Below, piece after piece: positions 1 to 64,000 of a DNA stretch of 64,000 nt (positions within the stretch are counted from its first letter, which is position 1; every line of letters starts with the position of its first letter). This DNA comes from Flavivirga aquatica. Its GTDB lineage: Bacteria; Bacteroidota; Bacteroidia; Flavobacteriales; Flavobacteriaceae. The notes beneath the pieces are model-generated. The model was not told the origin of the DNA, did not search any database, and was given only the letters and a program-made list of their open reading frames with translations. Location: the NCBI RefSeq assembly GCF_001747085.1, contig NZ_MDJD01000054.1, forward strand, positions 806,001 to 870,000, written 5' to 3'. Position numbers and translations under genes: made by a program.

Positions 1-786
1 AAATATAGTAGTAAAAATGTTTGATGATTCTAGTTTTATAAATGACCCAGTAGCTATTAACATTATAGGAACTATTATTGGCAAAAGGTCAAATAAAACA
101 TTCCCTGAATTTGATTTACCTAAAGAGAGTTCATCAGTTTCTTTTAATGAATCTTTAAGTTTCTCATCATAATTGAGCCATGAGTTTTTTAAAAAGAATA
201 TCACCCAAAAAACACCTCCCATCATAGCAAAAACAGCTACAATTATATTAATAAGTAACATTCTTCCAATATCAAGATTTAATAATTCTGCTACTGCTAA
301 TGGTCCTGGAGTTGGAGGTATTAAAGTATGAGAAACCGTTAAACCTGCAGCTAAAGCCAATCCTATATATAATACTGGCTTTTTGCTTTTAACTGCTAAA
401 GACTCTGTAACAGGTTGCAATAAAATATACGCAACATCAATAAAAACAGGAATAGACACTATATAGCCTGTTAGCCCCATAGCCCAAGGAAGCTTTTTTT
501 TACCCACTCCCTTTACAATGCTATTAGATATACGAAAGGCTCCTCCTGTATCTTGCAAAACTTCACCTATAAAGGCTCCTATTATAATAATTATAGCAAT
601 ACCTTTCAAGGTACCACTAAAACCTTTCAATACAACATCTACAGTTTCCTTTCCTCCAAAGCCAAATGACAAACCTAAAGCTATAGCTATTAGAATTAAA
701 GCTATAAATGGATGTACTTTCCATTTAGATATTGCAAAAATTAAAAACAAAAGGAAGAATAATAAAATCGAAAGGCTTAGAAACAT
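1..786 (-). CDS. GntP-family gluconate/sugar-acid:H+ symporter (3' end outside window)
   Basis: My translation of the minus strand from the ATG at 786 is open for 262 codons to the window edge, so the C-terminus is missing. It is very hydrophobic, with many membrane segments separated by short loops. The first ~100 residues include a run like FSGTLKGIAIIIIIGAFIG and later VSHTLIPPTPGPLAVAELL, which I recognise as the GntP/gluconate permease signature (TPP/PxPGP region). These inner-membrane carriers import gluconate and related sugar acids with protons. It starts 41 bp after the sulfatase at 828-2204 on the same strand, so the two are probably cotranscribed, suggesting import of an acidic sugar released from a sulfated glycan. 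The exact substrate cannot be read from sequence. Confidence 0.88.
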   Translation of the reverse strand, partial: MFLSLSILLFFLLFLIFAISKWKVHPFIALILIAIALGLSFGFGGKETVDVVLKGFSGTLKGIAIIIIIGAFIGEVLQDTGGAFRISNSIVKGVGKKKLPWAMGLTGYIVSIPVFIDVAYILLQPVTESLAVKSKKPVLYIGLALAAGLTVSHTLIPPTPGPLAVAELLNLDIGRMLLINIIVAVFAMMGGVFWVIFFLKNSWLNYDEKLKDSLKETDELSLGKSNSGNVLFDLLPIIVPIMLIATGSFIKLESSNIFTTIF

Positions 787-827
787 ACTTAAAATATTAT
801 TTTCCTGTTTAGTTTTTAAAAAGATAT

Positions 828-2204
828 TTATCTATATTTATCCATACGATCTATATCAAACTTCTCAAACTTCTTTTTAAGTTGCCACAAAGGTCGCTCT
901 AAAGTTAATTCCCATTCAAAAATCTGCTTATACATTTCTTTAACTTTTTCTGGATATTTATTAGCCAAATTATTGTGTTCAGAAATGTCTTCTTCAATGT
1001 TGTAAAGTTCTGCAGGTCTATCTGGAAAACGAATTAATTTCCAATCTCCTTTTCTTAAAGCCGCACGTGCATCTTTCTTCCAATATAGTGATTCATGAGG
1101 TCTATTCTTATTAACACCACTAATATAAGGAAACAAATCTACTCCATCAATATTTTTTAAATCGCTAACTTTTCCTCCCCCTGCAACATATAGAGTTGGC
1201 AATAAATCAAGTGTAGAAATAGGGTAGTTATATTTACTGCTTTCTTTTATTTTATTTGGCCATTTCATTAAAAATGGCACTCTAATTCCTCCTTCTAAGT
1301 GATTAGATTTTGTGCCACTTAAAGGTTTATTTACTGATGCATTTTTATCTGTTGGCCCTCCATTATCATTTGTAAAAACAATAATAGTATTTTCATCCAA
1401 CTTCAAGGCTTTTAATTTATCTAATATATTCCCACACGCACGGTCTAATGCCAATGTCATAGCAGCTACAGTTTTCCTTTTTCCTGTTAAATTAGGAAAT
1501 TGTTTCAAATCTTTCTCATCTCCATCCATTGGTGTATGTACAGCATTAAAAGACATTACTATAAAGAATGGGTCGTTTTTATTTTTATCAATAAAAGATA
1601 TAGCATTTTCTGCTAAAACATCTGTCAAGTATCCCTCATGTTCTTCAAAATTACCAAAACCACGCTCCATTTTATCTAAATGACTTGCAGGCAAATTCTC
1701 GTAAGGAAAGTAACTACGAGCTCCTCCTCGGAATCCATAAAACTCATCAAAACCTCTTTTTAATGGGTGAAATCTATCTGCCCCTCCTAAATGCCATTTG
1801 CCATAAAAAGCTGTCTTATAATCTAATTTTTTCATGTAATCAGCAATGGTTACTTCTTCTAATGGCACTCCCATATCATCTCCTGTTAAACCTGACTTAC
1901 TCATATATCCTGGCACATTATTTTCTTCAAAACCAAACTTTTGTTGATATCTCCCAGTAATCAAACCAGCTCTTGAGGGACCACATGTTGGATCGGACAC
2001 ATAACCTTGAGTAAACATTACGCTTTCTTTTGCCAATTTATCCAAACGTGGCGTTTTCATGATTTTACTTCCTTGAAATCCAAAATCCGCATAACCTGCA
2101 TCATCAGACACTATTAATATAATATTTGGTTTATTTTGTCCGTATATAGTAATACTCCATTGAAACACTATTGTGAATAAAATAAAATGTTTTATAACTC
2201 TCAT
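828..2204 (-). CDS. Secreted formylglycine-dependent (type I) sulfatase
   Basis: A 458-residue protein with an N-terminal signal peptide (hydrophobic 5-20, cleavage near YGQ). The core starts with [18 protein letters not shown], whose Asp34/Asp35 are the usual calcium ligands. Cys74 lies in [11 protein letters not shown], the C-x-P-S-R motif in which Cys is converted to formylglycine. The GKWHLGG segment near 137 is the second sulfatase signature, and FTNDNGGP near 280 gives more metal ligands. It should remove sulfate esters from a glycan in the periplasm. No C-terminal T9SS domain is present, unlike the sulfatase at 10836-12752. It lies between the AraC regulator and the GntP permease. The sulfatase subfamily was not assigned. 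No maturase gene is in the window. Confidence 0.93.
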
Positions 2205-2353
2205 AAATCTATTAATGGATTAAATAATCTATTATTCAAATTGATTGAAAGCAAATTTAAATAAATTACTATTTCTCTAGTAATAAAAGTTATCCTTTAA
2301 TTACATTCTTTTACCCTTAATACTATAAAATAGATTTTTAATTTAATGAAATA

Positions 2354-3217
2354 TTACAGTTTATACCTATAACTTTTTGGAGTACTACCTATAATTTGTT
2401 TAAACTGCTTGTTAAAATTAGGAATAGACTTATAACCAACCATGTAGCAAATTTCTGAAATTGGTAGGTTTTCTTGAACTAACATACGCGCTGCATTTCT
2501 AATACGTACTTCATTTAAAAATTCTGTAAAAGATTTATTTGTCATTTTTTTAAAAAATCGACAAAAAGAATTTGTTGTCATACAAGCTATATTTGCCACA
2601 TCTCCCAAACTAATTTCACTTTTGTAATTGTCCGATATGTATTTAATCACAGTATCTAAACGATCAGGGTTTTCAGTTGAAAATTGACGCATATCTGTAG
2701 ATGATAATATTTTTTTATCCTCCTCTTTACATAATGACAGCCTAAACAAAATACTAAGTAGACTTATTGATTGCTCTCCTTTAGATAAATCCAAAATTGC
2801 AATAAGTTCATCATGCATTTCCCTACTTATTTTTTTCCGAAAGGATACGCCAAATTTCGATTGCTCAAGTAGTTTATCTATTTCTGCAAATTCAGGATTC
2901 CCAAATGTACCTTCTCCCATGAAATTTTTAGTAAACTTCATAACTATAGTTTTCACCATTAAACTCCCATCCTTTTTATAATAGGATTCATCATTCCTCC
3001 AAAGATGAGGCAAATAAGGACCTACTAAAACCAATTCTCCTGGAAAAAAATGTGATACATTATCCCCAACAAATCTAATACCACTACTTTTTGAAATATA
3101 CAAAAGCTCGTATTGAGAATGATAATGCCATGATGAATCTAAACAAGGAACTTCCTTTTTTAAGATGTTAACTCTTTTGTTTACAAAATTTTCGGTGTTC
3201 TTTAATACTAATTTCAT
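2354..3217 (-). CDS. AraC-family transcriptional regulator with cupin sensor
   Basis: A 287-residue protein. Residues ~25-100 look like a cupin-type sugar-sensing domain (SSWHYHSQYELLYIS, then GELVLVGPYLPHLWRN). Residues ~185-285 are the twin helix-turn-helix AraC domain, with ISLGDVANIACMTTNSFCRF and the second helix pair ISEICYMVGYKSIPNFNKQF. Proteins of this shape typically activate carbohydrate genes on ligand binding. It is 150 bp upstream of the sulfatase/permease pair and precedes them in the same direction. It is the only regulator in this locus; no hybrid two-component system or ECF sigma/anti-sigma pair is seen here, so it is the likely local regulator. That is an inference from position. 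Confidence 0.92.
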   Translation of the reverse strand: MKLVLKNTENFVNKRVNILKKEVPCLDSSWHYHSQYELLYISKSSGIRFVGDNVSHFFPGELVLVGPYLPHLWRNDESYYKKDGSLMVKTIVMKFTKNFMGEGTFGNPEFAEIDKLLEQSKFGVSFRKKISREMHDELIAILDLSKGEQSISLLSILFRLSLCKEEDKKILSSTDMRQFSTENPDRLDTVIKYISDNYKSEISLGDVANIACMTTNSFCRFFKKMTNKSFTEFLNEVRIRNAARMLVQENLPISEICYMVGYKSIPNFNKQFKQIIGSTPKSYRYKL

Positions 3218-3877
3218 AAAATACAGATATTGAGAGAATTAGAGAGATTTTGCAGAATGTGATTTCTACATAACATATAATATTTTCTGTCACTTTATTT
3301 AATATGAGGGCTAGCTAAACAGAATACGAAGATAGCAATTTTATAACATAATTTTAATTAATTTAACATTTTAACAACCAAAATCTTATTAAAAAGGCAT
3401 TTTATTAACACGAAAACATATATAAACAACTGAAAAACAAAAAGATACAACAAAACTAACTTAAAAACCACTTATGGATAAAATGACTATGAAACTACAT
3501 CTATTTACCCTCAATAACTAGTTATCTGTTAGAAAAATTTCATGAACAAAAACTATTTATACATATATTATATTAATCAAATCTATAAAACAGACTACTT
3601 AAAGAGAATACTTTTAATAAAAAAACTTATAATTCTATATCAATATAAGACAGCTTTAGTAAATAATTCTCGAAGCAAGAGTACCGAGGTATTATTAAAA
3701 AAGGTTCAACTGGTCAGTTTTATGTAATACTTAATATTTACCTTAGTTTTTTGACATACTGAGCTATTATATTCTCATTACTATGATATCCAAACTTATT
3801 AATGTAAAGTCCACCTAGAATAAAAAAAGCTGCAAACTTTAAAAGTTTGCAGCTTTTTTTACTAATAGAATATAGAC
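3218..3877. other. 660-bp intergenic region, no recognised gene
   Basis: It lies between the AraC gene start and the 3' end of the SusE-like gene. It is extremely AT-rich, holds one short open frame (3542-3727) of low-complexity Ile/Leu/Tyr/Lys composition that I do not believe is coding, and ends in the terminator at 3822-3859. The araC promoter must be within it, but I saw no convincing TAnnTTTG box close to the start codon. Confidence 0.6.
3822..3859 (-). terminator. Rho-independent terminator of the susCDE-like operon
   Basis: Near-perfect inverted repeat AGCTGCAAACTTT / AAAGTTTGCAGCT with a 2-nt loop, flanked by A7 on one side and T7 on the other. It sits 19 bp beyond the stop of the SusE-like gene and can work in both directions. 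Confidence 0.9.
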
Positions 3878-5572
3878 CTAAGGTCTCATCTCATTAATAA
3901 TTAATTTTAAATTATCAATATAAAATGTTTGGTATCCTGCTGGAACAGTTCCATTATCTCCATTTCGTATAACAAAATTTAAATTTCCTCCAACATTATC
4001 TGTAAATACTCTTTCTGTTTCTACTGTTACCCACTCACCTTTAGTAACACCTGTTAAATCTACAACTGTATTATCTGAATTTGCAAAAGCAACAAATACT
4101 CCATTAATTGTTGATGTTTCTTCAATAAATACATCAAAAGTAAAAGTATACGATCCTGCTGGAGCATTAGATGAACCTAGTATCGTATTTGTTAAACCAG
4201 GACCACCTGCAAGCGGAAATAAAGCATGAACCTTAACTGATGCTCCGCCATCACTTGATCTTTCTGTTGATCTAGAGTAAATATAAGTATTATCAGGGTT
4301 TTGTCTTCCACCAAAAGTTCTGTGTCCAAAAAGCAAGGCTATTATTGGATTAGAACTAGCTGTCTCAAAACTTGGATTTGAAGCACTTTGAAGGAAATTT
4401 TTCCTTAAAGGATCTACAATAACATTATCAAATGTATTAAGCTCTCTTGTATCTATAGAAGTTATTGTTGTCCCATTATATGAAAGTGTAACTGTATCTG
4501 TGTTATATATAGGTTCTTCTAAAATTAACTCTACAACTGTCGCATCTTTTCTACTCACTTTTGCAGATACTACTGCTAAATTAGCATTAAAACCAGTATT
4601 CGTAACATTAACTATAAATTCATCTTCAGCACCAACAAAAGGTTCAAGTTCACCATTTATACTAAAATTAATAATATTTGTTCCTAAAACAGGGCTATCA
4701 TCTGTAGCTACAGCATTTCCTGAAATAATAAGAGGTTGTGTAGAAGGAATTACTTTAATTAAAAGAGGTATAGTTTTTGTTTGTTCTGCAGCACGCAAAG
4801 AACCAGCTTGTCTATCTCTAGTAGTAGTAATATCAACAGTATAATCACCTAACCTGTTAAAAGACACAATTTCCACATCATTAGCACTTGTAGCAGGATT
4901 TCCTCCTTCAAAATTCCAAACTCTACCTGTTGGCTGACCAACAGTTGATAAGTCTGTAAAGGTTAAACTAGTACCTGCTTCAATAGTTATTGTTTCGAAA
5001 CTAGAAGAATTAGCTTTATCTGGGTTTTGACTAGCCGTCAATTTACCTAACTCAACACTTCCATCTGCATTAGAAATAGAAGCCTCAGCGTTTAAATCTT
5101 CAAAAACATTATAAGTAAATATGTTTTCTAAAACCCATAAATCACCTTCTTGAACAGCATCCTTACCCAAGAAATTTACTGGTGAATTAAAACTCTGCTT
5201 TAATGTTATTTCTTTAACACCAGGAGTTGTAAATAATGCGTGAATAGTTTGAGCTGAATTAGCTCTTCCTAAATTTTTATCTATAAAAGGTGCTAGATTT
5301 AAACTATCTTCTCTTTTAAATTCTGAATCAAGATAAAAAACACCTTCATCAATAGTCCATGTTCTAGAAACTAATCCTTGTGAAACATCAGAAATTGAAC
5401 TAAAATCATTAATTGCAATAGGAATTTCATTTGTTATTGAAGTTTCATTCAGTTCATTAATACTAGGCGTAAATAATTGTGGCTTTGAAAAATCTGATAT
5501 TTTTTCAAAATCATCCTTTTCACAACTTAATATTGTGAATAAGGCTAATAAAATTAAACTATATTTTTTCAT
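3878..5572 (-). CDS. Surface glycan-binding lipoprotein with PKD-like domain (SusE/SusF position)
   Basis: A 564-residue lipoprotein: the signal peptide ends in the lipobox LFTILSCEKDD, with Cys17 as acylation site and acidic residues right after it, as in surface-exported Bacteroidota lipoproteins. Residues ~190-265 look like a PKD fold (TSLTFTDLS, RVWNFEGG, LGDYTVDITTT). The last ~160 residues look like a beta-sandwich carbohydrate-binding module (NPSFETASS, YTFTFDVFIEE, FYIDNLKL). It is the third gene of the operon, 11 bp after susD, where glycan-binding accessory lipoproteins are usual. It probably holds the polysaccharide at the cell surface for the SusCD transporter. The ligand is unknown. 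Confidence 0.82.
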   Translation of the reverse strand: MKKYSLILLALFTILSCEKDDFEKISDFSKPQLFTPSINELNETSITNEIPIAINDFSSISDVSQGLVSRTWTIDEGVFYLDSEFKREDSLNLAPFIDKNLGRANSAQTIHALFTTPGVKEITLKQSFNSPVNFLGKDAVQEGDLWVLENIFTYNVFEDLNAEASISNADGSVELGKLTASQNPDKANSSSFETITIEAGTSLTFTDLSTVGQPTGRVWNFEGGNPATSANDVEIVSFNRLGDYTVDITTTRDRQAGSLRAAEQTKTIPLLIKVIPSTQPLIISGNAVATDDSPVLGTNIINFSINGELEPFVGAEDEFIVNVTNTGFNANLAVVSAKVSRKDATVVELILEEPIYNTDTVTLSYNGTTITSIDTRELNTFDNVIVDPLRKNFLQSASNPSFETASSNPIIALLFGHRTFGGRQNPDNTYIYSRSTERSSDGGASVKVHALFPLAGGPGLTNTILGSSNAPAGSYTFTFDVFIEETSTINGVFVAFANSDNTVVDLTGVTKGEWVTVETERVFTDNVGGNLNFVIRNGDNGTVPAGYQTFYIDNLKLIINEMRP

Positions 5573-5583
5573 AATCCTTTTTT

Positions 5584-7368
5584 TTAAATACCGTTATTGT
5601 TCAACACTTCATCTGCAGGAATAGGAAGATACCCATTATTTCTATTAAAATTAGCAGAAGAACCTTCAAACTCTTTAAATAATATATCAAGATTCCCTGG
5701 AGGATTCGCTGAGTCATATAACTTTATAGTACCATTAGCTCTACTCGTCTGTCCTCCTCTAGCTAAATCAGCATTAGGAGCCTCATATTGTATAGGCTGA
5801 TATGTTCTACTAGCTAAATCATTAAATCTAGTTTGTGCTACATTCCATCTTCTTAAATCAATTGTTCTAATTGCATGGCCTTCCGCAGAAAGCTCCAAAG
5901 GTTTCTCTATAAACATTAAATGTTGCATTAATGTTGTTTGATCATAAGCTATTCCATCAAAACTAGCTGAAGGATTACCAGTTCCTAACTTTATAAGCCC
6001 CCAACGACTACGAACTATATTTAACATACTTAAAGCATCATCAACTTTATTTTGACGAATATAACATTCAGCTAAATTAATATATGCTTCAGACAATCGA
6101 TTTACAATAACATTTTTCCCTGATTTATTACGGTCTTTTGAAGGCGTTAACGTCTCATTTGTTGCAATATCATGATTAGAATATTTCTTAAACATAGATA
6201 TTACAAAATTTCCATTTCCTCCCCCTAAGTTACCTGCTTGCAAAGTGTTTGGGCTTAGATAAAGTGGTGTATCTAAATCATCATTTAAAGCTACCATTGC
6301 CGAAGCTCGCATTGAAACACGTCTTGTAACTAAAGAACCATTCCCTCCAGTAATCGTATTCCTTGAATCAGTAGGGTCTAATTCTTCATTAAGATATTCT
6401 AGAATTAACCATGATGCAGGTAAAAATCTCTGTTGCCCTCCAAAAGCAAAAGGAACACTTCTAGCAGCAAGTCTATTATGTAAACTGTTTTCATCAAAAG
6501 CATTATCACCAAGGTTAATTTCAGTTGTATAAGGAATTTCAAATATAGATTCACTATTAAATTCACCATCAGTTGTAAACATTTTACTCATATCTGTCTC
6601 CAACAAGTACCCAAAATCATTAATTATTTCCTCGTAAAGTGTTGCCGCATTAGCAATAGCTCCATCCGTACCCTCATACAAATAACTATTAGCCAAAATC
6701 ATAGTAGCCGTACCTTTAGTTATTCGTCCTCTTTCAGTAATCTCTGAAGGAGAAGGTAAATATACTAGCGCTTCTTCTAAATCTTTTCTAAAAAAAGCTC
6801 TAACTTCTTCTGAAGGTGAAACATCTACATTACGTTTACTAAGATCGTCTTCGTAACCATCTCTAATTATTACATTTCCATTATTAAAAGTAGAATGTAA
6901 ATAAAAGTGATACAAACCTCTAAAAAACTTAGCTTCAGCTGCCTGCTTATTCCACTCATCAATTTCTTCATCTGTAATCAATGAAGATTTTATCTTATCT
7001 AAACCGAATAAAGCTTGATTAGCAAAGAAAATTCCACGGTATAAAGCAGCCCATTTTCTCGTAATTTCTCTAGTACTAGAATTAAATTCATTTCTGTACC
7101 AAATTAATCTATCCAATGGGTTATTTCCCCCATTACTTCTATTCCCTACTGAACCTTGATCTGATCTTAAAGCCTCTTCTTCAATACTCAATAAATAATG
7201 ATTATATAATGTATTGTAGACTCCGTTTACAAGCTTATTTGTATCCTCTAATGACTGAATAGCATCTGGAAACACTGGCGAGTTTGGGTTTGGTTCTTCT
7301 AAATATTCTTCACATGAGAATACGAGTATACTACAAAAAATTGTAAATATTAATTTTATTTTTTTCAT
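5584..7368 (-). CDS. SusD/RagB-family outer-membrane nutrient-binding lipoprotein
   Basis: A 594-residue lipoprotein with lipobox ILVFSCEEYLEE (Cys19). The N-terminal half has the TPR-like helical core of SusD (KWAALYRGIFFANQAL, EAKFFRGLYHFYL), and the C-terminal end has INLAECYIRQNKVDDALSML, ELSAEGHAIRTIDLRRWN and YLPIPADEVLNNN, all typical of the family. It binds glycan as the lid over the SusC barrel. It follows susC by 4 bp and precedes the SusE-like gene by 11 bp, so the three form one operon. Confidence 0.95.
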   Translation of the reverse strand: MKKIKLIFTIFCSILVFSCEEYLEEPNPNSPVFPDAIQSLEDTNKLVNGVYNTLYNHYLLSIEEEALRSDQGSVGNRSNGGNNPLDRLIWYRNEFNSSTREITRKWAALYRGIFFANQALFGLDKIKSSLITDEEIDEWNKQAAEAKFFRGLYHFYLHSTFNNGNVIIRDGYEDDLSKRNVDVSPSEEVRAFFRKDLEEALVYLPSPSEITERGRITKGTATMILANSYLYEGTDGAIANAATLYEEIINDFGYLLETDMSKMFTTDGEFNSESIFEIPYTTEINLGDNAFDENSLHNRLAARSVPFAFGGQQRFLPASWLILEYLNEELDPTDSRNTITGGNGSLVTRRVSMRASAMVALNDDLDTPLYLSPNTLQAGNLGGGNGNFVISMFKKYSNHDIATNETLTPSKDRNKSGKNVIVNRLSEAYINLAECYIRQNKVDDALSMLNIVRSRWGLIKLGTGNPSASFDGIAYDQTTLMQHLMFIEKPLELSAEGHAIRTIDLRRWNVAQTRFNDLASRTYQPIQYEAPNADLARGGQTSRANGTIKLYDSANPPGNLDILFKEFEGSSANFNRNNGYLPIPADEVLNNNGI

Positions 7369-7372
7369 TTTC

Positions 7373-10300
7373 TTAGAAATTTAATCTTAAACCTAAATTA
7401 TAACTAGCAGTAATTGGAAGTACACCACTATCTAATCCTTTTCTTTGAATATTATTTCCTCCAACTTCCGGATCTAATCCAGTATAATCTGTAATAGTTA
7501 GTACGTTTTGACCATTAGCATAAAAATTAATTCTACTAAACCCTAACTTTTCTGAAACGTCTTTAGGTAGTGTATAAGCAACAACTACATTACGTAATCT
7601 AACAAAGGATCCATCCTCTATAAATAAATCTGTATCTGGTCTAAAATTATTATGTAATGGAGTACGCCCTCTATAAGTCGGTATATTTGTATCCTCATTA
7701 ACCCCAGGTATAAATTGATAAATAAGATCTTTAGATCGTCTATCATTAATCGCATTAGCCCTAGTTGCATTGTAAACTTCATTTCCTACTGACGCAAACC
7801 AATTAGTAGCAAAATAAAAGTTTTTATAAGTAGCACTAAGGTTTAAGCCTACTTCAAAATCTGGTAAGCCACTACCTTTATACACTCGATCTCCTTCATT
7901 ACGTATTACTCCATCTCCATCTGTATCAACATATTTTAAATCACCAACTTCTGCATTAGTTCCAAATTGAGCATTATATGCATTTACCTCTGTTTCTGTT
8001 TTTAATAAACCATCTGTTGGGAATAATAAAAACGATCCTGCTTCTCTACCAACTTTTAATCCATTAGCTATTGAAACACCGTCTCCAAACACTGGGAAAA
8101 TATTATTAAATAATAATTGATCTACGTTTCCGTCAATATTTTTAACCTCATTTTTATTAGTAGTAAAAGTTCCTAGAATATTCCATCTTACGTTACCTGT
8201 CTTTGGACGGTATCTAATTGAAGTTTCAAAACCTTGATTTGTTAAATCACCAATATTAAACGTTGTATTACGTTGTCCTGCCTGAATATCACCAGGAGGC
8301 ACTGCACCAAAACTAGAATTAATAGGCACTCCTACTAACAAATCTTTTTTCTCACTATTATAATAATCAGCAGTTACAACCAATTTGTTTTTCCAAAAAC
8401 TTAGGTCTAATCCAATATTTCTTTGAGTAGTTACCTCCCACTTTAAATCTGGATTAGCAAATCGAGATTGCCCCACTCCTGGATTTAAAATACTTGAATT
8501 ATCTTCTTGGTTTTGAAATGCAACATCAAAACCTGTTATAACTACACTTTTAAAAGAGTTAGTAGCGAATCTATCATTTCCAGTCGTACCAATACTAGCT
8601 CTTAATTTCAAACTACTTATTAAAGGTTTTATGTTTTCCCAGAACTTTTCTTCTGATACATTCCATCCTAATGAAGCAGAAGGGAAAAATGCAAATCTAT
8701 TATCTGTTGAGAATTGGTTAGATCCATCTAATCTACCACTAACACTTAACAAGTATTTACCATCATAATCATAAAGAACTCTACCTATGGTACCTATTCT
8801 TTTCGTTCTAAAATCTGGAGATATAATAGGAGTTCCTCTATTTAATAATCCATTTGAAGTTGCATTAGCATCAACTGCACCTAATGATAAATTTCTTGGA
8901 TTATTAAAAGTTAAACCTTGAACAAAAGCACCAATAGAAGTGAAATTATCTTCTTCAATAGACGCTAAAGCTAAACCCGTAAAATTATGCTTACCGAATT
9001 GCTGATTATAGTTAATACTACCATTCCAGTTAATAAGTATTCTTCTGCTTCTAGATTCATAAACAAAATTATCAAACTCACTACGTGTAGGGTTTCCTTC
9101 TTGATCAAAAACCTGAAAAGCTGGTTGTACCTGTTTTTCAAATTCATTAGTAACTACTCCACTAATCAATGTTTTTAATTCCAAATGATCGTTAATTTTA
9201 TACCCTATATTCGAACTTGCTTCAAATCTATATCTACCTAATTCACGTGTTCTTGTTAACGCTCCAAGTATCCCATTTAAGTTAGATAAACGTTCATTAT
9301 CTCCACTATCATCTATAATGTTATTAGAATTCTCATCAACTTTATCTAAATAAGGAAAAGCCCTTTGACTTAGTAATAATAAATTAAAGTTAGGTCTTTC
9401 CCTATCATCAATAGTGAATCCAAAACCGTTATTAATAGTCCATTTATTTTTTGATACTTGAACATTAGATCTTAAGTTATAACGTTGCAATCTAGAATTA
9501 AGTACACTTCCTTCTTGATCAAAATATCCTAATACAAAACTATAATTTGAATCTTTTGTTCCTCCTGTAATACTAAGATTATATCTTGAAATAGTAGCAA
9601 AATTGTTTTGAACTAAATCCCTAGCATCATTATCATTTAATAAACTAAATCTATCAAAACGAGCTGGAGAAAGGGCTGTTCCTCTACTTTGGTCATTCGA
9701 ATCAAAAAATATTTGTTCTTCGGTATTCATTAAAGGGGTTTCTCTAGTTATTCTTTGGATACCGCTATTAATGTTTAAATCAATTTTTGTATTACCTTCT
9801 TGACCTCTTTTTGTTGTAATTAAAATAACTCCACCTGCAGCCCTAGTACCATAAATAGAAGCAGAAGCTGCATCTTTTAAAATATCTATCGTTTCAATTT
9901 CATTAGGATTTAAACCTGGATCTCCTGCTTGTGGCACACCATCTACAACAAATAACGGACTATTAGATCCAGTTAGAGATGATATACCTCTAATTAAGAT
10001 TCCGGACCCTTCCCCTGGCTCTCCTCCATTAGCTGTTACACTTACCCCAGCTACTTGACCTTGTAGTGCACTACTAATATCACCAGTGATTACATTCTCT
10101 ATTTCTGAAGCTTTTACTTGAGCAACTGCACCTATTATTTCTTTCTTTTTAACAGCACCGAAACCAATTACAACAACAGTATCTAATTCGTCAATATCTT
10201 CTCGTAAAACGACATTTAGCTGAGCTCCCTCTATTTTCACTTTTTGAGAAATCATACCTAAATAAGTAAACATTAGAATATCTCCAACGTTAGCCTCAAT

Positions 10301-10522
10301 AGAATATGCACCATCAAAATCTGAAATAGCACCAGTTTGTTTACCATTTTTTTCTAAAAGAATAGAAACTCCAGGAATAGGCAAGCTATTTTCTCCTGTA
10401 ACAATTCCTCTTACGATTAACTTATCGGTTTGTGCAGATAAGCCACAATGCAAAGCTAAAAACATAATGAGCATGTATTTACCCAAAATAGTTTTAGTAA
10501 TTAATCCATTTTTAAATTTCAT
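7373..10522 (-). CDS. SusC/RagA-family TonB-dependent outer-membrane transporter
   Basis: A 1049-residue protein with signal peptide (to about SAQ, residue 31). It has a carboxypeptidase-regulatory-like domain at ~37-110 (VRGIVTGENSLPIPGVSI, GAYSIEANVGDILMFTYLG) and a plug domain at ~115-240 (GFGAVKKKEIIGAVAQV, LFVVDGVPQAGDPGLNPNEI, DAASASIYGTRAAGGVILIT). A long beta-barrel ends in an aromatic C-terminal strand (YNLGLRLNF). It imports oligosaccharide through the outer membrane using TonB energy, with the SusD lid. It is the first gene of the operon; no ECF sigma or anti-sigma gene adjoins it and the N-terminus lacks an STN signalling domain. Confidence 0.96.
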   Translation of the reverse strand: MKFKNGLITKTILGKYMLIMFLALHCGLSAQTDKLIVRGIVTGENSLPIPGVSILLEKNGKQTGAISDFDGAYSIEANVGDILMFTYLGMISQKVKIEGAQLNVVLREDIDELDTVVVIGFGAVKKKEIIGAVAQVKASEIENVITGDISSALQGQVAGVSVTANGGEPGEGSGILIRGISSLTGSNSPLFVVDGVPQAGDPGLNPNEIETIDILKDAASASIYGTRAAGGVILITTKRGQEGNTKIDLNINSGIQRITRETPLMNTEEQIFFDSNDQSRGTALSPARFDRFSLLNDNDARDLVQNNFATISRYNLSITGGTKDSNYSFVLGYFDQEGSVLNSRLQRYNLRSNVQVSKNKWTINNGFGFTIDDRERPNFNLLLLSQRAFPYLDKVDENSNNIIDDSGDNERLSNLNGILGALTRTRELGRYRFEASSNIGYKINDHLELKTLISGVVTNEFEKQVQPAFQVFDQEGNPTRSEFDNFVYESRSRRILINWNGSINYNQQFGKHNFTGLALASIEEDNFTSIGAFVQGLTFNNPRNLSLGAVDANATSNGLLNRGTPIISPDFRTKRIGTIGRVLYDYDGKYLLSVSGRLDGSNQFSTDNRFAFFPSASLGWNVSEEKFWENIKPLISSLKLRASIGTTGNDRFATNSFKSVVITGFDVAFQNQEDNSSILNPGVGQSRFANPDLKWEVTTQRNIGLDLSFWKNKLVVTADYYNSEKKDLLVGVPINSSFGAVPPGDIQAGQRNTTFNIGDLTNQGFETSIRYRPKTGNVRWNILGTFTTNKNEVKNIDGNVDQLLFNNIFPVFGDGVSIANGLKVGREAGSFLLFPTDGLLKTETEVNAYNAQFGTNAEVGDLKYVDTDGDGVIRNEGDRVYKGSGLPDFEVGLNLSATYKNFYFATNWFASVGNEVYNATRANAINDRRSKDLIYQFIPGVNEDTNIPTYRGRTPLHNNFRPDTDLFIEDGSFVRLRNVVVAYTLPKDVSEKLGFSRINFYANGQNVLTITDYTGLDPEVGGNNIQRKGLDSGVLPITASYNLGLRLNF

Positions 10523-10835
10523 TTGTTTAAATTTAATTAACTTAGTTTATTATCATCAATAATATCAAAATATATTTACAAAGACAAAAACTGTACTTAG
10601 AAAGACAAATTTTCAACTTTAAATACATAAAACATTAATGCTAATTGGTAAAAATAATGGTTATTAGGAAAAAGAAAACACTGATATTTACCCTTAACAT
10701 ATCAAAAATTACCTATGCAAATAAAGCAATATTTAATTAATCTTGATGTTGTAATTCATTAAATAAATACAATAGATAACCAAAAAAGCCATATAAATTT
10801 CTTTATATGGCTTTTTTAATTTATTTAGTTTTTAA
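10523..10835. other. 313-bp region upstream of susC
   Basis: AT-rich spacer between susC and the second sulfatase. It should contain the susC promoter; TTTTTG and TATATTTTG strings on the minus strand near 10567-10595 resemble but do not exactly match the Bacteroidota consensus. The right end holds the terminator at 10782-10817. Confidence 0.45.
10782..10817 (-). terminator. Terminator after the T9SS sulfatase gene
   Basis: AAAAAAGCCATATAAA / TTTATATGGCTTTTTT inverted repeat, 4-nt loop, ending in a T run on the minus strand, 19 bp past the sulfatase stop. It separates that sulfatase from susC, so the sulfatase is its own transcription unit. Confidence 0.88.
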
Positions 10836-12752
10836 TTATAATTTAATAATCTTCTCAAATGCAGAATTACCATCTGCTTTAACTCTTAATATATACATCC
10901 CATGAGGCAAACCAGAAGCATCTATTCTTGGCTTATCTGCATTAGTACCAATTACTTTTTTAACAGACTTGCCATCCATTGTTAATATTTCTAGTTCCAA
11001 TTTATTAATTGGCTCGTTAAAATTTAAATTAAAATAATTAGAAGAAGGATTTGGAGAAACACTAAATTCAGAACTAAAAGCATCTTCAACACCCAAAGCT
11101 AATTCTGAGCTACCAAACAATCTATCATATCCGGGTAATGCTTCAGTATCAAACCAATGAACTCTATGAGGGTGCCCACCATTACGTTCATTATCAAACC
11201 AAGCTGGCTTCTGATCTTTAAATTCCTTAACCCATTCTACAGCTTTTTCTAATATATTATCTATAATTTCTTGAGCATTTGGCAAGACTCCAGCAAGGTT
11301 ATTAGCTTCTTCTATATCATTTGTCAAATCAAATAAATTCCAATCACCACCATCTCCTTTTTTAACAATTTTATATTTTCCACAATTTATAGAAGCGTTA
11401 TGAAAACCGTTTTGAGGTCTCATTACATATATACAATCATCTACTCTAGCATCTTCTCCTGCTATTATTTTATCCATCACGCTTTTACCATCTATAATCT
11501 TACCAGCAGGAATTGTACCTCCAGCCAAATCAACAAAAGTTGGATATAAATCTAAAGCACTTAAAAGGTGGCTATATGTTTGCCCTCCTGAAATTTTATT
11601 GGGCCAGTGAAAAAACATAGGTACACGATGTCCTCCTTCATTTACACTACCTTTCCATTGTGCTAATGGATGATTTACAGCACCCGAAGTGAATACCTTA
11701 CCTCCATTATCGCTTAAAAATACAATTAACGTATTATTAAATACATTAATATCTTTTTTAAGTTCATCTACAACTCTACCAATATTAGTATCCATATTAG
11801 TTACCATCGTAGCATAATTTATACGTGCCTCAACTATCTCCTCTATTTTTGCAGGTTGATCAGCAACAGGTAATTTAGTAACAGGTGTAGAGTTTGTTAC
11901 ATAAGTACTATTTCTTACTAAATCTTCAAAATCAGGATTATCTATTTTAAATTGAGCTATTTCTGCATCTGGAGCCTGTAATGGTGTATGAGGTGCATTA
12001 TAAGCTAAATACATAAAAAACGGATTAGGATCAGCAGTGTATTCACTTATATACTTAATAGCCTCATCTGTAAGAACATCTGTTAAATAATCCTCATTAG
12101 GAGCATTACTAAACTCTGCTCTATCTACATAGCTTCTATCTCTTTGTAACGGATCTTGATATTCATTAATTACAGGATTAGTACCACCTTGCCTTCTATA
12201 AAAAGAATCCTCATATCTCTCTTCAAAGTAATTTTTCCCACCACCTAGGAAACCAAAAAAATCATCAAAACCTCTATCAAGAGGCTGGTAACTATCTTCT
12301 TTAAAACCTAAATGCCATTTTCCTACCGCTGCTGTATTATAGTTGTTATCCTGAAGTACTTTAGAAAAAAACACCTCTGATGTTGGAATACCTAACTCTG
12401 AAGTTATATCATTAGGTAAATTATACTGCGCACCAATTCTATGAGGGTAGATACCTGTTAGTAATGCAGCTCTACTTGGTCCACAAAATGGATGAACAAC
12501 ATGACCATCAGTACAGATTATTCCGTTTGTTGCCAACGCATCCAAATTGGGTGTTGGTATTACCCCTTTATCTGCAGGAAAACCAGAACCTCTATTAAAT
12601 CCCACATCAGCATACCCTAAATCATCTGCCAAAATTAAAATTATATTGGGTTTTGTTCCTTGGGTTTGCGCTACCCCTCCTATTGTAACTCCTAAACAAG
12701 CCAAGGTTAACAATCGCATTTTAAGACTTTTAAATGTATTTTTTCTTTTCAT
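10836..12752 (-). CDS. Sulfatase with T9SS type A sorting domain
   Basis: A 638-residue protein with signal peptide (to about AQT, residue 30). Residues 35-530 are a type I sulfatase: NIILILADDLGYADVG with Asp43/Asp44 as metal ligands, formylglycine site Cys90 in CGPSRAALLTG, AVGKWHLGF and VFLSDNGGK. Residues ~565-638 are a Por/T9SS type A C-terminal domain (FSVSPNPSSNYFNLNF, LPHGMYILRVKADG, FEKIIKL), so it is secreted across the outer membrane and either released or anchored. A different sulfatase (828-2204) in the same locus stays periplasmic, suggesting desulfation both outside and inside the cell. It is likely monocistronic, with the terminator just downstream. Confidence 0.95.
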   Translation of the reverse strand: MKRKNTFKSLKMRLLTLACLGVTIGGVAQTQGTKPNIILILADDLGYADVGFNRGSGFPADKGVIPTPNLDALATNGIICTDGHVVHPFCGPSRAALLTGIYPHRIGAQYNLPNDITSELGIPTSEVFFSKVLQDNNYNTAAVGKWHLGFKEDSYQPLDRGFDDFFGFLGGGKNYFEERYEDSFYRRQGGTNPVINEYQDPLQRDRSYVDRAEFSNAPNEDYLTDVLTDEAIKYISEYTADPNPFFMYLAYNAPHTPLQAPDAEIAQFKIDNPDFEDLVRNSTYVTNSTPVTKLPVADQPAKIEEIVEARINYATMVTNMDTNIGRVVDELKKDINVFNNTLIVFLSDNGGKVFTSGAVNHPLAQWKGSVNEGGHRVPMFFHWPNKISGGQTYSHLLSALDLYPTFVDLAGGTIPAGKIIDGKSVMDKIIAGEDARVDDCIYVMRPQNGFHNASINCGKYKIVKKGDGGDWNLFDLTNDIEEANNLAGVLPNAQEIIDNILEKAVEWVKEFKDQKPAWFDNERNGGHPHRVHWFDTEALPGYDRLFGSSELALGVEDAFSSEFSVSPNPSSNYFNLNFNEPINKLELEILTMDGKSVKKVIGTNADKPRIDASGLPHGMYILRVKADGNSAFEKIIKL

Positions 12753-13241
12753 CTATTTATTATTAACAATTTATTTAATATTTTACTAAGTATCTATGTT
12801 AGACAATATCTTTTTTACAAACCCTTACCTAAAGATTACCTTAATTAACCTTATTTTTTACAAAAACATGCCAAATTCTAAGTATTTAACATTTATTTCA
12901 CTAAATAAGTTAAGCTTCTCATTCTAACAAATTAAAGAGCAATCATAAAAAAAACACTAAAACAATAATTAAATATAATTTAATTCGTACAATTTATTTT
13001 TATACAAATATAACATTAACTCTAACTTAAATAATTCAAAACTTACCCATAGATTATTTGTTTTTATCCTAAAAAATAGAAAACATCGACCAAGTGATGT
13101 TTTCTTTAACATAACGAAAGAAAAAACCTACTATTTAAATTTTAAAAAAATCGTTGGAAACCCATAAGAATTAAAAATTAAGTATAAAAAAACCCATATA
13201 AATTAAATTTACATGGGTTTTTTTATACTTAATTACAAAGC
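12753..13241. other. 489-bp intergenic region, no gene
   Basis: AT-rich; no plausible coding frame. It contains the upstream region of the T9SS sulfatase, a small hairpin at 13079-13104 (GAAAACATC / GATGTTTTC, followed by TTT) and the strong terminator at 13180-13231. Confidence 0.55.
13180..13231 (-). terminator. Terminator after the small coiled-coil protein gene
   Basis: Long inverted repeat AAGTATAAAAAAACCCAT.. / ..ATGGGTTTTTTTATACTT with an AT-rich centre. It lies about 10 bp past the stop of the gene at 13242-13511 and has T runs on both strands, so it may be bidirectional. Confidence 0.85.
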
Positions 13242-13511
13242 TTAACTAACTTCTAACTTATCTTTCATTTTTTTCAATAAAACTAGCTCTCTTTGTATTT
13301 CTTCTTTTCTTTTATTAAACTTCATAAGTTTTTTATCACGTATTTTTTGATTTTCATCACGTCGCTTTAACCTTTCCTCCTTTTTCTTCAATTCTTTATT
13401 CATCTTACTTGTTTGCCTTGCTTTTTCCATAGCAACCGAAAAATAAGAATATCCATACATGCTTAAAAATAATAATGCAATTATTCCCAATATCAAATAA
13501 CCATTTTCCAT
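13242..13511 (-). CDS. Small membrane-anchored coiled-coil protein
   Basis: I chose the ATG at 13511 (89 residues, starting MENGYLILGIIALLFLSMYG) rather than an ATG nine codons upstream, because the hydrophobic segment should be close to the N-terminus. One membrane helix (~5-22) is followed by a highly charged, Lys/Glu/Arg-rich helix (NKELKKKEERLKRRDENQK, EEIQRELVLLKKMKDKLE) that should form a coiled coil in the cytoplasm. I do not recognise a family or function. It is followed by a strong terminator and preceded by 160 bp of non-coding DNA, so it is probably monocistronic. Confidence 0.65.
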   Translation of the reverse strand: MENGYLILGIIALLFLSMYGYSYFSVAMEKARQTSKMNKELKKKEERLKRRDENQKIRDKKLMKFNKRKEEIQRELVLLKKMKDKLEVS

Positions 13512-13701
13512 ATCTTTTTCTAAATAAGTGATCAACAAAAACTAAAGCGCTTAATTATTTAATAATCAAAACGTTTTCACTTAAATATAAAAAAAATCAT
13601 CTTTTTATTAAAAATAAAAAGATGAAGTGCATAAAAAACAGATGAACGTACTAAAATTCGACAAAAAATACATTTACCATTTGATTACCAACAATATAAG
13701 C

Positions 13702-14019
13702 TTAATCAAGATCAACTAATTCACCTTCCCACTCTAAAATACCTCCTTCTAAATTATAAGCATTTTCGAAACCTAATTCTTCCATAATATTACAAGCTTG
13801 TCCGCTTCTATTTCCAGAACGACAATACACATAATAACTCTTACTTTTATCTAACTCTTCTATCTCATTTATAAAATCTTGACCTTTGTATATATCAATA
13901 TGAATTGCATTTTTAATAACCCCTTCAGCAACTTCAGCATCAGTTCTTACATCTAATACAATCGCATTATCATCTTTAGCTAATTGAGATACCCATTCTT
14001 CTTGTGTTAAATCTTCCAT
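13702..14019 (-). CDS. Single-domain rhodanese-like protein
   Basis: A 105-residue cytoplasmic protein made of one rhodanese domain: AIVLDVRTDAEVAEG (start of the fold, typical D-V-R), GAIH-like NAIHIDI, then the active-site loop YVYCRSGNRSGQA with Cys66 intact and the final NLEGGILEWEG. Such proteins carry a persulfide sulfur on the Cys; physiological partners vary. It lies 109 bp after the thioredoxin-like genes on the same strand, which suggests a sulfur/redox cluster, though cotranscription is not certain. Confidence 0.9.
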   Translation of the reverse strand: MEDLTQEEWVSQLAKDDNAIVLDVRTDAEVAEGVIKNAIHIDIYKGQDFINEIEELDKSKSYYVYCRSGNRSGQACNIMEELGFENAYNLEGGILEWEGELVDLD

Positions 14020-14128
14020 TAATTATAAATATTTATATATCAGACAAATTTAACACATCTTATCAAATTATAGACAAAAAAATCCGAAGTATCACACCCC
14101 AGATTTTATCCATTACAATAACAACTCG

Positions 14129-14749
14129 CTATACCTTAATAGAACACCCAATAGCCTTAGTCTCCTTTTGCTTCACTTCTCTTCCTACGAGCAAAGCATC
14201 TACAGCATGCTCTACATATTTAGTTTTTACAGCAGAAGCGTCTTTATAATTATCGTCAATTGCTCCAATATACTTAACTACATTCCCTTTGTTTGTTTTC
14301 TTAAGAATATATACATGCGGTGTTTTAGTAGCTCCAAATTTAGGATATACATTTTGACCTTCGTCCATTAAGTATGGAAAATCAAAACCTTTATCTTCTG
14401 CCCTTTTCTTCATCGCCTGCATATTATCTCCAGGTTTCACATTAATGTTATTAGGCATAATTGCAATTACAGGATATCCCTTTGATGCATATTTTTTATT
14501 TAATGCTATAATTCTATCCTCATACATAACAGCATACGGACATGTATTACAAGTAAACACCACAATAAAGCCTTTAGCATCTTTATACCCTGCTAAAGAC
14601 ACCATTTTTCCATCTACGTTTTTAAGTGTAAAATCCTCAGCTACATCTCCTATTTTATAACCTTTTCCTAACAACGTATCCGTCTCTACAAACGAACTTA
14701 CAAAAAACACAATGAGTGCTCCTAAAACTAATTGAATTGATTTTTTCAT
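14129..14749 (-). CDS. Periplasmic AhpC/TSA-type thioredoxin-fold protein
   Basis: A 206-residue protein with signal peptide or anchor (hydrophobic ~4-20). The redoxin domain begins at GDVAEDFTLKNVDGKMVSL, with a CxxC-like redox site FTCNTCPYAVMYED (Cys67, Cys70), then KGYPVIAIMPNN, FPYLMDEGQNVYPKFGATKTPHVYIL with the cis-Pro (TPHV) of thioredoxin folds. It matches the thioredoxin-family proteins that carry NTCPY in place of WCxPC. A further Cys lies near the C-terminus (AIGCSIKV). It starts 10 bp after the TlpA-like gene on the same strand, so they form an operon. Substrate unknown. Confidence 0.88.
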   Translation of the reverse strand: MKKSIQLVLGALIVFFVSSFVETDTLLGKGYKIGDVAEDFTLKNVDGKMVSLAGYKDAKGFIVVFTCNTCPYAVMYEDRIIALNKKYASKGYPVIAIMPNNINVKPGDNMQAMKKRAEDKGFDFPYLMDEGQNVYPKFGATKTPHVYILKKTNKGNVVKYIGAIDDNYKDASAVKTKYVEHAVDALLVGREVKQKETKAIGCSIKV

Positions 14750-14759
14750 TTTTTCTATA

Positions 14760-15305
14760 TTAATTAATAAAACGCATTACTTCCAACTCTAATTCTTCAT
14801 ACGTAAATGATCGTTCAAAGAATTTCTTATTATCATTCCTATATATAATAGTAGCTGGAATAGATCCAGACCATTTATCATCCACTTTAGGTATCCAAGT
14901 ATTCATATCAACATCATCCAAAGCGATTACTTTCGATATCAATTTTCTTTCCTTAATAAATGGCTTCAATTTAGAATCGTATAAATGAGGAAAATCTAAA
15001 CTCACCAAAATAACCTCCACATTTTTATCATTATATAATTCATTTAATTTTTCAAAATAAGGCAACTCTTTAACACAAGGCGCACACCAAGTTGCCCAAA
15101 AATTAATAACATACACCTTATCATCTTTTAAGTTTAAAAATTTTTCGAACGCTTTAAAATTGTAAACTTCTAATTTAACATTACTGGAATTAACAATAAG
15201 ATTCAATTTTTTATTCTCATCTTCTTTAATTTCAACAGTTTCCTGATCAACATGCTTACAACTTGCAATTATCAATATTGCAATAAATAACGCTTTTAAT
15301 TTCAT
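14760..15305 (-). CDS. TlpA-like thioredoxin lipoprotein
   Basis: I take the ATG at 15305 (181 residues, MKLKALFIAILIIASCKHVD), because it gives a proper lipoprotein signal (lipobox IIASC), whereas an upstream ATG at 15365 would place a 20-residue extension before it. The thioredoxin domain has NFWATWCAPCVKELPYF with the WCxxC redox site, then VEVILVSLDFP and SGSIPATIIY with the cis-Pro. It is tethered to a periplasmic membrane face and probably reduces or oxidises disulfides in secreted proteins or cytochromes. First gene of a pair with 14129-14749. It faces away from the trp operon. Confidence 0.88.
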   Translation of the reverse strand: MKLKALFIAILIIASCKHVDQETVEIKEDENKKLNLIVNSSNVKLEVYNFKAFEKFLNLKDDKVYVINFWATWCAPCVKELPYFEKLNELYNDKNVEVILVSLDFPHLYDSKLKPFIKERKLISKVIALDDVDMNTWIPKVDDKWSGSIPATIIYRNDNKKFFERSFTYEELELEVMRFIN

Positions 15306-15381
15306 ACCGCTAAATTTAATCAATAATCGAATAGATATATTATAGTTTAACAAACTTTTACACAAAAAATGCTTTAAACTT

Positions 15382-15413
15382 TTTGTATAATTATATTTTC
15401 ATCTTTATATTTG
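15382..15413 (+). promoter_or_regulatory. Bacteroidota-type promoter of the trp operon
   Basis: TTTG at 15382-15385 (-33 box), a 20-bp spacer, then TATATTTG at 15406-15413, an exact TAnnTTTG -7 box. This is the known primary-sigma consensus of Bacteroidota. Transcription would start near 15420, about 10 nt before the leader peptide start. Confidence 0.88.
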
Positions 15414-15430
15414 AACACATAATTAAAGAA

Positions 15431-15493
15431 ATGAAATTAAATTTAAATAATACTTGGTGGTGGTGCTTTTCAAACTTAACTTTTGTGAAGTAG
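15431..15493 (+). CDS. trpL: Trp leader peptide (attenuation control peptide)
   Basis: A 20-codon frame, MKLNLNNTWWWCFSNLTFVK then TAG, begins about 10 nt after the predicted transcription start. Three consecutive Trp codons occupy 15455-15463. It lies 100 bp before trpE and is followed by an intrinsic terminator, the arrangement of ribosome-mediated attenuation. When charged tRNA-Trp is scarce the ribosome should stall on the Trp codons and let an antiterminator form (see 15453-15556). There is no Shine-Dalgarno, as usual in this phylum. The peptide itself probably has no other function. Confidence 0.9.
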   Translation: MKLNLNNTWWWCFSNLTFVK

Positions 15494-15556
15494 AAACCTA
15501 GTATATTTAAAACTCAAATATCATAAGGCTTGTCATTCACGACAAGCCTTTTTTTT
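15453..15556 (+). promoter_or_regulatory. Trp attenuator: competing stem-loops and terminator
   Basis: Terminator: AAGGCTTGTC (15525-15534), 6-nt loop, GACAAGCCTT (15541-15550), running into eight Ts ending at 15556. Competing antiterminator: AACCT at 15495-15499 with AGGcTT at 15526-15531, extended by ATATTT (15503-15508) with AAATAT (15516-15521); it consumes the terminator's 5' arm. A pause hairpin can pair CTTGGT (15453-15458, in the Trp codons) with ACCTAG (15496-15501) and CTTTTCA with TGTGAAG. A ribosome held at 15455-15463 would break the pause hairpin and free 15495-15508 for antitermination. Pairings were found by eye. Confidence 0.85.
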
Positions 15557-15594
15557 AATAAAAAATTGAAATACTGAAAATAAATTCAGCATAA

Positions 15595-16998
15595 ATGAAA
15601 ACATATAATTTATTTACCCATTACAAAAGAATTTTAACTGATACCATTACCCCAGTAACGGTATACTATAAAATACGCGATAAATATCCCAACAGTATTC
15701 TTTTAGAAAGTGGCGATTATCATAGAAATCACAAGAATTTCTCGTACATCTGCTTTAACCCAATCGCATCCATTAAAGTAGAAAACGAAACAATTTCTCA
15801 AACTTTTCCAGATGGGAGTTCAACTAATATAGAAATCACTGGAGATGTTAATGTAGCAGCAGAAATTAATAAATTCACAAAACGATTTGACGTCACTTCC
15901 GAAGAAAACTTCAAATTTATAAACAACGGTATTTTTGGCTATACCGCATACGATGCCGTACGCTATTTTGAAGATGTAGAAATCACCAAAAAAGAAGATT
16001 CCCTTACCATTCCAGATGCATATTATGCTGTTTATCAAAACATCATAGCCATCAATCATTTTAAAAATGAAGCCTATATTTTTGCGCACTGTTACGATAC
16101 AGAAAATAATATAGATGCTATAGATGAGCTTATAAACGTTCAAAATTTCTCATCATACAACTTTAATTCAAAAGGAGAGATAACATCAAACCTTACCGAT
16201 AACGAGTTTAAAGAACACGTAGAATTAGCAAAAAAACACTGCGCTCGCGGAGACGTTTTTCAACTCGTACTCTCAAAAAGTTTTGCACAAGAATTTACAG
16301 GAGACGATTTTAATGTATACAGAGCCTTAAGAAGTATAAACCCATCACCATACTTGTTCTATTTCGATTATGGCGATTTCAAAATTTTTGGAAGCTCACC
16401 AGAAGCCCAACTTATTGTAACCGATGGATTAGCAGAAATCCACCCCATAGCCGGAACATTTAAACGCACAGGAGACGAAGAAAAAGATGAAGCATTGGCC
16501 GAAGCCCTAAAATTAGACGACAAAGAAAATGCCGAACACGTCATGCTAGTCGATTTAGCACGAAACGATTTAAGCAGACACGGCAGTCAAGTAAACGTAG
16601 AAACCTATCGCGAAGTCCAGTTTTTCTCACACGTTATTCACCTAGTAAGTAAAGTAACTGGGCAAAAACACGAAGACACATCTACCATGCAAGTTGTAGC
16701 AGATACATTCCCCGCAGGAACATTAAGTGGCGCACCAAAACACAGAGCCATGCAACTTATAGAACAATACGAAAAAACAAGTCGCTCATTTTACGGCGGA
16801 GCTATTGGGTTTATGGATTTCAATGGTAATTTTAACCATGCCATCATGATTAGAACCTTTTTAAGTAAAGACCATAAATTAAATTGGCAAGCCGGAGCCG
16901 GGTTAGTCTCAAAATCTAATCCAGATAGCGAATTACAAGAAGTATATAACAAATTAGGCGCATTAACCAAAGCTATTAAATTAGCCGAAGACATATAA
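15595..16998 (+). CDS. trpE: Anthranilate synthase component I
   Basis: A 467-residue cytoplasmic enzyme that makes anthranilate from chorismate and ammonia, the first step of tryptophan synthesis. The N-terminal region has SILLESGDY, matching the LLES motif that binds feedback-inhibiting Trp. The chorismate-binding half shows PSPYLFYFDYGDF, GSSPEAQL, HPIAGTFKRTGDEEKDE, LDDKENAEHVMLVDLARND and AGTLSGAPKHRAM plus FYGGAIGFM, all family signatures; PIAGT distinguishes it from a plain isochorismate synthase. The ammonia comes from TrpG encoded next. First structural gene after the attenuator. Confidence 0.97.
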   Translation: MKTYNLFTHYKRILTDTITPVTVYYKIRDKYPNSILLESGDYHRNHKNFSYICFNPIASIKVENETISQTFPDGSSTNIEITGDVNVAAEINKFTKRFDVTSEENFKFINNGIFGYTAYDAVRYFEDVEITKKEDSLTIPDAYYAVYQNIIAINHFKNEAYIFAHCYDTENNIDAIDELINVQNFSSYNFNSKGEITSNLTDNEFKEHVELAKKHCARGDVFQLVLSKSFAQEFTGDDFNVYRALRSINPSPYLFYFDYGDFKIFGSSPEAQLIVTDGLAEIHPIAGTFKRTGDEEKDEALAEALKLDDKENAEHVMLVDLARNDLSRHGSQVNVETYREVQFFSHVIHLVSKVTGQKHEDTSTMQVVADTFPAGTLSGAPKHRAMQLIEQYEKTSRSFYGGAIGFMDFNGNFNHAIMIRTFLSKDHKLNWQAGAGLVSKSNPDSELQEVYNKLGALTKAIKLAEDI

Positions 16999-17003
16999 AA
17001 TAA

Positions 17004-17085
17004 GGGCGTTACCACAAGGGTCGGGCTTTCGCAAGTCGCTCTCTGCGAGGAGCTCCAACAATTGCTCAATCCCTAACGCAACGCC
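17004..17085. repeat. GC-rich palindromic intergenic element between trpE and trpG
   Basis: About 80 bp of clearly GC-richer sequence than its surroundings, starting GGGCGTTACC and ending TAACGCAACGCC, so the ends are roughly inverted (GGGCGTT / AACGC..CGCC). Inside are GGGTCGGGCTTTCGC and GCTCTCTGCGAGGAGC, which fold into hairpins. From memory this resembles an intergenic repeat common in Flavobacteriaceae genomes; I could not check. It lies within the 169-bp trpE-trpG gap, so it is transcribed in the operon. Confidence 0.6.
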
Positions 17086-17167
17086 ATCAGCAGTTTTTAA
17101 GAAACCGTTGATACAACTAATAAAAAACAAGTCCAGAAAACACTCGTGAATTCGTGGCAAAATAAAA

Positions 17168-17734
17168 ATGAAAAAAATATTAGTTATAGACAATTACGAC
17201 AGTTTTACATACAATCTAGTACATTACTTAGAAGACCTAAACTGTGATGTCACCGTAGTAAGAAACGATAAACTAACACTAGAAGACGTTCAACCCTTCG
17301 ATAAAATAGTATTATCCCCAGGACCAGGAATTCCAGACGAAGCAGGTCTACTAAAACCTATCATAAAAAAATACGCACCAACAAAAAGTATTTTAGGCGT
17401 GTGTTTAGGGCAACAAGCCATAGGAGAGGTATTTGGAGGCTCACTAGTAAATTTAGACGAAGTATACCACGGCGTAGCTACCAAAGTAGAAATATGCGTT
17501 GATGACGAAACGCTATTTACTGGCTTAGATAAAAATATCGAAGTAGGGCGCTACCACTCATGGGTAGTAAACGCAAATCTTCCAGAAAGTTTAGAAGCCA
17601 CATCTTTAGATGAAAACGGACAAATCATGTCATTAAGACATAAAGAATACGATGTAAAAGGCGTACAATACCACCCAGAATCTGTATTGACACCACACGG
17701 AAAACAAATTTTAGAAAATTGGATTAATAATTAA
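17168..17734 (+). CDS. trpG: Anthranilate synthase component II (glutamine amidotransferase)
   Basis: A 188-residue class I glutamine amidotransferase: IDNYDSFTYNLVHYL at the N-terminus, LSPGPGIPDEAG (oxyanion region), GVCLGQQAIGEVFGG with nucleophile Cys, and VQYHPESVLTPHG with the His-Glu pair of the catalytic triad. It hydrolyses glutamine and channels ammonia to TrpE. The 169-bp gap after trpE is long for this operon and is filled by a repeat element. No fusion to trpD, unlike enterobacteria. Confidence 0.97.
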   Translation: MKKILVIDNYDSFTYNLVHYLEDLNCDVTVVRNDKLTLEDVQPFDKIVLSPGPGIPDEAGLLKPIIKKYAPTKSILGVCLGQQAIGEVFGGSLVNLDEVYHGVATKVEICVDDETLFTGLDKNIEVGRYHSWVVNANLPESLEATSLDENGQIMSLRHKEYDVKGVQYHPESVLTPHGKQILENWINN

Positions 17735-17768
17735 TACCATTAACCCAAACACAAGTCAAACTAAATAC

Positions 17769-17788
17769 ATTCCTCCTAAAAAAGGAAT
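17769..17788. repeat. Small palindrome between trpG and trpD
   Basis: ATTCCT, 8-nt AT-rich loop, AGGAAT, 8 bp before the trpD start. It is short and could be chance, but similar ATTCC/GGAAT palindromes occur at two other junctions in this operon. Confidence 0.4.
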
Positions 17789-17795
17789 AAAAAGC

Positions 17796-18788
17796 ATGAA
17801 AGACGTACTAAACAGACTAATAAATCACGAAACCCTCTCAAGCGAGGAGGCAAAACAGGTTATATTTAACATATCCAATGACATATATAACCCTAGTCAA
17901 ATAACATGCTTCCTATCTGTTTTTATGATGCGAAGTATTACAGTAAAAGAATTAAAAGGATTTAGAGATGCTCTTTTAGAACTTTGTATACCTATAGACT
18001 TGAGCAATTTTAACGCTATAGACATTGTTGGTACAGGAGGTGATGGCAAAAACACATTCAATATCTCTACCTTATCATCCTTTATAACCGCAGGCGCAGG
18101 AGTTAATGTTTCCAAGCATGGTAATTATGGCGTATCATCAACTTCTGGCTCTTCAAATGTTATGGAACATTTAGGTGTAAAATTCTCCAATAATCAAGAT
18201 TTTTTAAAACGCTGTTTAGACAATGCTGGAATATGTATATTACATGCTCCATTATTTCATCCAGCTATGAAAAACGTGGCACCTATAAGAAAAGAACTAG
18301 GTATAAAAACCTTTTTTAATATATTAGGACCTTTGGTTAACCCTTCATTTCCAAAAAATCAACTGTTAGGTGTTTTTAGTTTAGAACTTTTACGCCTGTA
18401 TAGTTTTTTATATCAAAACACAGATAAGAACTATAATATTGTTTATGCTTTAGATGGTTACGATGAAATTTCATTAACAGGAAAAGCAAAAATTATTTCT
18501 AATCATTCAGAAAAACTTTTTTCTCCAGAAGACTTAGGAGTAACTAAAATTAAGCAAGAGTCTATTTTTGGAGGAAACACCATTAAAGATGCAGCAAAAA
18601 TATTTGTAGACATTATTAGCGGTAAAGGCACAGAAGCTCAAAACAATGTTGTTTGCGCTAATGCAGGTTTAGCCATTGCTACAACAAAACAAATAAACCA
18701 CAAACAAGGATTCGAAATAGCAAAAGAATCTTTACTATCAGGAAAAGCAAAAACCAGTTTAGATAAATTAATTGAATTAAGTAAATAG
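17796..18788 (+). CDS. trpD: Anthranilate phosphoribosyltransferase
   Basis: A 330-residue enzyme transferring phosphoribose from PRPP to anthranilate. Motifs: DIVGTGGDGKNTFNIST (PRPP pyrophosphate-binding GTGGD), VSKHGNYGVSSTSGSSNVME (anthranilate and ribose site), HPAMKNVAPIRKELGIKTFFN (conserved Arg), ILGPLVNP and YALDGYDEISLTG. The N-terminal helical domain is normal. Length is typical. Third structural gene; a 61-bp gap follows trpG. Confidence 0.96.
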   Translation: MKDVLNRLINHETLSSEEAKQVIFNISNDIYNPSQITCFLSVFMMRSITVKELKGFRDALLELCIPIDLSNFNAIDIVGTGGDGKNTFNISTLSSFITAGAGVNVSKHGNYGVSSTSGSSNVMEHLGVKFSNNQDFLKRCLDNAGICILHAPLFHPAMKNVAPIRKELGIKTFFNILGPLVNPSFPKNQLLGVFSLELLRLYSFLYQNTDKNYNIVYALDGYDEISLTGKAKIISNHSEKLFSPEDLGVTKIKQESIFGGNTIKDAAKIFVDIISGKGTEAQNNVVCANAGLAIATTKQINHKQGFEIAKESLLSGKAKTSLDKLIELSK

Positions 18789-18834
18789 AATTACTAGTTA
18801 CAACATTCCATTAATAGTGATTATTGAAATAAAA

Positions 18835-19620
18835 ATGAACATACTAGATAAAATAGTAATAGATAAAAGAAAAGAAGTTACACTTCGTAAAAACCTCATT
18901 CCTATAAAACAATTAGAACAATCTGTTTTATTCGAAAGAGAAACCGTTTCATTAGCAAATAATTTAAGAAACAGTAAATCTGGAATTATAGCAGAACACA
19001 AACGTAGGTCACCCTCAAAATCTGTTATCAATAACACATTAAACGTCCAAGATGTAGCAAGCGGTTACGAAAATGCAGGCGTATGCGGCATGTCTGTACT
19101 AACCGATGGAAAATACTTTGGAGGCTCGTTAGACGATTTATTAACAGCCAGAGCAAGTTGTAACCTACCTTTATTACGTAAAGAGTTTATTATAGATCAA
19201 TATCAGCTTTTAGAAGCTAAAGCCTACGGAGCAGACGTTATCTTATTAATAGCAGCTATTCTAACCAAAGCAGAGATAAAACAATTTTCGGAATTTGCAA
19301 AAAATCTAAAATTAGATGTTTTATTAGAAGTACATAACGAAGAAGAATTGCATAAATCTATTATGCCAAGTTTAGATATGTTAGGCGTTAATAATAGAAA
19401 CTTAAAAACCTTCGATGTTAGCTTAGAAACCAGCAAAACATTAAGTCAACTTATCCCAGACGATTTTGTAAAAGTATCAGAAAGCGGCATTAGCAACATA
19501 GAAGCCATAAAAGAACTACAACCCTACGGATATCAAGGTTTTTTAATAGGTGAAAACTTTATGAAAACAGATAACCCAGGACAAAGCGCTACCCAATTCA
19601 TTAAAAATTTAGAACCATGA
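18835..19620 (+). CDS. trpC: Indole-3-glycerol-phosphate synthase
   Basis: I prefer ATG 18835 (MNILDKIVIDKRKEV), the usual N-terminus; an in-frame ATG six codons upstream is less likely. The 261-residue TIM barrel shows SGIIAEHKRRSPSK (catalytic Lys), VLTDGKYFGGSLDDL, LPLLRKEFIID (catalytic Lys), LDVLLEVHNEEEL (Glu), LGVNNRNLKTF and VSESGIS. It closes the indole ring from carboxyphenylamino-deoxyribulose phosphate. Its stop overlaps the trpF start (ATGA at 19617-19620), implying translational coupling. It is separate from trpF, unlike the E. coli fusion. Confidence 0.97.
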   Translation: MNILDKIVIDKRKEVTLRKNLIPIKQLEQSVLFERETVSLANNLRNSKSGIIAEHKRRSPSKSVINNTLNVQDVASGYENAGVCGMSVLTDGKYFGGSLDDLLTARASCNLPLLRKEFIIDQYQLLEAKAYGADVILLIAAILTKAEIKQFSEFAKNLKLDVLLEVHNEEELHKSIMPSLDMLGVNNRNLKTFDVSLETSKTLSQLIPDDFVKVSESGISNIEAIKELQPYGYQGFLIGENFMKTDNPGQSATQFIKNLEP

Positions 19621-20264
19621 AACTCAAGGTTTGCGGTATGAAATATCAAGATAACATGGCTCAGGTTGCAGCATTGCAACCAGACTATCTTGGCTTTATT
19701 TTTTATAAAAAATCATCCAGACATTTTGATACAATTATTCCCAAAATACCAGAAACTATAAAAAAGACAGGCGTTTTTGTAAATGAAGACTTAAATACTG
19801 TTTTAGAAAAAATAAATACGCATCATTTACAAGCTGTTCAATTACATGGAGAAGAAACTCCAGAATATTGCAAAGATTTACACAAAGCATATCAATCTGA
19901 GCACAACCAAAAGCTAGAAATTATAAAAGTATTTTCAATAAAAGACGAATTTAATTTTGAGGTTTTAAAACCTTATGAAAATGTGTGCGATTATTACTTA
20001 TTTGACACAAAAGGAATGCTACCAGGAGGAAACGGTTACACCTTCGACTGGAATGTACTAAACAAGTACCCTTCAACCAAACCCTTCTTTTTAAGTGGCG
20101 GCATAGGTATTAACCAAATAGAAGATATAAAAAAATTTCAGCAAAGCAAAGCTTCAAAATACTGTTATGCTTTAGATGTAAATAGTAAGTTTGAAATTGA
20201 ACCAGGATTAAAAAATATAGACGAATTACAAAAGTTTAAAGAAACTTTGTCATTCCGTATTTAA
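19617..20264 (+). CDS. trpF: Phosphoribosylanthranilate isomerase
   Basis: A 215-residue TIM-barrel enzyme: KLKVCGMKYQDN with the catalytic Cys, LGFIFYKKSSR, KTGVFVNEDL, AVQLHGEE, DYYLFDTKGMLPGGNGYTFDW (catalytic Asp) and PFFLSGGIG. It overlaps trpC by 4 bp. Oddity: the last residues (LSFRI) and the stop codon lie inside a palindromic repeat that starts at 20248, so the original C-terminus was probably replaced when the element inserted or expanded. All visible catalytic motifs are upstream of this, so function is likely kept. Confidence 0.96.
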   Translation: MKLKVCGMKYQDNMAQVAALQPDYLGFIFYKKSSRHFDTIIPKIPETIKKTGVFVNEDLNTVLEKINTHHLQAVQLHGEETPEYCKDLHKAYQSEHNQKLEIIKVFSIKDEFNFEVLKPYENVCDYYLFDTKGMLPGGNGYTFDWNVLNKYPSTKPFFLSGGIGINQIEDIKKFQQSKASKYCYALDVNSKFEIEPGLKNIDELQKFKETLSFRI

Positions 20265-20327
20265 TACGGAATCCATTATAAATTATAACTAAAATAAAAC
20301 AGATTCCTGCCTTTGCAGGAATGACAA
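20248..20327. repeat. MITE-like element with 10-bp terminal inverted repeats at the trpF-trpB junction
   Basis: It begins TTGTCATTCC and ends GGAATGACAA, a perfect 10-bp terminal inverted repeat over 80 bp. Two internal hairpins: ATTCCGTATT/AATACGGAAT (20252-20272) and ATTCCTGC/GCAGGAAT (20303-20322). The left end encodes the last five codons and stop of trpF, and the right end contains an ATG at 20321 in frame with trpB. Sequences of this type are, to my memory, widespread intergenic repeats in Flavobacteriaceae. Confidence 0.78.
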
Positions 20328-20332
20328 AAAAC

Positions 20333-21517
20333 ATGGAAAATTATAACGTAAACGAAAAAGGCTACTACGGCGAATTTGGAGGAGCTTATATTCCAGAAAT
20401 GCTTTATCCAAACGTAGAAGAGTTACGCCAAAACTATTTAAAAATTATGGCAGAACCAGGCTTTCAAAAAGAGTTTAACCAATTATTAAAAGATTATGTA
20501 GGTCGCCCTTCTCCCCTTTATTTTGCTAAGCGTCTTTCAGAAAAATATAATACCAAAATCTATTTAAAACGCGAAGATTTAAATCATACAGGCGCACATA
20601 AAATAAACAATACCATAGGACAAATACTTATGGCTAAACGTTTAGGTAAACACCGCATTATTGCCGAAACAGGTGCAGGACAACACGGTGTTGCCACAGC
20701 AACTGTTTGTGCTTTAATGGGGCTTGAATGTATTGTTTATATGGGTGAAATAGACATTACAAGGCAAGCACCAAACGTAGCCAGAATGAAAATGTTAGGA
20801 GCCAAAGTTGTTCCAGCATTATCTGGTAGTAGAACATTAAAAGACGCCACTAACGAAGCTATTAGAGATTGGATTAACAATCCCGTAAATACACACTATA
20901 TTATAGGTTCTGCCATAGGGCCTCATCCTTATCCAGATATGGTAACCAAATTTCAATCCGTAATATCTGCAGAAATAAAATGGCAATTAAAAGAACATGA
21001 AGGACGAGAAAATCCAGATTACGTTGTTGCTTGTATAGGCGGTGGCAGTAATGCTGCTGGTACTTATTACCACTATTTACATGAAGAAGAAGTAGGTATT
21101 ATTGCAGTAGAAGCTGCTGGTTTAGGTGTAAATTCTGGAGAAAGCGCAGCAACATCTGTTCTTGGAAAAGAAGGTGTTATTCACGGGTGTAAAACACTAT
21201 TAATGCAAACTCAAGACGGGCAAATAACAGAACCTTATTCTATTTCTGCAGGTTTAGATTATCCTGGAGTTGGTCCTATGCATGCACATTTATGTAAAAC
21301 AGGGCGCGCAGAATTCATTTCAATAAAAGATGATGAAGCTATGACTGCTGGTTTAGACCTTTGTAAATTAGAAGGTATTATTCCAGCTATAGAAAGTTCT
21401 CATGCTCTTGCCATTTTCGAACAAAGAGCCTTTAAACCAGAAGACGTTGTTGTAGTAAGTTTATCTGGTCGTGGCGATAAAGATTTGCAAAATTATATTG
21501 AATATTTCAAAATTTAA
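20333..21517 (+). CDS. trpB: Tryptophan synthase beta subunit
   Basis: I choose ATG 20333 ([17 protein letters not shown], 394 residues). The in-frame ATG at 20321 lies inside the palindromic repeat at 20248-20327, so it looks accidental. PLP-dependent fold: [14 protein letters not shown] with the Schiff-base Lys, [29 protein letters not shown] (phosphate-binding GGGSN), [14 protein letters not shown] and [12 protein letters not shown]. It condenses indole with serine. Partner of TrpA encoded next. Confidence 0.97.
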
Positions 21518-21641
21518 TTCCATTTTTTTCATTTCCGCGAAAGCGAAAAATAGAATTATGAATAAAAAGAAATCTTTTTCGAAATATACTTAACAATAAA
21601 AAATTCTCTCTTTAGAGGGGATGAAAAATTTATTTTTCAAA
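21518..21641. repeat. Palindromic repeat remnants in the trpB-trpA gap
   Basis: Two hairpin-forming stretches. One is near 21516-21557: AATTCCAT.., a core TTCCGCGAAAGCGAAA (CGC/GCG stem), then ..ATAGAATT. The other is near 21604-21622: TCTCTCTTTAGAGGGGA. The second provides an ATG (21621) in frame with trpA that is probably not the real start. No gene here. Confidence 0.5.
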
Positions 21642-22406
21642 ATGAACAGAATACATCAAAAATTACAAGAAAATAAAAAGTTACTTTCCATATACTTCAC
21701 AGCAGGCTATCCTACTATTAACGACACCGTTTCAATTATTCAAGATTTAGAAAAAAACGGAGTAGATATGATAGAAATAGGCTTACCTTTTAGTGATCCA
21801 TTAGCAGATGGTCCAACTATACAAGCCAGCTCAACACAAGCCTTAAAAAATGGTATGACTACAGAGGTACTTTTTGACCAACTTAAAGACATTAGAAAAT
21901 CTGTAAACATCCCTTTAATTATTATGGGATATTTTAACCCTATGTTACAATATGGTGTTGAAGCTTTTTGTAAAAAATGCCAAGAAATAGGTATAGATGG
22001 ATTAATAATACCTGATTTACCTGTAGATGAATATCATGATGAGTATAAAGCTATTTTTGACAAATATGGCCTTATAAACGTTTTCTTAATAACACCTCAA
22101 ACCTCTGTAGAACGTATTAATTTTATAGATTCTATATCTAACGGATTTATTTATATGGTTAGTAGTGCCAGTGTAACAGGAAGTCAGTCTGGTTTTGGCG
22201 ATGAGCAAACCAACTACTTTAAACGTATTGCCGACATGAACCTTAAAAATCCGCAAGTAATTGGTTTTGGTATTTCAGATAATAAAACATTTACGCAAGC
22301 TACAAATTATGCTAAAGGTGCTATTATTGGTAGTGCTTTTATTAAGCATGTAACTAATGAGGGGATAAATACTATTAATACATTTGTAAAATCTATTTTA
22401 GAATAA
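21642..22406 (+). CDS. trpA: Tryptophan synthase alpha subunit
   Basis: Start chosen at ATG 21642 (MNRIHQKLQENKKLLSIYF, 254 residues); an ATG seven codons upstream abuts a repeat hairpin. TIM barrel with catalytic Glu in DMIEIGLPFSDPLADGPTIQ (Glu and Asp conserved), DGLIIPDLPVDE, GFIYMVSSASVTGSQSG and VIGFGISDN. It cleaves indole-3-glycerol phosphate and passes indole to TrpB. Last biosynthetic gene of the operon; a DUF805 gene follows 5 bp later. Confidence 0.97.
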   Translation: MNRIHQKLQENKKLLSIYFTAGYPTINDTVSIIQDLEKNGVDMIEIGLPFSDPLADGPTIQASSTQALKNGMTTEVLFDQLKDIRKSVNIPLIIMGYFNPMLQYGVEAFCKKCQEIGIDGLIIPDLPVDEYHDEYKAIFDKYGLINVFLITPQTSVERINFIDSISNGFIYMVSSASVTGSQSGFGDEQTNYFKRIADMNLKNPQVIGFGISDNKTFTQATNYAKGAIIGSAFIKHVTNEGINTINTFVKSILE

Positions 22407-22411
22407 GTTTT

Positions 22412-22816
22412 ATGAAATGGTTTTTAAAGGTTTTAATAGATAATTATGCTAACTTCTCTGGTAGAGCTAGACGTAAAGAGTATTGGATGTTTGCTTTATT
22501 TCAAATTATAATATTCATTATCATTATCTTTTTAGGTAATTTCATTAACGATCTTTTTGACATTGAGATATTTAATATATCTTTTCTCATATATTTTTTA
22601 GCAACACTTATTCCTTGGTTTGCCGTTAATGTAAGGCGACTGCATGACACTGGTAAAAGCGGTGGTTATCTATTTATCAATTTTATTCCTTTGGTTGGTA
22701 GAATATGGTATATTGTATTAATGGCTAGTGAAGGCGGTATTGAGGCAAATAAATACGGATTAAACCCTAAAGCTCCAAATTTTAGCGAAATAGAAGAAAT
22801 AGGAAAAGACCTATAA
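22412..22816 (+). CDS. DUF805-family inner-membrane protein
   Basis: A 134-residue protein with about three or four membrane helices and the DUF805 signature: FSGRARRKEYWMFALFQ near the N-terminus and LIPWFAVNVRRLHDTGKSGG. Molecular function of the family is unknown. It begins 5 bp after trpA, so it is likely read through from the trp operon, though a role in Trp metabolism is not implied. A close paralogue follows at 22912. Confidence 0.9.
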   Translation: MKWFLKVLIDNYANFSGRARRKEYWMFALFQIIIFIIIIFLGNFINDLFDIEIFNISFLIYFLATLIPWFAVNVRRLHDTGKSGGYLFINFIPLVGRIWYIVLMASEGGIEANKYGLNPKAPNFSEIEEIGKDL

Positions 22817-22911
22817 AACAAGTAATTAGACGTAATAAACTTTTGAATGCTCGATAATTTAGATATATTTGACTTCACAAATCAATAATTAACTAACCAA
22901 AATTTAATATT

Positions 22912-23304
22912 ATGAAATGGTATTTAAAAGTAGTACGCGATAATTACGCAAATTTTAAAGGTAGAGCTAGACGAAAAGAATATTGGATGTTCTTTTTATT
23001 TCATTTAATTTTTATCTATGGAGGTATGTTTGCTCTTGGAGCTCTTGCCTTTGCTATTGAAAGTCCTGCCATTTTATTTGTAATTTATATTTACATATTC
23101 GCTACAATGATTCCATCTCTGGCGGTTGGAGTGAGAAGAATGCATGATGTGGGTAAAAGCGGATGGTACCTTTTAATTCCTATTTACAGTTTAATACTTG
23201 CTGTTACAGAAGGAGAAAGTGGATCGAACCAATATGGTGCAGACCCTAAAGGAGCAAATAATGAAGAAATTAGCGAGATTGGAAAACCTCAAATAGAAGC
23301 ATAA
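22912..23304 (+). CDS. DUF805-family inner-membrane protein (tandem paralogue)
   Basis: A 130-residue protein, with the same architecture as the preceding gene: both start MKW-LKV---NYANF, share GRARRKEYWMF, and have VGVRRMHDVGKSGWY against VNVRRLHDTGKSGGY. The pair therefore arose by tandem duplication. The C-terminal tails also match (NQYGADPKGANNEEISEIGK). Three or so membrane helices. Function unknown. Followed by a terminator at 23326-23350, which ends the long trp transcript. Confidence 0.9.
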   Translation: MKWYLKVVRDNYANFKGRARRKEYWMFFLFHLIFIYGGMFALGALAFAIESPAILFVIYIYIFATMIPSLAVGVRRMHDVGKSGWYLLIPIYSLILAVTEGESGSNQYGADPKGANNEEISEIGKPQIEA

Positions 23305-23325
23305 AACAATTACTAAATAACAATA

Positions 23326-23354
23326 AAGCCTATTCTTTTTGAATAGGTTTTATT
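23326..23354 (+). terminator. Terminator closing the trp-DUF805 transcription unit
   Basis: AAGCCTATTC / GAATAGGTTT hairpin with a five-T loop, followed by a T-rich stretch (TTTATTTG), 22 bp after the second DUF805 stop. Confidence 0.75.
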
Positions 23355-23383
23355 TGTTTATAAAATAGCCTTAATACAAAATT

Positions 23384-23836
23384 ATGCCTTTAAACATTGT
23401 TCTTATAGAACCAGAAATTCCAAACAATACGGGTAATATTGGCCGTTTAGCTTTGGCATCTGGTTCGCATTTACACCTTGTAAAACCATTTGGTTTTAAG
23501 ATTGATGATAGCCGTTTAAAACGAGCTGGTTTAGATTATTGGCAACACTTATCTGTTACATATTATGAGAATATAGAGGAGTTTTTTGAGATAAATAAAA
23601 ATCAAAATATGGTATTTATGTCTAGTCATGGCACAAAAAATCATTGGAATATACCTTTTAAAGACAATATGTTCTTTATATTTGGAAAAGAATCTGTGGG
23701 ATTGCCCAAACAAATTATTGAAAAATACGCAGATCAACTTTATAAAATCCCTCTTTATAGTAAACATGTTAGAAGCCTAAATCTAGCCAATGCTGTTAGT
23801 ATTGTTGTTTATGAAGGCTTAAAAACAATCAAATAA
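23384..23836 (+). CDS. trmL: tRNA (cytidine/uridine-34 2'-O)-methyltransferase TrmL
   Basis: A 150-residue SPOUT (trefoil-knot) methyltransferase: LIEPEIPNNTGNIGRLALAS, FKIDDSRLKRAGLDYWQHL, FIFGKESVGLP and the knot end RSLNLANAVSIVVYEGLK. It methylates the wobble ribose of tRNA-Leu species with SAM in Proteobacteria; that activity is assumed here by homology. Length is typical. It stands alone between two terminators. Confidence 0.93.
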   Translation: MPLNIVLIEPEIPNNTGNIGRLALASGSHLHLVKPFGFKIDDSRLKRAGLDYWQHLSVTYYENIEEFFEINKNQNMVFMSSHGTKNHWNIPFKDNMFFIFGKESVGLPKQIIEKYADQLYKIPLYSKHVRSLNLANAVSIVVYEGLKTIK

Positions 23837-23904
23837 ATTTTTAATCTTAAAAAAAATAGATTAAGAATTAGTATTATTACCTTAAATTAAAAAAACGAGA
23901 AAAA

Positions 23905-24183
23905 ATGGAATTAAAAGCCCTAAAACTGAGTCTATTAGCATTTGGATTATTTGCTTTCTCACAACCTACATCTGCTCAAGAAAGCAAGAAACCTAGTTAC
24001 GACAAGATTTTTAAAAGTTATGACACCAATAAAGATGGGTCTATTAGCTTTGATGAATATAAAAAAGATAACGATATTGACACTGTTGAAGAAATAAAGA
24101 AAATGTTTGATAGAATAGATAGCGACTCTAATAATACTATTTCGTTAGAAGAACTTAATTATTGGTATTCTTTAAAGAGATAA
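23905..24183 (+). CDS. Small secreted EF-hand protein
   Basis: A 92-residue protein with signal peptide (cleavage about SAQ, residue 25). Two EF-hand loops follow: DTNKDGSISFDE and DSDSNNTISLEE, each with acidic residues at positions 1, 3, 5 and 12, so calcium binding is likely. Calmodulin-like EF hands in a periplasmic protein suggest a calcium-dependent structural or sensing role, not further defined. Monocistronic, with a strong terminator behind. Confidence 0.88.
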   Translation: MELKALKLSLLAFGLFAFSQPTSAQESKKPSYDKIFKSYDTNKDGSISFDEYKKDNDIDTVEEIKKMFDRIDSDSNNTISLEELNYWYSLKR

Positions 24184-24200
24184 TAATATGCATATATTTC

Positions 24201-24240
24201 AAACAAAAAAGAGCTAATTAAAATTAGCTCTTTTTTGTTT
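24201..24240 (+). terminator. Bidirectional terminator
   Basis: AAACAAAAAAGAGCTAATT / AATTAGCTCTTTTTTGTTT, a near-perfect inverted repeat with A and T runs, 17 bp after the EF-hand gene. Confidence 0.9.
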
Positions 24241-24292
24241 GAGTATTGTCATCTACTGAAATAAGTAACATAAAACCAAGTTATCTATTAAA

Positions 24293-24529
24293 TTATTTTC
24301 TATTTCTATTATCCAGCATACGTAAATACATTATTTCTACTTTAGCTCTAGCCCAAGGTGTCCTTCTTAAAAACTTTAAACTAGATTTCACAGATGGGTT
24401 ATCAGTAAAACATTTTATTTTTATATTGTATCCCATATATTCCCAACCATAATAATCTAACAAATCATTAATAATTTGCTCCAGCTTAATACCATGTAAA
24501 GGATTATTAGGTTGTGTTTCCATATACAA
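24293..24529 (-). CDS. VF530 family (DUF2132) small protein
   Basis: A 78-residue protein. [21 protein letters not shown] and [22 protein letters not shown] match the VF530/DUF2132 signature very well. A DNA-binding fold has been proposed for the family; its role is unknown. A second in-frame ATG two codons in (METQPNN) could be the start. It lies convergently with the EF-hand gene and follows 104 bp after the helicase gene. Confidence 0.9.
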
Positions 24530-24633
24530 TTTTAGGTTTTTATTTAAAAAGAAGCTATCTATCAGAACAAATCTTAAGGTTTTATCTCTCTAAAACAATT
24601 ACAATACAACAAATAACAACCACTTACTTTAAT

Positions 24634-25920
24634 TTAAGTACGATTGTTATTACTACTTCTTCTATTATTCCTCTTGGGTTTTCTTGAATTATTTCTAGAT
24701 GCTATATTTTCGCCTTTTGACTTATTTCTATTTTGTCCATTCCTACTCTGGCGTTGTTGCCTCTTTTCTGGTAATGTAGAAGCATTTGGGTCTGGTTCAA
24801 AACCTTCTATAACTTCACTAGGTATTTTCATACCAACTAGCTTTTCAATATCACGTAAATATGTCGTTTCATCTGCACTTACTAAAGACAAAGCTTCTCC
24901 ACTTGCCCCTGCCCTTCCTGTTCTTCCTATTCTATGGACATAATCTTCAGAAATATTAGGTAATTCAAAATTCACAACATGAGGTAATAATGGAATATCT
25001 AACCCTCGGGCTGCAATATCTGTAGCAACCAATACATTAACACTTCCGTTTTTAAAACCAGATAATGCTTTTGTTCTGGCTCCTTGACTTTTATTCCCAT
25101 GGATAGCCGCAGCAGTTATGCCCGAGTTTATCATTTTTTTACAAAGTTTATTAGCTCCGTGTTTAGTGCGTGTAAAAACAAGAACTTGCTTCCATTTCCC
25201 TTCAGAAATTAACTTAATTATTAAGCCTGTTTTTAATCCCTTTGCCACTCTATATACCTTCTGAGTAATAGCTTCAACAGTAGAGTTTTCTGGCTCTGCT
25301 TCAACTTGAACAGGATGATTTAAAATACCATGAGCTAGTTTCTTTATATCTTTCGAAAATGTAGCTGAAAACATTAAATTTTGTCTTTTGTCTGGCATTA
25401 ATTTAATAGTACGCTCTATATCACGTAAAAACCCCATATCTAACATACGGTCGGCTTCATCTAAAACAAAAATCTCAATACGCTTAAGAGACAATACGCC
25501 TTGATTTTGTAAATCTAATAACCGTCCTGGTGTCGCAACCAATACATCAATACCTTGGCGAAGCGTTGCTATTTGCGGTTTTTGATTTACTCCTCCAAAA
25601 ATTACCGCACTCCTTAACTTTAAGAATTCACTATACTCTTTTACATTAGCATAAACCTGTGCTGCCAATTCGCGAGTTGGTGTTAAAATTAAAGCGCGTA
25701 TAGGTCTATATTTTTCTTTGGGATTTTCAGAAAGTATGTGCAATAGGGGTAATGTAAATCCTGCTGTTTTTCCTGTTCCTGTTTGTGCCGAGGCTAAAAC
25801 ATCTTTTCCTTCTAATACAGGGGGAATCGCTTTTTGTTGTATAGGTGATGGTGTTGTATAACCTTTCTTACTAATAGCTTTTAGTAAGGCTTCAGATAAG
25901 CCCAATGATTGAAATGACAT
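24634..25920 (-). CDS. rhlE: DEAD-box RNA helicase, RhlE type
   Basis: A 428-residue helicase: Q motif ([23 protein letters not shown]), Walker [36 protein letters not shown], then in domain 2 [24 protein letters not shown] and [10 protein letters not shown]. The last ~60 residues are a basic, Asn/Arg/Ser-rich disordered tail ([16 protein letters not shown]) that probably binds RNA. It unwinds structured RNA in ribosome assembly or decay. Symbol is by family resemblance. Confidence 0.93.
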
Positions 25921-26140
25921 AAGTTATGTTTATGAAGTAAACACTATTTATTAGGTCACTCCTTTAATTTTAGCAAATGTACAGTTATTTATTTGATATT
26001 ATATTTATCTCTGTATTTTGATAAAATATTAAAGCTAAAAATAAAAAAATATTATTCACAACTATATTTTCATCAGAAATCGAACACACTCTCAAAATGT
26101 ATTCAATTTAGTATTTTAGGTTTTAATAATAAAATATTCA

Positions 26141-26148
26141 TACATTTG
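26141..26148 (+). promoter_or_regulatory. Probable -7 box of the Rrf2-type regulator gene
   Basis: TACATTTG, an exact TAnnTTTG, 31 bp before the start codon. The -33 region shows only a weak match (TTTAGG near 26115). Transcription would start within the operator-like dyad just downstream. Confidence 0.6.
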
Positions 26149-26151
26149 TAC

Positions 26152-26175
26152 TGTAATATTATTTAATACATTACA
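26152..26175. promoter_or_regulatory. Operator-like dyad upstream of the Rrf2-type gene
   Basis: TGTAAT, 12 bp, ATTACA: a perfect 6-bp inverted repeat between the -7 box and the start codon, a position where a regulator could repress its own gene. Dyads of this size are typical for Rrf2 proteins. Binding is inferred, and in AT-rich DNA such dyads also arise by chance. Confidence 0.5.
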
Positions 26176-26178
26176 AAA

Positions 26179-26589
26179 TTGATCAAAAGTAAATTTTCTA
26201 TATCCCTACATATAATGACTTTACTTGCGGTACATAAAGATGACTGGCTAACATCTACTCTTATTGCTAGTAGTTTAAATATTAACCCTGTTTTAGTTAG
26301 AAAAGAAATTTCTAACCTAAAAAAAGGAGACTTAATTGAAAGTAAGGAAGGTAAAAATGGAGGTATTCGCTTATTAAAAGATCCAAATATTATTTATTTA
26401 TCTGATATTTTTATTTTAGCGAAAGGTAATGATCATGTATTATCCTTATCTAATAATACTCCAAACCCCAAGTGTAGAGTTGGAAAAAAAATTAATGATA
26501 GATTGAAAGTTGTATTAAAAAACATAGACCAATCTATTAATGAATCACTAAAAAAACAAACATTAGAATCATTTAAAAATCAATTTTGA
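26179..26589 (+). CDS. Rrf2-family transcriptional regulator (YwnA-like), TTG start
   Basis: A 136-residue protein with a winged helix: KFSISLHIMTLLAVHKDDWLTST, IASSLNINPVLVRKEISNL, IESKEGKNGGIRLLKDPNII. The start is TTG at 26179, since Rrf2 proteins begin with this K-F-S-I-A-L-H segment and no ATG lies before it in frame. Only one Cys (CRVGKK region) is seen, so an iron-sulfur cluster like IscR's is unlikely; YwnA-type sensing is more probable. It directly precedes a broken NAD(P)-binding oxidoreductase; in Bacilli YwnA sits beside YwnB of that family, so the pair once worked together. Confidence 0.88.
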   Translation: MIKSKFSISLHIMTLLAVHKDDWLTSTLIASSLNINPVLVRKEISNLKKGDLIESKEGKNGGIRLLKDPNIIYLSDIFILAKGNDHVLSLSNNTPNPKCRVGKKINDRLKVVLKNIDQSINESLKKQTLESFKNQF

Positions 26590-26651
26590 TTTTTTTTAAC
26601 AAAAACTGTAATATTTTTAATTATAGATTAAACGATAAAATAATAATAATT

Positions 26652-27134
26652 ATGAAAATCACAATTATAGGAGCTGGAGGAAACATTGGCAAAAGAATAG
26701 TAAAAGAGGCTGCCGCTAGAAACCATGAATTAAACCTTATCACTTCAAAATCATTATAATATTTTAAATTTGATAACCCGAACAATGTTAAAATACAATT
26801 AGCAGATATTTTTAATACAGAAGCTTTAGCCAATCTATTTAAAGGTAGTGATGTTGTTATTAGTGCTTACGCTCCCCCTCAAGACAATAATAATATTCTT
26901 ATTGATGCTAGTAAATCATTAGTTGATGCTGCTAAAAAAGCAAAAGTTAGACTGATTGCAATTGGTGGTGCTGGAAGTCTAAAAGTAACTGAAGATTTAT
27001 TATTAATTGATGCACCTGCTTTTCCTAAAGAATACAAAAATATTGCAAAAGCACATCTTGAAACACTAGTTGGTATTTTAAACGAAGTAAATGATGCTAA
27101 ATTTATAAAAAAACGTTTTACAATAGGATATTAG
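26652..27134 (+). pseudogene. Broken NAD(P)-binding (NmrA/YwnB-like) oxidoreductase
   Basis: My translation from ATG 26652 gives MKITIIGAGGNIGKRIVKEA, a Rossmann nucleotide-binding start (GAGGNIG). It meets an in-frame TAA at 26757-26759 (codon 36) and then continues in the same frame with clear homology (VKIQLADIF, VVISAYAPP, IAIGGAGSLKV, AHLETLVGIL) to KKRFTIGY and TAG at 27132-27134. The family is about 205-215 residues; this frame has 161 codons. Family members have ~50 residues between the HLE segment and the final RFTIGY (the proposed substrate region), and here these are nearly adjacent. So at least two lesions are visible: a nonsense codon and an internal deletion. Confidence 0.85.
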
Positions 27135-27147
27135 TTCTTGTTTTAAT

Positions 27148-27190
27148 AAAGGCTTTTTCTAAACTCATTAAATTTAGAAAAAGCCTTTTT
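27148..27190 (+). terminator. Terminator after the Rrf2/oxidoreductase remnant
   Basis: AAAGGCTTTTTCTAAA / TTTAGAAAAAGCCTTT hairpin with a 9-nt loop and trailing Ts, 14 bp after the pseudogene stop. Confidence 0.87.
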
Positions 27191-27360
27191 ATTTATACTC
27201 TATATTATAATTACAAGGAGTTATATATCAAATTAAGAATTTTACAGTATATCTAAAGATTTTGTTATAACTATACTGTTTATGAATAAAAGTATTTTTT
27301 ATACATAATTATCTCCTCACTCAAAAAATTATTAAATATTTTTCAATACAAATAATTCTT

Positions 27361-30234
27361 TTATCTTTTTAATGTAAAATGAGATTTAAATTGCTCTCTC
27401 TTTGAATCTAATGAGTACTCAACAACAAACCAATAATCACTTGATGGCATGTTTTTTCCTTTGTATGTTCCATCCCACCCTAAATTCATCGACGTTATTT
27501 CTTTTAATAATTTCCCATAGCGATTATATATATAAATACGAGTATCTGGTTGATTAGCTAAACTATTAATATTCCAATTATCGTTAATACCATCTGCGTT
27601 CGGTGTAAAAAACTTTGGATAATCTAATATTAGAACCTCTTTGCTTATAGCTTCTGAACATCCGTTAGCATCACTTACAGTTATAGTATGTCTTCCAGAA
27701 GATACATTTTCAAAAACATTACTTAATTGCGGTGTCTCTGTGTCTAATTGATATTCATAATTACTTACACCAGAAGTATTAACAATTATTCTTCGATCTC
27801 CAGAAAAAGCTTCACCTATATCGATAGAAAAATCTACAATTGTTGGTTGATTTACCGTAATTGTGATGGTTTGAGGTACAACACATACACTGGTATTTGG
27901 GGTAAAAATATAATCACCACTACTCATATTATCTACTACAGAAGGACTCCATGAACCTGTAATACCATTTAGAGATGTTACATTTAATACTGGAGCAGTG
28001 TCTCCAGCACATATAGAGGATAATATATTAAATTCAGGCACAACAGGTCTGTTTACAATAATTCCAAGGCTTGCTATGTCGCTACATTGCCCAGCATCTG
28101 GTGTAAAAGTATACAATGTAGTAGCTCTGTTATCTAATGCTGGTGACCATGTGCCCGTTATACCTTCTAATGAACTATTTGGTAATGGTGTTAACATATC
28201 TCCTGAGCAGATATCGGTAATAGGTGTAAATGTAGGCGTTATTAAAGAATTTACAGTTATGGTTAACTGTGTTAATGCTGCTGAAGTACATTGACCAACA
28301 TCTGGTGTAAACGTATATGTTGTTGTAACTGTATTATCTAATTCTGGGAACCATGTTCCAGTAACCCCTTCTATAGACCTGACTGGTAAAGGATCCAATG
28401 GATCTCCTGAACATATCGGGTTAATGCTTTTAAATGTAGGTGTTATAGTTCCAGATGTAACAGTTATGGTTAAATCTGTTAAAATAGAAGATGCACATTG
28501 GCCAATATCTGGGGTAAAAGTATAAGTTGTAGTAACCATATTATTTAATACCGGAGACCATGTACCTGTTATACCTTCTAACGATGTGGTTGGTAAAGGT
28601 GCTAATGAATCTCCTGAGCATATTGGAGTAATTGGAGCAAACGTAGCTGTCGTACTTGGATTGACTGTTATAGTCATATCTACAGTATTTGCACATTGAA
28701 TACCTAATGCAGTTAAACTAATATCATCTATTCCAAAGTCATTACCAAAAGAATCTGTATTTCTATCGAAAATACATATCTCTGCAGAGGTAGCTGCTCC
28801 AGAATTCCATGGAATTGAATTTTGAACCCAATTACACGTTGAAAAATCTAAGTCATTGGTGCCTATAGAAATACCATTTATTTCAACTTCAAATCTAGCA
28901 GGGCTACCTGAGGACACTGATTGTGTATAATAACTAAATACAAAATTTTCTCCTGGAGTAACTGGTATGGTTTGGCACCATACTTTATCATTACCTCCAT
29001 TAGTAGTCGAAGCATCTACAACCATAAAATTACCAGTTCCACTATTATCTAGACAAGAGGATAATGAGCTAAACCATAAACTAGAGTTTGTTGTAATACC
29101 ATAAACACCTTGTCTAGTACCATTTGAATTCGAAATATTTGTATAATCTGTAGTAAATCCAACATTTCCTTTAGAAAAATCACCATTAAATACTAAATTA
29201 GGATTTGCACTCGAATCTGGAGTAAATGTATAAGTTTTTGTAGTCGTGTTATCTAATACAGGAGACCAAGTACCTACGACTCCATTATTTGATATTATAG
29301 GCAAAGGATTTAAAACCTCACCTACACATATAGGGTTTACCTGAGTAAACAATGGTATTACAGTAGGTTTTATAACAACTGCAACTGACTTTGTATCACT
29401 ACATGTAGCTCCTGAAGAGCTTTTAATATAATATGTTCCACTTATACTTATTGATGCCGGATTAGTTAAAGGCAGTGTCGCTAAAGCATCTGTCCAATAT
29501 GTTAATGTACCCCCTCCTATACTTCCTGCTGTTACAGCTGGTAAAGTAATATCAACTGTGTTGGGTTCACATACTGGGTCTGGGTTATTTATTGATAAAA
29601 TAGTAGGTGTACAAAGCTGTAAAGAAACCTCTAAATCATCAAGAATAAAATCATTTCCTCCTGAATTTAAGTTAATATTTACTAAATTTATATTTACACA
29701 AGGTCCTGTGGGAACAAACCTATAGATAACTTGCTGCCAGTCTTCTGAAGGTAAACCAATAGTTGGGTTTCCTAAAATAATAGTACCTGTGGCATTGGTA
29801 AAGTTAGGAACAATATTAGGCTGCGTTGTAGCGTCAACTGTAGTTGAAGAAACTGTACGCACCCAATAACTAAACGTATAAGATGAGCCTACTGTAAGCC
29901 CGCAAAGCCCCGTAGCATTATTTCCAGCACTCCAAAATGAAGCATTTGCATTGGTACTTCCATCAATAACCATCATAGTATTTCCTGACCCCGGTGAATG
30001 GTCCATAATTGAAGGAATAAAATATCGATTTAATGCCGATGGATTACTACTTATAGCATAACTACCTGGATAGGTATCCCCTGTTGTCGAAGTATATAGT
30101 GTATAATTAGGCACAGTAAAGCCTGTTCCTGCTCCTCCTGCTTCAAAATCACCATTTATTAAAAGATTTTGTCCAATGGCATGTACTGTAAATAATAAAT
30201 TAATAAGGATAAAAAGTTTACTAATACTTTTCAT
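27361..30234 (-). CDS. Large repeat protein with T9SS type B (gliding-motility-associated) C-terminal domain
   Basis: A 957-residue secreted protein with signal peptide (to about IGQ, residue 22). Residues ~23-210 form a beta-sandwich module (LINGDFEAGG.., FILDDLEVSL). About 290-820 contain five copies of a ~65-75-residue repeat with the pattern ICSGDxLxPLPxxSLEGITG, TWSPxLDN and YTFTPDxGQC. The first copy is split by an inserted ~145-residue module (LVFNGDFSKGNVGF .. FGIDDISLTALG) that resembles the N-terminal one. The last ~85 residues (YPKFFTPNADGINDNWNI, IYNRYGKLLKEI, GWDGTYKGKNMPSSDYWFVV) are the type B sorting domain, so it is exported by T9SS to the surface. Probably an adhesin or surface matrix protein. 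Confidence 0.92.
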   Translation of the reverse strand: MKSISKLFILINLLFTVHAIGQNLLINGDFEAGGAGTGFTVPNYTLYTSTTGDTYPGSYAISSNPSALNRYFIPSIMDHSPGSGNTMMVIDGSTNANASFWSAGNNATGLCGLTVGSSYTFSYWVRTVSSTTVDATTQPNIVPNFTNATGTIILGNPTIGLPSEDWQQVIYRFVPTGPCVNINLVNINLNSGGNDFILDDLEVSLQLCTPTILSINNPDPVCEPNTVDITLPAVTAGSIGGGTLTYWTDALATLPLTNPASISISGTYYIKSSSGATCSDTKSVAVVIKPTVIPLFTQVNPICVGEVLNPLPIISNNGVVGTWSPVLDNTTTKTYTFTPDSSANPNLVFNGDFSKGNVGFTTDYTNISNSNGTRQGVYGITTNSSLWFSSLSSCLDNSGTGNFMVVDASTTNGGNDKVWCQTIPVTPGENFVFSYYTQSVSSGSPARFEVEINGISIGTNDLDFSTCNWVQNSIPWNSGAATSAEICIFDRNTDSFGNDFGIDDISLTALGIQCANTVDMTITVNPSTTATFAPITPICSGDSLAPLPTTSLEGITGTWSPVLNNMVTTTYTFTPDIGQCASSILTDLTITVTSGTITPTFKSINPICSGDPLDPLPVRSIEGVTGTWFPELDNTVTTTYTFTPDVGQCTSAALTQLTITVNSLITPTFTPITDICSGDMLTPLPNSSLEGITGTWSPALDNRATTLYTFTPDAGQCSDIASLGIIVNRPVVPEFNILSSICAGDTAPVLNVTSLNGITGSWSPSVVDNMSSGDYIFTPNTSVCVVPQTITITVNQPTIVDFSIDIGEAFSGDRRIIVNTSGVSNYEYQLDTETPQLSNVFENVSSGRHTITVSDANGCSEAISKEVLILDYPKFFTPNADGINDNWNINSLANQPDTRIYIYNRYGKLLKEITSMNLGWDGTYKGKNMPSSDYWFVVEYSLDSKREQFKSHFTLKR

Positions 30235-30684
30235 AAATGTTTTAGTTTGTATATTTAGAGTTAATAGAAATACATAATCACAATGTATTTTGTAACCATA
30301 TACGACATTATGACAAGAAAAGACTATGGGAATATTAAGAAATAACTTGGATTGTTTTTTAATAATGAACTCATCTTGACTTTTGTTTTTAATCGAAAAT
30401 GAGTTGAAATTTGTTCAGATTAAGCACTTTTTGAAAGATATAGGTGTAAAAAAGTAATGAAATATAAGCGAATTTCAGACATTTTTTAGGAAATAGAAAA
30501 AGTCAAGATGAGTTCAATATATTAATTAGGTTTAATTCATTAAAAGATTGATTTTCTTCAATATGAAATTATAAATATTTTACTTTCAATACATTAAGTG
30601 TTTTTCTTTTTTTTTAAATCACTACAATACAAATCGAAAATTAATGTAACAAATCTTGATATTAATATATCTATACGCTTAGAA
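30235..30684. other. 450-bp intergenic region holding a MITE-like element
   Basis: Between the T9SS repeat protein and the UDG-like gene. The only structure I see is the inverted-repeat element at 30366-30516; the rest is AT-rich without a coding frame. Confidence 0.6.
30366..30516. mobile_element. MITE-like element, 151 bp with 19-bp perfect terminal inverted repeats
   Basis: Left end TGAACTCATCTTGACTTTT (30366-30384), right end its exact complement AAAAGTCAAGATGAGTTCA (30498-30516). The interior has no open frame of note. Non-autonomous elements of this kind are moved by a transposase encoded elsewhere; none with matching ends is in the window. A 12-bp copy of the left end (TGAACTCATCTT) recurs at 33046-33057. 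Confidence 0.8.
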
Positions 30685-31353
30685 CTAAAAAAACTCACGA
30701 TACTGCATTACCCTAAAATCGAACGTATTGAATTTTGGGTTCTTAGATTTTAGTTGTTTATATAGCTCCGTTTTACTTATAGAAATATTGGCAGCTCCTG
30801 AACCTGATGTTAAGGAAACCGTTTTTATTATTCTTAATTTTTGATTTTCTGAATCTAATTTAAATTGATGTATTCTAGGAGTTTCATTTGAAACTAATTC
30901 TAATTTAATATTATAGTCTCTAATGTGTTTCCTAAAAAAATATTCTGGTCCATTTTTACTATTCCCACCAGTAAACAATAATGTATTAATACTTGGGTAT
31001 TGTTTTAAATAGCCTATAACATCACGAAGTCTAATTTTTTTCATACCCAAATCTGAAGCATCAATTTTATCGCGTTCTGCACTTTCAACTATATCGCAAA
31101 TACCTATTTTATGTTCTATTAAAAACTGTTTACGTTCTTCTATAGCTTCCTTAGAATTATCGTATCTTAAATTTAAATTATGAATTTTATCAATAAACAA
31201 CCATAAAGAATTATAATAACTACCATAACAAAAATTAACATCTTTCTCTAATAAATCCCCTGTTGAAAACCTTGGAGGCGGCAATGTACCAACTATTAAT
31301 TTTGTAGTATCTTTTTTTATAAATGGTTGGTATGGATGCTTATGAAGAAACAT
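30685..31353 (-). CDS. Uracil-DNA-glycosylase-fold protein
   Basis: A 222-residue protein. KLIVGTLPPPRFST followed by CYGSYYNSLWLFI matches the first motif region of small UDG-superfamily proteins (G-T-x-P-P ... Y-x-x-x-x-N-x-F/L-W). Later LIEHKIGICDIVESAERD and INTLLFTGGNSKNGPEYFF fit the rest of the fold, and ETPRIHQFK would be the second motif region. Probably a DNA-repair or base-excision-like enzyme, but catalytic identity is not certain. It overlaps the neighbouring TPR gene by one base, so the two are cotranscribed. Confidence 0.7.
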   Translation of the reverse strand: MFLHKHPYQPFIKKDTTKLIVGTLPPPRFSTGDLLEKDVNFCYGSYYNSLWLFIDKIHNLNLRYDNSKEAIEERKQFLIEHKIGICDIVESAERDKIDASDLGMKKIRLRDVIGYLKQYPSINTLLFTGGNSKNGPEYFFRKHIRDYNIKLELVSNETPRIHQFKLDSENQKLRIIKTVSLTSGSGAANISISKTELYKQLKSKNPKFNTFDFRVMQYREFF

Positions 31354-32063
31354 TAAAAACTTTTTAGCAATTTTTCAACTTTTAATATTGTTATTCTAAA
31401 AAGCCTTTTGTTAAGTTTTGTCATATGTTGAGATTCTGTATATATCTCCTCTAGTATATTTTTGGTTTCTGCTTTTTTACTTCTTCTCAATAAAAATTCA
31501 GCGTATATTAACCGCTCTTCATAAAAAGAGTAACGGATATCTATTTGCTTTAAATTATGTTCTGCTTCGTCTAACTTCTCTTCTTTTTCTAAAGCTAGTC
31601 CATACAAAAACTGTGTTCTTGATTTTATAAACTCTTTATATCCTTTTATTTGTTCGGCATATAGAATATTATCTTCTAAATAAAAATAAGCTTCAATTAA
31701 TTGAGTAATTAGATAAAAGTTATTTTGAGAACCATCCTCCAGGGCTTCTAAATAATGAGAAATAGCATTATTATAATCTTTTATTTCTAAATACGCATCT
31801 GCTAAATTTACTCTATTTTGATAAGATTCTGAAAATTGTAATTTTTTTTCTAAATCCTTAATTTTTTTTGTTGGGTTTATAAGATGTGTAATTTCACTGG
31901 TTATTTTTTCTGCATCTCGTTTATTAAAAACATGAGTTATTAGGTAAATAACCCCACCAACTGGAATAAAAAATATTAAAAAAAACCAATAATAAGGTTT
32001 TCTATGTTTATACAAATGATATATACAAAATACTTGTAGTGCTACTATTAAATAATAATGCAT
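31353..32063 (-). CDS. Membrane-anchored TPR-type protein
   Basis: A 236-residue protein. The N-terminal ~45 residues include a membrane segment (YYWFFLIFFIPVGGVIYLI) with a PLDc_N-like look. Residues ~80-230 are helical repeats resembling TPRs (NRVNLADAYLEIKDYNNAISHYLEAL, FLYGLALEKEEKLDEAEHNL). It faces the cytoplasm or periplasm as a protein-interaction scaffold. No enzymatic motif. Upstream partner of the UDG-like gene, overlapping by one base. Confidence 0.75.
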   Translation of the reverse strand: MHYYLIVALQVFCIYHLYKHRKPYYWFFLIFFIPVGGVIYLITHVFNKRDAEKITSEITHLINPTKKIKDLEKKLQFSESYQNRVNLADAYLEIKDYNNAISHYLEALEDGSQNNFYLITQLIEAYFYLEDNILYAEQIKGYKEFIKSRTQFLYGLALEKEEKLDEAEHNLKQIDIRYSFYEERLIYAEFLLRRSKKAETKNILEEIYTESQHMTKLNKRLFRITILKVEKLLKSF

Positions 32064-32112
32064 TTAAGGTTTATTTTTTATACAAAATCCTAGCTAGTTA
32101 TGTACTACACAA

Positions 32113-32871
32113 CTATCTTATAAAGGTTAATTCATCTTTATAAGACATGGATTCGCTAAAATTATATCCTCCGTAATTAAACCCCTTTAAATCGTCAATA
32201 GTTTTAGCATCTTTATCAATAACATATCGAGCCATTAAACCTCGTGCTTCTTTAGCAAAGAATGAAATAATTTTATATTCACCATTCTTTAAATCTTTAA
32301 AATTAGCTGTCACTACAGGTACTTTCAAAGCTTTAACATCAACAGCTTTGAAATACTCATTACTCGCTAAGTTTAAAAACAATTCATCATCTTCCAATTC
32401 TTCGTTTAAAGCGTTTGTAATTTTTTGCTTCCAAAATTCATATAAATTTTTGTTCACACCAACGGGTAATTTCGTTCCCATTTCTAAACGATAAGGTTGA
32501 ATTAAATCTATAGGTTTTAATAAACCATATAAACCAGAAAGAATACGTACTGTATTTTGAAGGATCTCTATTTTTTCTTCTGGTATACTATATGCATCTA
32601 AACCTCTATAAACATCGCCACTAAAACTATAAACTGCAGGTCTTGCATTTTCTCTTGAAAAAGGTAACTCCCACTGTAGATTACGCTCATAATTTAACTG
32701 TCCTAGGGCATCAGAAATATTCATAAGTTTAGATAAACTTTTAGCCGATTTCTTTTTAAGTAATTTATTTAAACGTTCTGATTGTTTTAAAAACTGAGCT
32801 TTTGTATTTAATTCCGTAGGTAACTCGCTTTCAAAATCTAATGATTTTGCTGGTGATATAACTAATTTCAT
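32113..32871 (-). CDS. yaaA: Peroxide-stress protein YaaA
   Basis: A 252-residue UPF0246/YaaA protein: MKLVISPAKSLDFE at the start, SDALGQLNYERN, PAVYSFSGDVYRGLDA, RILSGLYGLLKPIDLIQPYRLEMGT, FLNLASNEYFKAVD and FFAKEARGLMARYV. In E. coli YaaA limits free iron and protects DNA under peroxide; the fold binds DNA. Full length; stand-alone gene with 41 bp to the adjacent TPR gene on the same strand, so possibly part of that unit. Confidence 0.93.
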   Translation of the reverse strand: MKLVISPAKSLDFESELPTELNTKAQFLKQSERLNKLLKKKSAKSLSKLMNISDALGQLNYERNLQWELPFSRENARPAVYSFSGDVYRGLDAYSIPEEKIEILQNTVRILSGLYGLLKPIDLIQPYRLEMGTKLPVGVNKNLYEFWKQKITNALNEELEDDELFLNLASNEYFKAVDVKALKVPVVTANFKDLKNGEYKIISFFAKEARGLMARYVIDKDAKTIDDLKGFNYGGYNFSESMSYKDELTFIR

Positions 32872-33195
32872 AAATAGTTTGTATTTATTATTATCCGTAT
32901 TTAACTTATATTCTCAATAAACTTTAACGGAAATATCTTCTTTTTTTACTTCAAATTTACAATTCCTAATTTAGTATTAAAATCTTACTAAATATTTTTT
33001 TACAATAGAATCATTAATTCCATTGATACTTATTTTAATACTTAATGAACTCATCTTTTCTTTTTAAAAATTAAGAAAGAAAGCTAATTTAGTTTTTGTG
33101 TAATTTACTAAAATGAAGAGATCTTATCTATAAAGGTATAATTTTAAACAAAAAACGAATCATACCTATTACCTCCTATTCAATAACACTAATTA
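32872..33195. other. 324-bp intergenic region
   Basis: No gene. It holds TAATGAACTCATCTT at 33044-33057, which repeats the left end of the MITE at 30366, without a matching right end, so it may be a solo remnant or chance. An imperfect AT palindrome (TTCTTTTTAAAAATTAAGAAAG) follows it. Confidence 0.45.
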
Positions 33196-34233
33196 TTATA
33201 AATCTTGATGCTTTGTATAAGTCTTCCATTTTTCAATACATAGCTGCATATCATCTGGAATTGCAGTATTAAACTGCATAAATTCACCAGTCTTTGGATG
33301 TGTAAACCCTAATGTTTTTGCATGTAATGCTTGACGGGGTAAAACTTTAAAACAGTTCTCTACAAATTGTTTGTACTTCGTAAATGTTGTTCCTTTTAAT
33401 ATTTTTTCGCCACCATAACGCTCATCATTAAACAGCGTATGTCCAATATGCTTCATATGAACACGTATCTGGTGTGTACGTCCTGTTTCTAACTTACAGG
33501 ATACTAAAGTAACGTAACCTAAACGTTCTAAAACTTTATAATGAGTTACAGCTGGCTTACCATTATCTGCTTCATCATCTAGAAAAACAGTATTCTGTAA
33601 TCGATTTTTAGGATGACGTCCTATATTACCTTCTATAGTACCTTCTTCTTCTTTTATATTTCCCCAAACAATAGCAATATATTCGCGTTTACTCGTTTTT
33701 TCAGCAAATTGTAATGATAAATGTGCCATAGCTTGCTCTGTTTTGGCAACAACTAATAGACCACTTGTGTCTTTATCTATTCTATGCACCAAACCTGGGC
33801 GCTCACTAGAGTTATTAGGTAGATTATCGAGTCTATAAATTAAAGCATTTATTAAAGTCCCCGAATAGTTCCCATGCCCAGGATGTACCACCATACCTGC
33901 TGGTTTATTAACTACTAAGAGCTCATCATCTTCATAAATCACATCAATATCAATATCCTCACCTACCAATAAATTCTCAAAAGGTGGATGTGCAAATAAT
34001 ACTCGGATAGCATCAAAAGGTTTTACTTTGTAATTAGATTTAACAGCAACATTATTAACAAAAACACTTCCATTTTTTGCTGCTGCTTGTATTTTGTTAC
34101 GAGTAGCATTCTCGACAAAATTCATCAAGTATTTATCTATTCTAAGAGGAGCTTGTCCTTTATCTACTGTAAATGCATGATGCTCATAAAGATCATCATC
34201 TTTATCTGGTAATTGAGGTGTATAATCTTCCAT
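33196..34233 (-). CDS. rluD: RluA/RluD-family 23S rRNA pseudouridine synthase
   Basis: A 345-residue enzyme: an N-terminal S4 RNA-binding domain (~25-95, LRIDKYLMNFVENATRNKIQ) and the catalytic RluA domain with LVVNKPAGMVVHPGHGN, RPGLVHRIDKDTSGLLVV (catalytic Asp), KREYIAIVWG, VTHYKVLERLG, ETGRTHQIRVH and RQALHAKTLGFTHP. It isomerises specific uridines in rRNA; RluD assignment is by S4 plus overall match. It follows the PASTA gene by 3 bp on the same strand. Confidence 0.92.
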   Translation of the reverse strand: MEDYTPQLPDKDDDLYEHHAFTVDKGQAPLRIDKYLMNFVENATRNKIQAAAKNGSVFVNNVAVKSNYKVKPFDAIRVLFAHPPFENLLVGEDIDIDVIYEDDELLVVNKPAGMVVHPGHGNYSGTLINALIYRLDNLPNNSSERPGLVHRIDKDTSGLLVVAKTEQAMAHLSLQFAEKTSKREYIAIVWGNIKEEEGTIEGNIGRHPKNRLQNTVFLDDEADNGKPAVTHYKVLERLGYVTLVSCKLETGRTHQIRVHMKHIGHTLFNDERYGGEKILKGTTFTKYKQFVENCFKVLPRQALHAKTLGFTHPKTGEFMQFNTAIPDDMQLCIEKWKTYTKHQDL

Positions 34234-34236
34234 ATT

Positions 34237-34794
34237 TTATGGTCTCTTTCCATTACCTAATACCAAATCTATTACAGAAGTTTTGGCTAATTTGGCTCCT
34301 GGTTGAATGGTTTTTCCTTTATGTTTTAATTTTAAAACCATATCTTTTCCTATGTTATCTACATAAGTTTTTTTTCCTATTTTAAAACCTAAAGCTTCCA
34401 ATGTTGGCTTTACTTGTCTAAAAGTTTTATCTATTAACCCCTCTGGAATATTAACTTTTCTATAACCTGAAGGATTTAACGTTATGTATATTTTTCTAGA
34501 CTTTTTAACTTTGGTTCCTGCCAAAGGCTCTTGCTCTATAACAGAAAACTTAGGGTAATTAGGGTTATAATTTGCTGAGTCTTGAATTTTCATAACCAAC
34601 TTATTCTCCTCTAATTCTAATTGCGCAACATTTATAGACTTACCTTTTAAATCTGGAACTGTTTCAAAATTACCATGGTTAGTTGTTACATTTAGCCATT
34701 TTAACAAAGCAAAACATAAAACAACTAAAGCGACAACTGCCAATAAAATTTGTTTAAAAAAGATTTTACTGGTAAAGAATTTTATGATACTCAT
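34237..34794 (-). CDS. Membrane-anchored PASTA-domain protein
   Basis: A 185-residue protein with one N-terminal membrane helix (~13-32) and two PASTA repeats outside the membrane (VPDLKGKSINVAQLELEE, then VNIPEGLIDKTFRQVKPTLEALGFKIG), plus a third partial. PASTA domains bind peptidoglycan or beta-lactams, but in Bacteroidota they occur as small anchored proteins of unknown role. Upstream of and coupled to rluD; divergent from ddl, a cell-wall gene, which fits a link to peptidoglycan. Confidence 0.88.
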   Translation of the reverse strand: MSIIKFFTSKIFFKQILLAVVALVVLCFALLKWLNVTTNHGNFETVPDLKGKSINVAQLELEENKLVMKIQDSANYNPNYPKFSVIEQEPLAGTKVKKSRKIYITLNPSGYRKVNIPEGLIDKTFRQVKPTLEALGFKIGKKTYVDNIGKDMVLKLKHKGKTIQPGAKLAKTSVIDLVLGNGKRP

Positions 34795-34929
34795 TTGTAG
34801 ATTTTTCTATTAGGCAAATATATAAAAAACAGAACTGTTTTTTCTTTTGCAATATATATGATATTTTAGCTTATCTAATAAGAAATACGTTTTATTATTA
34901 GTTTTAGGCTGACAATTATAATTAAAAAG

Positions 34930-34951
34930 CTTTCCGTTTTACGGAAAAAAA
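34930..34951 (+). repeat. Short palindrome before ddl
   Basis: TTTCCGT, TTT, ACGGAAA with flanking A/T runs in the 5' region of ddl. Resembles the ATTCCGT/ACGGAAT arms seen in the trp repeat, or could be a small leader hairpin. Weak. Confidence 0.35.
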
Positions 34952-34956
34952 TAAAT

Positions 34957-35940
34957 ATGCTTACAAAAAAAAATATTGCCATTATTATGGGAGGGTATTC
35001 TAACGAATATAAAATCTCATTAAAAAGCGGAAATGTTGTTTATGAAACACTTAATTCCTCAAAATACGATGCTTATAGAATTCATGTATTTAAAGATAAG
35101 TGGGTTTATGTTGACACTAATAATGCTGAGTTCCCTATTAACAAAAATGATTTTTCAGTTAATATAGAGAACCAAATTATTAAGTTTGACTGCGTTTTTA
35201 ATGCTATACATGGATCTCCTGGTGAAGATGGTTATATGCAAGGGTATTTTGACCTACTCAATATTCCTCATACAAGTTGTGACATGTATCAGGCTGGTTT
35301 AACTTTTAATAAGCGGGACTGTTTAAGTGTATTAAAACCGTATGGAATATTAACTGCTGAATCTTTTTACTTAAACCAAGGAGATATTATTAATAATGAC
35401 GATATTATTAATAAGGTAGGTTTGCCTTGTTTTGTCAAGGCAAATAAAGCAGGTAGCAGTTTTGGAATTACTAAAGTTTTTAAAAAAGAAGATTTACAAC
35501 ACGCTATTAATATTGCGTTTAAGGAAGATGACGAAATTATAATTGAATCTTTTTTAGATGGTACCGAAGTATCTGTAGGCGTTATTACATATAAAGGAGA
35601 AACCAAGGTATTACCTATTACAGAAATAGTAAGCGAAAATGATTTTTTTGATTATGAAGCAAAATACTCAGGAAAATCTCAAGAAATTACTCCTGCTCGT
35701 TTAACTAAAATACAAGAAGAAAAAATAAATACTTTAGCTAAAAAGATTTATGAGATTTTAAAAATGAAAGGCTTCTCGAGAAGTGAATTCATTTTTAAGG
35801 ATAATGAACCTCACCTATTAGAAATAAATACGGTTCCTGGATTAACTAAAGAAAGTATATTACCGCAACAAGCTGCTGTAGCAAATATTTCTTTGGAAGA
35901 TTTATTTGACAATGCTATTCAAGAGGCTTTGAAAAAATAA
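34957..35940 (+). CDS. ddl: D-alanine--D-alanine ligase
   Basis: A 327-residue ATP-grasp enzyme. N-terminal KNIAIIMGGYSNEYKISLKSG, FNAIHGSPGEDGYMQGYFDLL, LPCFVKANKAGSSFGITKV (ATP loop), EIIIESFLDGTEVSVGVI, RSEFIFKD and LLEINTVPGLTKES (metal-binding Glu/Asn). It makes D-Ala-D-Ala for peptidoglycan. The usual HGxxGEDG is present. It precedes coaD by ~77 bp. Confidence 0.96.
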   Translation: MLTKKNIAIIMGGYSNEYKISLKSGNVVYETLNSSKYDAYRIHVFKDKWVYVDTNNAEFPINKNDFSVNIENQIIKFDCVFNAIHGSPGEDGYMQGYFDLLNIPHTSCDMYQAGLTFNKRDCLSVLKPYGILTAESFYLNQGDIINNDDIINKVGLPCFVKANKAGSSFGITKVFKKEDLQHAINIAFKEDDEIIIESFLDGTEVSVGVITYKGETKVLPITEIVSENDFFDYEAKYSGKSQEITPARLTKIQEEKINTLAKKIYEILKMKGFSRSEFIFKDNEPHLLEINTVPGLTKESILPQQAAVANISLEDLFDNAIQEALKK

Positions 35941-36017
35941 ATATTTATATTTGATTATTAATTAATCCTATTCATTTTTTGAGCTATAGCTTAAAAACAG
36001 AAATAACAAATCTTTAT

Positions 36018-36473
36018 ATGAAACGCGCCATATTCCCAGGATCTTTTGACCCTTTAACATTAGGACATTACGATATTATTAAGCGAGGAGTAACTCTTTT
36101 TGATGAGATTATAGTTGCTATAGGTGTAAATGGCTCTAAAAAGTATATGTTCTCTCTTGAAGAGCGAAAAACATTTATTGAAGATGCTTTTAAAGATGAA
36201 CCTAAAATAAAAGTTGTTACTTATGAAGGTTTAACTGTAGATTTTTGTAAAAAAAATGGAGTTGAATTTATTTTACGTGGATTAAGAAACCCTGCCGATT
36301 TTGAATTTGAAAAAGCTATTGCTCATACTAATAGAGATCTTGCTCCAATAGAAACAGTTTTCCTTTTAACAGCAGCAAGCACGTCTTATATCGCTTCTTC
36401 TATTGTACGTGATGTAATTAGAAATAACGGAGATTATACTAAACTAGTTCCGGATAGTGTTAGGGTAAACTAA
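36018..36473 (+). CDS. coaD: Pantetheine-phosphate adenylyltransferase
   Basis: ATG 36018 is chosen (151 residues, MKRAIFPGSFDPLTLGHYDI); upstream in-frame start at 35979 adds 13 unrelated residues. GSFDPLTLGHYDII is the (T/H)xGH nucleotidyltransferase motif, with FILRGLRNPADFEFE and TSYIASSIVRDV (ISSTxxR-like) as substrate and ATP-binding motifs. It adenylates 4'-phosphopantetheine in coenzyme A synthesis. Confidence 0.96.
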   Translation: MKRAIFPGSFDPLTLGHYDIIKRGVTLFDEIIVAIGVNGSKKYMFSLEERKTFIEDAFKDEPKIKVVTYEGLTVDFCKKNGVEFILRGLRNPADFEFEKAIAHTNRDLAPIETVFLLTAASTSYIASSIVRDVIRNNGDYTKLVPDSVRVN

Positions 36474-36525
36474 TTACACTTATTTAAGCCACAATTATAA
36501 AATTAGCGACAACTTGATTTTAATA

Positions 36526-36568
36526 TAAAAAACAGGCTACCTCATTAAGTGAAGTAGCCTATTTTTTT
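36526..36568. terminator. Bidirectional terminator between coaD and a convergent lipoprotein gene
   Basis: AAAAACAGGCTAC .. GTAGCCTATTTTTTT hairpin with A/T runs on both sides, located between two convergent genes. Confidence 0.85.
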
Positions 36569-36588
36569 AATTATTTTTACTATAAAAA

Positions 36589-37611
36589 TTACGATTGTAT
36601 TTTTACAGTAAAAGTAATTCTTCCTGTAGATCCATCACCAGGAACAATATTTGTTATTTTCATTAAGCCTTTTTTTCCATATTTAGTAACAACTTCTACA
36701 ATATCACCTGCTTTTAAACCATTAACTCTTTGTTTTGTAGGCGATGTTATTACATTTAATTCAGAACTACTTTTGATAGCATCAAAAGATCTTTCTGTAA
36801 ACGATGTTGATAATGCAAAGTATGTTGCATTTAATTCTTCATCTGCAACTTTAGAAACTTCAGGTACATTTATAACATTATTAGGGTAATCTTTTGTTGA
36901 AGCGAAAGAAGCCTTTAAAGATGCCCCATAAAAATACCCTAAATCCCATAAAGCTGCGGTTTCTTCCCCTTCGCTAATCATGTATTTTTCACCATCAAAT
37001 AAAGACATAAATGTATTAGACCTTTCATCTGCCAATGGAGCCGCTAACATTATTGCTATATATTCTCTAAGATCCGACTCTGTATTAGAACCTCCTCCAT
37101 TTACAGTAATAGTACCTATAGCATTTGCATCTATAGCATTTCTTTTAGAAATATCTCTAAAATCTCCACGTCCAGTAGTTGCCCAGAAAGTATAAACGAT
37201 ACTTCCTTCATTCATAGCTGGTGCAGGTAAATCTATTTGAAATTCGAAGTCTTTTTTATCTCCTGACCCTAAATCTAATGAGCCATCTGCTTTTTCATCA
37301 ACTTCTTGATTAGTAAACACAAAAGGAACTGCTGCTGCTCCATTAACTTCTTGTGTTATATACAGTCTACGCATTGGGTCTGTAGTTGTAGAAAATTTAA
37401 CTTTAGATTTAATCGATGTTCCTGTATTAACATTTACAGATGTTGTTACATTTCTCATATCATTTCCTGCCTCCGATACAAAAAGTTCTGCATCAAAAGA
37501 TGAACCATCTGGTATCTCTAAATCTGTATTATCATCTGAACTACAATTAAAAGCCATTAAGGCTAGTGAAAATGCTACTAAAATCGATTTGGATTTAAAA
37601 AAATTACTCAT
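36589..37611 (-). CDS. Surface lipoprotein of unknown function
   Basis: I take ATG 37611 (MSNFFKSKSILVAFSLALMAF, lipobox FNCSSDD) as start, 340 residues; an upstream ATG adds nine residues. The sequence after the Cys (SSDDNTDLEIPDGS) is the acidic surface-export signal of Bacteroidota lipoproteins. Residues ~45-170 look beta-rich (VSEAGNDMRNVTTSVNVNTG, DFEFQIDLPAPAM), and the C-terminal ~150 are of mixed type (SDLREYIAIMLAAPLADER; FFYGA..). I recognise no family. Preceded in the genome by decayed DNA; probably monocistronic. Confidence 0.75.
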   Translation of the reverse strand: MSNFFKSKSILVAFSLALMAFNCSSDDNTDLEIPDGSSFDAELFVSEAGNDMRNVTTSVNVNTGTSIKSKVKFSTTTDPMRRLYITQEVNGAAAVPFVFTNQEVDEKADGSLDLGSGDKKDFEFQIDLPAPAMNEGSIVYTFWATTGRGDFRDISKRNAIDANAIGTITVNGGGSNTESDLREYIAIMLAAPLADERSNTFMSLFDGEKYMISEGEETAALWDLGYFYGASLKASFASTKDYPNNVINVPEVSKVADEELNATYFALSTSFTERSFDAIKSSSELNVITSPTKQRVNGLKAGDIVEVVTKYGKKGLMKITNIVPGDGSTGRITFTVKIQS

Positions 37612-37785
37612 AATAAAATTTAAATTATTTTGCGGCAAATGTATATAGATTACCTGGACTATTTTTGTTTTTATATCCTTTTTTAAACAATTATTTTCTA
37701 AAATCTTATAAAAACCACTTTGTAATTTCGATATTGTAACAATATATATTTACACACTTATAGATATACATTTACAATAAACATT

Positions 37786-38231
37786 ATGCTCTATAAAATC
37801 GAATACTTTCTTTTTAAATTAAAACTCATTTAACCTTCCAGAAGTACTATCTTATTCTGGGTTCAAACTAATGAAATTGAAAAACTAGAGTATGCTTTAA
37901 AACATGTAAACTATAAAACACGTAAACTTTCGGCTGAAGCTTTAGAACAAATAGCTAAACCTCCTTCAATTCCTGTGCTTCTTCAAGCTATTAATGATAA
38001 GGTTCAAAAGTCTCTATCGCTGCTTTAAATGCTTTAGATAAAATATGTCATTCAGATGATCTCACTAAAATAATAATAAAGAAACGCTTTATATATTTAA
38101 AAGAAAAGCGTGAAAAAGACATTATATTTGAAGCTAATAAAGGAAAAAAGTATCGCATAATTCACTAAAAACATTCAATTTAAAAATAATTTAACCGAGT
38201 AAAAGAGCAATTAAAAAAGCCTATGAGGTAA
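37786..38231 (+). pseudogene. Decayed HEAT-repeat-like gene
   Basis: Frame from ATG 37786 gives MLYKIEYFLFKL, a TAA at 37831-37833, then the same frame continues FWVQTNEIEKLEYALKHV, KTRKLSAEALEQIAKPPSIPV and LLQAINDKVQ. A -1 type frameshift near 38005-38012 (expected VQNVSIAAL) moves it to a frame with VSIAALNALDKICHSDD, KRFIYLKEKREKD and ANKGKKYRIIH, then TAA at 38166. Further in the same frame lies VKEQLKKPMR and TAA at 38231. The helices look like HEAT repeats. Several stops and a shift make it a relic. Function of the intact family is unknown to me. Confidence 0.72.
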
Positions 38232-38261
38232 ACTTTTAATTGCTTTTATAAATTTTAAGTA

Positions 38262-40439
38262 CTACACAACAGACTCATTAACTTTTTGCATAACCTTGTT
38301 TATAATCTCTACAAATTCGGCATTAATAAATGGTTTTAGTATATAACCATCCATATCACAACCATGTATTTTTGCTTCTACTTCTTCTGAAGATGCTGCA
38401 GTTAGTGCTATAATTGGAATATTAGTATTAAATTCTCTAATACGTTTTGTTGTTTCATAACCATCTATCTCAGGCATATGCAAATCCATTAAAATACAGT
38501 CAAAGTGCTCTCTTTTTACAGCTTCTATTGCTTTTATTCCACAGTCTACTGTTTTAGACTTTATATCTAATTGGTCTAATACTTTTCGAGTAACTAATTG
38601 ATTAATTTTATTATCGTCTACAATTAAAATTGTACAGTCTTGGATATATTGTAATTGATTTTCATAAACTTCAATTTCTAAATTAGCTTTATTACTTTTT
38701 TGAAAAACGAGTTCAAATAAAAACGTAGATCCTTCATCTTCTTTACTTATCACATTTATATCACTATTCATCGCAACAAGCATTCTTTTAACTATAGACA
38801 ACCCTAATCCTGTTCCTTTATAAGATTTTGAATTTTTAGCATGCTCTTGATAAAAATCCTCGAATATTTGGGTTTGTTTTTCTGTTGAAATTCCTAGTCC
38901 ATTATCTGAAACTTTAAAATACACCTTTACATCTTCATCAAGCTCTTCTACCTTATTTATAATAACATCTACATGACCGTCATTAGTGAATTTTATAGCA
39001 TTTGAGATTAGGTTAATTAATACTTGTGATAGCTTTAACGAATCTCCCACCAATAAATTTGGAATACTATTATCATACTTTAGACTTATAGTATTATTAC
39101 TATCCCTTAATGCATACTCTAAGCTATCAATAATATTAGAAATAAGATTTTTTAAATCGAAATCTAATAACTGGAGTTTCATTTTTCCAGATTCAACTCT
39201 ATTCAATTCAAGTACATTATTTATTAATGACATTAAATGATTACCAGAAAATTTAAGAGACTCTAAATATTCTTTATGTTTTGCATTTACATTTTCTTTT
39301 AACAACAATCCAGATAACTCTATTACAGCATATAGTGGAGTACGAAGCTCATGACTAATTTCTGAATAAAAATCACTTTTAACTTTAGATAAATTTTCGG
39401 CTTTATCTTTAGCTAGCTTTAACTGCTGATTTTTTTTATGTATCCAAAAAGCAAATAATAACAGCATTACTATAAATAGTACTAGAGCTATATTAAATAT
39501 CCTAGATTTAGCTATTATAGAATCTTGAATTGCTTTTTCTTTTTCAATAAGCTTTAACTTTATCTCATTTTCTCTTAAAAAATTGTCTGCTTCAATCTGT
39601 TTAGCTGCCTCATATTCTTGAAGTGAATAAAGAGAATCATATGTGTCTATATATTTTTCTAAAGTACGATACGCATTTTCAAAGTCATTTTTCTCTTCAT
39701 TTATATAAGCCCTTGCATAGTGTGCTTCTGCTAAAACATCTAAATAATTATGTTTTTTAGTAAACTCAACCGTTTTATTGTAATAGGCTATAGACTCTTC
39801 CTGATAACCTAACTTATTATAAACAAAACTTAAGGCTTCAAATACTTCTCCAACAATACTTTCTCTTATCTTAAATTTTTCGGCGATCTCTTCTCCCCTT
39901 TTAAGGTATTCTAAACTTTTAACATAGTCATTATCTTTATCACGAAAATGATACATTAAGTTTAAACCAATATTAAAAAGAGGATATATTAACTCCTTAC
40001 GAGGACTAGTGCTTTCTGCTAATTCTAAAGATTTTTTAAAAAATAGATCTGACTCTTTAACACTATCTACTGCTCTATAATTTTCTCCAATATTATTGTA
40101 GACAACAATTATTTTAGCTGTATCCTTTATTTTAACAAATAAATCTTTAGCTTTAAATAAGTAATCAAAACTCAATGAATTGTTATTAGCATAAAAATGA
40201 GCATTACCTAAAACATTATAGGCTTTGGCTTTTAAATAATCATCATCTATTCTATTTGAATATTCTAAAACTTTCGTACCGACCTCAATAGCCTCACCAT
40301 ATTTATTTATTTGATTAAGGTTAAATGCCCTATCAATTTCCAAATAAATAGAATCTAAAGAAATATTAGGTTTTTGCTGACAATATGTAGGGAAAGCAAA
40401 CCCTAATATAGCAATTAAGCTATAATAGAAGAACTTCAT
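38262..40439 (-). CDS. Hybrid sensor histidine kinase/response regulator with TPR input
   Basis: Start taken at ATG 40439 (MKFFYYSLIAILGFAF signal, 725 residues); a longer frame begins 15 codons upstream. Residues ~50-300 are TPR repeats lying outside the cytoplasm (AKAYNVLGNAHFYANN, VVYNNIGENYRAVDS), followed by a membrane helix (~328-348). Next come the HisKA domain with SDFYSEISHELRTPLYAV (phospho-His), HATPase with VSDNGLGIS and GTGLGLSIVKRML, and a C-terminal receiver with VDDNKIN, MDLHMPEIDGYE (phospho-Asp) and LTAAS. There is no DNA-binding domain, so it is a phosphorelay hub rather than a PUL-type HTCS. Ligand unknown. Next to SulP on the same strand, 112 bp apart. Confidence 0.93.
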   Translation of the reverse strand: MKFFYYSLIAILGFAFPTYCQQKPNISLDSIYLEIDRAFNLNQINKYGEAIEVGTKVLEYSNRIDDDYLKAKAYNVLGNAHFYANNNSLSFDYLFKAKDLFVKIKDTAKIIVVYNNIGENYRAVDSVKESDLFFKKSLELAESTSPRKELIYPLFNIGLNLMYHFRDKDNDYVKSLEYLKRGEEIAEKFKIRESIVGEVFEALSFVYNKLGYQEESIAYYNKTVEFTKKHNYLDVLAEAHYARAYINEEKNDFENAYRTLEKYIDTYDSLYSLQEYEAAKQIEADNFLRENEIKLKLIEKEKAIQDSIIAKSRIFNIALVLFIVMLLLFAFWIHKKNQQLKLAKDKAENLSKVKSDFYSEISHELRTPLYAVIELSGLLLKENVNAKHKEYLESLKFSGNHLMSLINNVLELNRVESGKMKLQLLDFDLKNLISNIIDSLEYALRDSNNTISLKYDNSIPNLLVGDSLKLSQVLINLISNAIKFTNDGHVDVIINKVEELDEDVKVYFKVSDNGLGISTEKQTQIFEDFYQEHAKNSKSYKGTGLGLSIVKRMLVAMNSDINVISKEDEGSTFLFELVFQKSNKANLEIEVYENQLQYIQDCTILIVDDNKINQLVTRKVLDQLDIKSKTVDCGIKAIEAVKREHFDCILMDLHMPEIDGYETTKRIREFNTNIPIIALTAASSEEVEAKIHGCDMDGYILKPFINAEFVEIINKVMQKVNESVV

Positions 40440-40551
40440 TATAAGTAGGTTTTTGTTATTGCAATTTAACAAAAAAACTAACAAATATGCGTTTCATCGT
40501 TAAAAAATACAGTTTTATCGAATATTATAAAGTTCTATTCTAGAATTAATA

Positions 40552-42219
40552 CTATAATTTATATTCTGATAATGATTTAGTGAATTTCTCTGGATTGGCA
40601 GCTAAATGATATCTAGGATCATCAATATCTTCAATAATGAACTCTCTGAATTTTGGGCTAGATTTATACAATATAATCTTACAATCTTCACTTAAATGTT
40701 TCAATTTAATCTGCTTACCTGCTGCTTCATATTTATTAACTAAATTAAAAATTGCTTCTATAGCAGAATGATCGCTAATCCTAGATTCAACAAAATCTAT
40801 TTCTATTTTATCTGGATCGTTCTTTATATCAAACTTATCATTAAATGCTAATATAGAACCAAAAAATAGAGGTCCCCATATTTCATATACCTTCGTACCA
40901 TCTTCACGGATACGTTTTCTAGCTCTAATACGTTTTGCGTTTTCCCAAGAAAAAACTAAGGCACTAATTATAACTCCAGAAATTACAGCTATTGCTAAAT
41001 CAAAAATAACAGTTAAAGCAGATACTGCTATTAAAACAATAACATCACTTAACGGTATTTTATTTAGAATTCTAAAACTACTCCACGCAAACGTACCAAT
41101 AACGACCATAAACATAACTCCCACTAGAGCAGCAATAGGCACCTGCTCTATAAGTCCAGATGCAAAAAGAATAAATATTAATAATAAAACAGCAGCTACA
41201 ATTCCAGATAACCTTGTTCTCCCTCCTGATTTTATATTAATTAAAGACTGTCCAATCATAGCACAACCTCCCATACCACCAAAAAAACCAGTAATTATAT
41301 TAGCTCCACCTTGCGCTATACACTCTCTATTAGTATCCCCTCTCGTTTCCGTTAATTCATCCACTAAGTTCAAGGTCATTAAAGATTCTATTAAACCAAT
41401 TGCTGCAAGAATTAAAGCATAAGGACCAATAAACCATAAGGTTTGTAAATTAAAAGGTACTTTATTGAAAATATCTGTTTGAAATTGAGGTAAACCTCCT
41501 TTTAAACCTTCTCCGCCTCCTTCTTTTATAAAACTACCTACTGTAGCTACATCTAAATTTCCAAAAATCACAATAGCCGACACTACTAAAATGGCAACTA
41601 AAGCTTCTGGTAATTTTTTGGTGAGCTTAGGTAATCCAAACATGATAGCCATTGTAAGTCCTACTAGTCCTAACATTGTCCAGAAACTACCGTTAGTGAA
41701 TAAACTGTTAAATAATTCGCTAAACCAAGCATCCATATTTCCCCAAAAAGTAATTTCTTCAGGAATTAAATTTGGAAACATCCCTAATTGCGATAAAAAT
41801 ATCACAATAGCAAGTCCATTTACAAATCCCATCATAACTGGGTGTGGAATCAATCTTACAAATTTACCTAGTTTAAAAACACCAGCTAGCATTTGTATTA
41901 TTCCCATTAAAATCACTGTAGCAAATAAATAATAAAGACCAAGACTTTCTGTTTCTGCTCCCATAGCATTTCCTTCTGCTACTAAACTTACCATAACTAC
42001 AGCTAAAGCACCTGTAGCTCCGCTAATCATACCTGGACGACCACCAAAAACAGATGTTATTAAACCAATCATGAACGCAGCATATAAACCTACCAATGGA
42101 TCTACACCTGCAACAAAAGCAAATGCTACCGCTTCGGGAACCAAAGCAAGTGCTACAGTTACACCACTTAAAATATCATTTTTTGCATTGGCTGCTCGTT
42201 TTCTAATAAATTCAGTCAT
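40552..42219 (-). CDS. SulP-family inorganic anion transporter
   Basis: A 555-residue protein. It has about 10-12 membrane helices, beginning ANAKNDILSGVTVALALVPEAVAFAFVAGV, which is the SulP N-terminal signature (AxVPExxAF), and LMGFVNGLAIVI, QGGANIITGFFGGMGGCAMIGQSLINI. The C-terminal ~100 residues are a STAS-like domain (KIEIDFVESRISDHSAIEAI). SulP proteins carry sulfate, bicarbonate or other anions; the substrate is not set by these motifs. The PUL sulfatases are 30 kb away, so a link is not claimed. Confidence 0.93.
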   Translation of the reverse strand: MTEFIRKRAANAKNDILSGVTVALALVPEAVAFAFVAGVDPLVGLYAAFMIGLITSVFGGRPGMISGATGALAVVMVSLVAEGNAMGAETESLGLYYLFATVILMGIIQMLAGVFKLGKFVRLIPHPVMMGFVNGLAIVIFLSQLGMFPNLIPEEITFWGNMDAWFSELFNSLFTNGSFWTMLGLVGLTMAIMFGLPKLTKKLPEALVAILVVSAIVIFGNLDVATVGSFIKEGGGEGLKGGLPQFQTDIFNKVPFNLQTLWFIGPYALILAAIGLIESLMTLNLVDELTETRGDTNRECIAQGGANIITGFFGGMGGCAMIGQSLINIKSGGRTRLSGIVAAVLLLIFILFASGLIEQVPIAALVGVMFMVVIGTFAWSSFRILNKIPLSDVIVLIAVSALTVIFDLAIAVISGVIISALVFSWENAKRIRARKRIREDGTKVYEIWGPLFFGSILAFNDKFDIKNDPDKIEIDFVESRISDHSAIEAIFNLVNKYEAAGKQIKLKHLSEDCKIILYKSSPKFREFIIEDIDDPRYHLAANPEKFTKSLSEYKL

Positions 42220-42723
42220 GAGTTATTTTTTGGAAGTGCAAATTTACAGTTAATATAAAGATGAGCAAGAAGTAATCTTTAATTTGACAAACATTCCACA
42301 CTAAAACGTTTGAATACATTACTTAACAAAAAATCATCACTCTATTAGTTAAGTTAAAACAACTTGTCTTGATACAGATAATTTTATATTTCAACCTTCA
42401 TTTTATTAACATGTATTAAGGTTTCTGTAGATATTAACCTTGCTTTTAAAGTTATAACTACTTTTGCAATTTTATTTCTAATATCAAAAATAGCCCTAAA
42501 TGACAGTTAATAACTTTTCATGATGCTATAATTTTGATTGAATCAATTAAAACTACCTCTACCTATTTTAACAACAAGAGTTCCTCATAAAGCTATAGCA
42601 TTATTAAAAAAACTAAATTAAAAAGTGAGTTTGAACACCCTAAAAATATTCAACATTATTTTGTAATAATTGATATGCCCAATTAATTTAGATACATAAA
42701 CAAACTAAAAACAACAACAATTA
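42220..42723. other. 504-bp intergenic region, no recognised gene
   Basis: AT-rich. A short frame ending near 42619 reads like a fragment (LPILTTRVPHKAIALLKKLN), possibly a gene remnant, but I cannot place it in a family. No repeats of note. Confidence 0.4.
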
Positions 42724-43308
42724 TTAAATAAGTGCTTTAATATTGGCATAAGAATTATCAAGTGCTTTAGCAACTTCTTCGCTATTTAACCATTCTACTT
42801 TAGTAATACCTTCCTCTTCTTGAGCATGCAAATCACCTTTAAAACTAGTTTTCATTTCAAACCAATAGGTGATTTTTATTTTATAGCGACCATTACGCTT
42901 AAAGATATGATATGTAGTCTCTAAAGGTTTAGTTATCTGCAACCCAGTAACTCCTGTTTCTTCAGTAACCTCTCTAATAGCAGTTTCTTCAATAGTCTCC
43001 TTTCTTTCTGTTTTCCCCTTTGGCAAATCCCATTTATCATTTCTATATATAAATAAAATATCACCATTATCATTATAAACTTTCCCACCTCCTGCTACAA
43101 CATTAGGAAGCTTTTTCAAAAACTTTTTTATAAGTTTTTCTTCCTTTTTATGAATTAAACGTACTTCAGCTAAAGACGTTTTTGTATTAAGCTTCCTTAT
43201 AACCTTTTTAATATTTACTGTTTTAAGTAAATAGTTTTTAAAGTTAGATTCTTTCTCTACTACTGTAGTCAAAATTATTGGCTTATCTCCAACAAAAACT
43301 TTATACAT
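42724..43308 (-). CDS. NUDIX hydrolase
   Basis: A 194-residue protein. The Nudix box GKTERKETIEETAIREVTEETGV matches GX5EX7REUXEEXGU. Before it is the substrate-proximal beta region GGKVYNDNGDILFIYRNDKWDLPKG. The N-terminal ~60 residues form a separate basic extension. Substrate (nucleotide diphosphate derivative) is undefined. It sits upstream of pyrE but faces the other way. Confidence 0.9.
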   Translation of the reverse strand: MYKVFVGDKPIILTTVVEKESNFKNYLLKTVNIKKVIRKLNTKTSLAEVRLIHKKEEKLIKKFLKKLPNVVAGGGKVYNDNGDILFIYRNDKWDLPKGKTERKETIEETAIREVTEETGVTGLQITKPLETTYHIFKRNGRYKIKITYWFEMKTSFKGDLHAQEEEGITKVEWLNSEEVAKALDNSYANIKALI

Positions 43309-43431
43309 ATATCTATTCTAATTAACAATTTTGATATCGTAAAAATATCATTTTTAGTAACAACCTAAGCATTCTTGAAAAAAATAATAAACTAAAACAG
43401 ATAAAATTAAATTTATATGTAATTTTACCGC

Positions 43432-44076
43432 ATGATTTTTAATAAACATACTGCCAAAAAAACTGCTGAAGTTTTATTGCAAATTAACGCTATAAAACTT
43501 AGCCCTCAAGATCCTTTTACTTGGGCTTCAGGATGGAAATCTCCAATTTATTGTGATAATCGTATCATATTATCATTTCCTCCCATTCGAAATTATATTC
43601 GTGAAACCATGGGAAAACATATTGAAGAACAATATGGTAAACCAGATGTTATTGCAGGCGTAGCTACAGGCGCTATTGGTATAGGTATACTAGTAGCAGA
43701 ATATTTAGGTCTTCCTTTTATTTATGTAAGACCAGATGCAAAAGGACACGGACGCAAAAATCAAATTGAAGGATTTGTTGAAAGCGGACAAAATGTTGTT
43801 GTTGTTGAAGATTTAATTAGTACTGGTAAAAGTAGCTTAAATGCTGTAAAAGCTTTAAAAGAAGCAGGTATTAATGTAAAAGGTATGGTTGCTATTTTTA
43901 CATATGGATTTGATGTTTCTGCTAAAAACTTCGAAAAAGAAAATATTATTTTACAAACCTTAAGTAACTACGAAAATCTATTAGAAGAAGCTTTAGAAAC
44001 TAATTATATTTCAGAAAAAGAATTAAAAACATTATCTGAATGGAATACCAATCCTAGTGAATGGAATGCTAATTGA
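43432..44076 (+). CDS. pyrE: Orotate phosphoribosyltransferase
   Basis: A 214-residue enzyme: FTWASGWKSPIYCDNR, GVATGAIGIGILVAEYLGLPFIYVR, KGHGRKNQIEGFVESGQ, and the PRPP loop VVVVEDLISTGKSSLNAV. It attaches orotate to PRPP in pyrimidine synthesis. The C-terminus repeats SEWNTNPSEWNAN, a short tandem duplicate. Next to an SRPBCC gene on the same strand. Confidence 0.96.
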   Translation: MIFNKHTAKKTAEVLLQINAIKLSPQDPFTWASGWKSPIYCDNRIILSFPPIRNYIRETMGKHIEEQYGKPDVIAGVATGAIGIGILVAEYLGLPFIYVRPDAKGHGRKNQIEGFVESGQNVVVVEDLISTGKSSLNAVKALKEAGINVKGMVAIFTYGFDVSAKNFEKENIILQTLSNYENLLEEALETNYISEKELKTLSEWNTNPSEWNAN

Positions 44077-44157
44077 TATAAATAATAAGGTATATTGTTT
44101 AGCTGTAGAGCAATCTACAATTGAAAACCATAACAAATAATACACTCAATAAATATT

Positions 44158-44553
44158 ATGAATTTAGAATCCCCAAAAATTAGTGTTAGCAAACCATCAA
44201 AAGATGTATTTAGTTTTTTAACTAATGTTAAAAACTTTAAATCTTTAATGCCTGAAAATATTAGCAAATTTGAAGTTTTAAATGAAGATGAATTTCTTTT
44301 TGCATTAAAAGGCATGCCAGAGATTGTTCTTAAAAAAAAAGAAGCAATAGCTTCAAGTAAAATTGTTTTAGGAGCTGCTGGGGGAAAGTTAGATTTTTCA
44401 CTTTCAGGAGATATTATTGAAACATCTCATAGCTCATGTGAAGTACAATTAAAGTTTTCTGGTGATTTCAATCCTATGATGGCCATGATGATAAAAGGTC
44501 CTATTAGCAAGTTTATTGAAACTTTAGCTACAAATATCCCTAAATCTGTTTAA
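44158..44553 (+). CDS. SRPBCC (START-like) domain protein
   Basis: A 131-residue protein: SVSKPSKDVFSFLTNVKNFKSLMPENI at the start, EDEFLFALKG, VEVQL-like CEVQLKFSGDFNPMM, and IETLATNI at the end, fitting the Bet v1/START-like fold of small hydrophobic-ligand-binding proteins. No catalytic residues are obvious. It overlaps the convergent birA end by 4 bp and follows pyrE by 80 bp. Confidence 0.75.
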   Translation: MNLESPKISVSKPSKDVFSFLTNVKNFKSLMPENISKFEVLNEDEFLFALKGMPEIVLKKKEAIASSKIVLGAAGGKLDFSLSGDIIETSHSSCEVQLKFSGDFNPMMAMMIKGPISKFIETLATNIPKSV

Positions 44554-45281
44554 TACAAAAGTGTTATTTCTTTTAAATCAAATTCTCTTATAATATTATC
44601 TTCTAACAAAACCTGAAGATTTCCAAAATCGGAAATACTTTTTATAAAACCTGAAAAAACAAAACCTTTGGCATCTTTAAATGTTGAAGGTTTATTTTTT
44701 CTAAAAAGGAATTTTTCGTATTCAAACTTCAAAACATCATAATGCCCTTCTTTTAACAACAAAAAATAAGTTTCTAAGTTTTTAATAAAAACATGTAGTA
44801 TTTCATCTAAATCATAAATCCTTCCTGATATAATTTTTAATGATGACGCTTGTGGTAAACCTTCAAATTCTGTTTGATTTACATTTAATCCAATTCCAAT
44901 AACAGAAGCATTAATCTGATTTTTTTTTATGACATTTTCAATTAAAATACCGCAAATCTTCTTATTCTCTGACAAAATGTCGTTAGGCCATTTTATACTT
45001 AATTTAGAAATTGAGAAAAATTGAAGCGTCTTTAATAAGGCTAAAGATGTCACAATACTAATGTAAAAAGGATATTCTAAATACAACTTAGATACATCTT
45101 TAAAAACGCTAAAGGTTAGGTTTTTAGACGATCGAGAAGCCCAAACCGTTCCCATCTGCCCTCTTCCTTTTGTTTGTTCATTTGCAACCACCGTAGTATA
45201 ATCATCCATATTTTCTACAGCAATAAGTTTTCGCAAATAGCTATTTGTAGAATCGATGGCATCAAGTTTGATTATACGCAT
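44550..45281 (-). CDS. birA: Biotin--[acetyl-CoA-carboxylase] ligase
   Basis: A 243-residue monofunctional biotin ligase. IDSTNSYLRKL, VVANEQTKGRGQMGTVWAS (biotinyl-5'-AMP GRGR-type loop), LSIKWPNDILSENKKICGIL (catalytic Lys region) and VIGIGLNVNQ. It has no N-terminal DNA-binding domain, so it does not repress biotin genes as E. coli BirA does. Ends overlapping the SRPBCC gene by 4 bp; divergent from rsfS. Confidence 0.94.
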   Translation of the reverse strand: MRIIKLDAIDSTNSYLRKLIAVENMDDYTTVVANEQTKGRGQMGTVWASRSSKNLTFSVFKDVSKLYLEYPFYISIVTSLALLKTLQFFSISKLSIKWPNDILSENKKICGILIENVIKKNQINASVIGIGLNVNQTEFEGLPQASSLKIISGRIYDLDEILHVFIKNLETYFLLLKEGHYDVLKFEYEKFLFRKNKPSTFKDAKGFVFSGFIKSISDFGNLQVLLEDNIIREFDLKEITLLY

Positions 45282-45347
45282 ATTTATGTTATTATGGTAA
45301 TATAAAATCTTATGATTATTTTAAAGCATAAAGAACTAAAAAAATAA

Positions 45348-45355
45348 TAACTTTG
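45348..45355 (+). promoter_or_regulatory. Possible -7 box for rsfS-ftsH
   Basis: TAACTTTG, an exact TAnnTTTG, 22 bp before the rsfS start. No clear TTTG sits at the -33 distance, so confidence is moderate. Confidence 0.5.
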
Positions 45356-45376
45356 CACAAATATTAAATAAAATTA

Positions 45377-45748
45377 ATGGCGAAAGAAAATATAAGCGCA
45401 GACCAATTAATTTCTGTAGTAATTAATGGCATTGAAGATGTCAAAGGGAAAGAAATAAAGATTCTAGATTTAAGAGATATTGAAAACACGGTTTGTGATT
45501 ACTTTATTATTTGTGAAGGAACTTCAAACACGCAGGTAAACGCCATTGTTAATTCTATACAAAAAAAGGTTAGCAAAGAACTTAAGGACAATCCTTGGCA
45601 TACTGAAGGTATCGATAATGCTGAATGGGTGTTAATAGATTATGTAAATGTTGTTGTACACGTATTTCAAAAACATATTAGAGAGTATTATGATATAGAG
45701 AGTCTTTGGGGTGATGCAAAAACAACTGTTATAGAAACTAGCTACTAA
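45377..45748 (+). CDS. rsfS: Ribosome silencing factor RsfS
   Basis: A 123-residue Iojap/RsfS protein: KEIKILDLRDIENTVCDYFIICEG, STNTQVNAI-like SNTQVNAIVNSI, HTEGIDNAEWVLIDYVNVVVHVF, and REYYDIESLWGDA. It binds uL14 on the 50S subunit and blocks subunit joining when nutrients are short. It directly precedes ftsH by 9 bp and starts a run of membrane-biogenesis genes. Confidence 0.96.
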   Translation: MAKENISADQLISVVINGIEDVKGKEIKILDLRDIENTVCDYFIICEGTSNTQVNAIVNSIQKKVSKELKDNPWHTEGIDNAEWVLIDYVNVVVHVFQKHIREYYDIESLWGDAKTTVIETSY

Positions 45749-45757
45749 AAAAATCAA

Positions 45758-47695
45758 ATGGCAAACGATAAAAAAAATACAAAAGACAAGAAACCTAAAT
45801 TTAGTCCTTATTGGATTTACGGTATAATTATAGCCCTTTTTGTAGGCTTTCATTTATTCAATAATAATACTTACCAAGAAGGCAACAAGACTACGCCTTC
45901 AGACTTTTTTAAATTTTTAGAAGCTGGTGATGTTGAAAAAGTTGATATTGTAAAAAATACTAGAGTTGCAAGAGTTTATTTAACAAAAGAAGCTCAAGAA
46001 AAAGAGGTTCATAAAAACTCTAAGCCTACAGCTTTTTTAACTTCTACAAAATTACCAAACTATAAATTTGAGTTTGGAGATCTTCAAAATTTCGAAAATC
46101 AATTAAATGAAATTAATAAAGACCTAAATACTAAACCTATTATTAGTTTTGATACTGAAACTAACGATTGGGGCAACTTATTAATGGGAATTTTACCATT
46201 TATCTTATTAATTGGTGTCTGGATTTTTATTATGCGCCGTATGTCTGGAGGTGCTGGCGGAGGTGCTGGTGGTCAGATTTTTAATATAGGTAAATCTAAA
46301 GCTAAACTTTTTGATCAAAACACAGATGTTAAAATATCATTCAAAGATGTAGCAGGTTTAGAAGGCGCTAAAGAAGAAGTTCAAGAAATTGTAGATTTTC
46401 TTAAATTTCCAGAAAAATACACTACACTTGGCGGAAAAATTCCAAAAGGTGCATTATTAGTGGGACCTCCTGGAACAGGAAAAACTTTATTAGCTAAAGC
46501 AGTTGCTGGTGAAGCCAAAGTGCCATTTTTCTCTTTATCTGGTTCAGATTTTGTTGAAATGTTTGTTGGTGTAGGTGCATCACGTGTTCGTGATTTATTT
46601 AAACAAGCTAAAGAAAAATCACCTTCTATTATTTTTATAGATGAAATTGATGCTATTGGTCGTGCTAGAGGAAAAAACGCTATGTCTGGGAGTAATGATG
46701 AGCGTGAAAATACATTAAACCAACTGCTAACAGAAATGGATGGTTTTGGCACAAATACAAATGTTATTGTAATTGCTGCAACCAATAGAGCTGATATTTT
46801 AGACAAAGCCTTAATGCGTGCTGGTCGTTTTGATAGACAAATTTTTGTTGATTTACCTAACTTAACAGAGCGAAAAGCTATTTTTGAAGTACACCTTAGA
46901 CCTTTAAAAAAAGCAAAAGGGCTAGATATAGATTTTTTATCAAAACAAACCCCTGGTTTTTCCGGAGCAGATATTGCAAATCTTTGTAATGAGGCTGCAT
47001 TAATTGCGGCAAGAACAAATAAAAAAGCCGTTGAAAAACAAGACTTTTTAGATGCTGTAGACAGAATTGTAGGTGGTTTAGAAAAGAGAAGTAACTTATT
47101 TTCTGTTGAAGAAAAAAAGACGATTGCTTATCATGAAGCTGGACATGCTGTTGTAAGTTGGTTTTTAGAACATGCAGATCCTTTAGTAAAAGTTACCATC
47201 GTACCCAGAGGAAGATCATTAGGAGCTGCTTGGTATTTACCTCAAGAAGCATATATAACAAGAACCAATAAATTTCTTGACGAAATATGTGTAACCATGG
47301 GTGGTAGAGCTGCAGAACAAATAATTTTTAATGAAATATCTACTGGAGCATTAGGTGACTTAGAAAGTGTTACTAAAAAAGCTAAGGCTATGGTAATGAT
47401 ATATGGTTTAAATGATAAAGTAGGTAATATAACTTATTATGACCCTGCTGGTGAAAATGGATTTGTTAAACCATATAGCGAAAAAACTGCAGAAATAATA
47501 GATAATGAAATTAAAAACATCATTGAAACTCAATTTCAAAGAGCTTTAGAGTTGCTAACAACGAAAAAGGATTTATTGGATAAATTAGCCAATAGATTAA
47601 TTGAAAGAGAAGTTATCTTTAAAGATGATTTAGAAGAACTTTTAGGTATATCACCTTTCAAAAAAAGTTCAACTATAGTCCTTGAAGAAGAATAA
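45758..47695 (+). CDS. ftsH: ATP-dependent membrane zinc metalloprotease FtsH
   Basis: A 645-residue protein with two N-terminal membrane helices (~18-36, ~138-160) enclosing a periplasmic loop. AAA ATPase: GPPGTGKTLLAKAVAGE (Walker A), IIFIDEIDAIG (Walker B), and the second region of homology (TNRADILDKALMRAGRFDR). The protease has HEAGHAVVSW around residue 459-463 (zinc HExxH), with a downstream GALGDLESVTKKA segment giving the third ligand. It degrades damaged membrane and regulatory proteins. Essential in many bacteria. Confidence 0.97.
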   Translation: MANDKKNTKDKKPKFSPYWIYGIIIALFVGFHLFNNNTYQEGNKTTPSDFFKFLEAGDVEKVDIVKNTRVARVYLTKEAQEKEVHKNSKPTAFLTSTKLPNYKFEFGDLQNFENQLNEINKDLNTKPIISFDTETNDWGNLLMGILPFILLIGVWIFIMRRMSGGAGGGAGGQIFNIGKSKAKLFDQNTDVKISFKDVAGLEGAKEEVQEIVDFLKFPEKYTTLGGKIPKGALLVGPPGTGKTLLAKAVAGEAKVPFFSLSGSDFVEMFVGVGASRVRDLFKQAKEKSPSIIFIDEIDAIGRARGKNAMSGSNDERENTLNQLLTEMDGFGTNTNVIVIAATNRADILDKALMRAGRFDRQIFVDLPNLTERKAIFEVHLRPLKKAKGLDIDFLSKQTPGFSGADIANLCNEAALIAARTNKKAVEKQDFLDAVDRIVGGLEKRSNLFSVEEKKTIAYHEAGHAVVSWFLEHADPLVKVTIVPRGRSLGAAWYLPQEAYITRTNKFLDEICVTMGGRAAEQIIFNEISTGALGDLESVTKKAKAMVMIYGLNDKVGNITYYDPAGENGFVKPYSEKTAEIIDNEIKNIIETQFQRALELLTTKKDLLDKLANRLIEREVIFKDDLEELLGISPFKKSSTIVLEEE

Positions 47696-47816
47696 TAAAT
47701 TTTTTATCATTTAATAAAACATTTTTATACAAAATCTTAAATTAATCGCATGGTTAATTTAAGATTTTTTATATTTGGTAAATCTCAAAAGAATTTTATT
47801 AATAGTAATAAACTGG

Positions 47817-48425
47817 ATGAGTCTTTTTAGAAAAATCTTTGGTTCCAAATCTGAACGACCAAGAGAAGAATTAAAATCTGATAACCGCGGCAAATATATG
47901 CCCGAAATTAAGCTGCCTATAGATGAAAGGTTTACTATAAACTTTAAAGCTAATGGTGGTAAGTTCTTATATTGTGAAAACCTTAATGAAATATTCAAAA
48001 ACCTAAACCACATTATTGAAGAAAATAATTGGGGAGATAAAAAAGTTTTACTTCTTGATAATAATTTAGAAAACAAGTTTAAAAATTCAAACTTAAAGTC
48101 TACAAAAAAGATAAGTGAATCAGCTTTTCTTTTAACAACTTGCGAAAATTTAATTGCTAATGATGGTTCTCTTCTTATTTCTTCAAAACAAATCTTTGAA
48201 AAGAAACTTCCTGAATTACCTACAAACTTTATAGTCTTTGCTACAACAAGTCAAATTGTTGATAACATAGGAGAAGGTTTACGTGGCATAAAATCTAAAA
48301 ACAAGCAAAAAATTCCAACCAATATTACAACCATTAAACATTTTAAATCTGGTGACGAAAAAGATTTTTTAAGTTATGGCAGTAGTGCTAAAAACCTCTA
48401 TCTACTCCTTTTAGAAGATTTATAG
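47817..48425 (+). CDS. LUD-domain (LutC/YkgG-like) protein
   Basis: ATG 47817 is chosen (202 residues, MSLFRKIFGSKSERP), the natural N-terminus; a further upstream start adds 14 residues. RFTINFKANGGKFLYCENLNEIFKNL and SAFLLTTCENLIANDGSLLISS, then LPTNFIVFATTSQIVDNI fit the LUD domain, as in lactate-utilisation LutC. No LutA/LutB genes are nearby, so the role is unclear. It ends one base before cdsA, so it is cotranscribed with membrane-lipid genes. Confidence 0.82.
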   Translation: MSLFRKIFGSKSERPREELKSDNRGKYMPEIKLPIDERFTINFKANGGKFLYCENLNEIFKNLNHIIEENNWGDKKVLLLDNNLENKFKNSNLKSTKKISESAFLLTTCENLIANDGSLLISSKQIFEKKLPELPTNFIVFATTSQIVDNIGEGLRGIKSKNKQKIPTNITTIKHFKSGDEKDFLSYGSSAKNLYLLLLEDL

Positions 48426-48426
48426 A

Positions 48427-49248
48427 ATGAAAGAAATTCTTACCCGGTCATTTTCCGGTTTACTTTATGTTGCTTTATTAATTATCAGTTTAAAGTTTGA
48501 ACAGGCATTAATAGCTCTTTTTTTCATATTCGGCTTAATTAGTTTAGGAGAGTTTAAAAAACTCATTCAACTTAAAAGCTATATTCCTTATTTCATTTTT
48601 ATAGTATTGTATTCTATTTTCGGGTATTGGCAAACTGTTTTAAATACAGATACTGGTCTAGATGAAGCTACGCAAATACTAATGGTACTTACTATTTTTG
48701 TTGAATTGTTTTTAATAAAAGACCTGTTTTCAGAAAAAAAAATCCCCCTATTTGTTACAAAACGTTTTATACTTACAACATTCTATTTATCTAGTTCTTT
48801 TGTTTTTCTAATTTTAATCACCAATTATCACAAAAATTATAACCCTAATATATTACTAGGATCTTTTATTTTAATATGGGTAAATGATACTTTTGCATAT
48901 TTAGTAGGTAAAAATTTTGGTAAACAAAAACTTTTCGAAAAAATTTCACCTAAAAAAACTGTAGAAGGATTCTTAGGAGGTTTATTTTTTTCATGCGTAG
49001 CAAGCTATTTTATTGCTACCTTTACAGAGACTTTAAACTTTACAAGTTGGCTAATTTTAAGTATTATAATTAGTGTATTTGGTACATTAGGCGATTTAAT
49101 AGAGTCAAAGTTTAAAAGACAAGCAAGCGTTAAAGACAGTGGCGTAATAATGCCTGGTCATGGAGGACTGTTAGATCGATTAGATAGCATTATTTTTGCT
49201 GCCCCATTTATATATTTATTTTTAAGAATTTTATATTATGTTTCATAA
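48427..49248 (+). CDS. cdsA: Phosphatidate cytidylyltransferase
   Basis: A 273-residue integral membrane enzyme with ~7-8 helices. The CdsA signature is complete: SPKKTVEGFLGGLFFS, FGTLGDLIESKFKRQASVKDSG and MPGHGGLLDRLDSIIFAAP (H-G-G-x-x-D-R-x-D). It makes CDP-diacylglycerol from phosphatidate and CTP. It overlaps psd by 11 bp; the two steps are consecutive in phosphatidylethanolamine synthesis (via phosphatidylserine synthase, not seen here). Confidence 0.96.
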   Translation: MKEILTRSFSGLLYVALLIISLKFEQALIALFFIFGLISLGEFKKLIQLKSYIPYFIFIVLYSIFGYWQTVLNTDTGLDEATQILMVLTIFVELFLIKDLFSEKKIPLFVTKRFILTTFYLSSSFVFLILITNYHKNYNPNILLGSFILIWVNDTFAYLVGKNFGKQKLFEKISPKKTVEGFLGGLFFSCVASYFIATFTETLNFTSWLILSIIISVFGTLGDLIESKFKRQASVKDSGVIMPGHGGLLDRLDSIIFAAPFIYLFLRILYYVS

Positions 49249-49894
49249 AGAAGGTCATAAAATTATACTTATAACACTTGTTATTGTTATAGGGTGTTTT
49301 TTATTAGTTGATAATTTTATAACCATTGCATGGTTAAGAACAATTGTTATGACTGTTCTGTTAATATTTTTAATACTTATTCTTCAGTTTTTTAGAAATC
49401 CTAAACGGAATACGTCTATAAATGACAAACAAGTAGTATCTCCTGTCGACGGAAAAGTTGTTGTAATTGAAGAAGTCTTTGAAAAAGAATATTTTAAAGA
49501 AAAACGTTTACAAGTTAGTGTTTTTATGTCTCCTATAAACGTTCATGTTACACGCTACCCTATAGCAGGACATGTTATTTTTAGTAAATACCACCCTGGC
49601 AAGTATTTAGTAGCATGGCACCCTAAAGCTAGCGAAGAAAATGAACGTACTACTGTCGTTGTAGAAAATGAAACTTATGGAAAAGTATTATATAGACAAA
49701 TTGCTGGTGCACTTGCTAAGCGTATTGTAAACTATGCAAAACTTAATGATAAAACAACTCAAGGTGGTGAATCTGGATTTATAAAATTTGGATCAAGAGT
49801 TGATTTATTTCTACCACTAGATACAAATATAAAAGTTGAATTAAATCAAAAAGTTCGCGGAGGCGAAAGCATTATTGCAGAAGTTAATGATTAA
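49238..49894 (+). CDS. psd: Phosphatidylserine decarboxylase
   Basis: A 218-residue enzyme with two N-terminal membrane helices (~8-45). The pyruvoyl-forming site is the C-terminal GGESGFIKFGSRVDLFL, where cleavage before Ser in FGS makes the alpha subunit. Other motifs: VSPVDGKVVVIEEV, VFMSPINVHVTRYPIAGHV and YHPGKYLVAWHPKASEENER. It makes phosphatidylethanolamine, the main membrane lipid of this phylum. Overlaps both neighbours, so translationally coupled. Confidence 0.95.
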   Translation: MFHKEGHKIILITLVIVIGCFLLVDNFITIAWLRTIVMTVLLIFLILILQFFRNPKRNTSINDKQVVSPVDGKVVVIEEVFEKEYFKEKRLQVSVFMSPINVHVTRYPIAGHVIFSKYHPGKYLVAWHPKASEENERTTVVVENETYGKVLYRQIAGALAKRIVNYAKLNDKTTQGGESGFIKFGSRVDLFLPLDTNIKVELNQKVRGGESIIAEVND

Positions 49895-50153
49895 TGACAA
49901 ACTAAATATAGAATTTGAACGAGCCGTCGATAGGGTAAATGACCACACAGAACCATTCCCTGCAGACACGCTTTTAAAACTATATGCCTACTATAAAAAA
50001 GCTACTAATGATTATGGCAAACCTAAAAGCAAAAAGCCTATTATTAATGCTTTTAAGACTAATGCTCTATTTCAAGCCAAAAATATTAGCGAAGATGAGG
50101 CTAAACGTATGTATATTGATTTGGTAGACAATTACTTTTTATATAGAGAATAA
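49887..50153 (+). CDS. Acyl-CoA-binding protein
   Basis: ATG 49887, inside the psd end (8-bp overlap), gives an 88-residue protein; another ATG four codons upstream is possible. NIEFERAVDRVNDHTEPFPADTLLKLYAYYKKATND matches ACBP, in particular the LxLYxYYKxAT ligand-binding region. It binds long-chain acyl-CoA esters in the cytoplasm. Such proteins are mainly eukaryotic but occur in Bacteroidota. Position after lipid genes supports a lipid role. Confidence 0.85.
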   Translation: MINDKLNIEFERAVDRVNDHTEPFPADTLLKLYAYYKKATNDYGKPKSKKPIINAFKTNALFQAKNISEDEAKRMYIDLVDNYFLYRE

Positions 50154-50194
50154 AAATTCATAGAAAATATAGACCTCAAAAGAAATAAAAGAAA

Positions 50195-50896
50195 ATGAAC
50201 ACTTACTCATATAAATTTCTTCTATTTTTAATGGTTTGTTTATTTAATCAAATACTACCTGCCCAAGAATACAAACTTTCGTTAGAAGAAAGACCTCTCT
50301 ATAAAGCCAAAAAGACAAATACTAAAATAGTTATTGATGGCAAAATGGATGAAGAAGTATGGGAGAAAAGTGAAGCAAGAACTTTAGATTATCACTACTT
50401 AACTCAAACACCAACAGATAAACAGAAAACAGCATCTAGAATGTTGTGGGACAATAAAACGATATATCTATTTTACAAAAGCGAGTATAAATATCTTACT
50501 GCCAATGAAAAAAACAGAGATAGTAAACCTTACTTAGATGATTGTGCTGAAATATTCTTTATTCCCGTACCTAATAGTTTAAACATGCACTTTTGCTTTG
50601 AAATTAATCTGTACAAAGCAAAAAATGATCTCGTTTTTATTAATAATTATTACGATAATAAAAATGCCACTATTAAAGCTTATAATCCTGACTATAAAGT
50701 AGAAAACGCTTTTAAAGGTTCCACTAATTTATACCCTATAAAGAAAGGTACAAAATAGGCCTTTTTAGCATTAAGGCAAAGCAGAAACGAACTCAAAATA
50801 GGTAGAAGGTGTATGTCTAGCATCTTTCCTATTGATAATATTGAGGAAGGCGTACATCAACCCAACATGTTTGGTTTGGTTGAGTTTACTGAATAG
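50195..50896 (+). pseudogene. CBM9-like secreted protein disrupted by a nonsense codon
   Basis: ATG 50195 opens with a signal peptide (to about PAQ, residue 24), then KIVIDGKMDEEVWEKSEART and ASRMLWDNKTIYLFY, the CBM9/carbohydrate-family-9-like start, and YLDDCAEIFFIPV. The frame meets TAG at 50756-50758 and goes on in the same frame with GTK(stop)AFLALRQSRNELKI, EGVHQPNMFGLVEFTE, ending TAG 50894-50896; TGG for Trp would restore it. The segment KVENAFKGSTNLYPIKKG also appears shortened against family members I recall (missing the DKGWTxEMAIP-type strand), so an internal deletion is likely too. Confidence 0.8.
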
Positions 50897-51072
50897 ATTT
50901 ATTTAAACAAGACTATGCTAATTCAGGTTTTATAATAAATAAAATTAAATATCAAATCTCCCCTCATGATTAAACCAATCTATTTTATTTAAGTCTAACT
51001 TTAAAACATTTTAATCCTATAACAATAAATTAGTAATTATATTTTTAAACTCTCAAATCAATTATCTTAAAA

Positions 51073-53544
51073 ATGATCAAAAAACTTATTCTGTTTATTA
51101 TATTTATTACATTTTTATCTTTTTCTGCCTTTAACAACTTTAGAGAGTTAGTACTCGAAAAACTTGAAGTTCATAGTAAAAATTTTCCTGAAAAAGTATA
51201 CGTACAAACAGACAAACCTTATTATACAACGGGTGAAGATATTTGGTATACAGCCTATCTAGTGAATGGAACCACTCATAAAAGATCTACTAAAAGTCGT
51301 GTTATTTATGTTGAATTGATTAACGAAATAGATAGTATCATTTTAAAAAAACAACTTTATACTAATGATCTTAGTGCTTCTGGAGATTTTAAGATAAGAA
51401 AAGGATTAGCGCCAGGTAATTATATGCTTAGAGCATATACTAATTACATGCGAAATGAAAATCCAGATTACTTTTTTCAAAAACAAATTCCTATATGGAA
51501 CATAAGCAAAAATGACAGCTTAAACTTTGCTACAACAAATACAAACAAAACACTAATTAAAAAAACAGAATTAACAACTACACCTGAAATAAATTTTTAC
51601 CCAGAAAGTGGTTATTTAGTTAATGGAATTACCTCTAAAATAGGTATAAAAGTTAAAGACAAATACCATAGAGATATTATTGTAAAAGGAAATATTAAAG
51701 ACTCTGATGATAATATTATAAGCAAATTTGAAACTTTAAAATTTGGTTTAGCCCTTATTACATTATTACCTGAAGCTAATAAAACATATTATGCTAGCAT
51801 AATTGTTAATAATAAAGAATTAAAATATCCGCTACCTAAAGCCCTACCTAATGGCTATAATTTAAATATTGTTAATTATGGAAATCAAATTATTTTAAAA
51901 GCATCATCAAATAATGCTATTGGTTTAAAAAACACATTCTTAGTCGCACACCAAAGAGGTGCTTTAATTTATGAAAAATTAGAAACTGAAAGCACAAATT
52001 CGTATTCAATAAAACTAAAAACCAATACATTACCAGACGGAGTTACAAATTTCACATTATTTGACAATAATGGCAAACCTGTTTGTGAAAGATTAATTTA
52101 CATTGATAACCCTGACAATGAAGTGATTGTAAATCTTAACATAGATAAAAAAAATCCTAAAACCAGAGATAAAGTATCAATGAAATTAGGTTTAAAAGAT
52201 AAATTTGGAAACAATACCTCTGGAAACCTATCAATGTCAATAACAGATATTGATGCTATTGGGCATAGCACAAAAAATGAAAACATAAAAACACATCTTT
52301 TACTAAATTCAGATTTAAGAGGACATATTGATAACCCTGGTTATTTCTTTGAAAAGGAGAACGACCCCAAAAGACGTTATATATTAGATCTATTAATGAT
52401 GACTCATGGTTGGAGACGTTTTACTTGGAATGACATTTTATATAATAATTCTAAAAAAACTAATAAATTCGCTCCAGAAAAAGGTATTTATATTACAGGA
52501 CACACAAATGCCTTAAAAAAAGATAAACAGAAAATATCTGCAGCTACCAGACTTACTTTTATGGGGACTAGTCCTTATCAAGAAAAAAAGCAATCGGATA
52601 AAAATGGGACATTCAAATACGGTCCTTACGTTTTTAATGACACCATAAGCACACTTATTGAAGCAAGAGTTAAAGACTTTAAATCTGATGAGGACAGAAA
52701 AAACAGATTCGTCTCAATTTATTTAAATGACAATTTTTATGACAGCCCAGAAGTTACCCGAAATACAGTTTTAAAACCTAATACAAGTGACAGTATTAAA
52801 ATAACAAACTTTATAAAACAAGCTGAGCGTATTTCTAAAATTGACACAGAATTTGAAGGATCTACTAGGGTTCTTGATGAAGTTATTATTACTGCTCAAT
52901 TAAAATCTGAAGCAGATAAAAGGAGAGACTCATTAAATAGTAGAACGGACTATGGTCATCCAACCAATAGAATAGACATGAAAGATTTTGAAGACTTAGA
53001 ATCTTTAACAATTTTCGATTTACTTAGTACACTTCCTGGGGTTAGTGTAGCAAACGACTCTATTTCTATACGAAACCAAGGTACTCCTAGTATATTTCTA
53101 GATGGTGTTAGAGTACAATTAGATGAGATTACCCATATAACAGGTGCCGATGTTGAATTTATTGATGTTTTAAAAGGTAATGATGCTGCTTTTTATAGCA
53201 ATAGCAGTAACGGCGTTATTGCTATTTATTCTAGAACTGGCGCTAATATTAGATCTAGAAATATAAAACGCAAACCAGGAATTATAGACTTTACAGCCAT
53301 TGGCTTTTATACGGCTAGGGAGTTTTATGCTCCAGACCATATTAATGGTTTTGACGAAGTCTTAAAACGAGATATTCGAACCACATTACATTGGGAACCC
53401 AAAATAATGCTTACAGACAAATCACATGATGCTGAGATTTCATTTTTTACAAGTGACTCTAGAAGTAATTATGCTATTAAAATAGAAGGTATAACAGATA
53501 CAGGTGTCCCTATATATCATATATCTACACTTGAAGTAGATTAA
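51073..53544 (+). CDS. Large surface protein with MG2-like repeat and TonB plug domain
   Basis: An 823-residue protein with a signal anchor at ~5-20. It begins with a macroglobulin-like domain (YVQTDKPYYTTGEDIWYTAYLV, PGNYMLRAYTNYMRN), followed by beta-domains (INFYPESGYLVNGITSKIGIKV), a second Ig-like part, then a TonB plug-like domain (~630-735: SLTIFDLLSTLPGVSVAND, GTPSIFLDGVRVQLDEI, NSSNGVIAIYSRTG). No beta-barrel follows, so it is not a complete transporter. Similar plug-plus-MG2 proteins are common in Flavobacteriaceae with unknown function. Next to a decayed CBM9-like gene. Confidence 0.85.
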   Translation: MIKKLILFIIFITFLSFSAFNNFRELVLEKLEVHSKNFPEKVYVQTDKPYYTTGEDIWYTAYLVNGTTHKRSTKSRVIYVELINEIDSIILKKQLYTNDLSASGDFKIRKGLAPGNYMLRAYTNYMRNENPDYFFQKQIPIWNISKNDSLNFATTNTNKTLIKKTELTTTPEINFYPESGYLVNGITSKIGIKVKDKYHRDIIVKGNIKDSDDNIISKFETLKFGLALITLLPEANKTYYASIIVNNKELKYPLPKALPNGYNLNIVNYGNQIILKASSNNAIGLKNTFLVAHQRGALIYEKLETESTNSYSIKLKTNTLPDGVTNFTLFDNNGKPVCERLIYIDNPDNEVIVNLNIDKKNPKTRDKVSMKLGLKDKFGNNTSGNLSMSITDIDAIGHSTKNENIKTHLLLNSDLRGHIDNPGYFFEKENDPKRRYILDLLMMTHGWRRFTWNDILYNNSKKTNKFAPEKGIYITGHTNALKKDKQKISAATRLTFMGTSPYQEKKQSDKNGTFKYGPYVFNDTISTLIEARVKDFKSDEDRKNRFVSIYLNDNFYDSPEVTRNTVLKPNTSDSIKITNFIKQAERISKIDTEFEGSTRVLDEVIITAQLKSEADKRRDSLNSRTDYGHPTNRIDMKDFEDLESLTIFDLLSTLPGVSVANDSISIRNQGTPSIFLDGVRVQLDEITHITGADVEFIDVLKGNDAAFYSNSSNGVIAIYSRTGANIRSRNIKRKPGIIDFTAIGFYTAREFYAPDHINGFDEVLKRDIRTTLHWEPKIMLTDKSHDAEISFFTSDSRSNYAIKIEGITDTGVPIYHISTLEVD

Positions 53545-53560
53545 TTACTTATTGTCAAAT

Positions 53561-53597
53561 AAAAAGCCTTATAAACTATACATTTATAAGGCTTTTA
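53561..53597. terminator. Terminator between convergent plug-domain gene and GDYXXLXY remnant
   Basis: AAAAGCCTTATAAA / TTTATAAGGCTTTT inverted repeat with an 8-nt loop, just past the plug-protein stop and before the remnant's end; works in both directions. Confidence 0.85.
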
Positions 53598-53598
53598 T

Positions 53599-53891
53599 TT
53601 ATAAACTCATTTTAAAATAAGTATTTTCAATCTTCTTTTTAACATAATCTTTAATTGAAATCTCATTAATTATCACATCCTCCAAGACAGCTTCTCCGTT
53701 TTTCACATAAACTAAAGCATATGTATTATTTGGTAAAGAATCTTGTTGTGCTTTTCTAACTGCTACCTCTGCATCATAAGCCTTACTTTCTTCCATATAG
53801 TAACGATTAAAAGGCAAGCTTATATTCAATTCACCTGAATAAGTATTATACCAATTCACTTTAGTTTTAATAAAGTCTTTATCCTTTATAT
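53599..53891 (-). pseudogene. 3' fragment of a GDYXXLXY-domain protein, cut by an IS
   Basis: The last ~90 residues are readable: VNWYNTYSGELNISLPFNRYYMEESKA, TYALVYVKNGEAVLEDVIINEISIKDYV and the end KKKIENTYFKMSL. I recognise these as the C-terminal part of GDYXXLXY proteins, which are usually ~170-200 residues with an N-terminal membrane segment and a GDYxxLxY motif. Both are missing here: upstream of DFIKTKVNW the frame hits a stop close to 53880 and the IS1182-like sequence begins at 53896, so the gene was cut by that element. Apparent ATG starts inside it are not genuine. Confidence 0.7.
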
Positions 53892-53895
53892 TCTA

Positions 53896-54264
53896 ACACA
53901 GCAAAAAAGGACGTTACATGAAAGCTAAGCGACAAAGTACTGTAGAGCCTGTTTTTGGTACACTCACTCAATTTTTAGGGATGAGAAAAGTGAATAACCT
54001 TGGGTTTAAAACAAGCCAATAAGTGCATGCAGCTTTCTGCTGTAGCTTATAATTTAAAGAAATACTTAAAATTTATAAAAAACAGTCCTAAAAGTGTTGC
54101 TGGAGTTCTCAATGCCATTCAAAGTAGTCTAAATCTCCATATGAGGCCTCATATACTTGATTTTAATAACTCTTAATTATAGGTGAATTATAAATTCACA
54201 AAAAAAAGGCCTTAAAATCAAGTAAATATCAGTTTTGGTGAGTTTTTTTAGAGGGGTGTGCAAC
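53896..54264 (+). mobile_element. IS1182-type element, 3' remnant (copy A)
   Basis: 53896-54200 is about 97% identical by eye to 57598-57896: both encode GRYMKAKRQSTVEPV, FLGMRKVN.., and LSAVAYNLKKYLKFIKNS. The two copies differ by small indels (A has GTTTTTGG where B has GTTTTGG, and AATAACC where B has AATACC). Only the last ~100 codons of transposase plus the right end survive. After 54200 it differs from copy B and ends with GTGTGCAAC at 54256-54264, the complement of GTTGCACA at copy B's left end (56272), so this is probably the true right end. Confidence 0.85.
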
Positions 54265-54643
54265 GGTTACCATTGTTAGGCAACGTTATACTGTCTATCG
54301 GGTTTAAGAAGATTGTATCTAAATCAATTTTCTCATTCTTTCTAATGTCTACAAACCGGTATTCATCTTTATACCCTTCTTTTTTAAAAATGATAGCAAA
54401 ATTATTATCTCCTTTCATTTCCATTCTTTTTATTTCAAACTCAAATTCCCCATTTTTTTTTAAAACCAAATCTGTTCTTTTAGCATACTTAGAATGCATT
54501 GGAGAGTATAATATTTTTGAACCAATTTCTATATTTGAAGCAGGAATATTTTTATTAGTATAAATAAAACCACTTATTTTTGTCTCTATCTTATTTTTAC
54601 AGCTAAAAAAAGAAATAAGAACGAATATTATAAAATATTTCAT
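54248..54643 (-). CDS. Small lipoprotein, candidate immunity/partner of the metallopeptidase toxin
   Basis: A 131-residue protein with signal and lipobox ISFFSCKNK (Cys15). The rest is a beta-sandwich rather like a carboxypeptidase-regulatory domain (ISGFIYTNKNIPASNIEIGS, GEFEFEIKRMEMKG, FAIIFKKEGYKDEYRFVDI). It overlaps the toxin-like gene by 4 bp (ATGA at 54640-54643), so the two are translated together. A small periplasmic or surface lipoprotein coupled to a protease is a plausible inhibitor. The last seven residues (GNRCTPL) and the stop are encoded by the IS right end at 54251-54264, so the native C-terminus was altered by the IS insertion. Inhibitory function is inferred. Confidence 0.7.
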   Translation of the reverse strand: MKYFIIFVLISFFSCKNKIETKISGFIYTNKNIPASNIEIGSKILYSPMHSKYAKRTDLVLKKNGEFEFEIKRMEMKGDNNFAIIFKKEGYKDEYRFVDIRKNEKIDLDTIFLNPIDSITLPNNGNRCTPL

Positions 54644-56147
54644 TTTAATTCTATTTTAGTTAACCAAAGTAAACTTAAAACATCTTTTTCTGAAGAAATC
54701 ACTCTATTATAGTCATATCTTGTTGGGGAATTATTATAATATTTCATTAAATCAATTTCTCCTGAAAAAGGATAATTTTCACCCGAAGTTTCTTCCATGA
54801 AATCTCTATTTATATATTCCTCTTTAAAAGATTCTTTACCAAGAGGCTTAGTATCTTGGGGTAAATAATAAGAACTACCTTTGTGTTGCCAAGAATAAAT
54901 TGTTCCTCCAAAGGATTGTAATATTTCGTGACCTATTTCGTGTGCTGAGGTGAATTTAAATTCTTTTTGCTCATCACTTTCATTATAGTATTGCCAACCC
55001 TCTAGTTTATATAACCAGTGTGTTTCATCTAAATCTTCCCAATTAGAATATTGAATATATCCAACATTGTAAGAAATACGCTGTACAACACCATCTGGTA
55101 GTAATCTAGCCAATTCATCCATTTTATTGCCATCACCTAAGGTACTTGTTCCAGGGTTTCCACTTCGAGACCAAGGATTGTTTGTATTATAAATCAATGG
55201 AATATCGTTTAAGCTAATTTCTGAATTAACTTCGTTTATTGCATTTACAAAGACTTCGTATAGTTCTCCATCTATATCTACGCCTTCGCCTATATTTCCT
55301 TTATGTCTACTCCAATACTTATTTATACCATCTAAGGTTAATTGTTTTAAATCTTCAAATGTTTTAGTCCTTGTTGATTTTATAGGTGTTTTTTTATAAA
55401 AAGAGAAAGCTTCCTTTGGTATTTTATCCCAAGGGCAAATTTTTACAATTGGGGCATTACGAGATTTACCTAATTCATAACATTCTTTTTCAGTTCCTTG
55501 TTCTCCTCCATCTTTTAAGTTTACACGAAGAGTAATATCAATACGTTTGGCATTTTTGTCAATTATTGTGTCAACCCAATTTACTTCTTTATATTCAAAA
55601 GAAAACTCATCAGTTTTTCGCTCATTTATTTTTCCGCCTAATGTTCCTGTAACTTTTGCTCTTAATTTTCCTGTTGTAAAAACAGTACTGTCGTAAATAC
55701 CGTTATCATCAAATCCGTTCCAACCAAAATAATGTTTCCCAATGGCGTGTTCTTCTTTGCAGTCTAAACTTCTTATTATTTTTCCATTATGAAATATTTC
55801 AAGCTTTATTCCTTCAATTGGGCTTTTAAGAACTTCTACTTCAAATTTTATGATTTGGTTTTCCTCTTTACCTTTAAACAAAGGAATACCTAAAGGAACA
55901 AAAGTTTTACCACCAACGAGTTTAATATTTATTTTAAATTCTAATGATTTAAAAAGTTTTGGTTCTTTTGATTCGTATTCTCCAAAGACAATATCTTTTT
56001 TTGCCGAATATTTGACTGATTTAGCTGAATTGAAAGTAATATCACCATTATGAGCATTTAATGTAATACGTTCAGCTGTTTCTGTAATTCTTTTTGCTAT
56101 TTTCAGTATTCTTCCTCCCATAATGTTGAGTTTTAATGTTGCCTAAC
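54275..56147. other. Cassette-like unit: toxin/lipoprotein pair bounded by 10-bp inverted repeats
   Basis: GTTAGGCAAC at 54275-54284 and its exact complement GTTGCCTAAC at 56138-56147 enclose 1.87 kb holding just the two coupled genes, read inward on the minus strand. In that orientation GTTAGGC lies 19 bp before the toxin start and GCCTAAC lies past the partner's altered end. GTTAGGC equals the integron core GTTRRRY and GCCTAAC its complement RYYYAAC, but no integrase is in the window and the folded element on the far side has only a near-match (GTTGCAC). I present it as cassette-like, not as an integron. Confidence 0.6.
54640..56121 (-). CDS. Putative metallopeptidase toxin / secreted effector
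   Basis: A 493-residue protein without signal peptide. The first ~50 residues (GGRILKIAKRITETAERIT, LNAHNGDITFNSAK, SVKYSAKKDIVFGEYES) have the hydrophilic, repeat-like N-terminus I associate with Bacteroidota T6SS-type effectors. Residues ~50-215 are beta-rich. The C-terminal half has HEIGHEILQSFGG (zinc HExxH, His394, Glu395, His398) with YSWQHKGSS behind it (possible third ligand His413). These match metallopeptidase domains of polymorphic toxins in general form. Adjacent upstream sequence (56121-56147) carries the 10-bp repeat; a lipoprotein overlaps its 3' end. Target and export route are unknown. Confidence 0.72.
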   Translation of the reverse strand: MGGRILKIAKRITETAERITLNAHNGDITFNSAKSVKYSAKKDIVFGEYESKEPKLFKSLEFKINIKLVGGKTFVPLGIPLFKGKEENQIIKFEVEVLKSPIEGIKLEIFHNGKIIRSLDCKEEHAIGKHYFGWNGFDDNGIYDSTVFTTGKLRAKVTGTLGGKINERKTDEFSFEYKEVNWVDTIIDKNAKRIDITLRVNLKDGGEQGTEKECYELGKSRNAPIVKICPWDKIPKEAFSFYKKTPIKSTRTKTFEDLKQLTLDGINKYWSRHKGNIGEGVDIDGELYEVFVNAINEVNSEISLNDIPLIYNTNNPWSRSGNPGTSTLGDGNKMDELARLLPDGVVQRISYNVGYIQYSNWEDLDETHWLYKLEGWQYYNESDEQKEFKFTSAHEIGHEILQSFGGTIYSWQHKGSSYYLPQDTKPLGKESFKEEYINRDFMEETSGENYPFSGEIDLMKYYNNSPTRYDYNRVISSEKDVLSLLWLTKIELK

Positions 56148-56271
56148 GTGTTTGTGTATGATTAATGGCGTGTTTAAGCACCTAATTTAGTAAACCAAAA
56201 ACCGAATAGAAAATCCACGAGGATTTTCGTAAATAGGCGAGAATCAGCCATTAATTATACACGGTGTGCCT
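56139..56271. repeat. Folded intergenic element beside the toxin gene
   Basis: GTGTATgATTAATGGC (56154-56169) pairs with GCCATTAATTATACAC (56247-56262), 15 of 16 positions, closing a ~77-nt interior. The interior has a perfect 8-bp hairpin GAAAATCC-ACGA-GGATTTTC (56209-56228). GCCTAAC lies just outside at the left. The IS1182 copy B begins directly on its right. I recall similar sequences as frequent intergenic repeats in Bacteroidota, not verified. It lies between the toxin and the IS, outside any reading frame. Confidence 0.65.
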
Positions 56272-57896
56272 GTTGCACAACGCCTTTCGAAATATAGCGA
56301 AATTTCGTATATTAATACATGCAAGAAAGTAAAATATATCAAGAAAAATTATTCAACAGTTTTCAGTTGAGCAATCGTGTTCCAAAAGACAATTTTTACA
56401 GGAGACTATCAGAGGTTTTAGATTTAGAATTTTTGCATAAAAAAACGAAAGTTTATTATGGCTCCTGTGGACAAAAAAGTATAAATCCCGTGGTGTTTTT
56501 TAAATTCTGTCTGGTAGGTTATTTAGAAAATATTATAAGTGATCGTAAACTGATATCACATTGTAGTATGCGTATGGATCTTCTCTATTTTTTAGGTTAT
56601 GATATCGATGAAGAATTACCATGGCACTCTACAATAAGCAGGACGCGTCAACTCTATCCAGAATCTGTTTTTGAGAGTCTCTTTAGTCATGTCTTTAAAA
56701 TGTGTGTTACCAATCGTATGGTTAGTGGTCATACTCAGGCTATAGACTCCGCACCAGTAAAGATCAATACCTCTATGGATAGCTTAGAGCTAAAAGTACC
56801 AGAGGAAGATTTATCAGCCCACTTATTAAAACTACGTCATATTAGCGATAGAGATAAACCAGAAGTCATTCGCCGTGCCAAGACCAATAAAGCAGCTAAA
56901 TCTCAACAAATTCTATCTGCTAATACTCATGAATTACAAGCTATAAAAAGTAGAAACAAAAAATGGTCAACAGATCAAAACCACCGTCCTAGAGCAGGTA
57001 ATAAAGGAAGTCGTTATACTAGTAATAAGACACATTATAGTCCTACCGATCCCGATGCTCGCATTAGTGTAAAACCAGGCAAGGCAAGAAAGTTAAATTA
57101 CCAAAGCCAGCTCACGGTAGATATAGCACACCATGTTATAAGTGATATCAAGGCCTATCATGCAGATGCAAAAGATAATCAACAATTATCAGACATCATA
57201 CTTAGAGTTCAAAGGCGTTTATGAGAATCTGAACTAAAAATAGACATTTGTATAGCAGATACAGGTTATAGTAGCGGTGAGAACTATGCTTTTTTAGAGC
57301 AGCAAAATATTGAAAGTTATATTCCGCCACATGGCACCTACAAGGGCGGGCCAGATGGTTTTATTTATCAGGAACAAGAGGATTGTTATATCTGTCCGCA
57401 GGGAAAAGTTATTCCTTTTACCAAGGTATTTTATGAGAAGAAGAACAATACAAAAAAGAAGGAATACCGGGCTTAAAAAAAGGTTTGTATAGCTTGTCCA
57501 ATACGTAGTAAGTGTTTAGAGGAATCTGCATAAGAGAAGAAGTTTAATATCACCTATTATCGTCCCGAGTACGAGCGTAATATAGCTAGAGTAAACAGTA
57601 AAAAAGGACGTTACATGAAAGCTAAGCGACAAAGTACTGTAGAGCCTGTTTTGGTACATTCACTCAATTTTTAGGGATGAGAAAAGTGAATACCTTGGGT
57701 TTAAAACAAGCCAATAAGTGCATGCAGCTTTCTGCTGTAGCTTATAATTTAAAGAAATACTTGAAATTTATAAAAAACAGTCCTAAAAGTGTTGCTGGAG
57801 TTCTCAATGCCATTCAAAGTAGTCTAAATCTCCATATGAGGCCTCATATACTTGATTTTAATAACTCTTAATTATAGGTGAATTTATAAATTCACA
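56272..57896 (+). mobile_element. IS1182-type insertion sequence, decayed (copy B)
   Basis: Left end GTTGCACAAC at 56272, complement of the GTGTGCAAC right end of copy A. It contains one transposase gene with several lesions (see pseudogene) and stops matching copy A at 57896, where an IS91-type sequence begins, so its right end is gone. Same orientation as copy A; the two copies flank the toxin/lipoprotein pair directly, with copy A's right end and copy B's left end facing it. Confidence 0.85.
56319..57871 (+). pseudogene. IS1182-family transposase, multiply interrupted
   Basis: ATG 56319 opens a 301-codon stretch with FYRRLSEVLDLEFL, GYDIDEELPWHSTISRTRQLYPE, AIDSAPVKINTSMDSLEL, SVKPGKARKLNYQSQLTVDI, a DDE-type (IS4-like) transposase. 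It stops at TGA 57222-57224, then continues in the same frame (IADTGYSSGENYAFLEQ, ESYIPPHGTY, CPQGKVIPF, CIACPIRSKCLEES) past TAA 57474-57476 and TAA 57531-57533. A lost T near 57650 (CCTGTTTTGG versus GTTTTTGG in copy A) shifts it to the frame ending at 57871 (LSAVAYNLKKYLKF). At least three stops and one frameshift: inactive. Confidence 0.85.
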
Positions 57897-58579
57897 CTCA
57901 CCTGCATTGCATCGTGCCCAAAGGAGGTGTTACTAAATCAGGGTATTGGAAAAAGGCAAAAGGCAAAGACCATTTTCTTTTTAGTGTGAAGGCTTTAAGT
58001 AAAAAGTTCAGAGGCCTTTTTGTCTCTAAACTAAGAAAGCAACTCCCTGGAATTCCGCAGGCATTGTATGATAAATTATTTTCTAAGAAATGGGTGGTTT
58101 ATGCCAAAGCCCCTTTTGGTAAACCTGAACATGTTATTGAATATTTAGGACGCTACACACATAAAATAGCGATTAGTAATCATAGAATATTAAACATAGA
58201 TACCACTAATAGAACCGTAACATTTAGTTTAAAAAATTACCGTAATCAAGGTGAGAAAACAACACAAACCTTATCTACACAGAACTTTATTAAACGTTTT
58301 CAAAATCATATTCTACCTAAAGGATTTACAAGAATTCGGCATTACGGATTTTTAAGTAGCAGCTGGAAAAAGGAAAAATTACCAAGACTACAACTCCAAT
58401 TATTAGATAAAGATCTAGAAACGACAGCTGTATTAACTCATCAAGAGACCTCGTTACATCGACGTTGTAGACATTGTAAAAAAGGGATTTTAATCACCTT
58501 ACTAACTTTTGATAGTCGTGGACCGCCATTTGATTACAAAAAAATAGCAACACGTAAAATACAGAAATATAAAAATTAA
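57897..58579 (+). pseudogene. 5'-truncated IS91-family (Y2) transposase
   Basis: Open frame from 57899 reads HLHCIVPKGGVTKSGYWKKA.. on to KYKN and stop at 58579. The first residues, HLH, are the HUH metal motif, so truncation is exactly at the start of the catalytic core. Further on are YAKAPFGKPEHVIEYLGRYTHKIAISNHRI and a C-terminal RRCRHCKKG zinc site, typical of Y2 transposases. The true N-terminal ~150 residues are missing because the IS1182 copy is joined there. GTG 57914 could start translation but the product would lack HUH. Inactive. Confidence 0.85.
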
Positions 58580-58851
58580 GGCTATGACCATGTGCTCATA
58601 CAGGATAACTATGGACTAAATTCAAATAATTAGACTAAAATACTGACTTAAAGAATATTGTGAATGAAAATAGTTTATAAAATACACGTTTTAATGTCTT
58701 AACTAAGTTGCTCTTAGTACTCCTTATGTGATTTCTGCTTTAATAAATACTTTCAAGAAAACGTTTTCCTCCTTATTTAAGTAACGGATCAGTCAACAAG
58801 ACATATAGCATTGGCCTATCGGCACGCCATATGCTTAGTTATTACAAAACG
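58580..58851. other. 272-bp region with a small dyad element
   Basis: No gene. The right end has an imperfect 15-bp dyad: AACAAGACATATAGC (58795-58809) against GCCATATGCTTAGTT (58826-58840), 11 of 15 pairing, with AAAACGTTA abutting the immunity-like gene's stop. Its form (CATATaGC / GCcATATG around a 16-nt centre) resembles the folded element at 56139-56271, though the sequence differs. Confidence 0.5.
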
Positions 58852-59088
58852 TTATTTTTTTAATACTCTGTGAATAAGGAAACCTATTCCTCCTCCTATT
58901 AAAGCTCCTATAAGTCCCATTAATGTTATATTCATTATATCTGATGAAGTTGTGTTTTTCCAAAAATTAACAGGGCAATCTTGACAAGCTCCACGAATTT
59001 CGGATAATTCCCAAAGAATACTGAACACAGGTAGAAATAATCCTATTAACATGCCTATAATACCTAACGTTATTATTGATATTTTCAT
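58852..59088 (-). CDS. Small two-helix membrane protein, candidate immunity protein
   Basis: A 78-residue protein with two membrane helices (~4-25, ~54-73) and a ~25-residue loop between with CQDCPVNFW (a CxxC). The final residues (HRVLKK) are positively charged. If both ends are cytoplasmic the loop faces the periplasm, where it could neutralise a periplasmic toxin. It starts 2 bp after the stop of the adjacent effector-like gene and is followed by non-coding DNA. No family recognised. The immunity role is inferred from coupling and topology only. Confidence 0.6.
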   Translation of the reverse strand: MKISIITLGIIGMLIGLFLPVFSILWELSEIRGACQDCPVNFWKNTTSSDIMNITLMGLIGALIGGGIGFLIHRVLKK

Positions 59089-59090
59089 AA

Positions 59091-60316
59091 TTATTCTTTT
59101 ACAACAATTGTAGGGTAATAATTTAAAGATTCATCTCGATAGTCTAAAAGAATTAGCATTTTTTTATTCTTACGCCATAATTTTATTATTTTATCTGCCG
59201 TATTTTTCCAAGCCTTGTTTGTCGTTTCATCGTCATAATCATCATCGTCTGATGCTTTGATAGCAAATTCAGGTGTGGCATATATATCTTGTTTTTGAAT
59301 ATAACCAAAACAACCATAAGAGCCTCCTATAGATGAAACCCCATTAGCCTCATATGTCCCGCCTACATGTATCATAACATCTGTGGCTAAATTTTCAACA
59401 CTTCTAGCTGAAGTAATAGATGTACCATCTAGTTTTTTTTGAGTTTTTAATGGTTTGGCGGGGATTTTTCGTTTTCCAAAACGTGTAAAAATAAAAGCGT
59501 CTAATCCACTTGGTAAATATGTTGTTGATATTGGATTTGGATAACTAGGCATCCACTCTGCACCATATAAGTTTTGTTCATAATTCTCAGGAACAAATGC
59601 TCTATTGAGTAATTTGTGTTCATCTTTTTCATTTTTACCTAAACTATACCAAGCATCTCTTGTTAAGTCAAATGAAAATTGTAATTCTTCCTCTTCTTCT
59701 CCTTTAGCTAGGACTACATTTGCTTTGTAAGTAGGTACGACTACAGCAGGAGTATATATAGCAAGTTTAGATGTTCCTAAGCCTTTTAATTCTCGAATTG
59801 TATAACCAGTAATTTCATTAGTAATGATAACTTTAGGAATTATAAGAGTGATTTCAATACAGGCTTCTTTATCAGGATTCCACACATATGCATAAATTTT
59901 AGTATTAGTATATTTTTTATAGGTGTATTTATAACATACATTTTTGTCCTCATCTAAATATGGGTTTTCTCCTTTTTTGTATTCGAGGTCTATATTTCTC
60001 CATTATCTATTTGTTCAGCAAACCAAATATGTTTTATTGGTGTAAAAGTTGATTCTTTAAATTTGGTGGCTTTGAAAACATATGTTTTATCAACTTCCAT
60101 TTCATCTACAAGTTCATTATTCTCATCGAAAGGCCCTTCTATGTTTTCTACTAATGGTTTTGCAAACTTTAATTCAGCAGGTTTTTGAGCAGCAGGAGCT
60201 ATTTTCCAATTTGCGTTAGGGTCAGATGGGCGAACAGTAATTCTCAATACGCTAAATTCTTCTTTAATACGTGGAGGGTCTTTCTTTTCTGTTATTTTTA
60301 TTGTGTTATCAGCCAT
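59091..60316 (-). pseudogene. Putative peptidoglycan-active effector, split by a frameshift
   Basis: ATG 60316 (MADNTIKITEKKDPP) gives 108 codons to TAG 59990-59992. From 60002 down, another frame is open to 59091 and joins it: NGEI then DLEYKKGENPYLDEDKNVCY, WNPDKEACIEITLII and so on. Adding one base near 59993-60002 restores one ~409-codon gene. The N-terminal part has extended beta-type sequence (KHIWFAEQIDNGE) that I associate with Bacteroidota T6SS-type effectors. The C-terminal ~100 residues hold IHVGG..(x)..GGSYGCFG, His173 and Ser189-x-Gly-Cys192 counted in the second frame, like the YkuD H-x(14-17)-[ST]-x-G-C motif. It precedes the small membrane protein by 2 bp. Confidence 0.72.
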
Positions 60317-60632
60317 TTTTGAGTGTGCTGAGTAATGTTTTGTAACAAAAATATATAGTGATTAACTAATATAGTAAATCTTTTAGATTTTTAAACTTTT
60401 TATAAAAAAGAGGATTATAATTCTATTAAACTAAATTATTTCATAAAAAAAGACATCAACTGCATACCATTTTACTGATTGTACAACTGATGTCTTTTAT
60501 GTGAACTGATTAATAGCATTTTAAAGCTACAACTATTTAGTCTTAGAATAAATAAATTTTCGATTAACTGTTATTAAAAAAGATTAAGCACCAAAAATTT
60601 AATTATTAAACTTAATTCATTTAATTTCTCAC
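60317..60632. other. 316-bp intergenic region
   Basis: No gene. It holds the upstream region of the effector-like gene and a hairpin at 60446-60500 (AAAAGACATCA .. TGATGTCTTTT) with A/T runs, probably a terminator for the GSCFA gene on the minus strand. Confidence 0.5.
60446..60500 (-). terminator. Possible terminator after the GSCFA gene
   Basis: AAAAAAGACATCA / TGATGTCTTTTAT inverted repeat with a ~29-nt loop and T-rich ends, 130 bp past the stop. The large loop and distance make it uncertain. Confidence 0.5.
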
Positions 60633-61598
60633 TTAAAATACAATATTTGGGAATTGTAATTCAATATTTTTTATTTTATCCTGTAAATTTTGAAGAAATT
60701 TTTGATGTGCCTGAGATTTTGGATTAAATGGTTTATGCTTAAGCCCTTTTTGAATAGTATTAATATCCTCCATTGTTTTTGAAACGCTTTCTAAAATCCA
60801 AACATTTTTAAAAGCTTCCCAAATATAATTTATAGCAGTTTGATTTGGATGGATCATGTCTTCTTTATAAAAACGATAATCTCTAAGCTCATCCATCATA
60901 ATCTCATAGGAAGGAAAATAAAATAATTCTCCATCGACAATTGATGTTTCTTGATTTAAATACCTGTGTATAGCCGTTATTAAATGTGCTTTGCTTTTCG
61001 TATTTTCTATAAAACCATCTTTTAAATGGCGTACAGGGGATACTGTAAATATAATAGAAACCTTATCGTTTACTTTTCTAACTAAATCTGTTATATTATT
61101 TAATGATTCACAAATAGCATCAACAGATAACAGTGTTTTATTAAATTGTTTTTGCGGTACTTTATGGCAATTAGCTACTACTTTACCTGTCTCAACAAAA
61201 CGATATACCCAAGCTGTACCTATAGTGATAATAATATGCGTTGATTCTTTTATTTGCTTATGTGTTAATCTTACATTTTTATTTAAATCGATTAACAAGT
61301 CTTCTTTATATGAATGACTTAACTTTGAATGGGCATTAAAACAATGCCACTGTTCATTATGATAAAAGACATCACTTTCTGAATATTCTTTATCTTTTAC
61401 AGCATCACTTATTAATGCTTCTATAGCTTTAGGATGGAATAATATCCCGAATGGATTTTGAACATTCTTAAACTTATAGTATGTTAATTTTTTACCAATA
61501 TTTTCTGAGAAACAAGATCCCAACAATAACACATTAGATTTGTAATCTATTAATTTTTTAGGTGTTTTTTCTAATGGTATTTTGGTTTGAAGGTTCAT
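60633..61598 (-). CDS. GSCFA-domain protein
   Basis: A 321-residue protein: VLLLGSCFSENIGKKLTYYKFKNVQNPFGILFHPKAI contains the GSCFx motif naming the family, and later ITIGTAWVYRF, IIFTVSPVRHLKDG, YFPSYEIMMDELRDYRFYKEDMIHPN. The fold resembles SGNH-type hydrolases or acyl esterases (catalytic Ser in GSCFS, His in IHPN). Its biological role is unknown. Between alaS (149 bp upstream) and the accessory island, same strand as alaS. Confidence 0.85.
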   Translation of the reverse strand: MNLQTKIPLEKTPKKLIDYKSNVLLLGSCFSENIGKKLTYYKFKNVQNPFGILFHPKAIEALISDAVKDKEYSESDVFYHNEQWHCFNAHSKLSHSYKEDLLIDLNKNVRLTHKQIKESTHIIITIGTAWVYRFVETGKVVANCHKVPQKQFNKTLLSVDAICESLNNITDLVRKVNDKVSIIFTVSPVRHLKDGFIENTKSKAHLITAIHRYLNQETSIVDGELFYFPSYEIMMDELRDYRFYKEDMIHPNQTAINYIWEAFKNVWILESVSKTMEDINTIQKGLKHKPFNPKSQAHQKFLQNLQDKIKNIELQFPNIVF

Positions 61599-61664
61599 TG
61601 TTATTTATTTCGTAATTAGACCTCATAAAGGAACAAAATTCTTCTTATTCCAAATTTTTATAAG

Positions 61665-61692
61665 TGGGCTATTAAAATTAATTAACAGCCCA
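61665..61692 (-). terminator. Likely terminator after alaS
   Basis: TGGGCTaTTAA / TTAAcAGCCCA stem with a 6-nt AT loop, 55 bp beyond the alaS stop. Confidence 0.5.
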
Positions 61693-61747
61693 TATTTTAA
61701 AACCATCGGGGTTAAATAAGTTAACAACTATGCTTATTTACGCACTA

Positions 61748-64000
61748 CTATTTCAAGTAATCTTTAGCCACTTTCAATGCCTCATCAATCCCCTTAGGTT
61801 TCTTACCTCCTGCTGTTGCAAAAAACGGCTGTCCGCCGCCGCCGCCTTGAATGTATTTACCAAGTTCACGTACTACTTGACCAGCATTTAAACCTTTTTC
61901 TGCTACTATTTCTTTTGAGATGTAACAAGATAATAAGGCTTTTCCTTTTTGCTCTGTTGCAAATAATAAGAATAAATTATTAAACTGACTTCCCAACTCA
62001 AAAGCCACATCTTTTATCCCACCTGCATCTAAATCTAATTTCTTTGCTAAAAACTGAATACCATTTACATCTTCTAATTCTGCTTTAAGCTCTACTTTTA
62101 TATTTTTAGCTTTATCTTTTAATAAAGTTTCTATCTGTTTCTTTAAACTTGTATTCTCATCTTGTAAGTTTTGAAGTGCTTTTACAGGCTCTTTAGCATT
62201 ATTAAGTAAATCTTTCATTTCAAAATAAGCTCTGTTATTTTCAAAATAAAAATCTTTTACCGCATCATTAGTAATCGCTTCAATACGTCTAATTCCAGAT
62301 GCCACTGCGCCTTCAGAAACAATTTTAAAATGCCAAATATCGCTGGTATTTTTAACATGAGTTCCTCCACATAATTCTATAGATTGCCCAAAACGTATAG
62401 CACGAACGGTATCTCCATATTTTTCTCCAAATAAACTCATAGCTCCATCTGCTATAGCTTCTTCTTTAGGAATATTTCGTTTTTCAATTAAAGGTAGTTT
62501 ACCTTCTATTCGGGCATTTACAAAATTTTCTACATCGCGCAATTCTTCAACAGTCATTTTAGAAAAGTGTGAAAAATCAAATCGTAAATATTTAGAATGT
62601 ACTGCACTACCCTTCTGCTCTACATGTGTTCCTAAAACTTCTCTTAATGCTTGATGTAATAAATGGGTTGCCGTATGATTACACTCTGTTCTGTAACGTT
62701 GTTTTTCATCTACAACAGCCTTAAAACTTTCATTAATATGCTTTGGTAAATTCTTAGCAAAATGGATAATAACATTATTTTCCTTTTTGGTATCTAGAAT
62801 GTATACAACGTCTCCATGGGCATCTTCTAAATAACCTTTATCTCCTACTTGCCCTCCTCCTTCTGCATAAAAAGGTGTTAAATTAAATACCATTTGATAC
62901 ATTTCACCATCTTTTTTAGAGGTCACTTTTCTGTATCTAGTTAATTTTACTTGAGCTTCTAATGTATCGTAGCCTACAAATTCTTCATCTGTATCATTTA
63001 CTAAAACAATCCAATCATCCGTAGACATTTCACTAGCTGCTCTCGAACGATTTTTTTGCTTTTGTAATTCTGTCTCAAACCCTTCTTCATCAAGCTTTAA
63101 TCCCTTTTCAAAAAGAATTAGAGCTGTTAAATCTTTTGGGAAACCATACGTATCATATAATTCGAATGCTTTTTCTCCAGAGACAATATCGTCTTTTGTT
63201 TCTTCTACGATTCTATTTAATAAAATTAACCCTTGGTCTAATGTTCTTAAAAATGATTGTTCTTCTTCTTTAATAACATTTTCAATAAGTTGCTTTTGAG
63301 CTTTCAATTCGGGGAATGCATCTCCCATTTTATTACTTAATACCTCAACCAACCTGTAAATAAAAGGTTCTTTCTTATCTAAAAAAGTAAATCCATAACG
63401 TACAGCTCGACGCAAGATTCTCCTAATTACGTAACCAGCTCCCGTATTACTTGGCAACTGCCCATCTGCTATTGAAAATGCAACAGCACGAACATGATCT
63501 GAAATAACACGAATAGCTATATCTATCTTTTCATCTTTACCATAACTTTTATTCGTTATGGTTTCAATTTCTCTAATTATAGGTGTAAACACATCAGTAT
63601 CATAATTAGATTGCACACCTTGTAATACCATACACAAACGCTCAAAGCCCATTCCTGTATCTATATGCTTATTTGGCAATGGCTCTAAACTCTTATTTGC
63701 TTTACGGTTATATTGCATGAATACCAAGTTCCATATCTCAACCACTTGAGGATGATCCATGTTTACTAAATCTTTACCAGACACTTTAGCTTTTTCTTCG
63801 ACAGAACGAATATCAACATGTATCTCACTACAAGGTCCACAAGGTCCTTGCTCTCCCATTTCCCAGAAATTATCTTTTTTATTTCCTTTTAAAATACGGT
63901 CTTCAGAAATAAACTGCTTCCATAAATCATAAGCCTCTGTATCCATATCAAGGTTATCTACATCATCACTCCCCTCGAAAACAGTTACATAAAGAATATC
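61748..64000 (-). CDS. alaS: Alanine--tRNA ligase (5' end outside window)
   Basis: The frame is open from the right edge for 750 codons to TAA at 61748; the first ~120 codons of a ~870-residue enzyme are cut off. The Met at 63946 is internal. Class II catalytic core: [31 protein letters not shown]. The editing domain has [11 protein letters not shown] (HxxxH) and CGGTHV. The C-Ala domain is at the end ([19 protein letters not shown], a glycine-rich run). It charges tRNA-Ala and clears misactivated Ser and Gly. Confidence 0.96.

Follow-up and report, generated by a model that had tools for sequence, protein, structure and literature searches.

The window examined here, a 64,000-nucleotide (64 kb) stretch of the Flavivirga aquatica genome, carries a tryptophan operon in the order trpE-G-D-C-F-B-A behind a short leader region (Table 1). 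The first gene was assigned as trpE through a match to TIGR00564 of 427 bits, which is below that model's curated cut-off of 518. As the gene upstream of the leader is divergent, a gene-end terminator is unexpected at this position, and attenuation is the most sensible role of the intrinsic terminator found there. A preliminary description of this DNA had reported a perfect 10-bp terminator; indeed all 10 of the 10 stem pairs form, and the T-run that follows ends 38 nt before trpE. The leader as a whole (15420-15562) folds at -35.9 kcal/mol, compared with -18.6 in shuffled sequences (z -5.8). The sequence TGGTGGTGG occurs once in the window, and one is also present in 9 of 100 shuffles. Two other RNA models, RprA and GibS, were considered at the leader and rejected, the scores (25.9 against a gathering threshold of 70, and 24.6 against 115) reflecting terminator-like similarity only.

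Table 1. Features of the trp leader and operon (window positions; the last two rows lie in other genomes)
Feature	Position	Strand	Remarks
-33-type promoter box TTTG	15382..15385	+	read from sequence
-7 box TATATTTG	15406..15413	+	read from sequence; predicted start site about 15418
Leader peptide ORF	15431..15493	+	20 codons, stop TAG 15491-15493
Segment A	15442..15458	+	pairs with 15496-15511 without ribosome; minimum-energy fold
Hairpin H	15464..15492	+	15464-15474 with 15482-15492; hides segment E without ribosome; minimum-energy fold
Segment E (outer antiterminator strand, end of leader ORF)	15483..15489	+	pairs with 15536-15542
Segment B (inner antiterminator strand)	15494..15508	+	partner 15516-15531, or A; fold of 15473-15545
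Segment C (partner of B)	15516..15531	+	overlaps terminator 5' arm
Intrinsic terminator	15525..15556	+	stem 15525-15534/15541-15550, loop 15535-15540, U-tract to 15556
Segment E' (partner of E)	15536..15542	+	terminator loop and first 2 nt of 3' arm
trpE	15595..16998	+	first gene of operon; TIGR00564, E 8.4e-128
trpG	17168-17734	+	
trpD	17796-18788	+	
trpC	18817-19620	+	
trpF	19617-20264	+	
trpB	20321-21517	+	
trpA	21621-22406	+	
L211	1407-1526	-	R1 hit, Lys-rich leader, before lysC
L216	1488-1616	-	R1 hit, Lys-rich leader, before lysC

The leader ORF, which is presumably translated, encodes the 20-residue peptide MKLNLNNTWWWCFSNLTFVK and, as had been described, contains three adjacent Trp codons (TGG), at 15455-15463. 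The -33 and -7 boxes named in the preliminary description are likewise present, TTTG being separated from TATATTTG by 20 nt. As stand-alone evidence the window's boxes were rejected, since the pattern has 2 matches in the window against 3.9 expected by chance. The promoter is supported instead by its conservation in relatives: 156 of 161 loci, including that of the window, carry the full TANNTTTG at 20-95 nt before the first Trp codon (shuffles, mean 16). A TTTG-like box (at least 3 of 4 positions matching) precedes the -7 box by 17-23 nt in 154 of the 161, and the spacing is 19-20 nt in 131 of the 156 whose -7 box is full. In Flavobacterium psychrophilum the -7 box has been mapped at -12 to -5 (PMC9723704), which by analogy would put the window's transcription start site near 15418 and give a 5' UTR of about 13 nt. 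Thus, the short leader of the preliminary description stands, while the distance of about 10 nt given there is replaced by a somewhat longer predicted one; that description was also correct that there is no Shine-Dalgarno sequence, nothing resembling AGGAGG being seen in 15418-15430.

The locus belongs to RF01692 (Bacteroid-trp) and is therefore of a known kind rather than a new one. RF01692 was the sole Rfam match at gathering within the 64 kb window, where covariance models for the T-box and other Rfam-listed cis-regulators gave none at that threshold; it scored 54.2 bits against a gathering value of 49, and the alignment (window 15411-15534) spans the full model (positions 1-131), with ten positions marked as outside standard pairs. 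The locus has the Trp-codon leader (WWW) and the downstream tryptophan genes (trpE at 15595) that characterize the family, while a Bacteroidota host would be in keeping with the type of promoter and with the finding that 141 of 199 genomes in the bacterial family have an RF01692 match. Bacteroid-trp, the Bacteroidete tryptophan peptide leader RNA, was published in 2010 (Weinberg et al., PMC2864571, Table 1), and in 2021 leader-peptide attenuation was inferred upstream of amino-acid operons in F. psychrophilum (PMC9723704), so that the novelty implied by the preliminary description is not borne out. In a limited search of open-licence PubMed Central literature we saw no Bacteroidota work on trp attenuation beyond these two papers. 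The window shares with RF01692 the downstream trpE, the Trp-codon leader and the conserved AAGGCUUGUC, and the long hairpin of the model can be aligned to it with the exceptions to standard pairing just given. The Rfam model differs, however, in stopping at the terminator 5' arm (15534); lacking the loop and 3' arm, and hence segment E', it cannot show the pairing of E with E' described below. At its other end, model positions 1-3 correspond to window 15411-15413; the model thus covers the end of the -7 box and the spacer ahead of the predicted start site, and some of its sequence is promoter rather than RNA.

Among Flavobacteriaceae, sampled as one genome per genus, RF01692 matches with an E value of 0.001 or better occur in the 141 genomes mentioned above (123 over the cut-off), and a trpE-like gene is present at 140 of the 141 loci; in genomes drawn from the phylum the figure is 46 of 392. 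The preliminary description had stated that loss of the WWW peptide and the terminator from orthologous regions would count against an attenuator. No such loss was encountered: WWW is found in 137 of the 141 family loci, the other four having two Trp codons, and a script detected a perfect terminator in 139. The leader is 15, 18 or 20 residues long in 116 of 141 family loci, and in 145 of 161 loci the first W is preceded by eight residues. Covariation in the family's trpE upstream regions, which had been suggested as a check, is evident in the terminator and also in E:E' (see below): in 100 relatives 99.7% of terminator stem cells are paired, and 8 of the 10 pairs have changed on both sides (45 cells). 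The stem AAGGCUUGUC/GACAAGCCUU (window 15525-15550) is nearly fixed across genera, perhaps beyond what hairpin stability needs; E:E' would explain the conservation of the GAC end, not that of the AAGGCUU part.

Of the 58 family genomes without an RF01692 match, trpC was found in 44. A second model, R1, was built from 100 divergent members with the terminator as its sole structure. R1 scored at least 44.7 bits in 38 of these 58 genomes, with a trp gene just downstream in 35 (the exceptions being L201, L211 and L216); added to the 141 RF01692 loci, these 35 place the trp element in about 176 of the 199 family genomes. Only R1 matches of 44.7 bits or more were counted, because of what was seen among secondary matches (about 34-44 bits): of 20 inspected out of those listed, L299 alone has a WWW leader, and inspection by eye revealed none in the other 19, several of which are ordinary terminators at the ends of genes. 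The second R1 match in the window's own genome, at 33.9 bits, stands behind a gene judged by eye to be thioredoxin-like.

The part of the element that appears to be new, found by comparing sequences, is a pairing at the stop codon of the leader ORF; the kind of attenuator itself was already known. In the window E is complementary to E' over 7 bp, one of them G-U. In relatives E is typically GUCGUGA or UCGUGAA, and its match to the loop and the adjoining 3'-arm bases of the terminator was first noticed by eye. An E:E' helix of at least 6 bp is present in 148 of 159 loci, including the window (shuffles, mean 21 and maximum 33), and falls below 6 bp in the remaining 11; in 143 of the 159 it starts 15-22 nt past the last Trp codon, compared with 5.6 in shuffles. 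(The 159-locus set leaves out L036, at a contig end, and L089, with an imperfect stem, in which the script found no terminator.) On 100 divergent rows 86.0% of E:E' cells are paired, against 19-53% in slid controls. Both sides have changed in 22 cells, a value reached in 0 of 500 shuffles (4.9 on average), and 5 of the 8 pairs show such changes (2.6 in shuffles; 1 of 500 as high); the control slid by +3 likewise has 5 pairs changed on both sides, though in just 7 cells. In the alignment of 159 rows, 95-99% of cells are paired at each of the six core positions of E:E', and 43% and 62% at its two end pairs; A:B, B:C and H are 69-70% paired (A:B 69%, H 70%), the pairs of B:C ranging over 57-77%.

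On a TrpE tree with 153 tips, compensatory change is seen on 2 branches at one E:E' pair, where 0.05 are expected, and one pair of H has 7 compensatory but 14 pair-breaking branches. A scan of 6594 column pairs on this tree brought out the terminator and one E:E' pair among the well-paired columns; AT-rich columns with poor pairing also ranked high in several cases, and by itself the scan would therefore have been no proof of E:E'. Covariation of A:B and B:C in the scan and the 159-row alignment was not convincing and was set aside, and support for A:B is comparatively weak. Independent covariation events are few in E:E' because most of the variation in E is that of one conserved motif. Variant helices nevertheless occur, as in L102 (UGUCGCAAU:AUUGCGACA) and L139 (UCGUAAA:UUUACGA).

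It should be emphasized that the shuffle, row-count and tree tests used the sequences in which the pattern had been noticed, whereas the held-out loci are others. R1 found 81 further loci, 75 of them with a trp gene downstream. The held-out set comprises the 79 that have Trp codons; L211 and L216, which have none, were left out, and L281, which has no trp gene and is a probable false hit, was kept. The true E' partner beat the mean of 30 mismatched partners in 69 of the 79 loci and failed to do so in 10 (Wilcoxon 2.6e-11, a value that ignores kinship). E:E' recurs in other families with unrelated sequences, such as ACCGGAU:AUCCGGU in L289, GGGAUGA:UCAUCCC in L272, GAACAGC:GCUGUUC in L274 and AUGUGGC:GCCACAU in L262, and in these four the helix starts 14-18 nt past the Trp codons despite the unlike sequences. 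R1 holds the E consensus as sequence and its hits thus favour a canonical E, which makes the 49 loci that lack CGTGA and have a trp gene the fairer test; here the true partner beat the mean mismatch in 42, and 41 helices start 13-22 nt past the Trp codons, the mean shuffle p being 0.17; kinship is ignored in this comparison as well.

A conserved motif at the end of an ORF might equally reflect the peptide, TCGTGA being retained as the coding sequence of a peptide end that acts in nascent-chain stalling or release rather than in RNA pairing. CGTGA is present at the E position in 140 of 159 loci and often includes the stop, overlapping TGA in 79 of the 140. It is also found in the two other frames (31 and 2 loci), however, and wholly 3' of the stop in 28, which indicates that it is kept as RNA and not as peptide, and the partner E' changes along with the E motif. 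We thus consider an explanation through the peptide extremely unlikely.

The best-scoring helix places E' in the loop and 3' arm in 146 of the 159 loci and 47 of the 79 held-out loci, and in the 5' arm and loop in 11 and 25, respectively. In five loci from other families of the class (L242, L250, L252, L253 and L254) a post-Trp segment of the GGCAACC type would pair with the terminator 5' arm; the topology of these five would be the textbook one, and the class would thus hold both.

The competition between these helices was explored by folding the 153 of 159 loci that have an E:E' helix of at least 5 bp, with bases under the ribosome made unpairable and the RNA ending at points along the terminator 3' arm; the ribosome was assumed to cover 12 nt past the A-site codon, and the stalled state was set at the second W. 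With 4-5 nt of the 3' arm exposed, the stalled state gave P(E:E') of 0.95 and P(terminator) of at most 0.01. A stop-bound ribosome, which excludes E:E' by construction, gave 0.01 and 0.91-0.97, and RNA without a ribosome 0.19-0.27 and 0.54-0.71. For the window P(E:E') was 0.95-0.99 when stalled, and P(terminator) 0.97-0.99 with the ribosome at the stop or absent. Of seven loci viewed individually, two, L102 and L139, show E:E' even when no ribosome is present (0.98-1.0 at 3-6 nt), folds that go against the simple model. The antiterminator fold of the window (15473-15545) has -11.1 kcal/mol (z -1.8), and 11 of 200 shuffles are as stable. When 7 nt or more of the 3' arm are exposed, the terminator wins in the window even in the stalled state, so by the model the decision must be kinetic; we infer such kinetics for the switch.

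It might be proposed that the locus is a classical attenuator of the Escherichia coli type, in which B:C is the antiterminator through sequestering the base of the 5' arm, and E:E' is incidental. B:C does exist in the window, where it is the same pairing as the antiterminator of the preliminary description, and the minority of loci whose E pairs best with the 5' arm and loop come nearer to the textbook design. Furthermore, blocking the B stretch in the stalled window restores the terminator (0.94-0.99), so B:C contributes, although the same block yields a P(terminator) of only 0.05-0.11 on average. Once E is forced unpaired in the stalled state with 4-5 nt exposed, however, B:C alone fails against the terminator, P(terminator) being 0.73-0.85 on average and 0.96-0.99 in the window. 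By the model, the window thus needs both helices, whereas the average relative needs chiefly E:E'. The core of E:E' is also better paired in relatives than B:C, and it covaries. We therefore regard the classical design as unlikely for this locus; the preliminary description was right that the antiterminator shares the terminator's 5' arm and missed its other half, which takes the loop and 3' arm.

E:E' could alternatively be a pseudoknot in which the leader strand binds the loop of the formed terminator hairpin, strengthening termination instead of preventing it. The loop belongs to E' in the window, and for longer loops pairing with the stem closed is possible; in some relatives, however, the loop has four nucleotides (TCAC) and can hardly pair while the stem is closed, and in the 146 loci noted above E' extends into the 3' arm. 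Such a pseudoknot would, moreover, be disrupted by a stop-bound ribosome in the very state where termination is wanted, and E:E' and B:C are nested, not knotted. A terminator-strengthening pseudoknot is thus very unlikely. Since E:E' encloses B:C, the two form one nested antiterminator, and it is probably the E:E' pairing that operates the switch.

Taken together, the locus, which belongs to RF01692, most probably attenuates transcription of the trp operon in a ribosome-mediated manner, with an antiterminator composed of E:E' and B:C. Its anatomy, its conservation, the covariation of the terminator and E:E', and the equilibrium folds are established by computation, and the ribosome-mediated trp attenuation proposed in the preliminary description, well supported by anatomy, conservation and modelling (all computational), is very likely. 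In the mechanism we propose, translation of the 20-codon leader would start close to the mRNA 5' end. When Trp-tRNA is scarce, the ribosome would stall on the W codons, covering A and opening hairpin H, which would leave E and B free. B would then pair with C, while E, enclosing B:C, would capture E' in the loop and adjoining 3' arm; this would block nucleation of the terminator and let the polymerase read into trpE. When Trp-tRNA is ample, the ribosome would reach the stop codon and cover E, and the terminator would form; without a ribosome, A:B and H would hide B and E, with the same outcome. Read-through would thus be expected to depend on tryptophan. At the moment when RNA polymerase transcribes the U-tract, roughly the loop and the earliest bases of the 3' arm should have emerged from the enzyme. 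These are just what E would capture, an argument that draws on the general footprint of the polymerase.

The trpL leader of E. coli is described by a model of alternative 1:2, 2:3 and 3:4 pairings, in which strand 2 resembles strand 4 and both pair with the terminator 5' arm (strand 3). Like such trpL-type attenuators, the locus has, between promoter and operon, a small ORF in which cognate codons stand in tandem, and then an intrinsic terminator; in the folding models its antiterminator excludes the terminator and is hidden by a stop-bound ribosome, the hiding following from the assumed footprint. As in E. coli, a stall would free the antiterminator strand, a ribosome at the stop would hide the same strand, and the lack of a ribosome would lead to termination. 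In contrast with trpL, the antiterminator strand does not pair mainly with the 5' arm, of which B:C takes only part; both in the window and more widely (146 of 159 loci), E has the loop and 3' arm as its partner, and the 5' leader is shorter and has no Shine-Dalgarno sequence. The folding models thus suggest an element that works like a trpL-type attenuator and differs from it in topology. The leader-peptide attenuators of F. psychrophilum share the proposed mechanism, and section 19 of that report gives neither their structure nor an E:E' pairing; conserved 5' elements before pheA and hisG are described there as having no Rfam hits (PMC9723704). No E:E' pairing was seen in the limited search of open-licence PubMed Central literature.

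The remark in the preliminary description that the very short 5' leader deserves attention was apt, many relatives having predicted leaders of 0-2 nt. The distance from box to start codon is bimodal in the 156 loci whose -7 box is full, with maxima at 5 nt and 17-19 nt; it is 6 nt or less in 33 (a predicted 5' UTR of 0-2 nt), 8 nt or less in 51 and 13-23 nt in 82. Seventeen changes on the TrpE tree (n 150) are required to account for distances of 8 nt or less (shuffled mean 43), and likewise 17 for those of 6 nt or less (shuffled mean 30). Leaderless mRNAs are rare in F. psychrophilum, at 5.5% of mapped mRNAs (PMC9723704), and about 3.7% of 5' UTRs in Bacteroides thetaiotaomicron are shorter than 10 nt (PMC7366714). 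In Sinorhizobium meliloti the trp leader ORF, trpL, is leaderless (PMC7298713), a trp attenuator that, similarly, begins its leader ORF at the mRNA 5' end; the near-leaderless form reported here differs in being predicted from promoter spacing and in belonging to part of the relatives, the window having about 13 nt. The near-leaderless starts suggest selection on the position of the start codon. S. meliloti belongs to another phylum.

With a short 5' leader and no Shine-Dalgarno sequence, the leader ORF might be translated inefficiently, in which case the terminator would be mostly constitutive and trp control would lie elsewhere. Such a view is in keeping with the fold without a ribosome, which favours the terminator. 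The start codon, the WWW and their register (eight residues before the first W) are, however, conserved across genera, and the predicted near-leaderless starts point to selection on where the start codon lies. A largely untranslated leader is accordingly very improbable, and ribosome-mediated control remains the preferred reading.

More broadly, we are inclined, on balance, to see here a design of the Bacteroidota's own, in which a segment at the stop codon binds the loop and the emerging 3' arm of the terminator instead of its 5' arm, in phase with the RNA that has just left the polymerase, often with a near-leaderless ORF that has no Shine-Dalgarno sequence, and whose target has changed to lysine (lysC) in a few lineages, of which at least two seem to lack trpC. 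Ribosome-mediated attenuation works only if the ribosome stays close behind the polymerase. A conserved attenuator with predicted leaders of 0-2 nt in about one-fifth of loci, in bacteria that do not use Shine-Dalgarno sequences, would be a natural reporter for this coupling, and equally for leaderless-type initiation in Bacteroidota. E:E' offers exact single and double mutants with which to probe how the switch operates, a model that includes the terminator half absent from Rfam recovered 35 further trp leaders in RF01692-negative genomes, and the switch of topology within one class (5' arm against loop and 3' arm) could be traced.

The lysine version of the scaffold was met in two genera in which trpC was not found (genomes 88% and 82% complete), where R1 hits of 68.8 and 73.9 bits precede lysC (L211 and L216; Table 1). 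The lysC product, of 438 aa, passes the threshold of TIGR00657, an aspartate kinase model; its best match, below cut-off, is lysine-sensitive aspartokinase 3. The putative leaders, NKKDKKVHLRRTS and KQKDKKIYLRRMS, have Lys codons in place of the Trp codons and are followed by GUCGUGA and the same terminator. L317, in a second genome of one of these genera, has a similar arrangement, with KKGKKQHIP before lysC, and no Lys leader with terminator was seen by eye before the other 15 lysC orthologues listed. As the genomes are only three and the start codons of the Lys leaders in L211 and L216 would not be ATG, we treat as a lead only the apparent occurrence, in three genomes of two genera, of a scaffold before lysC that is similar to the trp attenuator and carries Lys codons.

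Two further loci carry WWW leaders in genomes without a trpC match. At L201 (1501-1616, minus strand; genome 86% complete) the WWW leader and terminator are present and a downstream trp gene was not found, the leader being either a relic or a free-standing terminated leader RNA. At L299 (about 198-350, plus strand) a 26-codon WWW leader is followed by a differently built terminator and then by a TrpB-like gene, named by eye, an arrangement that suggests Trp control of indole salvage.
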